64,000 nt of DNA. Source: Thecaphora thlaspeos. Lineage: Eukaryota; Basidiomycota; Ustilaginomycetes; Urocystidales; Glomosporiaceae. Below are positions 1-64,000 of this stretch, in pieces. Numbering within the stretch: position 1 is the first letter of the stretch; the number at the start of each line of letters is the position of its first letter. The stretch spans positions 434,001 through 498,000 of the forward strand of contig UWYS01000004.1 in assembly GCA_900291925.1 (NCBI GenBank), written 5' to 3'. The notes below the pieces were generated by a model. That model made no database searches. It worked only from the letters and a program-made list of their open reading frames with translations, and was not told the origin of the DNA. The translations under genes were made by a program, and so were the position numbers.

Positions 1-1317
1 CCGATCCGGAAGAACCTGAGGTGGGGCAGCGGCAAAACGTCGCTCAGCAGACCGATGGGAAGCGTCAGCCCGCTGGCCCGTCCTTTCCCCAGGCCCAACG
101 GAAGCCCGACGCAAGCGTCCTCGAGGCCCGCGATGGAGACGGCACGGGTGCTTCAGTTCCCAGCCAGAGATACGCCGTTACAGCCACCAGGTCTGGCTGA
201 GTCAGCCAACGGCACGAGCCCCTTGATGGCGTCTGTGTCGGCATCGGCATCGGCGCCCCCGGACCTCAACGTTACCTCGAGCCTTGAGGGGCTTCAGAGG
301 CCGATGATGGGTGCGCCTCAGCCCAGCAACGGTGCGCCCGCACTTGGTCTGCTCAAGGAGGAATTCAGGATCGATGCACTCCCGTCCGATGTGGTGGAGC
401 CGCAGGAGAAGGGGCCCGTCGCTCCTCAAAGTCGCTCCGAGAATGGTCACCACGCGGATCTGGCGCGCTCGACCGGGACCACGAGTCCTGGGACGCCACC
501 ACTCCACCCGACGACGAGCGGATCATCCACTGCAGTTCTGAAGGTGGAACGGGCGGCTCCATCTGCCGAGGAGCTGGCACGGATCGACGCGCGGACGCCG
601 CCGAACTCTGTCTCTACCCATCGAGAGGCGGCGACATCAGCGACCGGACAGGCTGGCGACCAGTCTCAGCCATCCCTTCCGGCTTCGGACGCTGCGCTCG
701 TCAAGCCGGCACCCGCATCGCCTGATGTGAAGGGCCAGGTCCCGACTGCTGTGATGTCTGCCCGTACTTCCACTCAATCGTCTCCCTCGTCCAACGAGCT
801 CTCCCTTCAGCGACGAGTGTCAGGGCGGGCTCGGAAGGCGCCGGAGATGGCAGCGGGCCAGATTTCGTACAAGGGGAGTTTGGTCAAGCTAGCCGCTCAG
901 CGTGCCAAGGGGTCCAAGAAGGTCGATTTGCCCACTTCCCGCTCCGCGACCTCCACGCCACAGCGAAGCCCGCCTTCCTCCAAGGACCAGCAGCCGGCCT
1001 TTCCAAGCGGCCCAGCGAGGACTGACGATCGGACGCCAGAAGCGGCGCTGTACGCACCGGTGCATAACTCCGATCCGGGTTTTGCGGCGGGAAAGGCTCA
1101 AAATGGGCTGTCACCTGCACGGGTTCTCCATGCCGCTCTCGCCGATCCGCATCACGACGACGGCGACGGAATGTCGCGTCCGCAGGGAGCCGCTCTTACG
1201 TCAACGGCTCTCATTCCGGGCGACACCAAGCCCGACCAGAGCGTCACCCATAACGTCACCTCCAAGCACCTCGCCTCTCACGCCTCTCTGGATAGCTTGC
1301 ACGTCGAGCGCAACTGA
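1..1317 (+). CDS. 3' part of an unrecognised Ser/Pro-rich protein, cut by the window edge
   Basis: The last roughly 420-440 codons of a plus-strand gene end at the TGA at 1315-1317. The protein is rich in Ser, Pro, Ala and Thr and looks disordered throughout. The only more ordered-looking segment is a basic patch at about 830-945, containing SGRARKAPEMA and YKGSLVKLAAQRAKGSKK. No domain was recognised. This frame is open to the first base of the window. The first roughly 190 bases are also open in frame 3 with a more charged, protein-like composition (DPEEPEVGQRQN), so a splice junction near 190 is possible and the upstream exon structure is unresolved. The first in-frame ATG is at 55, but nothing shows that it is the real start. 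Confidence 0.5.
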   Translation, partial: PIRKNLRWGSGKTSLSRPMGSVSPLARPFPRPNGSPTQASSRPAMETARVLQFPARDTPLQPPGLAESANGTSPLMASVSASASAPPDLNVTSSLEGLQRPMMGAPQPSNGAPALGLLKEEFRIDALPSDVVEPQEKGPVAPQSRSENGHHADLARSTGTTSPGTPPLHPTTSGSSTAVLKVERAAPSAEELARIDARTPPNSVSTHREAATSATGQAGDQSQPSLPASDAALVKPAPASPDVKGQVPTAVMSARTSTQSSPSSNELSLQRRVSGRARKAPEMAAGQISYKGSLVKLAAQRAKGSKKVDLPTSRSATSTPQRSPPSSKDQQPAFPSGPARTDDRTPEAALYAPVHNSDPGFAAGKAQNGLSPARVLHAALADPHHDDGDGMSRPQGAALTSTALIPGDTKPDQSVTHNVTSKHLASHASLDSLHVERN

Positions 1318-1816
1318 AGCTTCTGCCTCCTGGCGACAGGTGGCTCTAGGCAGACAATGTGTCAACATCTGTCTTTCCGTCCGGATATCAAGTCTGCTTA
1401 CTCATTGTCTCATCCCTGCGTAGCCCTCTCCTCTCTCCCCCCTTTCCCCTCTTCCCCTCGCTCTCTCGTCTTGTATTTTTACTACCACGACCTCACATCC
1501 TCACCACAATCCTGTCGTCCAGCCGCCCCATAAACACAGCAGCACGGCATGCCTTGCACGGCCAACGGCGCTCGTAGGAACTCAACCCGATGATACATCA
1601 TTGCCGCCAACGCACTCTGCCTCTTGCGGCTAGCAAAGCGCAGGCAACGTGTCCTCACCGCATCCGACAGCAGGACATGCCTTGCAGCGGCAAGAGTCGG
1701 TGAGTTGGCTTCTTTGTGCGCACAAGGGGTTCACAGGGCTCAATACTGGACGTTGTCATTCCGTTTCTCAGCCGGCCGCCTGGCGTCCTGGCGTACTGGA
1801 ACAAACAGCTAGCTAG
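1318..1816. other. convergent intergenic region
   Basis: This 499-base gap lies between the 3' end of the partial gene and the 3' end of HRD1, which face each other. It is pyrimidine-rich at about 1420-1520 and contains only short unsupported frames. It most likely holds the two 3' UTRs. Confidence 0.6.
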
Positions 1817-4639
1817 CTACGCAGCGTTGAGCCCCTCGGTCGGCGCCTTGCCCTTCCCGTTGCCGCTGCCGTTGCCGCCGCTAATGTCGCGGCTCTGATC
1901 CTGGAAGGGATCGATGGAGAGGACCCTGGTCAATTGCTCGATGAGGCCCGACACGTCGGCCTGGACCTGGCCCAGGATGCGCACGTACTCCTCTAATCCG
2001 GCCCTAGAGCCCTGCGCCATCGTGTTTAGCTGGTCGTCCGATAGAGTCTCGAGGTTGCGCAGAGGCGAGCGTGATGAGGCTGATGCTGCTGAATGGGGGA
2101 GGAGATCGTAGGGCAGGGAGGGAACGTGGATCGTTTCAAAGTGCGGGATCCGTGAGGGGTCGAACAGAGGGATGAGGCGCGGCATCGTCGCGTTCTGTGT
2201 TGACGGAGCAGGCGGCGAAGATGGGGTGCTGGAGAAGGAGGCGGGTCCTTCGTCGACCTTGAGCAACGTCGGGCTGGTGCTAGTGCTGGCGTGGCTCGAA
2301 CCACCGCTCTTCTTCTGCAGAGCGTCCAGCCAGCTGTTGAGCTTGGCGGCGTCGTCTTGTGCTCGAGCCGCTTCGTCGACCTCGTCTTCGTCTAGGTCGT
2401 CCCCGTCCTCGCCATCGGTGTTAACGTTTCCTACTGCTGACATCGTGGCGCCTCTTCCGTTGACGCCGTTCTGTGAGCCCTTGCCCGTCTCGATGGGCTC
2501 TTTGGCTTTTGCCTCCTTTTTGCGCTTCGTTTTGTTTCCGAACGAGAGGTTGGGCTTGGACCATGCCATCTCGAGCGTCTCTGGCGCGGGGGCGACCCAC
2601 AGACCGCCGTCGGGATCAGCGTGCGGGAGGTACGACTGGGAGAGGCTCGAACGGCCAAAGGCAGAGGCGGGACCTCGCACGGGACGGGGCGACGTTGCAA
2701 GAGCCGCTGCTGCCACGTTGCGAGACGTGGACGCCGAGGTGTTTGCTCCCTGCCCCATCGCGGCGAAGGACGGTGACGACGACGTTGATGCTGCCTTGGG
2801 AGCCTGCGTTGGTTCCGTACGTGGCGTGCGGCGGCCGCCTTGACGACCAGTGCCTCGTCGTGTCGAAGCGTTGCTCCTTTCCTCCCTGACGCGGCGAGCA
2901 TCGCTTTGTATGCGTTGCAGGAACTCTTGCAGGCGCCTGTCGAATGCACGAGGGCCGTCTGCGGCCTCGGCTCGGACATCGGGATTGCCGGTGGGATCCG
3001 GGTTGGCAGGTGGCTCGGTGGGTGCAGGTTCCCCAGCCTGAGGTCCCGCTGCAGGAAGTGGTGGGCCGCCGTTCGGTGCCGCTGCTGTGTTGCTAGACTC
3101 CTCCAAAACCGACCGACGGCAAGTCGGACAGCTCTGCTGCCGTTCGAGCCAGGACCGCAGGCAGTGGAAGTGGAAGATGTGCCCGCACGGCAGCCGCTTT
3201 GGCGTCGTGTTGAGGCCGCCGTTCGAATTGGCCGGCGCTGGCGAGGGGCCGTCGGCGTCCTGGATGACCATATCCTCTCGGCAGATGATGCAGGTCCCGT
3301 CGCTCATGGCCCGCATATCGCTGGAGGTGGCGTCAGGATAGCGCGAGTCCATGTTTTTGGTGGCCGCTCGATATCGGACCAGGTCACGGACCTTGCTGGC
3401 GCATGAGCGTCCCGTCACGTAAAGGTCGCGGATCTGGCTGAGGGGCAGGCCGTACCAGCTGGTCAGGAGGATGAAGAAGGAGAGGTGGGTGGCCAGCTTG
3501 AGGACGTCGTTGCAGAGGTCGACGTAGAAGATGTACATGCTCTTGGCCTCCCATGGTTCGTCGGATTGTAGGTCCTGGCAGTTGATGATGTACTTGGCGA
3601 TTGTGGACCAAAGCGAGATCATCAGGGTGATAAACTGTCCTCAAACATGCGGTCAAGACGTCAGCATTGCTGAGCTCAGGAAGATCGTGAGGCGGCAGTG
3701 GTCAGAGTACATGGATCCACTTACCTCGCTAGCGAACAGTATCATGATGCCAACCTTGGTCTTCTTGTAGAGCAGCAGCTCGACCACAAACCCAACGAGG
3801 AACAGGTCTACCGCCAGCAGCGTCCAGAGGATCGAAATCATCCGCACATGGAAGAGTCTCGAGACCGAGGGCGACTGCTCCATCTGCATATCGTGGCGGG
3901 AACGGCAGAGAAGATGTCAGAAGAAAGGCGGGTGAGCATCGAAGGCGGATTCGAGACTCAGATGCGAGGCAGTAAAAGAGTAGGCGACATCACTCACGAA
4001 CTCAACACGATCTCCGCTGAGCCAATGGAACGCTTTGAGAAAGAGCAGCGTCCCGAAGAGGAGCACGAAGCTGACGTCGAAGTCGTCCCGAAAGATGGCC
4101 ATGGCCAGCAGCGTATCAACCAACGAGTACCATGACCGCTCGTAGAGGTGCTGCGGGTGATCCGAGAAGCGGGAGAAGACAATTGTTGTGCGTCTGTGCG
4201 TCAGCTACCAGCGTGAGGTGTGCGTGGAGTGTGCGAAAGCCTCCCTAGCTCACCTCGACCTCAATTGCCCTCAGCTGCCCAAAGAAGATCTTCTGTACGA
4301 CCCTGCCAAAGACGAGCGTCATGAACAGGGCAAAGTTGAGGAGGACCTGGGCAGAAGTGAAAGAGAGCGAAAGAGCGTCGAATTATGATGTCAGCGTTGG
4401 AGTGACTGAGCGGGCGTCGCACCACAGTCGAGCATCACATCGTGTAAATGCGGGTGGGTTGCTTCGTCGATACTCACGAGCATGCAGCCATTGCTTCTCC
4501 CTAGCCAGACAGTGGCGGCGTAGAAGTTGGATCTCTCGCGGAAAGCTCGGAATACGACGCTGGCGGCCGCAACCGACGAGGCGAGGCCGTACAGCGTGAT
4601 CCTCTCGGGCGTGATGGCCGCCGTCGCCGCGGGTGGCAT
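1817..4639 (-). CDS. hrd1: HRD1/synoviolin ER-associated degradation E3 ubiquitin ligase
   Basis: This is a membrane-embedded RING E3 ligase of the ER that forms the core of the ERAD-L/M retrotranslocation complex with Hrd3, Der1 and Ubc7. Five exons keep phase: 4478-4639, 4254-4346, 3998-4150, 3725-3883 and 1817-3634, giving 794 residues. The N-terminal third is hydrophobic and follows the Hrd1 family: FFGQLRAIEVEHLYERSWY, then IFRDDFDVSF, then FLKAFHWLSGDRVEF. LQSDEPWEAKSMYIFY and the signature NMDSRYPDA follow. The RING-H2 reads CIIC, then LPCGHIFHFHC, then CPTCR, and a roughly 25-residue Ser/Asn/Pro-rich loop lies between the first CIIC pair and LPCGH. The long tail is disordered, Pro/Ser/Asp-rich, and ends in a short amphipathic segment. 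The start at 4639 was chosen because it is the first ATG in frame with the transmembrane exons. Identity is firm; the exact start is likely. Confidence 0.95.
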
Positions 4640-5287
4640 CTTGAAGGAGTGCGGTGCGTTGGACGTAGTCCGACTGCAAGCCTTCGTGTGGCCGAGACCC
4701 GGCAGCAGCTGCGGCGGCTGATCCGTCCGTGCTCAGCTCGTCTGCCGTTGGTGGCGAGAGCCGCCTACAGCAAGCCTGCCTCCGAGCAGCGACTGTTTGC
4801 GACAATCACGCCTACGCCGGTGTAGGTGGGAAGGATGTCTTGTCGCCGAGGCAGTAAAGGAGCCGAAGAGGCCAGCTCTTGAGGGGTTGCGGCACACGAG
4901 TATTCAGCGCTCGCGGCCAGCAGAGAGAGAGAGAGAGAGAAGGCACAATGAACAGGTGAGAGAGGAAGTAGGACCGATAGTAGGCAGGAAGAAAGCAGGG
5001 AGAGAGGGGGAGGGAGAGGGAGAGAAGGAGAGAGATGGAGACACAAGGCAACCTGCCTACGAGCTACTACACTATTGTGGGACGGGCCTGTGTGGCCGCC
5101 CCACCCTTCGTCTTGCTGTCGCCGCTGCCCCACAACGCGAGCCGTGCGCCTCGCTGGCGGGCTGGCGGCCTCCACGTCACAGACGCTGTCCCGCCCTTTG
5201 CCACTTTTTTTTCCCCTCGACTTTCTCCTCACCTTTCTTCCTTCCACCTCCTCGACGACACACCAACTGCCATCCTGACTCTGTAGG
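4640..5287. promoter_or_regulatory. divergent promoter region of HRD1 and the RNase P subunit gene
   Basis: This is a 648-base gap between two genes transcribed away from each other. It contains a GA microsatellite at about 4921-4941 and a purine-rich stretch at about 4978-5045. A pyrimidine-rich tract at about 5200-5255 lies just ahead of the plus-strand start. No specific regulatory motif can be named. Confidence 0.5.
4921..4941. repeat. GA dinucleotide microsatellite
   Basis: About ten consecutive GA units lie in the shared upstream region of HRD1 and the downstream plus-strand gene, followed about 40 bases later by an imperfect purine tract. Confidence 0.85.
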
Positions 5288-6075
5288 ATGAGCTCGCAAC
5301 GAGCGGTGAGTAGCAAGACCCGCTGCAAGCTCAAAACTCACTGTGTAAGCAGCTATACTGAACACCTCACTCGCGGCCCCCATCCCTCCTTGGCAATGCA
5401 ACACAGGCAAAGAGCAGCTCCGCGTCCGGAACAGCCGGGTCGGCCAAGCAGGTCCTCGCGCAGGCCGCAAACAACCTTCAGGCCTTGCACCAGGAGCAGG
5501 TGGCCCGAGCCACATCCCTGGCCCTGCCCAATCTCTCGGCACAGCATTCCGACTCGTTTCTCCAGCTCGCATCGTTTGCCGCCGCTCCGGGAACGGCGGT
5601 CGCGCCTTCCCTTCGCCATCGCAGGACCCTCTGGGGCGATGAGGTGCCCAACATCACCCATTCTCATCAGCCAAACGTTCGACTGCAGAATTCGGCGCCT
5701 CGACCGACGCCCAAAGCAGCCAGCGAGGTGCTTCCGGACTGGTACAATCTGCACAACAGGCGATGCCCGAGGTGCCGCCTCCCACTGATCCCAGGCGTCA
5801 ATAGCCTCCGATATGCGCAAAGTGGCAAGCCTAGGGAGAATCGCAGGGCGACGCAAGACTCTGGAGAATCGGCGACTATGGTCTGCGGTCTCTGCGAGCC
5901 GCTGCACTATCGCGGACTGGCGCACCCGACAAGAACAGCAGCGAAGCGTCCAGATCGGAGACGCCGCAAAGCGATAACTAATGGCACAGCGGGACCTGCT
6001 CTGTATGACACTACCATGCGGGACAAGGCGGCGGAAGCGGCGGCATCATCGACATCTTCACCGTCGTCGTCTTGA
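5288..6075 (+). CDS. Rpp21/Rpr2/Snm1-family RNase P/MRP protein subunit
   Basis: This is a putative zinc-binding protein subunit of nuclear RNase P and/or RNase MRP, which act in tRNA 5' maturation and pre-rRNA processing. Two exons: 5288-5305 (six codons) and 5407-6075, joined by a GTGAGT donor and an ACACAG acceptor, giving 228 residues. The family is recognised from the pattern LPDWYNLHNRRCPRCR, then LPLIPGVNS, then, about 40 residues on, MVCGLCEPLHYR. That is the two paired CXXC motifs of the Rpr2 domain with the conserved LIPG between them. The N-terminal half contains a helical stretch (KQVLAQAANNLQAL and LARATSLAL-like residues) typical of Rpp21. The linker between the cysteine pairs is longer and more basic than in animal Rpp21. 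The sequence alone does not decide between Rpr2 (RNase P) and Snm1 (RNase MRP). Confidence 0.8.
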
Positions 6076-6562
6076 AGACCGCTATATTGGCACGCAGCGC
6101 CGTCCCCCCGCGGATCCTCCTTTGTACTTGTAATTTCCGCTTCCTACCACAACCTGTATACTACTTAGCGCTGAACTGATAGCCTTCGATACAGAGGACG
6201 ACGATGTCTGCGCTCAAAATGACTCTGGCCAGGCTCCTGCGCCGTGGAAGTCGTTCCAGCTGCGGTTCTGTCGATGCTTACTGGGCGGGGCCGAAAAGCG
6301 GACCGACCTCAGCTGGACCCTCGCCCGCGGATTTCTTCTGGAAGGAACGTGGAAAGCGTTGAGGCACGCTGCGCCGGAATTCGGACCTTGCTCTGATTCG
6401 TCAGCCCCCGTCGGGGCCGGCAAGGACCGAGCGCCCCACGTCGGCCCGCCCACTTTCCTTGCTCGAACTTGCCACTCACCCACCACCTTCCTTTCTCGCG
6501 ACCAACACACCACATTCAAGCGCAACACACCCGCCCCTTCTCACAACAGACACATCTCAATC
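6076..6562. other. intergenic region upstream of MIX17
   Basis: This 487-base gap lies between two plus-strand genes and presumably holds the 3' UTR of the RNase P subunit and the MIX17 promoter. The last 100 bases are C/A/T-rich (repeated CACAC and CACCC), as expected of a leader just ahead of a start codon. Nothing else was recognised. Confidence 0.55.
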
Positions 6563-7296
6563 ATGCCTCGCTCTTCTCGATCCTCCGGCGGCTCCCGCGC
6601 AGCTCCCTCGGGCTCCCGCGGTGCCCACACCATGGCCAGCAACCGCCCTGCCGCCTACTCTGCCCCGCCCCCGGCCGCCGTCCCCGCTCATCCTCAGCAG
6701 CACGCTGCGCCCGCCGCCCAGTCGGCTGGTCCCGGTCTCTTCGGTCAGGTACGTCTCGCCGGTCATTAGACGCTCATCATGGGAAAGAAGTGGACCGAGG
6801 CTCGGGCCGTTTCGCAGCGCAGGCCTTCTTGCTGATACGTTCTCTCGCTCTATGTCCTGTCGCTCTCCTGGTTCCCTCCGCCCTCAGATGGCCTCCACTG
6901 CCGCCGGTGTCGCGGTTGGTTCGACCATGGGCCACGGACTCTCCAGCATGCTTTTCGGCGGACGGTCTGAGCCCGCCGCCGAGGCGTCCCAGGCCCCTCA
7001 GGCTTCCCATGGCCAGAGCCAGGCGTACTCCCAGCAGCAGAACGCTGCTCCTAGCTGCGAGATCCAGAGCCGCGACTTCATCAAGTGCCTCGAGAGCAGT
7101 GAGTTCACATACAGTCTCATAGGCAGCGAGGAACACAAGACTTTTAAAGTTTCTCTTCCTTCGAAGCTAGGCCGCAGCACTGATGCTCATCTCCTCCCCC
7201 TCTGTCCCTTGATCCGATGCAGCCAACGACATGAACTCGTGCTCCTACTACCTCGAGCAGCTCAAGGCGTGCCAGGCTGCTGCTCGCCCCTATTAA
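6563..7296 (+). CDS. MIX17: MIX17/CHCHD2-type twin CX9C mitochondrial protein
   Basis: This is a small coiled-coil-helix-coiled-coil-helix protein of the mitochondrial intermembrane space, in the CHCHD2/CHCHD10/Mix17 family, whose members affect respiration and cristae. Three exons: 6563-6748, 6888-7098 and 7223-7296, giving 156 residues. The N-terminal 60 residues are Arg/Ser/Ala/Pro-rich without acidic residues, consistent with a targeting region. The middle carries the family's hydrophobic Gly/Ala segment (STAAGVAVGSTMGHGLSSML). The C-terminus has two exact CX9C motifs, CEIQSRDFIKC and CSYYLEQLKAC, the substrate pattern for Mia40 oxidation. The second intron splits the region between the two CX9C helices. 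The phases and the cysteine spacing make the model secure. Confidence 0.93.
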
Positions 7297-9757
7297 GCGT
7301 GAGCACCTTCTCGGCCTCTCGCGACATGCTCCTGGACTGCAAATCGGTGTAGAGACGCCCCAAGGATACGGTCACCGTGTGAAATAGCAAATCACGCCAG
7401 TCATCACCACTCTCTTAAATCAATCATCGGCCAGCCTTAGCGCCAGTCTGACTCTGGGATAGATACAACGCCAGCCGCTGACAGCGGCCTCCGTCCGATG
7501 ACGTATGTGCCTCTCTTTCAACGAGGCAGATGGACTTGTCAACCCAGCGCTGCGGCGCGAAACACCGGGCTTCCGACAGGATCCGGGTCTCTTCGCCCAT
7601 CTCTGCAGGGATTGCGGTCGCCTGTAGACCGTCGTGTCCTCTCTGTCTTCAGAGCGAGATCGCTGCTGTGCTACCGGACAATCAGACCGTCGCTTGTAGG
7701 CAGCTCCGGGCCGAGACGCTCTCATCCTCGCCAACGGCCACCTTAAATGCTGAGGATGTGGGATACCGCATTCATTCCTATGATTAATTTTTTTTGCTGA
7801 TTCTTGTCTCTTTTCGTCTCAGGACGATGATCTCCATACGATTGACCGAGGGTGAACTGTCAGTCAGGGCAACCCTGACAGCCAGCTTACGCCCACTACA
7901 AGCGGCTGCCGGCAGCAAAAGAGCAAGGCGACACGACGTCTAGCGACAGCCTCTCGGTATTTTGCCTGGTCAACGCTGCGTCCAGCCCAGCTGGCTCACA
8001 GCAGCATCGGTAACGAACCACACGCATCTGTCCTTGATATCCCCCATACGAGTGGTCCGGTCCGACGGCGCGTGTAGAGCCGGGACGGCCCATGACCTAG
8101 TCCCCTACCCGTTCCGATACCTCATTAGAAGGGCAGGCAAGTACGGACCAAACGTCACCGAGCGTTGCGACGTGTTACGACAGAAGGGGGCTCTAAGGGA
8201 GAGATCAGAGCCTTGGAGACTGTAGCACGAGACAGGGGTCGGAAGACGGAAGGAGAACGGCTTGACCTCCGGCACCGAGCCACATTTGAAGATGCGAACA
8301 GAGACGTCTGCTCTGCCCAAAGTCTACGAGTTGCCTGCGAGGGAGCGAAAGAGTTGGTGAGGATGCGAGAGAAGCTCCGAGATGGACAGCAACCGCAGGG
8401 TTGATCGGTACGCTATGTGTGAATGAAGAGTGTGATATGACCGGCAGTCATCGACCCTTTCACTACACAGCACGTATGCGCCCCGATTGATGTCTTTTTG
8501 TCCTTGTATGCTCTCATAAGCTCATCTCCGGGGGCATGGCGATGGCCGCCCGGCAGCCAGTGCTGCGAGTGCTGTGTCCCGATCCGAAGGGGATGTCTGA
8601 TTATCGGGCAACGAGGATCCGAGGCTGGCTGCTGGCTGGCTGGCGTGAGGGTCCGCCTCGCGAATTCCAAGGCGCCCGAGCGCCGAAGTAGGGACAGCGC
8701 GGATCCCCAGGGGAAAAGCGGGGGCCAGGCCAAGCCATGAGGGGGACAGCGCCTAGCTGATGGTGCCGCCTGCACGAACCCACGGCATCGCTCCTCCATT
8801 GGCACCACCCGACGCCGCGACCTTACATCGTTCCACCACGTCCTTTTCCTCCTCGTCGCCGCTGCCGCCATCGCTGTCAGAGCTGGCGGTCCACCACCTC
8901 ACGGCCGTCTCGCGCTACGCCTTTCTTTGCGTCTCTGCCGACATTCGCCTCAACACGCAACCGCCGACATCCTCCCTTCCACCCACCTACCCTCGCTCCT
9001 TCCCCGCTCGCCTCTCTTTGCCTCCCTCTTTGGTACACCCGCGCTTGCACGCATAAGACAAAGTCGAAGCTCGACGGCGCCCACCCTTCTGGTCTGCCCT
9101 CCTCACACGGCAGTTCCGTGCCATCTCGGGCGGCCTCGCGATACCTCTGGCGCTGTCGCCCTCCTACCCAACCTTGCTCAATCTTGGTCCTTGTACTCCC
9201 GTCTAGACGTCCAGACAAGCGAGAATCAAGCATCCTCGTCCAGCTGTGCTCGTCTCGCTTGCCTTTTCCGGCATTTATTCGATCCACCACGACTTCTCTC
9301 ACCCCTCTTACACCTTTTTACATTGGGCCGGGAAGAGCACGTCGACGCTCGAAGCAACGTCGTTAAGCTACAGCTCCTTGTCCCTCGCCGCTCCTTATCA
9401 ACCGACTGTTGACGCATCCAGCACAGCAAGGACCACCCTGCTTTCGACGCAGCACAGCGCTTCTCTGAAGCTAGCCGTCCCTCCTCGCACCGATCGTCAC
9501 GAGTCGACTCCCGCAGCGCAGCTCCCACCCTTTCCTCCCAGCGCTCGTCGATTCCCTGCTCTGCTCGGCAGCTTCCACTTCCTGTCTCCTCCAACCTCGC
9601 CGTCACGCTTCTGATGCCACGCCGCTGAACAAATACAGGCAAACGCAACGTGTTGTATGCTCTTCTGATCGCGGGTCTTTCGTTCCAGCCTTGTCCCGAG
9701 CAGCGGCAGTTCCGTCCTCATAGGAAAGGACGTGTAGGCCCAAGCAACAGGCCCACT
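7297..9757. other. 2.5 kb gene-free region with a long pyrimidine-rich leader before the Zds gene
   Basis: No frame in this stretch resembles a known protein, and the open frames present are short and mutually overlapping. The first 1.4 kb is of mixed composition, with one short T tract at about 7789-7795. From about 8760 to 9750 the plus strand is strikingly C/T-rich. This is typical of fungal transcription start regions and long 5' leaders, so much of it may be the promoter and leader of the Zds-type gene at 9758. An in-frame upstream ATG at 9650 would only add a 36-codon extension. Confidence 0.5.
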
Positions 9758-12700
9758 ATGTCGGCCCCGTCGATGAACATCACCGAATCGGAATTTCAGC
9801 GCGAGGTAGAGGCTCTTAAGTCGCATCGACGGCTATCGGTTAACCGGCCCATCGTCGATCCGGATCTTCCCGACCTAGCAGCCGTCCATGGCGGCGGACA
9901 GGAGCTGCTCTCGGTCCCATCGCCGGAGCGAGAGCGAGAATGGAGGGGCGTGAACCTGGTGGACGAGGGTGCGATCGTCGGACTCGATGCGTCCTCCCGC
10001 CCCTTAGCTCAGCGCAAGGGCTCCGGCAGCGAGCGAGCTCGCTTCACCGCCAGACGAAGGGGCCTTGGTGCGGATCGGCCAGACTCGCCCGACTCCATTG
10101 CCGGACGAGAGTCGGCACGGTCTCCCTCGCCCAGCTCCAGCTTGGGTCGCCGCTCTAGCAGGGGCGGCCAACATGATCCGTCGAGGCCACAGGATCCGAG
10201 CCACCTCTTCTGGGTTCCAGCCTCGGTGCACCCCGAGATATCTCCGGCAGACTTTCGCAACTTCCTGAAAGATCACGCCGCACGGACAGTGGTGAGCCAG
10301 ACTGAGCTGGCCGAGCAGGACCCGCTGGCCGCTGGCGAGGCGCTCCCACTAACCGGCCACGACTCCCCCATCGCGAATCGGATCAACTCTCTGCGGCGCC
10401 AGAACGAAGGGCAGGGCGACCTCATCAGCCGCTCCACCTCGCTGAGCCGGCGAGGTAGCACCCTGAGGCGGCAATATCGTCCGGAAAATGATGCCGACGA
10501 CGACGACGACAACAGCATCAACATCAGCAGCGCCAGCTACCGCGTCGGCTCTCAACGGAGCGCTCGTGGTGGAGCCTACGGTGCCAACGTTCCGACCTTG
10601 ACCATTGACGATCTGCAGAAGCTCGAGCAGCTGGCCGAGGAAGCGAGCAAGAGCGACGACCCGACGCAGCTGCGCAATGTCTTGCGTCGTACGCTGAGCA
10701 TCAACACGTCGCCGCTAGGTAAGCAAATGGCTGCGGAGCCACTGCACACAGGGTGCATTATGTTACAGTCGTCTGCGTCGGACGTCAAAATCGCTGACAG
10801 GTCTTCGTGTGCCTCCGCCTCTGTACAGCTTTCGACCAGGCCGACGATGTCCGGCCCGTTGGGGAGGCCGACGACGCCGACGCGCCCATCATTGTGCCGC
10901 GACCCGGGCAGATCCTGCGTCGTGCGGTGCGCACAAAGATTCGCAAGGCATCTTTATCCGGCGACAACCGCTCCGGGAGCCCTGCCCCGCGACGCAGCCG
11001 GGGCAGCGGAAGCCCAGCCGAGTCCGAGTTCGCTCTTGACGGTGCCAAGGCGGTCGAAACGCCGGAGGCGAACGCCGCCGTGATGCAGAGGAGGCCGAGT
11101 GACCAGTCCGAGATCTCGTCGGGAGCCGAGGAAGAGTCTAGCTTCGGCGAGAGCTCTCGCCCGCAGTCGGATGAGGCCACCGACTCCATCGTAGACGCCT
11201 ACTCTCGGGATTCGTACCACTCGGACGCCTCTCAGAGGACGAGCCTGACGTCTCTGGCGGACACCTTCTCCGACGGGAGCATCGCCACGGCAGCTAGGCT
11301 TAAAAGCCGGAGCCCCTCGCCGCCGCGGACGCCTACGCAGGCGTCGATTGCCACGGCATCCAAGAGCGGTTACTTCGACATCGCCGACGACAGCGGAGTT
11401 CAGCCGACGGTGGCGGAGGGCGGGAAGGAGCCCAAGCAGGAGGGCGCAGCAACGGGCTCGACGCCGACGCTTCTGGCTGGTTCCGCCGCTCTGAGCGATT
11501 CTCCGATGTCATCCCCCAGCCATGAAAAGACCCCGGTCAACGCGAACCAGATCAAACCAATTCCGGTCTCGTACGTCCCTCCGATGCCGGCCTTCGAGAA
11601 GACGACGAGGAAGCCGCCAGCGCCTGCCTCGATCAAGTCGTCGACGACAGCCCCCAACGCTTCGACGACCTCTCTGCAGCATCAGTCTAGAGCCGCTTCG
11701 GCGGGCCAGCAGACCTCTCGAAGGGCGGCCACCGCTGCTGCTGGTGGCGGTATAGCAGCAGGAACGGCCGTAGCCGCGAATGCTGCCAAGGCAACGGCGA
11801 CGACCGCGTCACCAACGGCGTCTGTCACACCTGTAGCGGCACATACCGGACGGCCCCGTCCCGTTTCGCCTCCGCCGCAGAGGCAAAAGGACAAGGAGCG
11901 AAAGGCAGGCTTCGGGCTGTCGTGGTTCGGCCTGGGCAAGGACGATGACGACGAGCGCGACAGAGCCTCAAAACTAGAGAAGGAGGAGCGGAAGAAGGAA
12001 AAGTACGAGAAGCGCGAACGCAAGGAGCGCGAGAAGGAGGAAGAGCGCGAGAAGGAGAAGGAGAAGGACTCGTCTAGCTTCCTGGGCGCGCTGTTTGGCA
12101 AGAAAAGGGGCCAGGACGATGGAAGTCCGCACGCCGCTTCCGCACACAAGGGCTTCAACAATGGCCAGATCACCGCCGGAAGCCTACTGGATCGGAACGC
12201 AATGGGCGCCTACGGTCGCGGCGGGATGAGCTCGTACCGCTACCCCATCCACATTGAGCGCGCCGTATACCGCCTCAGCCACATTAAGCTGGCCAACCCC
12301 AGGCGGCCGCTTTACGAGCAGGTCCTGATCTCGAACCTCATGTTCTGGTACCTCAGCGTCATCAACCAGTCCCAGCAGCAACAGCAGCAGCTTCAAAAGC
12401 ATCAGCAGCAACAGCAGCAGCTCGGTGCTGGCCAGGACGCTGTTGGTGGTCGCGACTCGCAAGTGGCCAGCATGGCACACGGCCTAACGCCCGCAGGAGC
12501 GGCGGCCGCCATCGCTGCTGGCGCCATGCCGGCGCCGGTCCCGGGCGCCATGCCGCTCGAAGGCTCGGCCAACAGGCACGACACCGCACCGGTCGAATCG
12601 GGCTCGCAGTACTCAGGGCAGGACAAGGCGGGTGCCAGCCACGGCGGCTTGGGCGCTTCGGTGAAGCAAAGGCGGAGCGGACTGACGAAACCGGACAGAG

Positions 12701-13698
12701 CGCCGGCCGGATCGAGCCGGGGTCGAGCGGCAGAGATGCCGATGAAGCAGCCCGGGTACGGTGTACAGCACCAGCAGATCAACGATGACCTCAAGACGAT
12801 GTCAAACCCCATGGAGTACGGCGGCCTCGGCCAGGGTTCCGGCATCGCCGAGCAAATCGCCAGCGCGGGAGGCTTCACGGTCGGTCAGGTGGTCGACACG
12901 CAGACGCTGCATGCCAACACGCCCTACCGGCTGCTCAACGACGGCGGAACAGCTCCTGCCAAGCGAGGCCACGACACCTGGGGCAGCGCCGACGACAACG
13001 GCTCCGGCGCCGACTACCTCGGTCTAGGGGACGAATTTGGCAGCACGGCGCCGTTATGGTCAGGCGTGGGGATCGAATCCGGAGGCGCTGACCTCGACGC
13101 TGGAGCGGCGGCGGAGGCCAGCGCGTCGTCGACGGCCAGCGGAGAAAGCGCCAAGTTGCGCGACCCTGCAAAGGAGCTCGATTCGGGTGCGTGGATGGGC
13201 GGCAAGCGTCGGTCGGACGGGCCCCTTCCGCACCGGCACGTGCCGGCCGGTGCAAGGGGAAGAGGAAGGATGAGCGACGTCGGCGTTAGCGCGCGACCCC
13301 TCGGAGGCAGCATTGGTACCTCGTCGGGACCGTCGTCGTCGTCGTCGTCGTTGTCATCGGCGGCGACGGCGGCTGTATCGCCAGTGCCTTCTTCCAACAG
13401 CCAGAGGCGGAGCGAGTCGGTGCAGGGCTCCTCCGGCGACCATGACGGCCGTCCCGATCGCAGCGACCACACCAGCGACCCCGCTCCGCAGGCCTGGCGC
13501 GGCACGCCCTCCTCGGACTCGCCCTACTCCTCTCCGCACAGCACCGCTACACAGCACGGCTCTGACGACCTCGCCACCAACGGCTGGCACGAAGATGCCT
13601 TGGTCGATCGTACAAAGGGCCAACTGAAGCTGGCCGAGATCCCTAACTCCAGCGCGGTCCTAGAGGCGGCGAGGACGAGCCAGTCACGCAGACGTTGA
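9758..13698 (+). CDS. ZDS1: Zds1/Zds2-type cell polarity and PP2A-Cdc55 regulator
   Basis: This is a homologue of yeast Zds1/Zds2, which bind PP2A-Cdc55 and act in mitotic entry, Cdc14 release, polarity and stress signalling. Two exons: 9758-10718 and 10829-13698, giving 1276 residues. A conserved N-terminal motif lies at about residues 149-174 (LFWVPASVHPEISPADFRNF). The diagnostic Zds C-terminal motif lies at about 792-835 (YPIHIERAVYRLSHIKLANP, then RPLYEQVLISNLMFWYLSVI). Between them is a long Ser/Pro/Ala-rich disordered region, ending in a strongly charged Lys/Glu segment around 12000-12070. A glutamine-rich tract follows the Zds motif at about 12370-12420, and then a roughly 430-residue low-complexity tail, unusual because the motif is usually close to the C-terminus. 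The second of two possible acceptors (10828, not 10800) is the one that keeps frame. Confidence 0.88.
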
Positions 13699-14757
13699 CT
13701 TGTCTGACCCTACCCTACTCTCGCCCCTTGGTGCGCAGCTATGTTGCTGGCATTCGGAAGTTCCCTAGCCCTCGTCTCCCAGCCTTCACCGCACTTCCAT
13801 GTGCAGGCACTTCATCTGCTCCCTTCTTTGTTTCCATACTCACTACTGTCACACGATTCCCGGCCTTTCCTGGTTGCAGCAGAGACGAAGCACGCATCAA
13901 AGACCGAACGACAAGCCGCATGGATTGAATTTTGGCTGACGGTCTGGCGCGGGGCGTTCAGATATTGTACTGGCGGGTTGCCAAACGTATGGCCAGGTGG
14001 CGGCGCAGGGCACGAGCTTGATGGTAGGAGAGCCGGGAGCGCCGACGTCGGAACGGCCGCCCGATGTCAGCCGGCCGAAAGATGTCAGCTCGCGGCCTTT
14101 CACGAACGCCGAGCACCGCGTGCGTTGCTCCGTCACCGCGCGCCGACCACTCGCCACCCGTCTGCCCTGCGGATTTCAAATGGCCGGCTGGCCGCCGCCT
14201 TGTCGTGTGGCACCTTCGGCCAAGCCGACTTGGTTGTCGAATTCGAACCCGGGTTAAAGAAAATAGAAATTTTAAATTAAGAAGCCGATTGCCGCTGGCG
14301 AATTCAACTTTCCAAATCCGTTGCCCGGCCCGTCGTCCAGCCCGCCCTGGCAGGGGGCTGAAGGTGGGGCCGCTGCGCCGTGGCGGGCGGCGTGAGGCTG
14401 TGACTCGGCGGCGGACTGCCAGCCAAGCCCCTCAGCCAACCAGCCACTGCAGCTTGCCTGCTGGATCGCGGGATTTTGCCGCGTTTGGCCCAGCCTCGCC
14501 CGCCTTTTTGGCACGGAAGGGAAGAAGACCGCCCTCTCCTCTCTCTCCTCCCTTCATACCATCCTCTATAGCCGTCACCACCACCGCCCCTCTTGCCACA
14601 TTCCGTCTCGAATCGACTCGCTTCCGACACAGACGACCCCTTCATCACCCGCATACAGTCTCTCTCTACGCCTCTTTCTTAGATCGCAAGAGATTAAGAA
14701 CAGGTCTATTTCCGCTCACCACCACCACATCCACATCCACCCACACACGTAGTCAGC
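13699..14757. other. intergenic region and leader upstream of homocitrate synthase
   Basis: This gap of 1059 bases lies between tandem plus-strand genes. It contains an AT-only-like block at about 14255-14282 that stands out from the GC-rich surroundings. A C/T-rich stretch at about 14525-14755 is probably the transcription start region and 5' leader of the downstream gene. A tRNA-like T-arm sequence near 14236 was examined and rejected. Confidence 0.5.
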
Positions 14758-16233
14758 ATGTGCGACCACTTCGAGCCCGGTGCCACCCAAAAGGTCAACG
14801 GCGCCGCCCCCGAGACCCACGTTGGCATCGACACCTCGATGTCGGTCGGCTCCAACGGTGCCCCCGTCAACGGCGGCGAGGTCCGAAGGCAGCCCAACCT
14901 CGCCGATACCGGCAACGTTGGCCAGGTCCAGCCCTTCAACTCGCGATACTCGGACTTTCTCAGCAACACCTCCAATTTCAAGATCATCGAGTCGACCCTG
15001 CGAGGTAAGCATCATTCTCGCAATCGCCCTGCACTTTTTTGGTAGCTGAGGCGGTGCCTTGCGACCGGCTATTGACCTGTCGCCCCCCTTTTACCCTTTA
15101 ACCCTTCCTACAACGCACGGTCTATAGAGGGTGAGCAGTTCGCCAACGCCTTCTTCGACACCGAGACCAAGGTCAAGATCGCCAAGGCCCTCGATAAGTT
15201 CGGCGTCGACTGCATCGAGCTCACCTCGCCCGCCGCCTCGGAGCAGTCGCGCAAGGACTGCGAGACCATCTGCAAGCTCGGCCTCAAGGCCAAGGTCATC
15301 ACCCACATCCGATGCCACATGGACGACGCCCGGATTGCCGTTGAGACCGGTGTTGACGGCGTCGACGTCGTCATGGGCACTTCCAAGTTCCTCCGCGAGT
15401 ACTCGCACGGCAAGGACATGACGTACATCACCAAGACCGCCATCGAGGTCATCCAGTTCGTCAAGAGCAAGGGCATTGAGATCCGCTTCTCGACCGAGGA
15501 CTCGTTCCGTTCGGACCTCGTCGACCTGCTCAGCATCTACCAGGCCGTCGACAAGGTCGGTGTCAACCGTGTCGGCATTGCCGACACCGTCGGTGTCGCC
15601 AACCCGCGCCAGGTCTACGACCTGGTCCGAACGCTACGCGGCGTCGTCGGATGCGACATCGAGTGCCACTTCCACAACGACACTGGCTGCGCCATTGCCA
15701 ACGCCTACACGGCGCTCGAAGCCGGCGCCACCCACGTTGACACCTCGGTGCTCGGCATTGGCGAGAGGAACGGTATCCCGTCGCTGGGTGGCTTCATCGC
15801 GAGGATGTACACCGCCGACCGCGAGTACGTCATGAGCAAGTATAACCTCAAGGCGCTGCGTGAGGTCGAGAACCTCGTCGCCGAGGCCGTCCAGATCCAA
15901 GTTCCCTTCAACAACTATGTCACCGGCTACTGCGCCTTTACCCACAAGGCCGGCATCCATGCCAAGGCGATCCTCGCTAACCCGTCAACGTACGAGATCA
16001 TCCGACCCGAGGACTTCGGCATGAGCCGATACGTCAGCATCGGACACCGACTGACGGGCTGGAACGCCGTCAAGTCGCGCTGCGAGCAGCTTGAGCTCGA
16101 CCTGACCGAGGAGCAGGTCAAGGAGGCGACCGCCAACATCAAGAAGCTTGCCGACGTGCGTGAGCAGACGATGGAGGATGTCGACCGCATCCTGCGAAAC
16201 TACGCCAGGAGCATCGAGGCCGGCACCGCCTAA
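14758..16233 (+). CDS. LYS20: homocitrate synthase
   Basis: This enzyme condenses acetyl-CoA with 2-oxoglutarate to homocitrate, the first and feedback-controlled step of the fungal alpha-aminoadipate lysine pathway. Two exons: 14758-15004 and 15128-16233, giving 450 residues, close to yeast Lys20/Lys21 plus a roughly 50-residue N-terminal extension. The intron falls inside the signature [14 protein letters not shown], between the Arg and Glu codons. Other DRE-TIM metallolyase landmarks are visible: [24 protein letters not shown], the metal-binding [17 protein letters not shown], and [16 protein letters not shown] near the C-terminal subdomain. The N-terminal extension is rich in Gly/Asn/Val and does not look like a strong mitochondrial presequence. 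Identity is secure; Lys20 and Lys21 cannot be told apart from one copy. Confidence 0.96.
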
Positions 16234-16929
16234 GCGAAGGCCGCTTCTTCGCCTACCTGCCTGTCCGCCTGCTTGCCTCCCAAAAAATCACGCCCTGAGC
16301 TCATGCAGCCGACTCGGCCCGCCTCTCAACTTCTCTCTGACCTGTATCGTCTACGATCCCCGTTCCCCGCCATTCTTTTTTTTTTTTTTGCAATCTCTTC
16401 TGGCACTCGTTTCTGTACCGTACCATCATGCACGCATGTCTCCTCTTCTGCTCATCTAATCCCCCAGCATGACAACCTCGCACGTCGACATCGATCCCGC
16501 TCTCCCGGCTGCTGTCTCTCGTTGCCTGTCCTGCCATTCGTTCGACGCTCGCCTCTAGTGTCAATGTCGTGCGTCACTGACCAGCACCTGTCGGTGCCCT
16601 TTCCTGCTGCGTCCATGCAACCCACATCTTCGACTCTGATGCGATGCGGCGAGACGCACGCACGCGAGGCTGGGCCGACCGGTAAGGCGCGAAAGGGGGC
16701 GCGCAGCAGTCCGGCGGGGCGCCCCCTCCGCTTTCCTGCCCATGAAAAAGCTCAGATCGCCGAGGGTCACCGTGCGCGCCAGCAACGCCCCAACCGTTGT
16801 CTGGCGGGGGGGGCGGGAGGACGCTCGCCCCTTGACCCACCCTCACCTCCTGTTCCCCAGCTTCCCTCCGATCATTCTTCCCAGCCAACGCATTCCGCGA
16901 CCGCGACTGCGACCCAAGCTACCGATATC
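16234..16929. other. intergenic region between homocitrate synthase and the PAP2/deaminase gene
   Basis: This 696-base gap contains a run of 14 T at 16376-16389, about 140 bases after the homocitrate synthase stop and probably within its 3' UTR or termination region. A C-rich leader runs at about 16830-16920 before the next start codon. An open frame spanning 16273-17001 is not protein-like. Confidence 0.5.
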
Positions 16930-18782
16930 ATGGTCCGAGGTAGCTCCATAGATCCCTCGCGCTACGCGTCCTTGTCCCTGACACACGTCCGCTGTGAGTA
17001 GACTCACCCTCGCCGTATGGTCAACTACCATGCGCTGTCCCCGAAAGCCTCTCGCCTTTCCCTGACAGTCCCCTGCCTGCGCCTTCTCACCTGCCACAGA
17101 CGACCCCGATGATCCCTTCTCCAAGATTCTGTCGCTCGCCACGCTCTCTCCAATCTTCCTCCTGTGCTCCTACGTGACCATCATCCTGTACCGTCGCGAG
17201 CTGACCTTCATCAATGCGCTCCTCGGCCAGCTGAGCTGCGAAGGTCTCAACTTGCTCCTGAAGCGACTCATTCGTCAACCTCGGCCCACGGCCGACTTCG
17301 GGTTGGGCTACGGCATGCCCAGCTCCCACTCGCAGTTCCTCGGCTTCTTTGCGGCCTTCTTCCTGGCCCACTTTGGCCTGAACCGACCGCCGCCCATGCG
17401 CAAGAGGACCCTGGTCGGCATCATGAGGAGGGCCGAACACGACGCCGCTATGGTTGCGATCGCGGTGCTGGCGGCTGTGACCTGCTACTCCAGGTGAGTG
17501 CATCCACGTCGGTATCAAGGTAGCGAATGGTGAAGCTGACACGGCTCAAGTTTTCCGTTACAGGTACCACCTTCACTACCACACCCCGCTGCAGATCTTT
17601 GTCGGCGCATCCATTGGGCTGGTCTACGGCAGCCTATACTACTACCTGACGGAGCATCTGACTCGCGAGGCCCTCTGCCTGCCCGCGCCATTCGGTGTCG
17701 GCTCGGACTCGTCCTCCATCGCCATTAAGACCAACCGCCTGATTGCTCCCACGTCGACCTCGTCCAGCCTGCGCCAACGCAGACCTTCCCAGAGCGCCAG
17801 CACGTCCAGACCGACGCAGGCCAGAGGCGGACACCATCGACGTAGGTTCAGCCTCTCGGAACGACTCATACCCGATCTTCACCCTGCCCCGCCCCTCCGG
17901 CAGATGATTCTCGACCATCCCATCTCGGTCGCCTTCCGACTGCGAGATAGCTGGATGGTCTGGCGCGATGGTGGCATCGAAGGCGAGTACGGAACGTGGC
18001 AGCGGGAGTGGATGAAGAGACGCAAGCCATGGAAGAGCCACTACGATTCACACGCCCCGTCCGACGCGTCTATAGATGTCGACGAGGCGGAAGTGGAGGG
18101 GGGCCAGCAACCGGAATTAGAGCGACACTACAATCTCATGATCACGGCACTTCGGGAAGCCGACAGGTGCGTACCGCTCACCACGGCCTTTTGCGTCGGA
18201 TGCGTCATCGCCGTCCAACCCAGCTCGGGCCCATCCTCGGTCGCCGGACGGGTGCTCACGTCGGGCTTTTCGCGCGAGCTCCCCGGAAACACACACGCCG
18301 AACAGTGTGCCCTTGAAAAGCTCGAAGAGCTGTACGGTCGACGTTGCACCCTCTCGTCCACGTCGCCCAAGGTTCGCAGGACCATCAAGCTCGATCTCTA
18401 CACAACGATGGAACCCTGCTCGGAAAGACTGAGCGGCAATGCGCCGTGCGTCCAGCGAATCCTCGCTTTTAACCAGGCAGGCCAGGCTGGCGAGCTCGTC
18501 TTTTCGCTGCCCACTGACGACGACCAGGAGGAGGAAGTGGTGCTGGCGATCCAAAGGGTGTTGCAGGGCGTCTCGGAGCCCGAGGATTTCGTGAAATGTC
18601 AAGGCGCCAAGACGCTGAGGGACGACAGGGTCGATGTCGCCGTTGTCAAGGCTCCACGGGCAAAGGCGGAGGGTGGCATCGGCGGTGATTGGCTCGAGAT
18701 GGAATGCCTGAGGATCGCGAAAAAGGGACACGAGGACGAACCAAGGGCCGACGAAAAGGTTGCGGCTATGTGGAAGAAGTAG
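16930..18782 (+). CDS. apparent fusion: dolichyldiphosphatase (PAP2) joined to a Rib2-type DRAP deaminase
   Basis: Three exons in consistent phase, 16930-16993, 17100-17493 and 17564-18782, encode 558 residues with no stop between two unrelated enzymes. Residues 1-300 match Cax4/DOLPP1, the ER-lumenal phosphatase that recycles dolichyl pyrophosphate after N-glycosylation. KRLIRQPRP lies at 76-84, PSSHSQF at 95-101 and SRYHLHYHTPLQ at 152-163, with hydrophobic segments between, and a RLRDSWMVW tail region. Residues from about 338 onward match the C-terminal deaminase of yeast Rib2 (riboflavin pathway): TAFCVGCVIAV, then ELPGNTHAEQCALEKL (His397, Glu399), then YTTMEPCSERLSGNAPCVQR (Cys438, Cys448). 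These are the zinc and proton-transfer residues of the CMP/DRAP deaminase fold. The yeast Rib2 pseudouridine synthase half is absent. An internal start, for example the ATG at 17904, could alternatively give a separate deaminase. The domain calls are firm; that one polypeptide is made is inferred. Confidence 0.82.
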
Positions 18783-18874
18783 AGGATGCGTCGATTGGTA
18801 TGACAAGTAGACGCCCCGTCTGGTAGAGGTTAGAATATGCTGGGATTCCTATACAGATGAAGGAGGAAAGGTGG

Positions 18875-21662
18875 CTAGGCCAGCTGCATCATGCTCTGTC
18901 GTCGTATTTCTTGCGCTGATGCGCGGATCGGCGAGGCCCGGTGCGGCTCCTCGGCCGTCGTCAGCGTCAAGGAGGGTACTGAGCGGGGCGAACAGCGGGG
19001 AAAGAAAAGTCAGCCTCAAGCGGGCAGCGTGCCGGCAATGTCACGAGCGGCAATATCTCTTCGACACTCACCGGACTCTGCTAAGCCCTCGGGACGCAGC
19101 AGTTCTCTTTCCAATCCGAGGGTAGAACGGCACGCAGACCGGGTAGACCATGTCAGTCACGCGATCCACTCCCGGCCAGAAAAGCGACGTTGCTTCACTC
19201 ACTCGATGAGGTAGGAAAAGTCGAGTCCGACCTCTTTGAGCTGCGCCGCGCTGCTCCGGCTGATCTCGAGGCACTCAGAGATGACTCTGGGATCCTGGTC
19301 GACGCCGTAAACCTGCCTTCGGAACGTTTCGCCGTACGCCTCGATCTGCGTCGAAGCCCACTGTACAAAGCCTTTATCGGTGGGACGAAACGGTGAGTGA
19401 GAGATACGTGTTTCGGTAGGTCAGCTCTTGGCAATACTCGCTCGCGCTTGTCGACTCGAGACCGCAAGGATTGCGGGAGGGGCCAGGCAACGTACCAGAC
19501 GCCATCCTGTTATCTTTGAAAGCGCTCATGTACCACTCGCTTGTATTCTTGATGAGCGTGAAATAGACCAACGCGAGCTCAGAGATGTAGAGGCTGACGT
19601 CTCCCTCGTACTTGATCTGCCGCGTCCGACGTTTCAGCAGCTCGGTGCGCGCCGTCAGGAAAAGCTCGCGCGCCTTTTCGCCCTTGTCGAGCCGGAGCAG
19701 GTAGCCCGCGTTTCGAACCACGGCCGACTTTTTCAGCGACTGCTGCCCGAAGTCGGCGCTGATAGCTGTCACGAGGTCGTGAATACGGGAGGCGAGCTTC
19801 GAGGAGAGGTCGACGAACGCTAGTTCAGAGGGTGAATAGGTTGATAGCACGCCTTTGCCTATTGCCCCAAAGGAAGAATAACAGGGATAGGTTGCAGAAA
19901 GGACGGCAAGGTGAGCATCACTCTATCTGTCCGTCCGCTACCTGGGCTTTTGAGAAGCTGCATCGACGTACCTTTCTCCACCAGCGCGACGGCCTCTTCC
20001 CACTCGCGAAGCGCAATGCACACAGCCAACTCGTCGGCAAAGTCGTTGTTCCAGCGACCCGGATCCTTTCTCTCGCTGGCCGCGCTGGCCGCCGCTGCTG
20101 CCAGCACGCTATTGCCTCCGCCTTCCGGGCCGTTTTCGCCAATGGTCGAAAGCAAGCTAGACGGCCCCGAGGCGCCAGCTCGCGACCCTCCAAGTGTGTT
20201 CACTTGATCCATCCCCGGCGTTGAAAGCAGGGTAGACTGCCTTTTTTTGGCTTCCGCCTCGGCGTTGTTCTCCTTGCGACGCTTGTTGGCGAGCTCCTCG
20301 GCGACCCGCTTGAATGCGTTGAGCAGGGCCATTTTGTCCTCGCCGCGGTCGGAGCGGTAGACGAACGTCTCCTTGCCGCGCTTTATTTTGATGGCGTTGG
20401 TGAGGTCGCCGCCGTCCTTGAGATCGATGACGACGATTTCGGCAAGGCTGAAGCACCTCTCGGCAACGAGGCGGACCTTGCTGCTCATCTGGCGCTTCTT
20501 TCGGACGGCGATCAGCAGGAGGTCGTCGAGCAGGAAGAGAGCGATCCCTTGCCTCGGTTTGTAGGTGGCCGAGTTGAGCTCGGTGAAGGTGCTAGCCTCG
20601 GCAATAAGGTGGCGGCCAGGTACGTAGGGGAGAAACTTCTGCGAGCCCTCGATGCCCTCCCACAGCGAGGTGATCTGTGCGCGGTAGATCTGCTGCAGGT
20701 CGATCATGCTGGTGCGATTGTTCCGTCCGCCCTTTCCGCCGTGGCCGAAGTCGGAGAAGCCTGATGAGAGCAGTGCGGAAGAACACGAGAGCAGGACGAC
20801 GTGAGCAGGCGAAGTTCAAGGACAATCTTAGCCGTGGGGTAAGTCTTTCGTCGCGCTTACCTCCTGTGCCGGTGGAGTCGTCAATCTCGAGGGCCTGTGG
20901 AAGTTGCTTCCACTCTGTCAAGAGCTCCTTGAGCTCGAGCATGTCGTTCTCGAGCGTGGCGATCTCCTTGCTGATGGTGATGAACTCGGCATAGTTTTTG
21001 AAGACCTGCCGCTTGAGGTCTTCGTTGGCAGCCTCCTTTGCGCCGGCCAGCGAGGACTTGAAGGTGCGGAGGCTAGACTCAGAGTGCTGCGAAAGCTTGG
21101 CTCTAAGGTAGGCCTGCGGGTCGAAGTCGTCCTGGGAGAGAAGTGTGAGGTCGATAGCAGGATCGGCGGCAAAATGGTCTGTCCCTGATCGGGCGCTGTC
21201 GGACGAGGCTCTTGGGCGGATGGCATCGTCCTCTGCCCCGAAACCGTCGGCGAAACCGTCGCCCATGATTGGGAGGAGGGTTCCGTCGCTCTGATTTGTG
21301 ATCCGCTGTCCGACCTGTAGCTGTGGCATCGAGGGAAGGCTGGGGACGTCTGGGACAGCGCTAAAGCCGCCTGGCCCAAGGGCGGTGGGTTCAGCGTACC
21401 TCATCGAGAGGCGCTTCTTGAGGTTGAAGCCGACCTCGGAGGCCTTTTTGCGTGACTTTTTAAGAACATTGGCGCTGCCTGCGCTCTGTGCCGAGGGTCT
21501 GAAGGCCGATGCCGACGTCGATGCTGTGTGGCTGTGGCTGGGCCGCGATGGACCGGCATCGTGGGGATAGCCGGCGAGCGATGCTCCGTGGACTGATGGT
21601 ATGGCGGGAGCGTCGTCCTTGTTGTAGAGCGTCATGGGACGCGTGCGAAGAGAGCGCGACAT
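18875..21662 (-). CDS. EXO84: exocyst complex subunit Exo84
   Basis: This is a subunit of the octameric exocyst that tethers secretory vesicles at the plasma membrane. Six exons keep phase: 20861-21662, 19972-20760, 19496-19858, 19203-19371, 19072-19106 and 18875-18978, giving 753 residues. The N-terminal 190 residues are basic and disordered. The exocyst coiled-coil core begins near FDPQAYLRAKLSQHSESSLR and continues through ITISKEIATLENDMLELKEL. A PH domain follows at about residues 304-420 (KFLPYVPGRHLIAEASTFTE, LLDDLLLIAVRKKRQ). The helical cullin-repeat-like C-terminus includes FADELAVCIALREWEEAVAL and LVYFTLIKNTSEWYMSAF. Exons 4-6 are short and were placed by phase; the tail they give (EELLRPEGLAESV, then QEIRRQSMMQLA) is plausible but less certain. 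The start was chosen at the MSRSLRTR methionine; the frame is open further upstream through a proline run. Confidence 0.9.
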
Positions 21663-22187
21663 GACGAACAGCGATACGATTGGACCTGGCGACGACGGTG
21701 GCGGGGGTGGCGGGGGTGGCGGGGTGGAAGAGAAGAAGGGAGATGGGCGAAGCGGAGGCGAGGTGGACAGCAGCAGGGCGAGGCTTTGGCTCGGCCGTGC
21801 GCCTGCTCCGCAACGGCAGGCGACAAGTGGAGCTGGTCTGTGTCTACCAACAGCCGTGAACACGCTTCTCCAAAAGTGGGCCACGGGGCAAGGGTCCTTT
21901 CTGGCTACACTGCACTCTCTCTCTTACTGGCGCCTCCCTCTCTTCTCTGTCTGTCACCCTGTCACCTCGCACCCGCTAACTTCACCCAATCACCCTTCCC
22001 GGCTCACCCGTCGGCGACTTGCTGGCCATCACACATCATCCCTCCCACCCCTGAATTTCGGCTGCGTCCCGCCTCGATCTCGTCTGCCTCTTGCCCTGAC
22101 CCTGTCGCGCTGGCCGCACCCATTCGACCAGCTCAGACGACGGCTTAGTCACTACCGACCCCTCACATCCGCTCGCCACTTCTGGCC
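21663..22187. promoter_or_regulatory. divergent promoter region of EXO84 and DOP1
   Basis: This is a 525-base gap between two membrane-traffic genes transcribed away from each other. On the plus strand it begins with a GGCGGGGGT-type short repeat at about 21695-21725 and becomes C/T-rich towards the DOP1 start. No named binding site was identified. Confidence 0.45.
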
Positions 22188-25100
22188 ATGTCAAGCCCCA
22201 GCGAAAGGTCCGGCCAGGCCCACCTACACAGCGTCAGCAGCACAGTGTCTTCCGGCAGCGCAGCAGCCCATTCGCTCGCAAAGGCCAGAAAGGGCAGCTC
22301 CATCTCGTTCAGCTCCTTGCCAAGCAGAAAGTCCCAACCACAGTCACTGAAGCCGCCAGCCGCAGATGTGCAGCTAGACCTCAGCTCCGCATCCGCCAGC
22401 GACCACCCTGCCCTGCTCATGGCCGGCTCACGGTCAAAAAACATGATCCTCAGCCCCGCAGCCACCACGTCAAAGGCATCTGCCAGGACAAGCATCATCG
22501 ACTCGAGCGAGGTATGGAGGAGCAGCGCTGCAAAGCGAGCCGAGAAGGCATGGGCCATCCAGAGCGAAAAGGCCCTCTACGCCGATGCAAAGTTCAAAAA
22601 GTACTCGAGCCTCGTCGAGCGCACCCTCGCCACCTTCGACAGCGTCAGCGAGTGGGCCGACTTCATATCGTTCCTCGGACGCCTCCTCAAGTCCGTCCAG
22701 GCCTACCCAAACTTCAACGTGATACCCCGCAAGCTCATCGTTGCAAAACGCCTTGCGCAATGTCTTAATCCCGCACTACCCTCGGGCGTGCATCAGAGGG
22801 CGCTCGACCTCTACAGCCACATCCTAGGCGTGATAGGGCCCGACGGCCTGAGGAGGGACCTTCAGATATGGACGTCCGGCCTCCTTCCTTTCTTCCAGTA
22901 CGCCTCGACCTCGGTCAAGCCCAGCTTGCTCGACATTTACGAGAAGCACTATGTTCCCCTCCAAGAAGACCTCCGGCCCGTCACCCGCGCGCTGCTGCTG
23001 GCCCTGCTGCCCGGCCTTGAGGAGGAGACCGGCGAGTTTTTCGATCGGACACTCAGGCTGCTCGACAGCATGTCCCGCTCCGTCGGCCAGGCTTTCTTCC
23101 TGCAGTGCCTCTGGCTGGTTCTCATCACGACGCCGTCCACGCGCCTCGCTGCCCTCAACTACTTGAGCAAGAGGATGCCCGACCTAGAAAGAGAGGTGGA
23201 CCCGTCACGGACGGTCGGCAAGGACGTCGGTCTGATGGTCAGGGGCTTTGCTCACGCTCTCGAGGACGAGACCCTGCTGGTGCGACGCAACGTCCTTGAG
23301 CTGCTCGTCACCCACCTGCGCATGGACAGGTCGCTCTACCAGCGTCACGTCAAGACAAACGACAAGGTCATCCTCGTGAGGGCAGCGCTCAGCGTGGTGC
23401 TGCGCCGGGATCTCAGCCTGAACAGACGTCTGTACAGCTGGCTGCTCGGGACCGAGGAGTCTGCCGAGGTACAAATGGCCTACCTGCGCACCCACGGGCT
23501 GGACCTCGTGCGACGGGCGCTCAAGGAGGACTTCGACGCGGACGCCGCCTCCGACCCGCGGCAGCTGAACCAAGCAGAACGGCAGCGGCCCTACAAGATT
23601 TTCGTGTCGCTGCTGGACAAGTGGGAAATCGGGCAGCCGCTGACAGAGGTGCTCGTCCTCGACGCATTCCGAGCGCTCAGCCGACAGATGGCCGATCGCG
23701 ACGATGACAGCCACGCCGACGACGAGATGCGGACCACGGCCAATGTCCTCTTCGAGGTGGTAGACCCATATCTGCTGTATGGTCAGTTCTTTACCGCCAT
23801 CCGCCGTCAGATCGAGCCAGGGTCAGAACAATCGTCGACGGAAGAGGTATCGACATCCGCCGTGGAGCTGCTCTGCTTCGCGCTCAAGAGCTTCCGGGTC
23901 CACGACGAGGAGACGAGGCAGATCCACCTGCCAACACTGTTCGCATCTACCTTGAATGTCGTCGATCGGCAGCTCGACGATCGGCGCGGCGGCCTCGGCG
24001 ATACGAAGGTGCTCCTCGACACCTTGGAGCTTCTCAAACTGCTGCTCGATCTGGTCCCAGCGCGAGTCTTCGGGCGACGTCGGCACGAGCAGCCCAAAGA
24101 TGGCAACAATGCAGCGCCAGACTTCATCTCGCGCGCCGATGCGTTCTACGCGCTGGGCGAGACCGACGCTGAGGAAGCGGCGCAGCGCTTCGAAGGCTTC
24201 GAAGATGTCAGCTCGAGCTCCGCCTTGCTCAGGTTATGCGCCGACGTGGCGTCGCGATTCGGTCGCCTCGCGATGGAGGGCGGCTCACAGCTCGAGCAGG
24301 AGATGTCTGTGCGCATCCTCGACATCTTCGCGGATCTGCTCCGGCTGGTCGACGGACCGGTCACCGCAGGCGAAGCTCCCGTCGAGAAGCTGGACTGGGA
24401 CGTTGCCGGCTGGGCGGCTGTGTTGCTCGGACAGCTCGACCGCGCCGGCAGCTTCGCGGAGGTCGAGAGGATGGTCGAAGTGCTCATCTCCTGCGCGATG
24501 CTCTCCTCCGCTGGCACACGGGTCGACCTGGGCGATGACGACAACTTCACGCGGATTGCCGGCAAGCTCCTCTACTATATGGAGCCGGACAGGTCCCCCT
24601 ACCACCCACGAGCTTCGGAGCTGCTGTGGGCTGCGCAGAAGGTCACCGCGCGCCGCCACCTCGAGACGGTCCTGTGCCGGAAGCTGTCTGACGCCAACGT
24701 TTCCAGCCGAGTCCGTGCCATGCAGGCCTTTGGCACGCTGTGGCGGCTTTCGGAGGACCTGCCGTGCGAAGAGCTCTGGTCTCCGCTTTTGCTGATCCTG
24801 GACAAGCTCAGATCATCGGACGTCGAGGAGAAGCAGTGGGCCGAGGCCTGGCTTCGGGTAAACCTGCGCTCGTACTTCAAGCTGATCGACCCGCTCTTCC
24901 ACATCCTGCTGGCCTGTGATCCGTCGCGCGCTTCGCGTCAGCTAGAGCTCGATGGTCTGTCAGTCGAGGTGCTGGAGTACACACGGCCTTTTGACCAGCA
25001 GCAGAGCCTGTACGCGCTTCAGACATTGACTGCTCTGTCGCGCTTCAGCGGACAAGGCTTCGCCCGGGCTCTCAAGAGCAACCCAGTATCGACCTCGGTA

Positions 25101-28100
25101 GCTCAACTGCTCGCCGCCTCAGCAAGCAAATCGACTGGGGAAAGCACTTCGCAGCAGACGAGCTATCTCGACATCCTTCTGGATCACAGCTTGGTCCTGC
25201 TGCGCTCATACTCGGAGGAGGCTCTGCGCGACAGCATGCGCAAGGCCAACGGCAACGTACAAGCCGCAGCGGTAGAGCTCGTGCAGGGTCTTGTTCAGAG
25301 GGGCAGCCTGACCCAGGGTCGCCTGCGAGAGATCGAGCGGATCGAGATCGAAGCGCTGCTGATCGCAACCGCAACAGGCGCAGTCGAGGCGCAGAATCGG
25401 CACCTGCACGCCCTCCATTCGACAATCACGGCACGCTCCTCCGGACCCTCTCCCTCGCCCGGGCCGGAGAGGATCTTCTCGCCGTCGTCCACGGCGATGG
25501 ACGCCAAGGAGGACGTTCCGCTCTCGCACAAAGACAACGGTCCGACAAAATCACGCCCGACCCAGACGGCTCACCCGCTGTTCCTCCCGATGGTCCAGCG
25601 TGGTCTCGCAGCCGAGGCGAACCGGCCCATTTTGCAGCACTGGTCCGACTTCGTGCTCATGACGATTCCATTCTTCCGCAGCAGCGTCAACAGCATCCTG
25701 CTGCCGATCAACGGATGCGTCTGTGAGCTCATTCGATCTATCGTCGACGACGTCCAGCGTGCATATGTCCCGGGGCCTTCAAGATCGACCTTCGGCGCCG
25801 ACCTTGCGGTTCAGGCTAAGGACGCCTCCTGCCCTTCGTCCGAGATGGACCTGACGCTGCTGATCAGCATGTCGGAGCGTATCCTGCTGCAAGCGCTGGG
25901 CGAAGACACAGTCCAGCACGGATCTTCGCGAGACCCGAGCGCATCGCACCCGGAACTGCGCGAGAAGAACGCGCCCACGAGCCAGGACGGTGGTGCCGGT
26001 CTGCTCGGCTACGTCTCCAACGTCTTCTCGGCGGACCAGGCCGACGCCTCGACGGGGAAAGCGGAACCCGTCCTCGCCGGACGCACCCGGGCGCTACAGG
26101 ATACAGTCCAGACGTTCCATATCGCCTGGGCCATGAGCTACCTGACGCTCTCGCTGAGGGATGCCAAGTCCCTGGCGCTGGAGAGTCTCGTCGCCAAGGT
26201 CCGACTGCGATCGCGCCGAGCGTTGGAGCGCATCTACCGGGCTCAGTCGGCGGACGTGGTCGAGTCGCTCTTGGAGTGCTGGCAACAGTCTCGGGCTATC
26301 GAGCATAGCGGAGACGGACCGCGAACCCGGGCCGTCTTCGACATCCTCGACGTCGTCGCGGCGAGCGCGCAAATCGTCGTCACGTACCTCTGCGACGTCC
26401 TGTCGACCAGAATATCTGGAAGTGGAGAAAAGGCGAGGAAGATGGCGAGCTCGTTCAGCACGTCGGATGCATCGCTCTTCGCCTTCCTCGACGCCTACCT
26501 GTTGCGGATGCCGCCGCAGGAAGCCTCGCAGGTGTGGCCGGTGATGATCATGCTTGTCAAGGACTTCACCTCGAGCAGCACGAGCCGCAAGCTGCACATT
26601 TTTCCCGTGCTCCGCGTCTTTACGACGCTCGGCGAGAAGCTATGCCAGACAACGGCTATCGACGACCGGCGGATGCGGAGAGATCTGCAGGACAACTACG
26701 TCAAGCTGGTCGATTCGGCCATCCTGATTGCGGGCCGATCTTTCGACCAGCCGACGTGGATCCGACGCTCCGGCAAGAACAACGACGAGCAGTCGGAACT
26801 CGAGGGCAGCGGCATCGTCGAGAAGGACAACAAAGCCGCGATCCCCGGGGTGGGCGTGCAGGGCATGACGCTCATAGATGCGGTCAACGAGTTCTTAGCG
26901 GCGAGGGCCCTGCCCGCGCTGCGCAAGTTCCAGGTGGATGCCGACAAGGTCAACTCGATCGCTTCCAATGCTGTCTACTACATCGTAGCTCCGAGCTTCC
27001 GCATTAAGTCCAAGTGAGTATTGCGAGGCATCCCGTCGTCTGACTGCGGCGTGCCAGCACCGAAATATGAGCCTTTAACTGACTGCCTTCAATCTCAATT
27101 CCGCCGTCCCATCGCAGAGCGCTCGACGTCGACGGCAATGTCCTCGCGCTCGTCGGCGAGATGGTCAAGCTGCCCAACACACTGAAGGCTTGGCGCGCCG
27201 TCGTCGGCGATCTCTTCCAAGACAACCGCTTCTTCACCATGACGCCGACGCTAGCGGAGCGCTGGAAGTCAGTCGTCCTCGCGCTGATGCAGAATGACAA
27301 GGAGCGCCTGGTCGAGCTGATCGGCAAGATCACGAGCGTCGCCTCTGCCAACATCTTCACCAACCGCGAGCTCGAGATGCTGACGCGCGCCTTCAACTTG
27401 CGTCGCCTCTCGTTTGTCATCTTCAGCGGTGACCGGGATGCCTTCCTCACGCAGCTGCCCAGCATACAGGAGAGGGTGGTGGACTTTCTGCGCTCCAACG
27501 TCTCGGAGCTGGTACAGGCCGAGGTGTACCTGTGCGTGCGCGTGCTGCTGTGTCGCTTCTCGGCGCGCCACCTTTCGAGCTTTTGGCCCGTCATCATCAC
27601 TGAGCTGATGCGGCTCTTTGAAGGGCTCATGGAGGAGCTGCCGCGCGACGAGTCGGATGAGCTGCAACTCGTGTTGTCCGCTTGCAAGTTCCTCGACCTG
27701 CTCCTCGTGCTGCAAACGGAGGACTTCCAGGTGTGAGTGCGTTACGCCCGTCGAGCTTCTCAGGTCTAAAGGCGAGGCTGACTCCATACTCATTCCCCTT
27801 GAACATGGTCTGACTTCTCCAACAGGCACCAGTGGATGTTCGTCACGGACACGGTCGACGTCGTCTACGCTCCAGACGACTGGATGGCCGAATCCATCAT
27901 GGACCGACTCTCGACCCTCGTGAGCGAGAGAAAATCATCGACCGTCACGACAGTAAGTCCCTGCTTCTCCCTTTCTCCCTTCATCGCCTTTAATCCTCAC
28001 TCAACCCTCCCTTGCACTTTTTCCTCCTGCAACCTCGTAGCCCCCACCAGACCAACATGACTCCTCTCTCGATCCATTCGGGTTCGTCCCCTCCCCCTCA

Positions 28101-28385
28101 AAGACACGTCGACATTCCCGTCGCACGCCGCTCCTCACAGCGCGGCGCGACCTCAAACGGATCGACCAACTTCTACCCTTCTTTCAGCGCATCTCGCTCG
28201 ACTCGTACGAGGCCATGTACGAAGTAGGCGTACGTGCGCCGCCCGTTGTCGCCCTCTCGAGCGGGGCGGCCAGTACGGGGGCCGGCAGCAGCGCGGCCCA
28301 GGCAGACGACGTCGATTGGACCACCGTCGAAGGTGACCTGTTGAGGGATATGTTTGAGGGCGTGCAGGAGGTTGGGTCGGACTGA
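22188..28385 (+). CDS. DOP1: DOP1/Dopey endosome-Golgi trafficking protein
   Basis: This is a very large leucine-rich peripheral membrane protein of the Dopey family. In yeast it works with the flippase Neo1 and Mon2 in endosome-to-Golgi traffic and ER organisation. Four exons: 22188-27013, 27118-27732, 27826-27952 and 28041-28385, giving 1970 residues, within the family's size. The conserved N-terminal Dopey domain starts after a roughly 110-residue Ser-rich leader: KAWAIQSEKALYADAKFKKY, then LVERTLATFDSVSEWADFIS, then FLGRLLKSVQAYPNFNVIPR. The rest is alpha-helical, repeat-like Leu-rich sequence. The conserved C-terminal block is spread over the last exons (ALDVDGNVLALVGEMVKLPN, HQWMFVTDTVDVVYAPDDWM, LLPFFQRISLDSYEAMYEVG). 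The first exon alone is 4.8 kb. Phases agree at all three junctions. Confidence 0.95.
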
Positions 28386-28614
28386 GGGATCGAAGGGGTG
28401 AGCATGATGTTCCTATGCGATTCGCCATGAGCAGCGGTGTAAACGGGGTGAGCGCAGTGTGCAGGAGACACAGAAGGGAGAGACCACGCAGCAGCAGCGT
28501 TAGGCGAGCAAGCAACAGAAACGATCCCTCGCCCTTGGCCAACAACAGCATCCTTTGATCACTCGCCTTCGACGTCTACCGCCGCTCCTCGACATCGACG
28601 CTGGAGAAGCCGCT
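28386..28614. other. short convergent gap
   Basis: A gap of 229 bases separates the 3' ends of DOP1 and the formin gene. Only UTR sequence is expected here. Confidence 0.6.
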
Positions 28615-31600
28615 CTAGTCGGGATCGAACCATTTCAGGTCGTCGTCAGTCGAGGTCGCGGTCGCCCGTGGTGCAGCAGCAGTGGTAGGCGTGGTGGGCT
28701 GCATGTCGAAGACCACGCCGTCGTCGCCCTCCTCGTCCTGCCCTCTTGCCTCCTCCGCTTCGTCCGTCGCAGATTGGGTCGGGTTGTGTGCCGGGTTGCG
28801 TTCGTCCTGCGATTCTTCGACGGCAGAACAGACGTCTGGGTTGGGTGACTCTTCCACGTCATGCTCGTCCTCCGCTAGAATAGCTGCTGCAGCTGCTGTC
28901 GGTGTCTTTGCTTCGTCAACGTCGACGTCGGCTGCAGGCTCGAGGCTGTTGCTCGCCTCCTGGTCTACCTTGGAAGTTTGCAGATTGCTCTCCCTACCGC
29001 TCCTCCTATCCCTCCTTCTCGTGATCCTGGACGCACTGGCGCTCGTCACACCTTCGCTCGATCCGCCCTGCAGCTGAGCAAGCATGGCAGCCGCCACGTC
29101 GGCCGTGTTGCCGCCCTGAGCGACGATCGCCGAGGCGGCTGGCGTGCCGCCGGGCGAGGTGGGGTCGTCGGGTGGCGATAGCGCCTTGTCGCCCGTAGCG
29201 GCGCTGCGACGCGCCTGGCCTCTCTCGCGCGCTTTGCGCTTCTGTTTGCCCGGCGTACCGCCGCCGCTTCGAAGCGAGCCGAGCAACGTCTCCAGCACTG
29301 CCTTGTCGTCCACCCCGGCCTCTTTGCGCGATATTGCCTCCTGCCGCTCCTTTTCGCGTTCTTCCGCGGCCTGTGTAGGTGTGCAAAGGGGAAACGAAGG
29401 GAATTTGGGAAAATGAATGTCAGAGATGCATGGCGTCGAACACGAGCGTCCATTTGAGACGGTCGCAACTAAGACCCACAGCTCTTCTCTTGGCCTCGAG
29501 CAACCGCTGCTCTCCGATCCGGACGTTATCCGCCTTGACCTTCTTGTACGACGCCAGAAATTCCTTAAAGATGCCGAAGAAGTCCTCAGTCTGCATTGGC
29601 TGGATGGCAGTCTGTCCGAAAGTCCGCTTCTTGGGGTCGACGCCTTCGCCAAAGTACTTGAGCGCTTCGTTGTAGACCCGCTCGGTGAACTGGACCTGAT
29701 CGTTGAGTCGCTGCAGGTCGGAGCTGGCCTCAGTCAGGAACGGGAGCATCAGCTTGGCATAAGGGTCGTTGAGATTCTCTTCGGACTCGTCGAGGAAGCG
29801 GTCGAGCTCCTTGCGATGCTGGAAGCTGCCCGACTTGAGCTCCGCCAGATCGCGCTTGAGGTCGAGAAGTTGGACTATTTGGCGAGGAAAGACAAAAGCG
29901 TCGTCAGACCATCTGCTACACGGCGGGGGAACAGGGTACACGTGGAGTACCAGAGCTTTTTACTCACCTCTGCACGCATCAGCCGGCCGCTCGAGCTCGT
30001 CCATAAACACCTCGACCTCAGGGAAGCACTTGGAAATAGTCCTCTCGACAAAGTGGAGCAGCGTTGTGCCATCGCTCGCCTTCGTATCGACGAGCTTGTT
30101 GATGCTGGTGATCTTGAAGCCGAACGCGCCGCCCTGGACGCCAGTCGAATTTAAAAAGTTGCCCATCATGAGAATGAGGCTCAGCAGCCGGGCAAACGAC
30201 TCGGCCTTGACGAGGCCCTCTGAGCCGTCGCGGATGCGGACCATGCCGCTCTTGATGAGGTCGAACGTCTCCTTGTACTTGGTCATGTAGAGCAGGCCCT
30301 TGACCTTCTCCTTGAGGTGGGGTACGGTCATCAGTAGCACCACCAGTCGGTCGGCGGGGTGAAGGAGGCGGAGCTCTTCGTCCGAAGCGTTCCTGTACTC
30401 GCCCAGCTGTCCCTTCGTCTCGGACTCGGGGTAGTGGCGGAGCAGCTCCGTGAGGAAGCTTTGGTCGAGCACGGCGTCGCTGCAGTTGATGATGTGGTGG
30501 GCGACCTCCTCGGGCGTGGCGTGCTTGCTGTCGGTCAGGCTGGAGCGGACCCGCTTCAGCACCATCTCGATGCCCTGCCTCGTCTGTAGGCTGAGGTGCG
30601 TCTTGAGCTCGACCTTGTCCTTCTTGGCCGCGGGACCGACCTTCCTGGCCGGCTGCTTGGCCTTGAACTCTTCCTCCATCTCATCGAACAGGCCTTCCTC
30701 TCGCAGCATCTTGGCGATCGATTCTTCGTCTAGCAGCTGGCGACCGAAGATGGTTTCAGAGGCTTGCTGCGGCGAGAGCTTATGCCACTGCAGCTGCTTC
30801 ATCCTGCCGCGCGCAACCTCCAGCACCTCCTTGCGCGTCAGCAGCTGGTTGGCAAAGAGTCCCTGCATGCCCGGAGCTGGCGGCGCATGAATCGGTCCGG
30901 CAGGGCCTAGGCCATCCTCAGCATACGACGCCCGCATGTTAAGCATCGAGTCGCGCTGCGAGCCGTGGGCAGACGAGAAGATGCTCGGCGAGTTTGCGAC
31001 CGATCCAGGACCGAAGGAGGGCGGCGGCGGTGGCGGCGGGATCGGAGCCTCGGCCGTCGCGCCGGCGGCAGACGGTGGACGTGAAGAGCTGGGCGTCGAG
31101 AACGCAGACCTCGCCAGCGCTGCCGAATCCGGCAGGGCAATGCCGGTGCTGGCAGATACCATGGGCGGAGGCGGCGGTGGCGGTGGAGGGGGCGGCATGA
31201 GGGCAGAATCCTTCATCGCCGCCGCTTGTGCCGCCGCCGACATGACGACGGAGGGAGGCATCGGCGGCGGCGGGGGAGGAGGTGGCGGTGGCGGTGGCAG
31301 AGCCTCCGCCTCGGTCGAAGGTGCTGCAGGAGCCTCTTCGGCAACCGTGCCCAGCGAAGGTGACGCCCGCTCCGTTCCGGAGGCCGCATCGACTGCTGCT
31401 GCCGCCGCCTTGCGCCGTCGCGGCAGTGCCTCGTCGTCCGAGTCCGAGTCGTCGCCTCGCTGCTTGCGAATCTCGTCTAGCAGCGTTTTGACGGCCGGAT
31501 AAGAGGTCCGCTTGCCGTCCTTTGGATCGGTCGGCTGCGGTGCCCTCTTGCGGCGGGAATCGCGGGCATCCGTCATGCGCGAGGCCAGGTCGCTGTTCTG

Positions 31601-34480
31601 CGCCATGCCGGCGGCAAGCGTCGCTTGAATCTTCCACTTGGCCGCCTCGGGATCGATGTCCTGGCTCTCCGTCTCGGAGTCCTCGGTCGCGGCTCCCACG
31701 CCACTCTCTCCATCTTCGCCATCCTCATCGCCGGGCTTGGCTGTCGAAGCCTGCGAGGTGCTCGATAGCACGCCGGCCTCGCGGCCGAGTCTCGATTGCC
31801 GCCGAACGGAAGCCGAGATCCTCTTGCGATCGTCCTCGACGGTCGGCAGGGCGGGCACGGGCGGAGAGGGGGCCGCGGGGTTCTTCTTCTTCCGCGAGTT
31901 GGCCTCGAGTTTTCGGATGGTGCGGTTGCGTTCGAGCTGCTTCTCGAGGGTATCGACCAGCTGCTTTCGGTTAAGACTGCCCTTGCCTGGCGCCGCGACA
32001 TCGCTCACGTCCATCTGCGCCTCCTTCAGCATGTCGTAGAGCTCGCGGATCTGAATCTCGAGCGCTACGACGCGGTCGATGTAGGCCTTCTCCATGTCGT
32101 CCATCTCGTCGCGGGCAGCGCAGGCGTTGCCCCGAGCCACGAGCAGGTCCTCCTCAAGCTTCTCGATCCTCTCCTGCAGCTGACCGATGAGGCCGTCCGA
32201 GGCTGCATTGAGCTTGGCCTCGAGCGCCGCCTTTTCCTGCTCAAGCGCCCCGGCCCTCGCTTTGGTCTTTTGGAGCTCGGCCTGGATCGCGTTGATGTGG
32301 TCCTGATCGGCGAAACGCGAGATGACGTTGTTGACCGAGACGCCCAGCAGCGACGAGAGGTCGTTGTTCTCGACGGCCCCCTTGCGGTCCATGACAACTG
32401 AGGTCACCATCGAGTCGACCAGCTGGTAGTAGTGCACCAGGCCGTCGCCCTCCTGCCGGATTAGCAGCAGGTGCTGGAGCGCGCTAAGGAAGAAATCGTA
32501 CGCACGAGAGCCCTGCACCTTGCATACGATCGCCTTGAAGACATCGACGGGGTCACTGAGGTCCGTCAGCACTTCGCGGTTAAACGTCTCGACCACATCC
32601 TCGTGGTCCGCCTCGGCCGCCTTCTCGTACGCCAGGATCTGCGCATCGAGGTCCGGGTTCTTGAAGGCCCGCATCTTGATGAGAATCCGCTGCAGGCCGC
32701 TCGCCTCCATCTGGTTGCGCAGGTGGACGCGGACCTCGAACTCGGAAACGATGTCCGAGTTGAGGATGGCGTTGATCAAGAACATGTTATTGATCGCATA
32801 CTCGTTCAGCGACGATTCCTGCGGCCCGACAACGCTCATCTTCTTGACCTCGTCCGACGCGCCGACCATCGAGCCCATCTTGCCCCGTCCGTCGATGGTC
32901 TGCTCGAGGATGCGGAACCAGGCGTCGAAGCGGCCGTGGTCGCCCTGTGAAGTTTTGAGGTCGTCAAAGCCGCGCAGCACCAGCCGGTGGCCGGTGGGCT
33001 TGTCCCAGTGGCAGAGGAAAAGCAGAATGTCGGCCGCCTGCTTCCGTGTGGCGAGGTGGAGCGAGATCATCGAGTGCGCGATCCCGCTGATGCACTTGGG
33101 CTGCGCCAGAGCGTCGTTGGCACCCGGCTTGGAGTTGAAGAGCGAACGAAACGCCTTGAGCACCTCGTACTCGAGCGCGACGTCGTTGTCGGTCTTGATC
33201 CCCTTGGCGTGCAGCCCGCCGAGGAAGTTCGCCAGCACCGGGGTTCCCTTGGCCTCTACGAAGCTCTGGATCCAGCCGATGGCGCACGTTCGCAGGGTGA
33301 CGGCGAGCGATTCGATGTGCTTGGTCGTCACGGTGCCGTCCATGAACTTCTTGATAAACCACTCGGGCGAGTTGCGAGTGATGACCATCGAGCCGCCGGA
33401 GCCGCCAGGCCCCGACTGGACGGCGTGCTGACGGCGGTTGCGGTCGCGCTCCTTTTCCGCGTGCCACTCGGTGAGCTTGTCGTTGTAGACGAGCGTCCAC
33501 TTCTTGTCAACGCTGAAACCGAGCATGTTCCGCCGCGCCGTCTCCTTGAGCTCGTCGGAGAGATTACCACCCGGGACGTTGAGGAAGTCCCTCTTGTCCA
33601 TCAGGTCGGCAAAGAGGCGCTCCACCTCGGCGTTATGTGGCCGCTGTAGGTGGAAGTCTGGCGCCCTCGCTTGCGTGGCGGCCAGCGTGCTATGGGAGGC
33701 CAAGTCCCTCGACAAGCCGCTGGAGACCGAGGGCATACTCGAGTGTATCCCTCCGCCCCCTGCACCTCCTCCGCCACCACCACCACCACCGTAAGCACCA
33801 TACGTGTTGGCGTCGGCAGCAGGGGCGATTGTCGATGCCGTCGACATGCGGCTCATACCGTCCGGAGCGCTCCCGTTGTAGCGTCCGCCATCGCTCGCGG
33901 CAGTGCCGGAGGTATACCTAGAAGAGCGTGTACCATTAGTGGTGGAGAGGTAGGAGTCGTGGCCGCCAAGGTGCCGCGAAGATGACGCCGAGATGCGATC
34001 TTGGCTTCCGCCGCCGGCAGAGACGTGCGAGATGCTGGACGATGACGGTAAACCATAGGAGCCGAAGTCGTCGAAGCCGCTGCTTCCGCTGCTCCGCGAT
34101 GGCCCGTATGAGGTGGAGTTGCCCCCGGCAGCATCCCCCTATACGCAGAGCAAGCGCGCGCAGCCGAATAGTTGGGTGGGTGGTCAGTCGATGTTGTTGT
34201 GAAGCTGGTCTGGGACGCAACGAGGACAAGTAGAGGGGGATCTGGGTCTTGCACTCACATATTCGCTTATTCTTGCACCGTTCGAGGCTCCCAAGGTCGG
34301 ATTTCCGCTAGGGTTGCCTATTCTCAGGCGAGCTTCTCCGGATCCTCCTCCGCCGCCGCCAATGGTCTCTACCGGGATAGGGTTCCGGCCGCTTACGGTG
34401 CGCTCGTAGGGGACGGCCTTATCGGCGGGGTCGCCGGTGACTTGTCGCGATCTCTTCTTGCGACCAAAGATGGAGTCCAT
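28615..34480 (-). CDS. BNI1: diaphanous-related formin (Bni1/SepA type)
   Basis: This is an actin nucleator and elongator acting downstream of Rho GTPases at sites of polarised growth and the cytokinetic ring. Four exons in phase: 34259-34480, 29968-34138, 29480-29874 and 28615-29370, giving 1847 residues. The order is a disordered Ser/Gly-rich N-terminus; GTPase-binding and FH3 region at about residues 245-720 (VERLFADLMDKRDFLNVPGG, EWFIKKFMDGTVTTKHIESL); coiled coil at about 720-850; FH1 with three proline runs near 1028, 1064 and 1110; and FH2 from about 1165 to 1597 (ARGRMKQLQWHKLSP, LMMGNFLNSTGVQGGAFGFK). A diaphanous autoregulatory element follows (DKAVLETLLGSLRSG with basic residues after it). 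The presence of both ends implies autoinhibition released by Rho-GTP. One donor is a less common GTGGGT (29479). The acidic tail after the autoregulatory motif is of unknown role. Confidence 0.96.
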
Positions 34481-35877
34481 GATAGACCCGCTTCCGGAGC
34501 GAAACCTCGAGAAGGGATGGTCGGCGAGGCAGGCGCTCTGGGCAAGGGTTCGTTGGTCGTCGCGGCTCGCCAGCTGGCTGGTTGCTGATGGCCTTGATAC
34601 TGGCTGAGCAGTTGACTGCGTCTAGAGGAGTTGAGCTACAGCGTGTCGAGAGGACGCCTTTGTTGAGCTTGCGCGAAGAGGGAGCTAGGGAATTAGGGGG
34701 ACGCTGAGAGATCGACGAGGCCAAGGACGTAAGGATTTTAGTCGGTGAAAGGGACACTGCTGGAGGGCGAAGTCGAATATGTCTTGAGCCTGCGAAGCGA
34801 AGCCTGGGCTACCCACTTAGGATGTAAGAGAGCGAGGCGACCAGTCTACCAGAAAGAGAGAGGGAGTGTCGAGGATCAGGACGAGGCGCGGGGAGGTCGA
34901 GGTGGTGATTGGTGGTGAGGGCTGGGAGAGTGGAGAGCGACAAGTGCGAGCCTGCGCGAGGGGGTTACGGCGTGTGTCGGTCTGACCGCCGCCGCTGCCT
35001 GGGGCCCGGACAGGCCAGGCGAGCGGCGCACGACCCTTTGTCGTCTACCCTGCCAGCCCGATGCTCTCTTTTTGAAATGCTCGACGCGGCCGGCCCGCAG
35101 CCCGACGACCTCGCCCTGCCTGGCGTGTGGCCGTGGGCTGGCCTGGCTACGCCTCGCGGTGGACACTTCCGCCCGCCCGCGCGACCTCGGCCCAGCCTGC
35201 TTGCGATAGCGTTGTGCTACGTACATCGATAGACCATGCCATTCTTGATCTTGATCTACTAGGCACTGTCCGGGCCCTCGGCTGCACAGTTTACTGAACC
35301 TTCAGCTGGAGGTGTTGGTCTTGCCCAATCTCATCTCGAATGAGACCAACGGTCGCTACGCCTCGGGGCTCCGCCCCTGCAGCGGCCGTCCCCGACGGGC
35401 TATTTCTGTTTTTGTCACGCCGGCGGCGACAGAAGGCCACGCCGTCACCGTCGCCTATATGGCCTCGGTCGGGCTTACCGTCTACTGTACCGGATCCCCA
35501 CTCGGCAGACATGAACATGCCTTCGAGCCTTGTCCAGGTGGTCTTACGCATCGAAACAAGTCGTGGACGAGGCTTCCGCCAACGGCAGTCAGGCAAGGCG
35601 GCCGATGCGCTATGGGCAGAGATGTCAACGAGGCGCGGTCATCATTATTCATCACTGAGAAACATGCATGCAGGGACCAGAGAACGCGAGAGAGAGAGAG
35701 AGAGAGAGAGATGGCCAGGACAAGGTCGATCGCCGAGAAGGATCTCGATGAAGACGAGGCACATACAAGCGCTTCCCCTGAGGTCGCCCGGCCGTGGCTA
35801 TGTGCTATATACAGGGTGCCGCGGGCCTGGGTAGAGAGGCCGCAACGATGCGAAAGGGGGCCGCCCTTGGCCTGTCT
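34481..35877. other. 1.4 kb gene-free region upstream of the formin
   Basis: This gap lies between the formin start and the 3' end of the kinase gene, both on the minus strand. It should hold the formin promoter and leader and the kinase 3' UTR. Overlapping open frames on both strands have no recognisable product. A GA microsatellite lies at about 35687-35711. Confidence 0.5.
35687..35711. repeat. GA dinucleotide microsatellite
   Basis: Roughly twelve GA units lie in a row about 170 bases downstream of the kinase gene's stop codon. It is the second such tract in the window. Confidence 0.85.
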
Positions 35878-38421
35878 TCAATCTCGGTCCCTGTTGCTGT
35901 TGTGGGGGGTGATCTGATGGACGTGATCGTTGGCCTTGCCTTCCTCGCAAACTGGAACCGACATGAACCAAGGGTCCTTGAGGATGTCCTCGGTCATGCA
36001 GCGGAGCTTGGGGTCGGGGCACAGCATCTTCTTGAGTAGCGGGCGGCAGTCGCGCGGCGAGAGATTCGACAGCGGCGATGGCGTCGGGCTGCCAACGTAC
36101 TGGTGGACAAACTCCTTGAAGGTCGGATCTGACATCTTGGCAACGCGCCACGGCAACTCCTGGAACTGCATGCAGTAGAAGACGACGGCGGCCGCCCAGA
36201 CATCGACCAGGCGCGCATCGTACTCGTTCTTCTCAAACTGCTCCGGCGCAATGTAGGGCTCGGAGCCGCAGAGTCCCTTGCTGTAGTGGGTCGTCTTTTC
36301 CCAGCACATCCGGAACACGTCGCTGACGCCAAAGTCGGTGATCTTGATGTGGCCGGTGGCGTCGAGCAGCAGGTTCTCGGGCTTGATGTCGCGGTGCGCC
36401 ACGCCCATCGAGTGGAGGTAGCTGATGCCGTGGATGATCTGCTTGAAGGTGCACTCGACCTCCGCCTGCGACATGCCGCCGCGCTTGATGGCGGCGTAGA
36501 GGTCGCCGCCGGGACAATACTCCATCACCTCGCACCAATGGCGGTTCTCGTCCTGCACGAGGTCGACCGTCTCGACGATGTTGATGTGGTGCAGCGTCGA
36601 TGAGATGCAGAACTCCGACGTCAGCTTCTTCACATACTCCTTTTCCGATTCGTTCTTGCGGCGCTTGCGGAACTCCTTGACGGCGTAGAGCTTCTCGGTC
36701 GATCGGTCCCACTTGTGGGCGAGGCGGACAACGGCGGTAGCGCCCTTGCCGATCGCGGCCTTTTCGCACACGCCATACTTTTTCAGCAGGCTCGCCTCGC
36801 CGCCGCCGGCAGTGCTGCCCTTCTTGCTGCCGCCGTCGAGCTTGTTGCCGTGGCTGGTGTTCGAGCCGCGCCGCGAGAGCTTCGGCGTGCTGCCCATGAT
36901 CATGTCGCGCAGCGTCGAGCTGGCCGTCGACTTGGCGTCGCCGTCCTTGCCGCGGTCCGACTTCATGCGCGAAGGCTCCGGCCTGCCCTTGGCGTCCCAG
37001 TCGCGGAGCGCCGCCGCCGTCAGCTTGTCGCCCGAGCCGCCATCCTTGGACGCCTCGTTGCGCTTGAGCGAGACGTTGAGGCTCGGCGGCTGGTTTTTGG
37101 GCGGGCTCTGGATGTCAAAGTTCTTGAACGATAGCATGCTCCCGGCGTCGCTGTGCTCGTTCCGCGGGCTGGTGGGAGGCGTCGACTCGCGGCTGGCCGA
37201 GTGAGAGCGAACCGGCGAAATGTGGCCGCTGCTCTGCTGGCTGCCGATCCGAGGCGAGGGCCGGTCCTTAGACGGGCTGTCGCGGTCGGCCGGATGACGG
37301 TCTTTGTCGCCGCCCGTCGCGCTGGACAGCATCCGCCGAAGCATGCCCTTCTCCTTGACCTTTTCCTTCTCTTTTTCCTTTTCGCCGCTGCCGTTGACGC
37401 CCTGCTGGGCGCGCGGAGGAACCTCAGAGGTCGGGGACACCTTGGATGCAAGCGCAGGGGCAGATGCTGCCGCAGCCGCCGCCTGAGTGAGCGCGTTGGG
37501 TCCGTTGAGCGTGTTGTGGCTCACTTTGGTCGAAGCAGGGGCTTTGGACGGTGACATTGCGCGCGGCGGAGGCGATGCGGCCCTGCTGGCAGGTTTAACG
37601 GCGGCGCCACCGGAAGAAGAGTTCTGACCGTTGGCCAGCGAGGGCCGCCTCGAGGACGACAGCGAGGATGGCTGCGACGGAGGGCTGGTGCGGCCCGGGG
37701 TGGCGTTCATGATGGCCTCCTGCTGGGCCGAGAGGACCCGGGCGTCGCCGTGTCCTAGGGTGGCGCGGATGTCAAAGGGACTGTTCTCCCTGGCCAGCTC
37801 GAGCCTCGAGGTGAGGTCGGAGCTAACAACGCCACCGCCTCCGCCGTTGCTACCGCCGAACGACTCCTGTCCGTGCTTGACTACCGTCTGGTCCTTGCTC
37901 TGGAGGCCACTAAGTCGGTGCTTGGGGTATCGGTGGCGGTCCGGCGAAGGGGGACGGGACAGGTTGGACTCGGTCTCGCTGTCTGATGCGACCATCATCT
38001 CGCGCGCACGAATCTCGCGTTCCTCGCCGGGGTCATATGGGCGGCCATCTTGCTGCCCGGCGGCCGAGAGAATGCGATCGGCGTACGGAGTGGTCATCAG
38101 AGGCTTGGGATCGCAGTCAGCGAGGCTGGGCGCGTTGCCGTTGGGACGAATGGTAGGTTCGTCTGTTAGGGGGCGAGAGGTGACAGCAGGTGGCGGCGGT
38201 TTATCGCCGGGCTCGGTGGCCGCGGCGCCCGTTTCTAATGTACCCTCCTGCGAGTCGGTCTGATGTGTCGAGGCGGCGGTCATATCTGCTGTGGCGGCTG
38301 CTATCGGATGCGCTTGCGATGGCTTCCTTGTCGAGGCGGATACGGAGTGAAAGGTACGAGAGGAAGCGCTTGCGAAGTGGCGGGGCGGTGGTACAGTGGC
38401 GAGGCACGAAACGGTGGTCAA
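35878..38421 (-). CDS. Hal4/Hal5-type serine/threonine kinase
   Basis: This is an NPR/HAL-family kinase. Yeast Sat4/Hal4 and Hal5 stabilise the Trk potassium transporters and nutrient permeases at the plasma membrane; fission yeast Hal4 acts in cation tolerance. It is a single exon of 847 residues. The N-terminal 540 residues are disordered and Ser/Pro-rich with a short Lys/Glu run. The kinase domain, at about 547-825, begins KYGVCEKAAIGKGATAVVRL (glycine loop) and then has YAVKEFRKRR (catalytic Lys). HRDIKPEN is the catalytic loop, DFGVSDVF the metal-binding motif, and YIAPEQF the APE-type motif. VCEKAAIGKGATAVVRLAHK and SEFCISSTLHHINIV are characteristic of the HAL4/HAL5 branch. A later ATG at 38283 is an alternative start that removes 46 residues. 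Which of the fungal Hal/Npr paralogues this is cannot be settled here. Confidence 0.88.
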   Translation of the reverse strand: MTTVSCLATVPPPRHFASASSRTFHSVSASTRKPSQAHPIAAATADMTAASTHQTDSQEGTLETGAAATEPGDKPPPPAVTSRPLTDEPTIRPNGNAPSLADCDPKPLMTTPYADRILSAAGQQDGRPYDPGEEREIRAREMMVASDSETESNLSRPPSPDRHRYPKHRLSGLQSKDQTVVKHGQESFGGSNGGGGGVVSSDLTSRLELARENSPFDIRATLGHGDARVLSAQQEAIMNATPGRTSPPSQPSSLSSSRRPSLANGQNSSSGGAAVKPASRAASPPPRAMSPSKAPASTKVSHNTLNGPNALTQAAAAAASAPALASKVSPTSEVPPRAQQGVNGSGEKEKEKEKVKEKGMLRRMLSSATGGDKDRHPADRDSPSKDRPSPRIGSQQSSGHISPVRSHSASRESTPPTSPRNEHSDAGSMLSFKNFDIQSPPKNQPPSLNVSLKRNEASKDGGSGDKLTAAALRDWDAKGRPEPSRMKSDRGKDGDAKSTASSTLRDMIMGSTPKLSRRGSNTSHGNKLDGGSKKGSTAGGGEASLLKKYGVCEKAAIGKGATAVVRLAHKWDRSTEKLYAVKEFRKRRKNESEKEYVKKLTSEFCISSTLHHINIVETVDLVQDENRHWCEVMEYCPGGDLYAAIKRGGMSQAEVECTFKQIIHGISYLHSMGVAHRDIKPENLLLDATGHIKITDFGVSDVFRMCWEKTTHYSKGLCGSEPYIAPEQFEKNEYDARLVDVWAAAVVFYCMQFQELPWRVAKMSDPTFKEFVHQYVGSPTPSPLSNLSPRDCRPLLKKMLCPDPKLRCMTEDILKDPWFMSVPVCEEGKANDHVHQITPHNSNRDRD

Positions 38422-40078
38422 GGTCTGGGCGGGCTCTTTGCGATATAAGTTGGAAGAGGGAGGGAGAGAGACGGCAGCAATTAGCTGACGTGCTTGAGGC
38501 GGAGGAGGAGACGATGATGGGGGACGGAGGGGAAGGCGAGGCAGGGAGGATAGGTCGAGGGGAGGCGGGATGGTCCGCCAGTGAGCGCGAGAGTGAGGTG
38601 GGGTCGGTCGGGTTCAAGGGTCGTCTGTCTTGCTCACCAAGCCAACAGGACTCGATTCAAACAGGCAGGCAAAAAGGCAAAAAGGGCACGAAGCCAAGCG
38701 CGCTCGCTCGCACCGTCCCTGTTTGCCTCGCCCGCCCGTCTGCACCCTCTTCATCGTCCGCCTCGTCTTGCACCACCGCCGCCGCCGCTGGCCAGCGCCA
38801 GCAGAAAAGGGGCTAGTTAGATGGGAAGAGGCGCCGTCATTCAGTAGCCCCTCTCCAAACGGTCGGTGCGTCGGGCCTCAATCAAATCAAAAATGCCATC
38901 GCTCGGGCTTGCGACGAAAATTTGAAAAGGAAACGGCCGGGCGGGGCCAGAAAAAACAAAATTCGCAACAACAATAAATTGAAAAAATTAAATACAAAAA
39001 GTAGGCTGCCCGTGACAAGCTCTTACCGAACGCTCCGGGCGAAGAGGTAGGGCCTAGGCCGGGCCGGGCCAGCAGCACGGTACTGCACCGACCGCACGCC
39101 CTTGACCCTCGAGGCCTTTGCTTTCCCTTCGCTGCAAAGACCCCTAGCTCGTGCTGCCAGGCTAATTATTGCAAAGCCTGAGAGCTTGCTCGGCGACGGA
39201 AAACTGTGGGCGCACGAGTGGCGGCAGACGAACGGCAACACGTCTCCATCCCATCGGCCCGCACCCGGCATACATACCGAGTAGCTAGCTGGCTTTCTTG
39301 CTTTCATACAGCTCAGCCATACAGCTGTTGTATGTAATAAATCTTGAATCTCACATAACGTACGCCTTTTCCTCATCGCTGGTTCGTCGTTCAGTAGGAC
39401 GGCTAAAGGATCAAAATCAACGATGAGCGGGAGGTAAGTAAGCTATGTAGGTAAGCTCTAAGGGCTGAAGCCTGTTGTGCTCCTCGAAGGAGGTGGCAGA
39501 TCGAGAGGCGAGGCCGGCGGCGACATGCGTGAGGCCAAGAAAGTCACGAAACCCTTGACCCTTGCGCGCTTCTTGAAAATGCACGGTGGTGCTGCCGCCC
39601 TCCGCCACACGCCCGTTTCCCGAGCTCTGGACGTAGGGCCATCGGGCTCAGCCGCCAGCCCGATACTAGGGAAGCGGCGCCCGATCTGCTCGGGGGATGC
39701 CTTTATGCAGGCAAGCGTCAGTCGACAGGCGGAGGCGGCGGCCTGCCTTTGAACGAGGGTGGGGCGAGCGCGCTTTCTGCCGCCGCCGTGCTCGTCTCGC
39801 CGGAAGGATCGGAAGGTCTGAGCTTGCCTCCAGACCCTTGTTCTTGTTCCTCTACTTCTTGTTCTGTTCCTTGATCCATGTCTGTCGGTCGATCGCTTCT
39901 CTTTTCCCTCAGGACCTTTCACCACCACTTGCAACGTTCTGCCAGATCACTTCGCACCCTAGCCGGTACCACCACCGTCACCCACTCTCCTCCCCTGCTC
40001 GTCCATAGCAGCAGTCACAGCCTTCGGCTTCGAAACAGCTCCACATCCGCGCATCGTCTTTCGCAGCTTCGCACCATC
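38422..40078. other. divergent 1.7 kb gap between the kinase and ribose-5-phosphate isomerase genes
   Basis: This gap should contain both promoters. It includes an AT-rich island at about 38950-39001 in otherwise GC-rich DNA. The final 200 bases form an open frame with the isomerase that could encode a targeting extension (see the findings). No credible independent gene was found. Confidence 0.5.
38950..39001. other. AT-rich island
   Basis: About 50 bases consist mostly of A on the plus strand with scattered T (runs such as AAAAAACAAAATTC and AATTGAAAAAATTAAATAC). The local composition is far from that of the surroundings. It could be a nucleosome-free promoter element or an origin-like sequence, but neither can be shown. 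Confidence 0.5.
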
Positions 40079-41435
40079 ATGTCCGCACAGCAGGCCGCCG
40101 CCAACAACAACAGCTCCCCGCAGAAGAGCTTCCAGCTCCGCGAGCTCGACCCCGTCGAGAGTGCCAAGCGCGCCGCCGCCTACGCTGCCGTCGACAACCA
40201 CGTCAAGCCGGAGCACACCGTCATCGGCATCGGCTCGGGTGAGTGAAAGCTGTGGCCGAGCGTAGCGATGCGAGAGCGTGGAGCGATCGCGACTCTTTGC
40301 AGGCTCACCAATCGAAGCATCTCATATCTCCCTGCCTGCTTTTCCCCGGGCTGTTCGCTATTCGTAGGCTCAACGGTGCCGTACGTCGTCAAGAGGATCG
40401 CGCAGCAGGGTGCTGCCCTCAACGAAAAGAGGTGGTTCGTCCCCACTGGCTTCCAATCCAAGGAGCTTATCTTCAAAGCAGGTGGGTTCGCTTTTACTCC
40501 GTTTAATCACGGAGCGGTTTTGCCGTGGCGGCCGCGCCGGCGGCACGGGTCCAGGGAGCCAAAAGCGGCAGATGGAACAGCTTGGGCTGATACCGAGGCA
40601 CGCCGGACCTCATTCCCTCGTTTCTGTTTCTTCACAGGTCTCAAGGTCGCCGACGTCGACTCGTTTCCGTCGATCGATGTGACCATTGACGGCGCCGACG
40701 AGTGAGTTGTGCTTGCCGATGACTGGATCCACGACCGAACGATCTTGGACCCGTACTGACTCGACGAACTTTCCAACCTCCGACCCTCACCCCGTCAACT
40801 GCCCCAGGGTCGACAACGCTCTCAACTGCATCAAGGGCGGAGGAGCGTGCCAACTGCGCGAAAAGGTGCTGGCCGAGGCGGCCACCGACTTTATCGTCGT
40901 GGCAGACTATCGCAAGAACGGCACGCAACTCGGCACCAAGTGGTTGCAGGGCATCCCGATCGAGGTGGCTCCATTTGCGTTCGCTAAGGTGCTGCAGAAC
41001 CTCAAGCATATGGGCAGCTCCGAGGCCAAGCTGCGTATGGGCAAGGCCAAGGCCGGTCCCGTCGTCACGGACAACGGGTGAGTCTCGACGACATTCGAAT
41101 GCCGCGGTCGCCGTCGCCGTCGCGCATACATGCCCCGCAAAAAAGTATGGGGGCTGACGATGATGCCTTTGACTTGGCTCACCTCGCCCCTCGTCAAAAA
41201 CAGCAACTTTTGCATCGATGCGCCGTTCCCGCTTTCGTACACGAAGGATCCGTCGGATCTGCTGGTGAAAATCAAGCTGCTGACGGGCGTGGTCGAGGTC
41301 GGCCTGTTCTGCAACATGTGCAAGGCGGCCTACTTTGGCAACGAGGACGGCACCATCACCATCAAGACGGCTGACGGCAAGGTGCAGGAGAACGTCGCCT
41401 TCGACGCCTCTGTCCTCCCGATGTCGTCGTCATGA
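40079..41435 (+). CDS. RKI1: ribose-5-phosphate isomerase
   Basis: This enzyme interconverts ribose 5-phosphate and ribulose 5-phosphate in the non-oxidative pentose phosphate pathway, supplying ribose for nucleotides. Five exons: 40079-40238, 40368-40481, 40638-40701, 40808-41077 and 41204-41435, giving 279 residues, typical of eukaryotic RpiA. Landmarks in order are [15 protein letters not shown] (phosphate-binding loop, split by intron 1), [31 protein letters not shown] with the catalytic acidic residues (split by intron 3), and [20 protein letters not shown]. The C-terminal GNFCIDAPF comes next, followed by [11 protein letters not shown]. The third intron cuts the GADE/VDN motif, so the splice sites were set by restoring it. 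The frame is open upstream to an ATG at 39878, which would add 67 residues. Confidence 0.95.
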
Positions 41436-42021
41436 CAAGCTCGTGCAGCAGCAGCGGCGGCGGCGTAGAAAAATCAATCGTGCCTTTCCCTTCTCGTGTG
41501 ACGGTGGCATGGTGTTCGAGGACGTGGTCCCGCTGGTGCCTATGTCGAGCAGTGCAGCGCTGCAAGATAGGCCGACAAAGGGTAGTCTGATGGCCATGAG
41601 AAGCACAGAGAGGGGTGCAGTGTGAGGGCGCATGGGAGGCGTGTACGGGTCTAACCCTGGATCTGCATCACGTGCGAAAGATGGGCTGTGTGAGAGAGTG
41701 GGTGCAAGCAGGCAGGCAAGAGGGTCGAGTCAGCGCACCATTATTCTGCTCCACTTTGGCCAACCCGCCCCGGTCCCATCTTCCTTCCTGCCCGCCAACA
41801 CCGCCATACAGCACACATATCCCTCGAGGACGCATTACAGCGCTCACTGCCTCCACACACCACTCGAGCTTGCTCGCTCGCTAGCACTCGCACTCGCACC
41901 CGCACCCGCACCCGCACCCGCACCTGCTCCCCGACCCCCTTCTTCTTCCGCCGTTTCCCGTGGCCAGCTCCTCACTCACCCGCCGCCGCCTCGTACCACC
42001 GCACCCACCCCATTGCCCACC
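41436..42021. other. intergenic region and leader of 2-isopropylmalate synthase
   Basis: This gap of 586 bases lies between tandem genes. From 41632 it is open in frame with the downstream enzyme, but the translation is low-complexity Ala/Pro/Ser, so it is treated as leader. It contains a hexanucleotide repeat at about 41885-41925. Confidence 0.5.
41885..41925. repeat. CGCACC hexanucleotide repeat in the leader of the leucine gene
   Basis: About six near-perfect copies of a CGCAC(C/T) unit lie 100-140 bases ahead of the chosen start codon. In frame it would encode alternating Ala-Pro. Confidence 0.8.
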
Positions 42022-43911
42022 ATGGCGCCCATGATTCCCGGCGACAAGTATAAGCCCTACACGCCCATCCACCTGCCCAACCGCACATGGTCGAACAAGG
42101 TCCCGAAGGCTTCGCCTATCTGGACCTCGGTCGACCTGCGCGATGGTAACCAGGCCCTGATCAACCCCATGTCGGGCGAGCAGAAGCTCAAGCTCTACCA
42201 GAAGCTCGTCGAGGTCGGCTTCAAGGAGATCGAGGTCGCCTTCCCCTCGGCCAGCGACACCGAATTTGGCTTCGTTAGGCACATCATCGAGAACAACATG
42301 GTCCCCGACGACGTCTACCTCCAGGTCCTTGCGCCGGCGCGCGAGGAGCTCATCCGCAGGACGTTCGAGTCCATCAAGGGCGCCAAGAACGTCATCCTGC
42401 ACATGTACAACGCCTCGTCGCCGCTCTTCCGCAACGTCGTCTTCGGCAACTCGAAGCAGCAGACGATCGACCTGGCCGTCAAGCAAACAAGGATTGTCCG
42501 TCAACTGGTCGACGAGTACAGCAAGCCCGAGAACGGCGGGACCAACTTCAAGTACGAGTACTCACCCGAGACGTTCACCCAGACCGAGATGGACTTTGCC
42601 GTCGAGATCTGCGAGGCGGTGCGTGACGCTTGGGGCCTGGCGAGCGCCGAGAACCGCATCATCTTCAACCTCCCCGCCACCGTCGAGATCGGCCCGCCGA
42701 ATCACTACGCCGACCAGATCGAGTACTTCTGCAACAACGTCTCGCGGCGCGAGGAGATCATCGTCTCGCTCCATCCGCACAACGACCGAGGCTGCGCCGT
42801 CGCCGCGACCGAGCTGGGCCTGCTGGCCGGCGGCGATCGCGTCGAGGGATGCCTCTTTGGCAACGGCGAGCGCACGGGCAACGTCGACATTGTCACGCTT
42901 GCGCTCAACCTCTTCTGCCAAGGCATCCAGCCGGGCGAGCTGGACCTCTCGGACCTCGAGTCGGTTGTCGAGGTCGTCTCGGGCTGCAACGACATCGCGG
43001 TCCACCCGCGACACCCGTACGCGGGCGAGCTCGTCTTTACCGCCTTCAGCGGTTCGCACCAGGATGCGATCAAGAAGGGCTTTGCCGCCCAGGCCAAGAG
43101 GAACGCCAACGGCGACCCGACCTGGGAGATCCCTTACCTTCCCATCGACCCGGCCGACCTCGGCTGTACGTACGAGGCCGTGATCCGCGTCAACTCGCAG
43201 TCTGGCAAGGGCGGTGTCGCCTACCTGGTGGCGCAGTCGCTCGGCCTCGACCTGCCCCGCCGAATGCAGGTTGCCTTCTACCAGGTCGTCCAGGAGGTGG
43301 CCGACCGAACGGGTAAGGAGATGACGTCGGACGACATCACGCGCATCTTCAACCAAACCTACCACCTCGGCTCGCTCGAGGGCAAGAACGACGGACGCTA
43401 CCAGCTCAAGAGCTTCTCCCTCTCCGATGATGTCTCCTCGGATGCGGCCGCCGACGACGAGGCCTCTGCCGACGGTGCTCAGACGCCGCGCTACCGTCGC
43501 TTCACGGGCAAGGTTGCGCGCGACGGCAAGGTGCACGACATCTCGGGCCGAGGCAACGGCGCCCTGTCTGCCTTCCTCGACGCCGTCGAGTCGGCCTTCG
43601 GCATCAAGGCCAACCTGCGCGAGTACAGCGAACACGCCATCACCAAGCAGGGGTCGCAGAGCGTCGGCCAGAAGCAGCAGCCCTCCAACAGCAAGGGCAA
43701 CTTCGTCAAGGCCCAAGCCGCCTCGTACGTCGAGCTCATCAGCGCCGAAGAGGTGCAGGAGGTAGGCAGCAAAAAGGCCGTAGGCTTCTGGGGCGTCGGC
43801 ATCGATGTTGATATCACGGCCGCCGGTCTCAAGGCCCTCCTCAGCGCGCTCAGCAACATCGAGCAGCCCCAGGCCATCGTCGACGACGCCATCGAGGTGA
43901 CAAAGGCCTAG
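42022..43911 (+). CDS. LEU4: 2-isopropylmalate synthase
   Basis: This enzyme condenses acetyl-CoA with 2-ketoisovalerate, the first committed step of leucine synthesis, normally in mitochondria and inhibited by leucine. A single intronless exon gives 629 residues, slightly longer than yeast Leu4. Catalytic-barrel motifs are [46 protein letters not shown] (metal ligands), and [20 protein letters not shown]. The C-terminal regulatory domain, preceded by an acidic Asp/Ala-rich linker near 43430-43480, carries the leucine-sensing fold region ([31 protein letters not shown]). The start ATG at 42022 has a good context and follows a C-rich leader. An open frame continues 130 codons upstream and could supply a mitochondrial form. 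Confidence 0.96.
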
Positions 43912-44248
43912 ACGTCGTTGCTCCGACTCAACCTTTGCTCTCGTCGTATCCCGTGCTTTCTCCTCAAAACGCAAAAGGGCCACCAGACGGAGGACCGTTC
44001 AAGCCCATCCTATCGTCGTCCGCCAAGCTGCATCGTGTCTCTTCTCTTCTCGACTGTCTGATTTTTCTCGTCGTAGTTTTCTTTATGTCGCCCTCTGCGT
44101 TTGCCACCAGTCGCATCGCTATCCCTGGATAAGAAGAAAGAGATAATAGCAGTGTCCTTACACTACACCTTCTGCGACTCTTTGTGTGCTTACTGATGAC
44201 ACCAGCAGCAGAGATGTTGCCTGCCTGTCTGCCTGCCTGTCCGCGTGC
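43912..44248. other. convergent intergenic region
   Basis: A 337-base gap separates the 3' ends of the leucine gene and RCY1. It includes a short CTGCCTG repeat at about 44219-44240. Only 3' UTR sequence is expected. Confidence 0.55.
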
Positions 44249-47200
44249 CTACATGATGCAGCAATCCTCGGTGGCCTTGAATCCGTAGATCTCCTTGTCG
44301 ATTGCCTTTTCGATAGCCTTGAAGTCGCACCTTGCCTGCAGCGGGCGTTCCTGCTCGTCAGTATCCTCATTCCCTCACCTCGTTCTGATTCTCGAGGCAC
44401 GGATGGACTCACCTGTAAGAATTCATAGAGATCCTCGGGTGACAAGGTGCCGTTGAACATGTTGGCGTCGCGCACGATGGATGCGAGCTCTTTTGGGTTG
44501 TCGATGATGTAGAGGTTTCCCAGCATCTTGAGCGCATCAAAGTAGGTCGTCACTGTTGGCTGACGTAGCGAGGCGATGAAAGATTGGTAGGCGTTCAAGT
44601 CGGCAATCACCTTGAAGCCGCCGTCGAGCGAGATGATTTGTCGTTTGAGGTGTTTGCATATTATGCTGCGAGTAGGAGCCGAGGTGAGCGAAGGAGGACA
44701 AGGTCAGTGTGTGTTCATGTGACTTCGACATGTGCTGCTGCTTTCGAGAAGGGGCCAAGGACGGGGCCGACTTACGCGTGCAACCGCATCCCCACCTCCT
44801 GGTAGAACACCTCCAGCACCGTCTTGTCCGTACTGCCGACTAGCATCTTACAATGTACCCTCAGACACTCCACGCACTCCCTGCACGCCCTTGTCGGGTT
44901 GGCCAGATCCAGGTCCCTACCAGGCTCTGGGTAGTAGTCCCTCGGATCTTGGTGCGTGGTGATGAGCCACTCCGCCTGGCCCATCAGCAGGTCGATGCCG
45001 ACATTCAGTCCGCTCGCTACGCTCTCGTCCAGGGACCCTTCGAAGCGCTTCTTTTCGCGCACCACACCGTTGAGGAAGTCGGTCCGGTCGATGTGTCGGC
45101 TCAGCTCTTGGTCGTAGTACACCTGGACCATCTGTTGGATTGTATCGCCGACATGGACCAACTCTAAAAAGTGGACGAGCGGTGCAACCTGCGTCTCGTC
45201 AGACGCCGCTCCCGTCGTCACCTCGACCGCGGCGCTGGCGGCGTGCTCCGACGGCTTCCAAAACTTGATCTGCGCCGACGCTTTCTCGAAGCCGGGTGCG
45301 ACGTGCCTCTCGCCCAAACACTGATAGAAGAGGACGGCAATCTCCTCCATCTCCTCCTTGACCCGCTTTCCGTATGAACCCGTGTACCGCGTGAACGTCT
45401 CCATCCGCTTGAGCGACTCTCGGTTCAGCTGGATCAGCTGAAGAACTGTGTCTAGGCTCAGCAGCATCTGAAGCCGGGAGAAGCGAGACGGCGTTGTCCC
45501 GTTGGCGGCGCTCGAGGATTGCCGCAGATCGTCGCTGCTTTCCAACGAGGGTGAAGCCGCCGCAGCTGCCGGTTTAAGCGACTGTCTGTTCTTGATAACG
45601 CTTGGTATTGACGAGACCGTCGACGCGGTCTTTTCCATCCGGCTCGATCCGCCCCACGCGTCGATCTCGGATGACCACTCGTTGTCTTCGAGCGACAGCC
45701 CTGTCGCCTTTTCGTCGACGTCGGCCAAATCGTCATCCTGGTCGTCATCAATGGCAAAGTCTGCGCCGCCATTGCTGAAGTCGACGTAGCCTTTTTCCGC
45801 GTTGGACGGCGTGCCCGACCGCAACAGGCCGGATGGGGTGGTTGGACCGCCGTTGGTAGCTGCCTTGTTCGGCGTTGACGAGCTGGAGCTGCTCTGCCAT
45901 CGCAGCGGGTTCAGCTGAGACAGGCCGCTGCCGGCCGTCCGGATGACGGCGCCGCCCACCACTCCCGCTGCACGAGGCACCACGGTGACGGGCATTAGGA
46001 GGACGTCCTTGAAGCCGGTGAGGACGTTGCGCTTGACGGCCGCCGGGTTGTGCGAGTTGAGGAAGGCGGCGTCCATATTGGTCGCCGTGCTTTCGCTCTG
46101 GAAAGCCCGGCCGGAACGTGAGAAGGCCGACGTGAAAGGAAGAAAGGCCGGCAGTCAGCATGCGGTTGCACCTAGGCGTTCCGGTCACTCACTTGTGCGT
46201 TGTTGACCTGTCCTACCACTCACCGTTCCGCTCTCGTCGCAGGTCTGAGCCATGACGTCCTTGACCCAGTCGCGCTCCTCCTGGAGGTACTCGTCCATGT
46301 GTGACTCCCACATGGCAAAGACGATTGGCTCGCACCTCTGCAGCGTGATGCTCGATCGCTTTGGCTCTATCGACGTCAAGGTTTCGACGAGACGACAGGC
46401 CTGGGTAAAGGTGGCGGCGCACGACTGGAGGTAGAGATGGACGGAGAGGGCGCGCGCCTTGCGGAGGACCGAATTTACATATCCGGCCATGACCTCATTA
46501 GCTATGCGGCTGGCAAAGGCCAGGAGCACGTCCTGTTCCTCGGGGAAGACGCGGGCGATCAGCGAGCCGTCTTCCTTGACGCTGGCCAGCAGCTCCTTCA
46601 TGAAGCTGTCCATGGCAGTGAAGTCGAGCGCTACGCCAGCCCCGGTCGAGACAATGTTACGCTCCGGATCGTGATCCACCTTGCGGAAGAGGACGTCCCT
46701 CTTTTCGAGGAAGGACTGCGCCGCCGACGATCCGATGCTGTCTAGGAAACCGGACATTGCGTCGTGCAGACCGTCCATGAGGTTCGTGTCTAGCCCTGGC
46801 CCAGAGAGATCCTTGATGGACCGCGCCAGCCTCCAGATGAGGTCGGCATGCTCGTGCATCGCCTCTTCGCTCCTCTCGACGCTCTTCTGTACGTCCATGC
46901 CACGCTGTCCCGCCCTGATGGCATCGGATCGCCGTGCGTCTGCGCCTTCGAATGCCGATAGGAGGATGCCTTCGAGGTAGTCGGCGGCCTCTCTCACGTT
47001 GGAGTGCAGCCGATGGAGCGCCGCCTGGCGTTCATGGCAGACCCTCTGTTCAATCTGGCCGTCGGGCTCGGCGTCTCGCGGAGGCAAGGGGGCCGTGGGA
47101 AGGTAGCCTAGCACGATGGGTCCGGTGAAGCGGGCGATGTTGCCGAGGGCGGTCGCCTGCGACTTGAGGGAGGAGAAGCCCGGATGCGAGAAGAGCAGCG

Positions 47201-47879
47201 ACGAGGTTGGAGTCGCCTCGCTGGTCAGGGAGCTGAGCAAAGGCTTGAGGGCCACGGCTATCCGCTTGAAGGTCTGGTAGGCTGAGTTGCGGTCGGACGA
47301 AGGCATTGGTAGGGACGACTTGACGCGGTAGGAGAAGACGGGCGCATTGGCGAATGTCTGTCCACTCCGCTCAAAGGCAGAGTCGGCCGAGGCGAAGCCA
47401 CCGAACGAGTCGTCGTCTGCAGCATCGAGTGCGTCGTCGTCGGCCGTCTCAAAGTCGCCAAAGTCGTCATCGGCCGTCGAAGCGGTGGCAACGTTGGCTT
47501 GCCTTGCGGTGCGTGCGGGGTCATTGGTGAGCCTATCGGAGGCGGGAAGGGTGGAGAGGTCTGGCTGGTAGGTAATATCTAGGCCGTCTACGGACTGCCA
47601 GTCAAGCGCCTTTAGCCTGCGTGCCCAGAGGCGCTCGTCTGCGACGAAGCGTGCGAGTGGGCGTGCTGCGAGGGCGCACTTGTGCAGGTCGTTTACTGCG
47701 ACATGATCAAAGATGCGCTGTACCACGGCCGAAGGGATATTGCCGAAGGCGAAAGGGTCGAGTGGGGTGGTGGGTTTGCGTTGCTGTGATCTGGTGGGTG
47801 CGATGGTGTCGATGGATAGTGCGGTGGGGAGGAGGGAGTGCCGCTTTGTGGGCGAGAGGGGGGCCCAGGAGGCGTTCAT
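44249..47879 (-). CDS. RCY1: recyclin-1, F-box and Sec10-like recycling protein with CAAX box
   Basis: This is a homologue of yeast Rcy1, an F-box protein that binds Skp1 and is needed for recycling of v-SNAREs and cargo from endosomes to the Golgi and plasma membrane. Four exons in phase: 46224-47879, 44776-46097, 44413-44665 and 44249-44335, giving 1105 residues. The F-box lies at about 42-85 (FAFGNIPSAVVQRIFDHVAV, then LARFVADERLW). An acidic Asp/Phe-Gly patch follows, then a long Sec10-like helical region (LHSNVREAADYLEGILLSAF, RIANEVMAGYVNSVLRKARA, LFYQCLGERHVAPGFEKASA). The last exon of 28 codons ends in CCIM, a CAAX prenylation box of the kind found in yeast Rcy1. This supports both the family call and the C-terminal model. 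The start was chosen at MNASWAPL, the first methionine close to the F-box. Of two GTGAGT donors 31 bases apart at the end of exon 1, only the first keeps frame. Confidence 0.93.
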
Positions 47880-48242
47880 GGCTGTGACATGCGAGCGCCG
47901 GTGTTGTCGTAGGGGGGTCGGGGTGGGGTTGGACGTGGACAAGTGCAGGCGAGTTGGGTCAGGAAGCTGCCATGGTTTGTGCAGGAGGAGGATGGGGCAA
48001 GAGGGTAGTGGGTACTGATGGAGGTTGTGGTGTCGTCGGTGGGCGGGGCAAAGTGCGCACGGCCCTTGCCTCAAATTTGGCCGGATTTTCCTCCACATTT
48101 TCGCACGGCCCGCCTTGTCAGGCAGCCACCACCTCACCACTACTCTCCATCTCGCCACCTCCCACCGCCAACCTCTCTCCCCCCCCCCGCTAGGCGGCAG
48201 GATCACCATTGTCCTCCCACCCCCCTACCACCCCTCTAGGCC
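47880..48242. promoter_or_regulatory. divergent promoter region of RCY1 and SPO7
   Basis: A 363-base gap lies between genes transcribed away from each other. The half nearest SPO7 is C-rich on the plus strand (long C runs at about 48170-48235). No specific motif was identified. Confidence 0.45.
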
Positions 48243-49779
48243 ATGCCCGCACAGCGTCCAGCCTCCAAGCGCAACGACCAGCACGTCCAGCTGTCCCCCT
48301 ACACCCCCGGTCCAGATGCCAACACCTACCGCGACCTCCTCATCTTTGAGGAGAGGCTCAAACAGAACGCCGCCAGGCTACACGCCAGGAAGAACAAGTA
48401 CCAAAGTCAGTCGCGCTTCCTGTCCATCTTTTCCCACATCGCCCCCTTGCCCACACATCCACTGACGCCCGTGGCACTCGCTGACATCTGAGCAACTCTT
48501 CCCTATGCGGCGCTGCAGCCCTCCTGGCCGTCTCTGTCGCCTTCATCCTCTTTCTGAGCTACCACGTCCTCATCGACCGCAAAGAGGTGCGCCGGTCGAC
48601 TCTCCAATCTCTCTCCCCCTCGATCTTGCCAGCCTTGCGCCTCCTCTGACCAATCCTCTCCCCCCACTTCCCGCTCGCCGTCTCTCCCCTCTCTCTGCCC
48701 TCTCCCTGCAGTCCGTCCCGCTCCACTACCTCATCCTCTCCCTTCTCCTCATCTGCCTCACCACCCTCTTCCTCTTCTTCGCCAGCGGCATGCACGCCGA
48801 ACGCATCCGGGCAGCCAACAAGTTCGTCCCACAGGCCAACCGCTCGCTCCGCAACTTCAACATGTATCTCAACACGCGCGTCCACCCTGGTCGACGCTCC
48901 TTCCTCTCCTTCTTCTCCGCCTCCATCACACCCCCACCTCCCGCGACCAGCCGGAACCAGACCGCCGCCTTGGCAAGTCAGCGCCCACCGATATCTACCG
49001 CAACAGGGGGAGCGACGCCGAAACGCGCCGCGATACCACCAATACCGCCCGCCCAGAACTCGCGCGGCGAACTCATCTTTTCCACCAAAGTATCGCCAGA
49101 CTTTCGAGATGGCTACGAAAGGTACCGAGCCGCATTCGAACGCAGGAGGGCCGAAAAGATGATGGCGAAACGGGCTCGCAGCTGGAAAAGATGGATCGAC
49201 TGGATCATGGCTTTCGTGCCGTTCTTGCGGAGGCGGTCGAAGATTTCCTCGACGACAACGGTTCATGCAGATGCGCAAGAGGGAAGGGGCAGGACAGAGT
49301 CGATGACGAGCGAATCTACAAGAACCGGCGAGGCGGCAGCATCGGGTGGTAGGAGGAGGAAAGCGGCGGGTGTGTCGAAAAAGGGCAGAGAGAGGGTCGG
49401 CAGTACGGTCGTCGCCTCGGCCGCCTCAGCTTCGAAAGACAACGTCGTCGCACCGTCGGACGTCGAGTCTCCCTCTTCTTCCGTCCCCGGAATGCCGGAT
49501 ATCGGACATCTGCAGAACGATGCCCTCAGCAATGGCAACGAAGCGCAGTCCCACCCCGCTACATCGGAGCAAGACGAGGACGACAACATCGACGCTGCAG
49601 AGGCAGAGCAGCAACTAGACAATGGCGGACCGCGCCGTCAGCAGGGCGACGATCAAGGGCCATCGCAGGAGAGGCAGGAGGATAAGGCCGCGCAACTAGG
49701 GCAGGAATGGATACAGGTCACGCGCTCCAGTACAAGACCTCGCCTCGGTCGCGGCGAGTCGTCGTCGAGGGGCCCCTAG
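48243..49779 (+). CDS. SPO7: Spo7-type subunit of the Nem1-Spo7 phosphatase
   Basis: This is the regulatory subunit of the ER/nuclear-envelope phosphatase that activates the lipin Pah1 and so controls phospholipid and triacylglycerol balance and nuclear shape. Three exons in phase: 48243-48405, 48519-48586 and 48712-49779, giving 432 residues. An N-terminal helix (NTYRDLLIFEERLKQNAARL) leads into transmembrane segment 1 at about 56-74 (LLAVSVAFILFLSYHVLI) and segment 2 at about 82-102 (LILSLLLICLTTLFLFFASG). The conserved KFVPQANRSLRNFNMYLN follows. Donors GTCAGT and GTGCGC are less common but give the right phases. The tail beyond residue 190, with a further conserved-looking basic stretch (RDGYERYRAAFERRRAEKM), ends in about 130 disordered acidic residues. 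Confidence 0.85.
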
Positions 49780-49930
49780 TAAGACCTTCGTCTCCCCTGT
49801 CCTCGTATACAGCCTAGTCTCGGCACATGCGAATGCCATCGATCAGGAACAATGTGCACCGTGACGTGGGGGAAAGAGGAAGTGTCATATGGATACAGCA
49901 GCATTTACTTCGTACAAGGTTCCGTTCTAT
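49780..49930. other. short convergent gap
   Basis: A gap of 151 bases separates the 3' ends of SPO7 and the Wapl gene; only UTR is expected. Confidence 0.55.
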
Positions 49931-52900
49931 CTATCGCCTGGTCACCATCGTCCTCAACTCGCGCGCCAGCTCCTTGATCAGCGCTCCGGCCTCCTCGGCC
50001 GCTACATCATCCCCTTCGCGTTGCGCCCCCTCGCACTCGATTCGTTCCACACCTTCCTCTGCTGCCACCGCCGCTTGCCCCTTGTATGCGTCGTCCTTCT
50101 GCATGTCCGCTGCAAACTTCTCGACAGCATCCAGCAGCACCGTGAAGCCGCGCCCTTCTGTTTCGTCGCCGTAAACGTCAACAAACGCCGCATCGGCCGC
50201 GGCTTGTGCCGCTTCAAGGTAGGTCTCACCACCGACCGCGAACTGGGCGATGGCCGTCGCTAGCGAGTTAGACAGGTAGGCTGCGTCGCCGTCTCCCGCC
50301 GTGGCGGCAAGACGGTGCTTGCGGAAGAAGAGGCCAGCCAGCAGCGAGAGGCAGCGGTCTTTGTCACCGCAGCGGCACCGGACCGCACACGCTCGCCTGT
50401 GCCAGCAGTGCGGGCTCAGCTTCAGCTTGAGGAGCGAATTGCGCATCGTGCCCTCCTGCTTGAGCAAGAGATTGGTGATGGCCGCCAGCGAGAGGTGGAC
50501 GAGGTCATTGAGAAGCGCAGAGATCCTCTGGGCGTACTTGTCTACCGCATCAGGCGACGAGGTGGGCGCTGCGTCCGGGCTCGTGCGATTCGGCTCTCCT
50601 GCGCTCCTGGCCGCCGAGGCCTCGGCAAGAAACATGGTCCGAACCAGCGTCGCTATCAGGTCGTTGGACGTGGCGAAGGCGTACGCCCACTCGGCGTCGA
50701 TCTGCGTCAGGTCAAGCAAGAGTTTGATAACGCCACTGATGACTTGCAGCGCGCGCTCATCGACCGCCTCCCTCTCCCTTTTCTTCTCTACAACGTCTTC
50801 CTCCGAGGCTGCCGCTGCAGAGGAAGACAACGGGGCGACTTGCAGCGCCGCGCGTAGGATGTCGACGGTGCTGTCGAGCACCTCAGGGTGGAAAGCGACC
50901 GACGAGCCAATCCCCACATAGAGCATCTCCATGCATCGATCGATGAAACGGACGCACAGGTCGATGCCATCGAGGTCGGGCCAAGTGTCGAAAGGCTTGT
51001 GCGTGAGAATCTCGAGCCCTTTGGAATAGTCTGCCAGCCTCTGCTTGCTCTTGCGCCCTTCGCCGACGTAATTCTGCCAGACGGTGTGGAAGAGCGTCGG
51101 TAGCTCCTCCATCCCTCCTTCCGGCTGGACCATCTGGCGCAGTACCTCGCCGCCGATCTTCTTGTGCAGCGATGACGTCGAACACAGTGTGCCCAGGATC
51201 ATGTTCTTCAGGCTCGGATGGATCGAGCCGACGAGGAAGAGATCTGAGAGGATCGCAGTCGACCGCAGCTCCTGCAGCGCAGAACGCTCGCTCCTGCCCA
51301 GCGGCTTGACACCAGTCGTCTCGGTGAGTCGCAAGCGCACCAGCCCGTCCCTCCGCTCGTCTCCACCCTTTGAGGCGCGCGCCAGCATGGAAGAAAGGCA
51401 CTCGAGCATCTCGGAGCGGCGCTCGCGGAGGATCGGCTCGGCAGTCGATGCCTTTTTGGTCACCCTGCCAAGAAACATGACCAGAGCGAGATCAAGCACG
51501 TCGTCGACGGCGCTGCCCGCCGAGGCCTCGCGGAAGAGGTCAAACACCCTTACCACGCCCTCGACCGCCCTCAGCTTGCGCAGAAACTCCGCCGATAGCG
51601 CCGAGGCGGCTGCATCTTCGGTGTCGTTGGCGAGGATCCCACTGACCAGCGAGGTGTCCGGATTGCCGCAGACGAGGCGCACAAACTCGACCGCCGAGCT
51701 GCGACGGATCGAGAGGCTGCCGGACGGGCTGAGACCGGAGAAGAGATACTCGAGATCATCGTTGAAGCGCCGCAGCTCTCCGGCCGAACGCAGCGACGTG
51801 ATTGATTTGAGCGCTAACGTCGGGTCTTGCGACTCGTCCCACTCGATGTCCTCTTCACCATTATCACCCCACTTTTTGAGCAGATCGGCGTAGCTCTCGC
51901 GCGCCGGCTGAAGGCCAAAGGCCAGCGCGGTGACCGCAGAAGCCGAGTTCGACGGCGGCGATGGGGGCAGCAGCGACTGTCCGGCGCCGAGAATCTGGCT
52001 TTCAATTTCGTTTTCGATGTTGGCGCTGCCATTCGTGATTGGATGATGGCCGTTGGCGGAAGGTCCGCCGCCTTGGATGTCCTGTTCGGGCCCGCCGGGC
52101 AGCAGATGGTCTTCGATGCGGTCGGCCAGGAAGCTGCGGTGGTGACCGTATGTCCTCTTCGCGGTGGCGGTGGGTGCTTGAGAGATGGCGGCGAACTTTC
52201 TCTGGCGCGAGGCTGCGTCCCGCTGTGGCTCTTCGGACGCTATCCTAGCGCGGCGGGGCGAGCCGGGGAGGGAGCGGCTCGCTACGCTGGCGGCGTCCCC
52301 ATCGACGCCCTGGCTCGGGATGGGCGTCAGCAGGCTCGGCTGCGAGTGCACGTCGACGGGCTCGCCTTGGTCAAGTTGTAGTCGCCTACCAGCAAACGGG
52401 TCGGTCTCTGTGCGTCTGAGAGTCCTCGCACCAGTCGGCGGCTGCGGGAGTGTATCGATCTCGGTGGTGGCGACCCTTTTGAAAGTGCGCGGAGCCATGC
52501 GCTGGGAGAGCTTGGTCCTCTTGGCTGGCAAGGGGGCGTCGAGGCTGGGCGACGCGGGCCTCTCAAGGGTTGGTAGGCTGGACCCCGCCAAGAGGGGCGA
52601 GTCAAGCTTGCCGGCGCTGGCGCTGCTGCCGCTCGGCCCTGCGGCCGCCTCAAACGAGCTGCTGCTGCTTCTCGCGCGTAGCGGAAACGAGTCAGAGTCG
52701 TCTAGCCTGGGGCTGTGTAGCTCAAAGATGTCATCGAGGTCTCTGGCGGGCCTCCCCTCGAGGCCCGGTCTGGCCGCCTGCTTTTTCGGCGAGGCCGAGG
52801 CCCTTGACTTCGGCGTTAGTCGTGCGGCGCTGCCCCTGCGAGATGGCGAGGCTTTCTTCGGCGAGGCCGACTGTGACCGTGACGGAGCTTGATGAGCTGT

Positions 52901-53200
52901 ATGACTTCTCGCTGGCTGCGTGCTGGCGTTGGAGACGGCAGGTGCCGCGGCCGTCGGGACAGGGACCACCGCCCGAGGTGTGGCCTTCTGGCGCGGGAAG
53001 GGTTGGGCGTCGCGAGAGGGTGCGGCTCGAGGCTTTGCCAACGGCGGTTGCTGTGGCAACGCTTCCGTTTCGTCTTGTTCGGAGTCGCCGGACGAGCCAG
53101 ACGAGCGCTGAAGAGCGGTTGGCTCGGTCTTCAGCGAAGCGCGCGGGCGCTTGGCGTAGGTCGTCGCCGCCTTGCGCCGTCTGACAGAGCCGAAGTCCAT
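49931..53200 (-). CDS. wpl1: Wapl-domain cohesin release factor
   Basis: This is a homologue of Wapl (Rad61 in budding yeast, Wpl1 in fission yeast), which works with Pds5 to release cohesin from chromatin. It is a single exon of 1089 residues. The N-terminal 420 residues are basic, Ser/Pro-rich and disordered, beginning with the Arg/Lys-rich VRRRKAATTYAKRPR. From about residue 425 the Wapl helical repeat domain runs to the C-terminus: SYADLLKKWGDNGEEDIEWD, then KSITSLRSAGELRRFNDDLE, then YLFSGLSPSGSLSIRRSSAV, with LIKELARELRTMVTRR at the end. ELRRFNDDLEYLFSGL followed by a serial-Ser/Arg turn is the best family marker. No CDK or Pds5-binding motif was confidently placed. The start at 53200 gives a short basic N-terminus. 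The Ala-rich loops between helices are typical of GC-rich genomes. Confidence 0.8.
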   Translation of the reverse strand: MDFGSVRRRKAATTYAKRPRASLKTEPTALQRSSGSSGDSEQDETEALPQQPPLAKPRAAPSRDAQPFPRQKATPRAVVPVPTAAAPAVSNASTQPARSHTAHQAPSRSQSASPKKASPSRRGSAARLTPKSRASASPKKQAARPGLEGRPARDLDDIFELHSPRLDDSDSFPLRARSSSSSFEAAAGPSGSSASAGKLDSPLLAGSSLPTLERPASPSLDAPLPAKRTKLSQRMAPRTFKRVATTEIDTLPQPPTGARTLRRTETDPFAGRRLQLDQGEPVDVHSQPSLLTPIPSQGVDGDAASVASRSLPGSPRRARIASEEPQRDAASRQRKFAAISQAPTATAKRTYGHHRSFLADRIEDHLLPGGPEQDIQGGGPSANGHHPITNGSANIENEIESQILGAGQSLLPPSPPSNSASAVTALAFGLQPARESYADLLKKWGDNGEEDIEWDESQDPTLALKSITSLRSAGELRRFNDDLEYLFSGLSPSGSLSIRRSSAVEFVRLVCGNPDTSLVSGILANDTEDAAASALSAEFLRKLRAVEGVVRVFDLFREASAGSAVDDVLDLALVMFLGRVTKKASTAEPILRERRSEMLECLSSMLARASKGGDERRDGLVRLRLTETTGVKPLGRSERSALQELRSTAILSDLFLVGSIHPSLKNMILGTLCSTSSLHKKIGGEVLRQMVQPEGGMEELPTLFHTVWQNYVGEGRKSKQRLADYSKGLEILTHKPFDTWPDLDGIDLCVRFIDRCMEMLYVGIGSSVAFHPEVLDSTVDILRAALQVAPLSSSAAAASEEDVVEKKREREAVDERALQVISGVIKLLLDLTQIDAEWAYAFATSNDLIATLVRTMFLAEASAARSAGEPNRTSPDAAPTSSPDAVDKYAQRISALLNDLVHLSLAAITNLLLKQEGTMRNSLLKLKLSPHCWHRRACAVRCRCGDKDRCLSLLAGLFFRKHRLAATAGDGDAAYLSNSLATAIAQFAVGGETYLEAAQAAADAAFVDVYGDETEGRGFTVLLDAVEKFAADMQKDDAYKGQAAVAAEEGVERIECEGAQREGDDVAAEEAGALIKELARELRTMVTRR

Positions 53201-54143
53201 GACCGATGACTAAGCCGTAAACAAGTGCGTGGCGTCAGAGAGACGATGTGACGGGCAAAGAGGGGGAACGTGGATGCTGTCGTCGTCGCTGCGATTGCAG
53301 CCGTGGCGGCGTAAGGAGAGGTGAAGGTGTGAGCCAAGGAGGTAACGGCTAGGCTTTGTCTCGCCTGAACCTTGTCCCGCCGTTAGGGTGGGCCGACGCA
53401 GCCCGAGAGACAGAGAGGCGGACAAGGCGGACTCTAGCCTTCTTTGACGAGGCAGGCGACAGCGGCGGAGGAGTGGAAGGTGACAACGTTCCGGTGGGAG
53501 CTTAAGGAAGTTGCAGGGCGGTAAGTATTTGAAGATTCTCAATCAGCCGAGATCGGTGCGGCGTCGTCGGTGGCGAAGGAAGCAGGCGATTGGAGAGGGG
53601 TACGGTGTGATGGCGGCCAAGTTTCTTGCTACTTCATTCGCAAGCCATCGGGAACGAAGCCGACGAGGTCGAGGTAGAGGCAGAGGCAGAGGCAAAGGCG
53701 GAGGCGGAGGGCGAGTTCCGATGGACTGGTCGGTCGTGTATGCGGGGACAGGAGCACGAGGGGACCCACGACGGCATATAGGCGTCACGTGCGGGAAAAA
53801 CACCGCGCCCGCTCCCCCGGTGTAGGGTGCAAGGCCCCAAGCCGCCCGCCCGCCCAGAGGGAGGCGGCAAGTAGGTGTTGCGCAGTGCGGTGCGGTGTGT
53901 TGGTGTGGACCGACTTTCTGCAAAGTCTGCAGCTCGCGACCGGTCACCGACGGCACGACGACGCCAACGGCATCCGGCCTTCTCCTTCCTACATCAACGC
54001 TGCCCTCCCTAACTGATCGCTCCCAACACTTCACTCTCCCCACCATCGCACGGAGCAACAACTCTTAGACCGGCACAGAACACTGCACAGCCAGATCCGG
54101 TCGCTTGCTGGCCAGCGCCTCCCCACATCTCTTTTTCGCGACA
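53201..54143. promoter_or_regulatory. divergent promoter region of the Wapl gene and BIR1
   Basis: This 943-base gap lies between two chromosome-segregation genes transcribed away from each other. It contains a GAGGC/AGAGGC-type purine repeat at about 53665-53710 and no credible gene. A shared cell-cycle element would be expected if the two are co-expressed, but no MCB-type ACGCGT cluster was identified. Confidence 0.45.
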
Positions 54144-56303
54144 ATGGCCATGGAGCCGATGTTCTCCGAGGACAACCGCCTCGCCAGCTTCAAGCCTTCC
54201 GCTGCGGTCTCCTCCTCCTCCTCATCTTCCAAGCGCAGGCAGACTCGAGCCGATCCCACCACGCCAGTATGGCCATACTCGACCGCAAAGACGTCGACGT
54301 TCCCGTCGCCCGCCGTCCTGGCAAAGTACGGCTTCTACTTCGCCCCCGATGAAGACTCGCCAGACAGAACCGTGCACTACCTTTACGAGACCGCCCTTTC
54401 CGACTGGAGCGCCGGAGACGACCCGCTTGAGCGCCTCGAGGCAGTCCTTCCCGGCAACGGCTGGTGCAGGCTCTGGAGGAGCAAAGCTATCGGAAAGCTC
54501 GCCAAGGACGTCGACGACGGCGACGAGGGGAGGGAGAGGTGGACGTGGACCGAGGCTGAGCTGATGCCTAACAGCAAGCAGATGGTCGAGGCGCGCAAGG
54601 AGACGTTTGCAAGCAGTTGGCCCTACGACGGCAAGAAGGGCTGGAAGCCGACCAGCAAGAAGCTCGCCGAGGCAGGCTTCCACTTCACCCCTACCGACGA
54701 AGAGCCCGACACGGCCACATGCGCCTACTGCAAAAAGGTCCTCGAAGGCTGGGAGAAGGGTGACGATCCCGTCAACGAGCACAGGGAGCGCGAGCCCGAT
54801 TGCGCCTTCTTCACCTGCACCCTGGTCGAGGCAGAAACGGCAACATCAGCGGCGGAGACGGACGGGGACGAGGCCGAAGATGACACCGGGGCTGTCCTCT
54901 CTCGCAAGCCGAAGCGGGTGGTCTCAACCTACTCGAAACGGACCACCACACGGGGCAAGAAGGCGACGAGGGCAGAAGCGGCTGCAGAGGAGTCCGTCAG
55001 CGAAGCCGACACGGACGCGGGCGACAAGGATGCAGACACAAACACAGAAGCCGAGATGGGCAACGATGAGGAAGAGGAGGAGAAGCCCAAGCCGGTCAAA
55101 CGGGCCACGCGGAAAGCTAAAACCGCATCGACAAGGGTCAAGAAGCTAATACACGACGATGAAGACGACAGCGAGGATGAAGCAGGGCATGCGGAGGAGG
55201 AAGCGGCACCTGCAGCTAGCAAGGCGTCAGCCAAGGAAGTCATCGGCAAAGGTCGCCCCAACACCACCGCGGCGAAGACAACGCGGACGGCCAGCCGCTC
55301 CACGAGTCGAGCCGTCGCCAAATCAAAGAAAGCTACCACCGCATCGGATGCGGAGGTCGAGGCGGTCGAGGTCGAGCCAACACGACCGCCTCCAGCGGAG
55401 GAGACGCCCATGCCGCGAAAGGCTTCCAGAGCACGAGGTCGGTCGAAGAAGGCGCAGACACCCGAGGAGGCGGAAGAGTCGGAGGCGGCGGCAGAGGCTG
55501 AACCGCCTGTCGCCGAGGCCGCAGAGTCAGAGATCGGACAAGAAGCCGACGGCACCATCGTCGAGCATCCCTCCGCCTCCGCCTCCGAGGTCGAGGCAGA
55601 TGAGGAGGAGCAAGAGGAGCAGCCCGAAGCCGAGCCGACTCCAAAGCCCAAGAGAAGAGGTAAGGCGGCTACGACAACAACAAAGGCCAAGACGGCCAAG
55701 AAGGCAAAGGACAACAAGAAGACGGCAGTCGCCAAGCCGAAACGCGGTGGCACCAAGGGCAGCAAGAAGGACGCCGCTGAAACGACCGAGACCGAGGTTG
55801 AGACCGAGGCCGAGCCGGAAACGGAAGCTGAGTCGGAGCTCGAGCCCGAGGTCGTGGTCGAGGCTGCGATTGAGACGGAATCCGAACCCCAGCCCGAGGT
55901 GCAGCAGCAGCAGCGGCAGGACGATGTCGAGATGGTCAAAGAGCCTGTTCCGGATGCGCGGGCCGACGAGACGCTCGCGTTGTCCAAGGGCGCGTGGAGG
56001 CGGAAGGTCCCCGGCTGTTCCGACGAGGTCGATGCGCCTTCATCCGAGGCGATGGCGTCTTCTTACGACCGCTCCTCTTCGCCGGCCCCGCTCCGATCCC
56101 CCCTGGCCCAGCTGGAAAAGCTCAACACGCTCGAGCTTACCGAGGAAGAGCGGAGCCTGACGCTCGGCCAGTGGCTCCAGCTGAAGGCCGACGACGCGGC
56201 AGAGGAAATGCGGCTCGAGGGGGAGCGGCAGATCCGCGACCTCGAGAACCGGATGGCCCAGGGTCGCATCACCATCGAGCGGACACTGCGAGGCCGTGGC
56301 TAG
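54144..56303 (+). CDS. BIR1: BIR1/survivin-like chromosomal passenger protein
   Basis: This is a BIR-domain protein resembling fungal Bir1 (Cut17), a chromosomal passenger complex subunit that with INCENP and Borealin places Aurora kinase at centromeres. It is a single exon of 719 residues. Two BIR repeats are present. The second, at about residues 150-235, is complete: WPYDGKKGWKPTSKKLAEAG, then CAYCKKVLEGWEKGDDP, then EHREREPDCAFF, with Cys, Cys, His and Cys zinc ligands. The first, at about 43-110, keeps the fold pattern (KYGFYFAPDEDSPDRTVHYL, ALSDWSAGDDP) but lacks the paired cysteines and the histidine. The middle is a 400-residue Glu/Ala/Lys-rich disordered region. The last 50 residues (LTLGQWLQLKADDAAEEMRL) are predicted helical, as in INCENP-binding tails. 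The start at 54144 was preferred over 54105 for its ACAATGG context and better composition. Confidence 0.85.
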   Translation: MAMEPMFSEDNRLASFKPSAAVSSSSSSSKRRQTRADPTTPVWPYSTAKTSTFPSPAVLAKYGFYFAPDEDSPDRTVHYLYETALSDWSAGDDPLERLEAVLPGNGWCRLWRSKAIGKLAKDVDDGDEGRERWTWTEAELMPNSKQMVEARKETFASSWPYDGKKGWKPTSKKLAEAGFHFTPTDEEPDTATCAYCKKVLEGWEKGDDPVNEHREREPDCAFFTCTLVEAETATSAAETDGDEAEDDTGAVLSRKPKRVVSTYSKRTTTRGKKATRAEAAAEESVSEADTDAGDKDADTNTEAEMGNDEEEEEKPKPVKRATRKAKTASTRVKKLIHDDEDDSEDEAGHAEEEAAPAASKASAKEVIGKGRPNTTAAKTTRTASRSTSRAVAKSKKATTASDAEVEAVEVEPTRPPPAEETPMPRKASRARGRSKKAQTPEEAEESEAAAEAEPPVAEAAESEIGQEADGTIVEHPSASASEVEADEEEQEEQPEAEPTPKPKRRGKAATTTTKAKTAKKAKDNKKTAVAKPKRGGTKGSKKDAAETTETEVETEAEPETEAESELEPEVVVEAAIETESEPQPEVQQQQRQDDVEMVKEPVPDARADETLALSKGAWRRKVPGCSDEVDAPSSEAMASSYDRSSSPAPLRSPLAQLEKLNTLELTEEERSLTLGQWLQLKADDAAEEMRLEGERQIRDLENRMAQGRITIERTLRGRG

Positions 56304-56571
56304 GGCGTTCAAGCCACCGTTCCCTCCCCTACTGCCTATACCTCGGTCTTCCTCTTGCCGGACTGTGGCAGCCATTGCGCCGCCCCGATCGCCCTGTAGC
56401 ATTACCACTCTCTGTACACACTCTTCGCATGGACGGGCGCACGGACAGTTGCCAGAAACCCTAGATTCCGGTCCGATCTTTGTATTCCCCTGTCTCTTTT
56501 GTACTATGTCCCTGTTCGTTCACGACTTTTTTTTTTTTTTTTTTCCGAGCCTTGTCGGATCGTCGAGCTGC
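56304..56571. other. convergent gap with a run of 18 T
   Basis: A gap of 268 bases separates the 3' ends of BIR1 and the MetE-like gene. It contains 18 consecutive T at 56527-56544, 28 bases from the MetE-like stop codon, so this is poly-A within that gene's 3' UTR on its own strand. Confidence 0.7.
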
Positions 56572-57848
56572 TCACTTGGATCCCCAGACGGCCTCCGCGA
56601 CGTCGGCGCAGAGGCTCAGCTTCTTGAACTGGACATCATGGGTAATTTCGTTGCCGTGGACCGTGGAGCTGAAGCCGCATTGCGGGCTGATAGCGAGCTG
56701 CTTGACGCCAAGGGGAACGTAGGAGGCGGCGTCGTTGATCTTCTGGATGAGTGTTTGCTTATCCTCGAGCTCTGCGAGCTTGGAGCTGACCAGGCCGAGG
56801 ACGACCGTCTTTGTCTCGGGGAGGTGGCGGAGGGCAGTGAAGTCCTTGCCGGAACGTTCGTTTTCCCACTCGAGGAAGAAGGCGTCGACGTTGAGCTGCT
56901 TGAACATGACATCTGCGATGGGGTTGTAACCCTCTGCCGAGCCCTGGGCGAAGAACTGGGAGCGGAAGTTACCCTTGCACAGGTGGATGGCGGCGCATAT
57001 GTCGGCCGGCTTGGAGGCGAGCGAGGCGTTGATCAGACGGGCGTAGTCGTGCGGCAGCTTTTCAAGGTCCTCGCCGCGCTCCTGGGCACCCTTGCGCATC
57101 GTCTCGTCGGTGAGGTAGGCGAGGTTGGTGTCGTCGAGCTGGACGTAGCGGCAGCCGGCGGCGTAAAGGGCGTCAATCTCCTGACGGTAGGCAGCGGCGA
57201 GGTCGGCGAAGAACTCCTCGAGGTCTAGGTAGACCTCTTGGCTGATCGCCTTGCATCCGCCGCGGAAGTGGCACATGGTGGGCGAAGGGATGGTGATCTT
57301 GATCTGATGGTGCTTGTCGGCAGGGACGAGCGACTTGAGGTACTCGAAATTCTCGACCTCGATGTTCTTGGGGTGTCACAGCTTGCCCGTCACCGAGAGG
57401 GTGGGCGGCACGCGGCCCTCCTTCTGCTCGAGGGTATTTTTGGTGATGGTGACGCCCTCGAGGTGCTTGAGGAAGTCGAGGTGGAAGTATTCTCGGCGGA
57501 ACTCGCCGTCGGTGATGTCGCGGATACCGTGCTTGAGCAGCTCGTCGACGTGCTTCTTGATCTCAGCATCCTCGACCTTGCGCAGCTCGGCGGCCGACGT
57601 CTCGCCCTTGGCAAACGAGACTCGCGCACCGTGCACCGCCTTGGGTCGAAGGAAGCTGTGCGCCGGTAGCGAGGGTAGGTGAGCGCAGAGGAGCAAGGGC
57701 GGTGTCAATTTCGAAGCGCAGTCATGGTCACAAAGGCAGTCGAGCGGACCAGCGCCGCCTAGTCGACTCACCTTCCGACGTGACCGTGCCTAAAGGGCGG
57801 GTCGCACGCAAGCTTCTGAGGAGCGGTACCGGTGGGGAGGGCCGACAT
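56572..57848 (-). pseudogene. MetE-like (cobalamin-independent methionine synthase family) gene with an in-frame TGA
   Basis: This gene belongs to the family of roughly 370-390-residue proteins that resemble the catalytic C-terminal half of MetE; related enzymes transfer a methyl group to a thiol such as homocysteine. The precise substrate is unknown. Two exons: 57772-57848 and 56572-57655, with a consistent phase. The second exon is intact except for TGA at 57376-57378, between VTGKL and HPKNIEVENFEYLKSL. Both sides align with the family: DITDGEFRREYFHLDFL before, and KITIPSPTMCHFRGG and YVQLDDTNLAYL after. HLCKGNFRS and SPQCGFSS supply the zinc His and Cys residues. All metal ligands lie after the stop, so a terminated product of about 165 residues would be inactive. 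A CGA-to-TGA change, readthrough or a base-call error are the options. It is recorded as a pseudogene only provisionally. Confidence 0.7.
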
Positions 57849-58676
57849 GGTTGTCTTGTGTGTTTGAAGTGAGGGAAGGGGGGGGGGGAAGGGCTGAGGG
57901 AGGAGGGGGAATTGGACAAAGGATGGGCTTATTGGGATGGTGTGCGGGAAGAGAGGAGGAGTGCAGAGAGCATACAGGCCAGGGGCGGGATGAGGAAGCA
58001 TACAGGCAGGGCGGTTTGCGGGGTCATCCGTGACAAGACGTCGGACCGTCGGCTGATGCTGGGCCGCTGGTGGGGCCGTGTGCTTCTTGACTCGACAGAC
58101 TGGCCGCACGACATCCAACAAGGTAGACTGCTACCTGTACTCCGCTGTTCAGGGCGTCTCGCCACCTCGCTTCTCGTGGCGGAGGTGTGGAGGCGCGGGC
58201 CGGCTCTTTTGTCGGCCCGTAGCACGCGGCAATCACGGCAGGCCGTATCCGCCACGAGGGCCTCACCGCGCAACTACCCGGAGCCGGACGCGTTTACCCG
58301 CACGAGACGCGCAGAGACCTCCGACGGATAGGGTCTGGCTCGGAGCCGGCAGAGGGGTCACAGACAAGGATTGCTGAGCGCGGATTACTGAGATTGCCGC
58401 CGAGTGGGCGGGGCGGCGCAGGGTCCGGGAGCGATGCCGCCGCTCCTGCCATGATGTCAGGTCACTTTACCGCACAGCGGTCGGCCTCGGCGAGATTGCC
58501 TCTCGTCAAGGCGCGGCGATGTCTTCTTTGCTCTTCGACGGCTTAGCACACAAACAAAAACCCCCCTGCCTCAACTTCCTCTCTTCCCATCACTCCATTA
58601 CAGTAACACCCCACCTTTCCCCTCCCTTGTTCCCCCACCTCCTGCCATCCAGCCATCCCTGATGCAACATCACACC
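57849..58676. promoter_or_regulatory. divergent promoter region of the MetE-like gene and the dehydrogenase gene
   Basis: An 828-base gap lies between two genes transcribed away from each other. A G-rich run (nine G) lies at about 57880-57890. The 130 bases ahead of the dehydrogenase are C/T-rich leader. No gene was found in it. Confidence 0.45.
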
Positions 58677-59996
58677 ATGGCCCAGTCACTCGCAGCTGCC
58701 GACATCTTTGACCTCTCCGGCGCCGTCGCCCTCGTAACCGGAGGCGGAACCGGGCTGGGATTCATCGCCGCCGTTGCCCTCGCCACCAATGGCGCAAAAG
58801 TCTGTGAGTACCGCTTCCGGCTCGCTGCGCCGTCTCGCTCAGCGCTCAATGGTAGCTGACAGATCCGCATCACCATTTCCAAATGCCGCTGGCCTGTAGA
58901 CATTACCGGACGAAGGAAGGAGAAGCTCGACCAGGCCGTCCAGGCTCGCTCCAAGGGTCTCAAGGGCAGCATCGTCGCGTGAGTGCAGAGCAGCGGCATG
59001 AACATGGGGCTGGCCCTCTGCTGGACTTGCAAAACAGTGGATTCTGACATGCTTCGCTTGCCTTGCGACTCTGCGTCCGTTCAACAGCATTCAGGGCGAC
59101 GTAAGCTCCAAGGAGGATCTCCTGCGAGTCGCCTCCAAGGTCGAAAAGGCCGATGGTAAGCTCCACATCCTCGTCAAGTGAGTCTATCCGTCCAGTGCTC
59201 ACGGTCGAGATCAGCAGGCGGTAGTGTGAGGTACTGACGTTCTCCTCCGCCCTTCTCCTTACCACAGCAATGCCGGAGTTGAAGGTCCTGTCACCCATCT
59301 TGGCGACAAGTTTGCCGACCTCTCGGTCCAGGAGTACTCCAAGATGCACCTCGAGAGCGAGAGCGTCCAGGACTGGGACTCGGTCTTTCGCATCAACACG
59401 CACGCCGTCTTCTTCGCCACCATGGCTTTCCTCCCGCTCCTTTCGAAGGGCAACGACAGCCCCCCCTCTTCCGCCTCCGGCAAGGCTTTCGCCAGCTCCG
59501 TGATCAACATTACCAGCATTTCGGGTATCGTCAAGCTGAGCCAGAACGTGAGTTGGTCGTCCCTCGTCGTGTCACTAGGCCTCTTGATCGGCGATACAGG
59601 TGGAAACGACATCGAGACTGACGAGGCCCCACCGTTCATCACTGCCCTTATGTCTTCCCTCCAACGTAGCACTACGCCTACAACGCCTCAAAGGCAGCAG
59701 CCAACCACTTGACGCAGATGATGGCGCACGAGCTCCGCTTCCGTACCAACCTCAACCTGCGCTTCAACGCCATCGCACCTGGCCTCTTTGCCACCGAGAT
59801 GACGACAAAGGCGAGCGACGACTTGGGTCGCAGCGATCCCAACGGTCTCGACGCACACGCCAACCCAGCAGGCCGAGGCGGAGAGGAGACCGAGTTCGCC
59901 GGCCTCGTCCTCACCCTCGCCACCAATGCTTTCATCACCGGTCAGGTCATCGCTGTCGATGGTGGATTCGTCACGGCCGTCTCGGCCACTCGCTAG
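58677..59996 (+). CDS. short-chain dehydrogenase/reductase
   Basis: This is a classical SDR-family NAD(P)-dependent oxidoreductase of unknown substrate. Five exons in phase: 58677-58803, 58900-58978, 59088-59177, 59268-59547 and 59670-59996, giving 300 residues. Visible motifs are the Rossmann loop VTGGGTGLGF near the N-terminus and the cofactor-selecting TGRRKEKL after it. GDVSSKEDL comes next, then NNAG restored across intron 3, and the catalytic SISG serine. YAYNASKAAANHL supplies the Tyr and Lys, and NAIAPGLFATEM and ITGQVIAVDGGF close the fold. GRR after beta-strand 2 suggests NADP preference. Introns sit at almost every secondary-structure boundary. An ATG 15 bases upstream is in frame, but the ACCATGG at 58677 is the stronger start. 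Similar fungal proteins are often annotated as RhlG-like or 3-oxoacyl-ACP reductases; nothing here decides. Confidence 0.9.
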
Positions 59997-60204
59997 AGCT
60001 CAGGTCTAGAGATAAGAGGTGCACGAGTCGCGATAGGGCGGAGGAGGAAGCACAAAATAATGGGACACAGGGCCATATTCACGCTAGCAATCTGACGAAA
60101 AGGGCTGTAACGAAGCAGATATCCTATCCCTGATCTTGACAAGAGGAGAACAGATAGTAGTAAGAAGGAAGAGCCCGAAGAAGAGGAAGGAAGCGACAAA
60201 GGGT
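59997..60204. other. short convergent gap
   Basis: A gap of 208 bases separates the dehydrogenase gene from the EI24/UreD gene. It is A/G-rich near its right end (about 60140-60200), and only UTR is expected. Confidence 0.5.
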
Positions 60205-63099
60205 CTATGCGCCCAACGCATGTCGATACAGGTCGGACCCAACCACATCCTCAAGATCGACCAGCCGTTTCCTGAGCCATCCGCGCACCGCCTCGCTATC
60301 CCTGCCCGCTACGCGCACCACGACGCACCCGGGATCGCCACGCTGCGACGACGAACCTTTCCTCTGATCCGATGACGCTGGCTGTTCTGCAGCTTCCAGG
60401 AAGCTCAAGCTCCAGATCAGCGGCGTCAGGTGCGACGTGACGACGCGCTGTTGGATTGCCTCGAACTCATCGGCCAGTCGGAAGATGGTACGTCGTGCGT
60501 CTGGACCCGTCAGGATCAATGTGGCGTAGCAGCCGTAAGGTGCGTTGCGACGTGCCAGCTCGGTGACGTCCGCCTCCAGCCTCTCACCTCCGCCACCTGC
60601 TGACGGTTCGGGTACCTGCGCTAGTCGAACGTCCAGCTCCAGGTCCTGCTCGAGCAGCAGCACGTCCCGCGCGACCACCTTGCCCTCGATCCGCACCTCG
60701 TTCCTGCTCCGGTACGATTCAAACGACCACAACTCCGGTCGACGTGGACCGGCGGCGAAGCGAGAGGGCCCGCCTGCCGTCCCGCTGCTGCCGTACTGCC
60801 GCACCGCCGTCCGTCCCGGCGTGATCCAGTCGAGCAGGACCAGCGTCGATGTCTTGCGGTCGCGCACGTCGAATCGCTGCACCTGGTCGTACCGCGAGCT
60901 GGCAAAGCACGTCACCGGATCCGGGAGGAGGATCAGCGTTGATCGGAGCCGGACCAGGAATCGAAATGCTTGCTGTGTGACCATCGTCGCCGGCGTTGTC
61001 GTTCGAGCTTCTGCTTCGACGCTCGTGTATGCTCCCGCTTCTGTCCCTGCCGCTATCCCGCCTCCGCTAGTTAGCGTTCGCTTCTGCCGCATTTTGAAGA
61101 CCTTTGTGCTGCCCTGCGTCAAAAGCAGCATCGCGCAGCGCTCGCCGACGTCGATGTCCAGGTCGACCGAGTCGCCGCTAACCAGACCGCCGCCGTAGCC
61201 GACAATATAGAGCGCCGCCACCGCCTTTGCCATCGTAGAACCGTCGCCGTCGTCATCTTCGTGCTGCTCCTTGCCTACTGCGCCCCGTCGAGCGGCGTCG
61301 AGGTCGGCGCGGCGGCGGCGCTGCGCTGCCTCATGGACTTTTCGGGTAGCGATCCTGGAAGAGGCTCCGGGGCTGATCAATTTCAACGGAAACGTGAATG
61401 ACATGTGTGTAAACACGGCGGTCCGCTCTGCAGCTGCTGCTCGTGCGTCGCTCGGCGCATGCGATCGCAACACGGCCAAGCCCTCACCGGTGAACTGCTC
61501 CGTCCTGGCGGGCGCCGCCATGTTTGCCTCCTTGACGATCGAGCGCAGCGTCGGCTTCTCCTTGTACATGACCTTGCTGTCCGACCCACCGGCACGCAGC
61601 GCCTGCTGCCGCTTTTCGAGGTCGTGCGCCCACATGGCGGCGCCGATCCGGTTCGAGACCGAAAAGATGAGGCCGAGCAAGGGCACGCGCTCCATCAGCG
61701 CAGCGACAAAGCCGAACGAGCGGTAGTAGCCTTGCCTTTCGGTGACCCAGAGCTCGACCTGGGCCGGCGTCATCCTCTTGGCCTCGAAGAAGGACTGGTG
61801 TAGCAGCCGGCCAAACGACAGCGACCGCAGCGCCGCACCCAGGGCCATACCGAAAACTGCGCCGGCGCAGCAAGGGGCAGGACACGGTGGTCAGAGCAGG
61901 CCAGGTCAGCGTCGTGTTCCCGCCCGCGGCATCTCAGCTCGACCCTTCGAATCGCGCTTACATGGCACAAAGTCGACCGGCAGCAGAAAGACTGTTCGCG
62001 CAAGATCAAGTTCAAGGTTTTGAGGAGCAACGACCGGTCAGCCGTCTGGACTTCTCTTCTCGCGTCGTCGTCCGAACGACCGGCACTCTCCGCGCACCTT
62101 TGAGGATCACCATCCGGACGAACGGGCTCGCAAGCTTCATGTAGAAGACCTGCTTCTTGGCGTCCTTGATGGCCTTCGCAGTCGGCGGATTCTGGAACTC
62201 CTCGTAATACTCGGTCCACCAATCGGCCGTCTTGCCGCGCGATCGCACAGTGGCCAGGTAGGCTGTGTTCCGGCACTCCCGCAGACGCCTCCGTAGCCAA
62301 AACTCCATGATTGTGTGCACCTGGCCCATCACAAACATCAAGGTAGCGAACGCTTCACAATGTCGAAGCAACGGGTGGGGGAGGAGTTTAGCCGAAATCA
62401 CGGGTTGCGACTTTCCTCTCGACGAAGGCGGACTCACTGTATAGGCTCGGCACGGGGATTCGGAAGGGCAAGGGATCGTCGACACGATCCGCCGTGCTGA
62501 CGAATGTTTCATAGATGCTAAAGAGGGGCTCCGATCGATCCCGAGGATGACGCAGCAGCCGGAAGAGAGTAGCGTATCAGCGCTCCGTTCGGTTTCGTTT
62601 GGCGCCTTTCGCAGCGGAGCGACACGCTTGCGGACGCCGTCCTCACTCACGCCTTTGTGCCCGTCACCGAGGCAGAGGCCGACATGAAGTAGTAGACGAT
62701 AAGCCGCTGCAGAGGCCAGGTGAGTACGGCCTGTAGACGGGAGTCGATTGAGAAGTACCTTGGTCCTGGTCAGGCTGCTGATCGACAAGAGGGGTCCCGT
62801 TGCTGTCCTGCCGCCATCCACACTCACCCACAGCGCTCCTGCGATGCCGGCCTGCTTGGCTGCCTTGGAGCACTTGGCCCACATGGGCTTCCATAGCGAA
62901 GGATCGTGGGCGAGGCGATATGCACCGACTGTTCCGTTTCGCAGAAGATCGTAGGAGAGAAGAGGGAGGCAGGCCGGCTCAGAGACGGAAAGGGTTCGCC
63001 ACGGGCAGACCAGAGCAGAGCAGCTGTCCTGATCGATGATGATGAAAGGCACATACCAACGCAGTACAGGGGCGGGAAGGTCAGCGTCTCTTGCGGCAT
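60205..63099 (-). CDS. ureD: apparent fusion: EI24/CysZ-type membrane protein joined to urease accessory protein UreD
   Basis: Seven exons in consistent phase, 63057-63099, 62828-62928, 62651-62730, 62438-62517, 62098-62352, 61962-61991 and 60205-61856, encode 746 residues. The first roughly 290 residues match the fungal EI24 family: HDPSLWKPMWAKCSKAAKQA, then hydrophobic AVLTWPLQRLIVYYFMSASA. The exon 5/6/7 junction gives VFLLPVDFVPFFGMALGAAL, followed by FEAKRMTPAQVELWVTERQG and FSVSNRIGAAMWAHDLEKRQ. From about residue 309 the sequence is UreD, which helps load nickel into urease: SFTFPLKLISPGAS, then YGGGLVSGDSVDLDIDVGER, LLTQGSTKVFKMRQKR, LPDPVTCFASSRYDQVQRF and LDWITPGRTA. No stop separates the parts. 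An ATG at 61521 in good context (ACATGG) could start a stand-alone 438-residue UreD. Both domain calls are firm; a single product is inferred. Confidence 0.78.
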
Positions 63100-64000
63100 G
63101 GTGCAGGTAGTGTGTCGCCGGCCTTGTGACGGCGAATGGTTTGCGCTGAGCTGGATACGGCTCGTCGAAGATGAAGACACTCGAGTCTTATGGTGGTGGT
63201 GAGAGGCGAGGCGACGAGGTGAATGGCGGAATAAGCATCAGCCCGGCTGGCCTGTGCGGGGCATCGAGTCAGGCAGCTCCGCCTCAGTTCGGAGCCGGCT
63301 CGACACGCCACGCCACGCCGCGCTTAGCCCGCTCTCGAGGCACGAGGTAGCACATATACGCAGAGAGCAGCCGATTGGCCTCGCTCGACATCGAACAAGC
63401 TAAGCCTACCTCTCTCCGGCGCTGAGTGGCGTGGAGGTGGATCCATTTCGCTGCGGAGACCAGCGCATACACGTACGACAAGGCATGCGCGAGACTCTGC
63501 GACGATGATACCACTGGGCCATCGTGATGGACGCATACATTCGACCAACAGGCGGATTTCGGGTCCCGTCGACAAGCAACTTGTGGGCTCGAGCTGCGGC
63601 CGGCATCGACCAGCCTGATCGACGGACGAAAGTCGTCCCGGAAGAACAAACGAGATGCCAGGCAGGGCCGAAAGGGTGGCTCGGTAGGAGAGACAGGCCT
63701 AGGGTCTTGAAGCGGCTCGGCCAGGGTGGATGTACTATATGCTCTCAAGAAATGCGACGATATCTTGGTGCGTGGTGGCGTGCGCAGCTAAAAGGTGCTG
63801 GCTGCGCAGTGGTGCAAGATGATGGTGGCCAGAGACAGGCCAAGGGACGTAAGTTACAGCCGGGGGAAGAGGGGTTTCGCTGGCGCGATGACGTTGCCTA
63901 TCGATTTCGCCCATTTCGCACCTGCTTCCAGCTCTTTCTGAAAAAGGCGTCGGATTGCGCTTCTTCGCCGTTCGACGAGCGCGTACATAGCGAAAAGCGC
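63100..64000. other. right-end region without a recognised gene
   Basis: This contains the presumed promoter of the EI24/UreD gene and then unassigned sequence to the window edge. A minus-strand frame at 63284-63748 (154 codons) has no recognisable domain and an unremarkable Arg/Ser-rich composition, so it is not called. Another gene may begin beyond the edge. Confidence 0.45.

Follow-up and report, generated by a model that had tools for sequence, protein, structure and literature searches.

To our knowledge, the known dolichyl-diphosphate phosphatases Cax4/Cwh8 of yeasts and DOLPP1 of mammals end without a second enzyme. Yeast Cwh8 is short, with 241 residues according to the accessible part of PMC12505894, and passages of the same paper and of PMC6829516 place the active site of Cwh8/Cax4 in the ER lumen. 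RIB2-type deaminases are known from Aspergillus oryzae Rib2 (AoRib2; PDB 7dry, 7drz, 7ds0, 7ds1), an unfused soluble monomer without a membrane domain, and from yeast Rib2, in which, in the available text of PMC8256712, a deaminase of the same family forms the C-terminal domain of an unrelated enzyme, a pseudouridine synthase. In a window of 64,000 nt from Thecaphora thlaspeos (the whole stretch of DNA analysed), the partner of the deaminase is instead a membrane phosphatase, which in contrast to Cwh8 is followed by a second enzyme. As judged from its sequence, the reading of this locus as a Cax4/DOLPP1-type dolichyl-diphosphate phosphatase joined in frame to a RIB2-type deaminase holds. Its features are as follows.

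16930..16993, + strand: exon 1, with the ATG at 16930 (splice model and translation); the N-terminus aligns with relatives P0001 and P0002
16994..17099, + strand: intron 1, GT-AG, phase 1 (splice model; junction backed by the alignment of THVRYDP with relatives)
17100..17493, + strand: exon 2, with membrane helices and PAP2 motifs 1 and 2 (splice model, alignment)
17261-17287, + strand: PAP2 motif 1, KRLIRQPRP, in exon 2
17318-17329, + strand: PAP2 motif 2, PSSH, in exon 2
17489-17582, + strand: PAP2 motif 3 (SRxxxxxH), spanning intron 2 (splice model)
17494..17563, + strand: intron 2, GT-AG, phase 2, interrupting the arginine codon of PAP2 motif 3 (splice model)
17564..18782, + strand: exon 3, with the remainder of motif 3, last membrane helix, phosphatase tail, linker, deaminase and stop (frame reading, splice model)
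17871..18026, + strand: conserved phosphatase C-terminal tail, residues 256-307 (alignment; also in the unfused Tilletia proteins P0041-P0044)
18027..18116, + strand: inter-domain linker, residues 308-337, without Met (borders chosen from the alignment)
18117..18779, + strand: RIB2-type deaminase domain, residues 338-558 (Pfam; PDB 7drz, E 9.9e-19; fold comparison)
18294-18302, + strand: deaminase HAE motif, intact
18411-18449, + strand: deaminase EPC...PC motif, intact
18780-18782, + strand: stop codon TAG, end of exon 3

Three exons spliced via two GT-AG introns form a single frame of 558 codons, encoding a protein of 558 residues. This bears out an earlier note made from the window alone, which had placed a phosphatase and a complete deaminase with its HAE and PC-C residues in one reading frame, with a last exon free of stops up to and into the deaminase. 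Independently of gene models, the raw DNA of the window shows the deaminase frame open from 17481 to the stop at 18782, and the coding frame of exon 3 has no stop before the final TAG; the other five frames contain 3, 7, 10, 12 and 13 stops. The third-position GC is high throughout (linker 0.70, deaminase 0.73, PAP2 core 0.82), but weakly supports coding, since in the 30-codon linker the first-position GC is slightly higher (0.73) than the third (0.70). Two statements of the note had to be modified. The last exon contains most of the third PAP2 motif rather than all of it, because intron 2 splits the arginine codon (17492-17493/17564). The supposed linker of roughly 180 residues shrinks to a true linker of about 30; residues 1-198 comprise the membrane helices and the three PAP2 motifs, followed after the last membrane helix by 57 residues of low complexity (199-255) and by a conserved phosphatase tail of 52 residues (256-307), which includes LRDSWMVWRDGGIEGEYGTWQREW and is common to the unfused phosphatases of Tilletia. 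We chose the borders of low-complexity stretch, tail and linker from the alignment.

All three PAP2 phosphatase motifs, K(x6)RP, PSxH and SR(x5)H, are present in the window protein, the predicted structure of its relative P0002 matches PAP2 structures, and the sources of its relatives label them as Dolichyldiphosphatase or as related to CAX4. The likeness to Cax4/Cwh8 and DOLPP1, and with it the putative orthology to Cax4, rests on these motifs and source names; a search of the PDB sequences with the phosphatase half gave no significant match (best E 0.11). Within the same genome, the next match to this half is much weaker (E 4.1e-9, 35% identity).

The deaminase half is closest to AoRib2, by sequence (PDB 7drz, E 9.9e-19) as well as by structural comparison. 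The zinc motifs HxE and PCx8-9C of the cytidine deaminase superfamily appear in the window as HAE and EPCSERLSGNAPC, and the Cys loop is kept in all 48 proteins selected by pattern. AoRib2 binds DARIPP through Asn59, Arg105, Ser107 and Glu136, and Thr53 also contacts the substrate, as described in the available part of PMC8256712. At the aligned positions, the window protein keeps the first four of these residues, while Thr53 corresponds to Ser. This nearest solved structure thus has the zinc site and most of the DARIPP-binding residues in common with the window protein. Searches against NCBIfam gave matches below the cut-offs only, chiefly to the bacterial ribD model.

In a search of the T. 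thlaspeos genome (20.6 Mb in 32 contigs), the deaminase retrieved only itself at E up to 10, and PF18785 matched the window locus only. As these searches score the best candidates only, exon by exon, a second copy is likely, rather than proven, to be absent. PF00383 matched six loci, including that of the window and one read as a dCMP deaminase, and the pseudouridine synthase family PF00849 matched once, on a contig other than that of the window. Domains of the riboflavin enzymes Rib7, Rib1 (two loci, C14 and C20), Rib4, Rib5 and Rib3 are present as well. With domains of the other five enzymes in place and a single RIB2-type deaminase found, riboflavin synthesis of T. thlaspeos probably depends on the fusion.

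By protein search (best 120 of 344 matches, with lengths to about 970 residues) we identified the two-domain protein in Ustilaginales, Urocystidales, Violaceomycetales, Georgefischeriales, Ceraceosorales, Microstromatales, Exobasidiales and Malasseziales. The fusion hence occurs in eight of nine sampled orders of Ustilaginomycotina, which belong to three classes and include that of Malassezia; the orders were looked up for one species in each of the eight. Identity over the full protein is 69% for Pseudozyma flocculosa and 70% for Thecaphora frezii. Fused proteins were likewise found in Pseudozyma hubeiensis, Ustilago, Sporisorium, Moesziomyces, Kalmanozyma, Melanopsichium, Testicularia, Violaceomyces, Tilletiaria, Microstroma, Ceraceosorus, Sympodiomycopsis, Parajaminaea, Exobasidium, Meira and Malassezia, some as partial entries (e.g., P0047 of Meira). 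These relatives are predicted proteins, not DNA, and a fused query favours the finding of fusions; the recurrence of the same in-frame architecture across many genera exceeds what chance would produce. None of the phosphatase-deaminase fusions among the best 120 of 344 matches carried the name of a fungus from another group than Ustilaginomycotina. Rusts, Rhodotorula-type yeasts and mushrooms have the deaminase alone among the matches listed in the deaminase search, which covered the best 120 of 1735 matches and proteins of about 123-390 residues only.

The linker varies in length while the frame is kept, with about 7 residues in Malassezia cuniculi, about 9 in M. psittaci, 12 in Exobasidium and 15 in Meira. 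Linkers were measured at fixed offsets in 43 of the 48 pattern-selected proteins (five could not be anchored, and P0064 looks mis-anchored), and 36 of these 43 lack Met. A deaminase-only gene model of Malassezia pachydermatis, P0129, is probably a truncated model of the fusion, because its start resembles the phosphatase tail. Entry P0038 is named for the fern Adiantum nelumboides and clusters with Meira and Exobasidium in the trees; it probably represents fungal contamination of the fern assembly. Other domain combinations were also seen: the RIB2-type deaminase is joined to a uridine-kinase-type domain in P0088 and to a Ran-binding domain in P0091, and PAP2 to MOSC in P0090.

The exception is Tilletia. 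Its phosphatases P0041-P0044 (322-332 residues) and deaminases P0121-P0124 (212-235 residues) are close kin of both halves, tail included, but are two separate proteins, and the fusion is therefore not obligatory. The earlier note had named conserved co-linearity in one gene of related smuts as support for the fusion, and at the protein level this was found in eight orders. In Tilletia horrida, the longest contig is exactly 17027 bases for both the phosphatase P0042 and the deaminase P0121, which suggests that the two genes are probably neighbours. One entry of Tilletia controversa, P0046, is a partial model of 700 residues in which the PAP2 phosphatase is joined to pyridine-nucleotide redox domains; it is perhaps a merged gene model and was left unused.

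To follow the history of the fusion, we calculated trees from rows picked by hand among 224 proteins, 56 for the deaminase alone and 53 for phosphatase plus deaminase; the latter tree omits P0103, P0114 and P0123, and the phosphatase half is absent from its outgroups. The deaminase tree unites the fused proteins with Tilletia in a single group (97/87) beside two long-branched rust sequences, with Tilletia placed inside the fused proteins (83/84). The combined tree retains this group (95/93) and places Tilletia beside Tilletiaria and P0030 (91/84). The alternative of all fused proteins forming one clade without Tilletia was not rejected (AU test, p 0.268 for the deaminase and p 0.211 for phosphatase plus deaminase). 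NCBI taxonomy assigns Tilletiales to Exobasidiomycetes, together with fused orders, and this placement favours, without proving it, one fusion event and a later split in Tilletia. Most likely, two genes that were probably neighbours would have been joined early in Ustilaginomycotina and the fusion retained because both halves are needed; Tilletia would then either have split it again or never have had it.

The model of P0002 has PAP2 motif 3 where the last long helix (residues 161-187) begins. The active site of the N-terminal phosphatase would face the ER lumen, and with motif 3 on the lumenal side at the start of the last helix and one more crossing to follow, the tail and the deaminase are predicted to be cytosolic. 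Riboflavin intermediates are expected in the cytosol. There the deaminase, attached behind the last membrane helix by a flexible linker, would turn DARIPP into ARIPP, and the ER surface facing the cytosol is probably where the riboflavin precursor is deaminated. We consider it highly probable that the gene gives rise to one ER membrane protein with two independent enzymes, a dolichyl-diphosphate phosphatase with a lumenal site and a cytosolic RIB2-type deaminase; a single transcript would then provide both activities.

A less probable but still credible reading is that two products are made, the full-length fusion and a free deaminase released by an internal promoter, an internal start or cleavage of the linker, with riboflavin synthesis in the cytosol like that of other fungi. 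The linker is probably disordered, as its counterpart in P0002 (residues 307-338) is predicted with a pLDDT under 50; this and the separate proteins of Tilletia speak for such a reading. Furthermore, the phosphatase tail in the window contains a Met (REWMKRR) upstream of the deaminase, at which an internal start could yield a nearly complete deaminase. However, this Met is common to only one of 28 aligned relatives, P0002, although some have other Met residues in the tail, and most of the measured linkers lack Met altogether. The linkers of 7-15 residues in the two Malassezia species, Exobasidium and Meira leave little room for an intergenic promoter there, and an internal deaminase promoter, as considered in the earlier note, is disfavoured.

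It is very unlikely that the deaminase has turned to another substrate such as nucleic acids. Its best Pfam match, PF18785 (Inv-AAD, AID/APOBEC-like; E 1.3e-25), might suggest this by name, and other AID/APOBEC models weakly match P0036 and P0121, below their cut-offs. We rejected the AID/APOBEC reading since PF18785 matches the yeast-type Rib2 protein P0119 even better (E 6.8e-36). The protein of the third exon matched none of the other AID/APOBEC models at E up to 0.01, and structural comparison ranks Rib2 first and gives E 5.8e-3 for APOBEC3G. The retained DARIPP-binding residues, as given in the accessible part of PMC8256712, and the finding of no other RIB2-type deaminase in a genome that has domains of the remaining riboflavin pathway argue against a change of substrate as well. 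An artefact of assembly or gene modelling that merged two adjacent genes is extremely unlikely. The probable neighbourhood of P0042 and P0121 in T. horrida shows how easily such a merge might arise, but the frame is open in the raw DNA, and a local artefact was rejected because entries from many genera contain the same two-domain protein.

A second riboflavin fusion was found in the same genome. The only match to RibD_C (Rib7-type) lies in frame inside a coronin-like WD40 protein, of 1275 residues if it starts at the chosen Met.

L024:2248-6072 (G000:C7:658000-664500), - strand: Rib7-in-coronin locus (RibD_C profile match, in frame)

Rib7 is the reductase of the riboflavin step preceding the deaminase. 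The same insert is present at the same place in P. flocculosa P0225 and T. frezii P0226, which are 69.2% and 64.7% identical to the coronin-like protein over the whole protein (aligned columns). The Tilletia proteins P0227, P0228, P0230 and P0231, as well as P0229, have 1205-1544 residues and join a Rib7-type domain to a Sec7 domain; the domain scan was performed for P0227 and P0230. This search covered proteins of about 700-2230 residues, a range above that of unfused Rib7. In an entry of Rhizophlyctis, P0232, aminotransferase and RNA methyltransferase domains accompany Rib7.

Gene fusions frequently connect enzymes acting together. We know of no functional link between the dolichol-phosphatase and the riboflavin-deaminase activities. 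Genes used together tend to fuse, as argued in the available part of PMC9925542. One might speculate that Ustilaginomycotina repeatedly shifted consecutive riboflavin enzymes to endomembrane or cytoskeletal carriers, placing reactive intermediates at the endomembrane surface and perhaps channelling flavin to ER enzymes, so that these fusions are not neutral accidents, but we regard this as rather improbable. Neutral joining of neighbours that were afterwards retained is the simplest history. In line with the earlier note, which knew of no description of the Cax4-RIB2 fusion, we found none of it, nor of the coronin-Rib7 fusion, among the papers listed in searches of open-licence PubMed Central literature, a collection without subscription papers. 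Databases already show both domains in one entry, and the architecture is thus recorded, though apparently not discussed.

In smut fungi and their kin, among them the skin yeast Malassezia, the vitamin B2 deaminase appears to be made as the tail of a membrane enzyme for the recycling of dolichol, a lipid carrier of sugars, and this unrelated pair has stayed joined in eight of nine sampled orders of a fungal subphylum. Tilletia offers a test case for gene fission. Should the predicted functions hold, annotation as dolichyldiphosphatase alone would conceal the riboflavin deaminase of these fungi, riboflavin synthesis would be bound to one site in the cell, and the disruption of one gene would strike N-glycosylation and riboflavin synthesis together.
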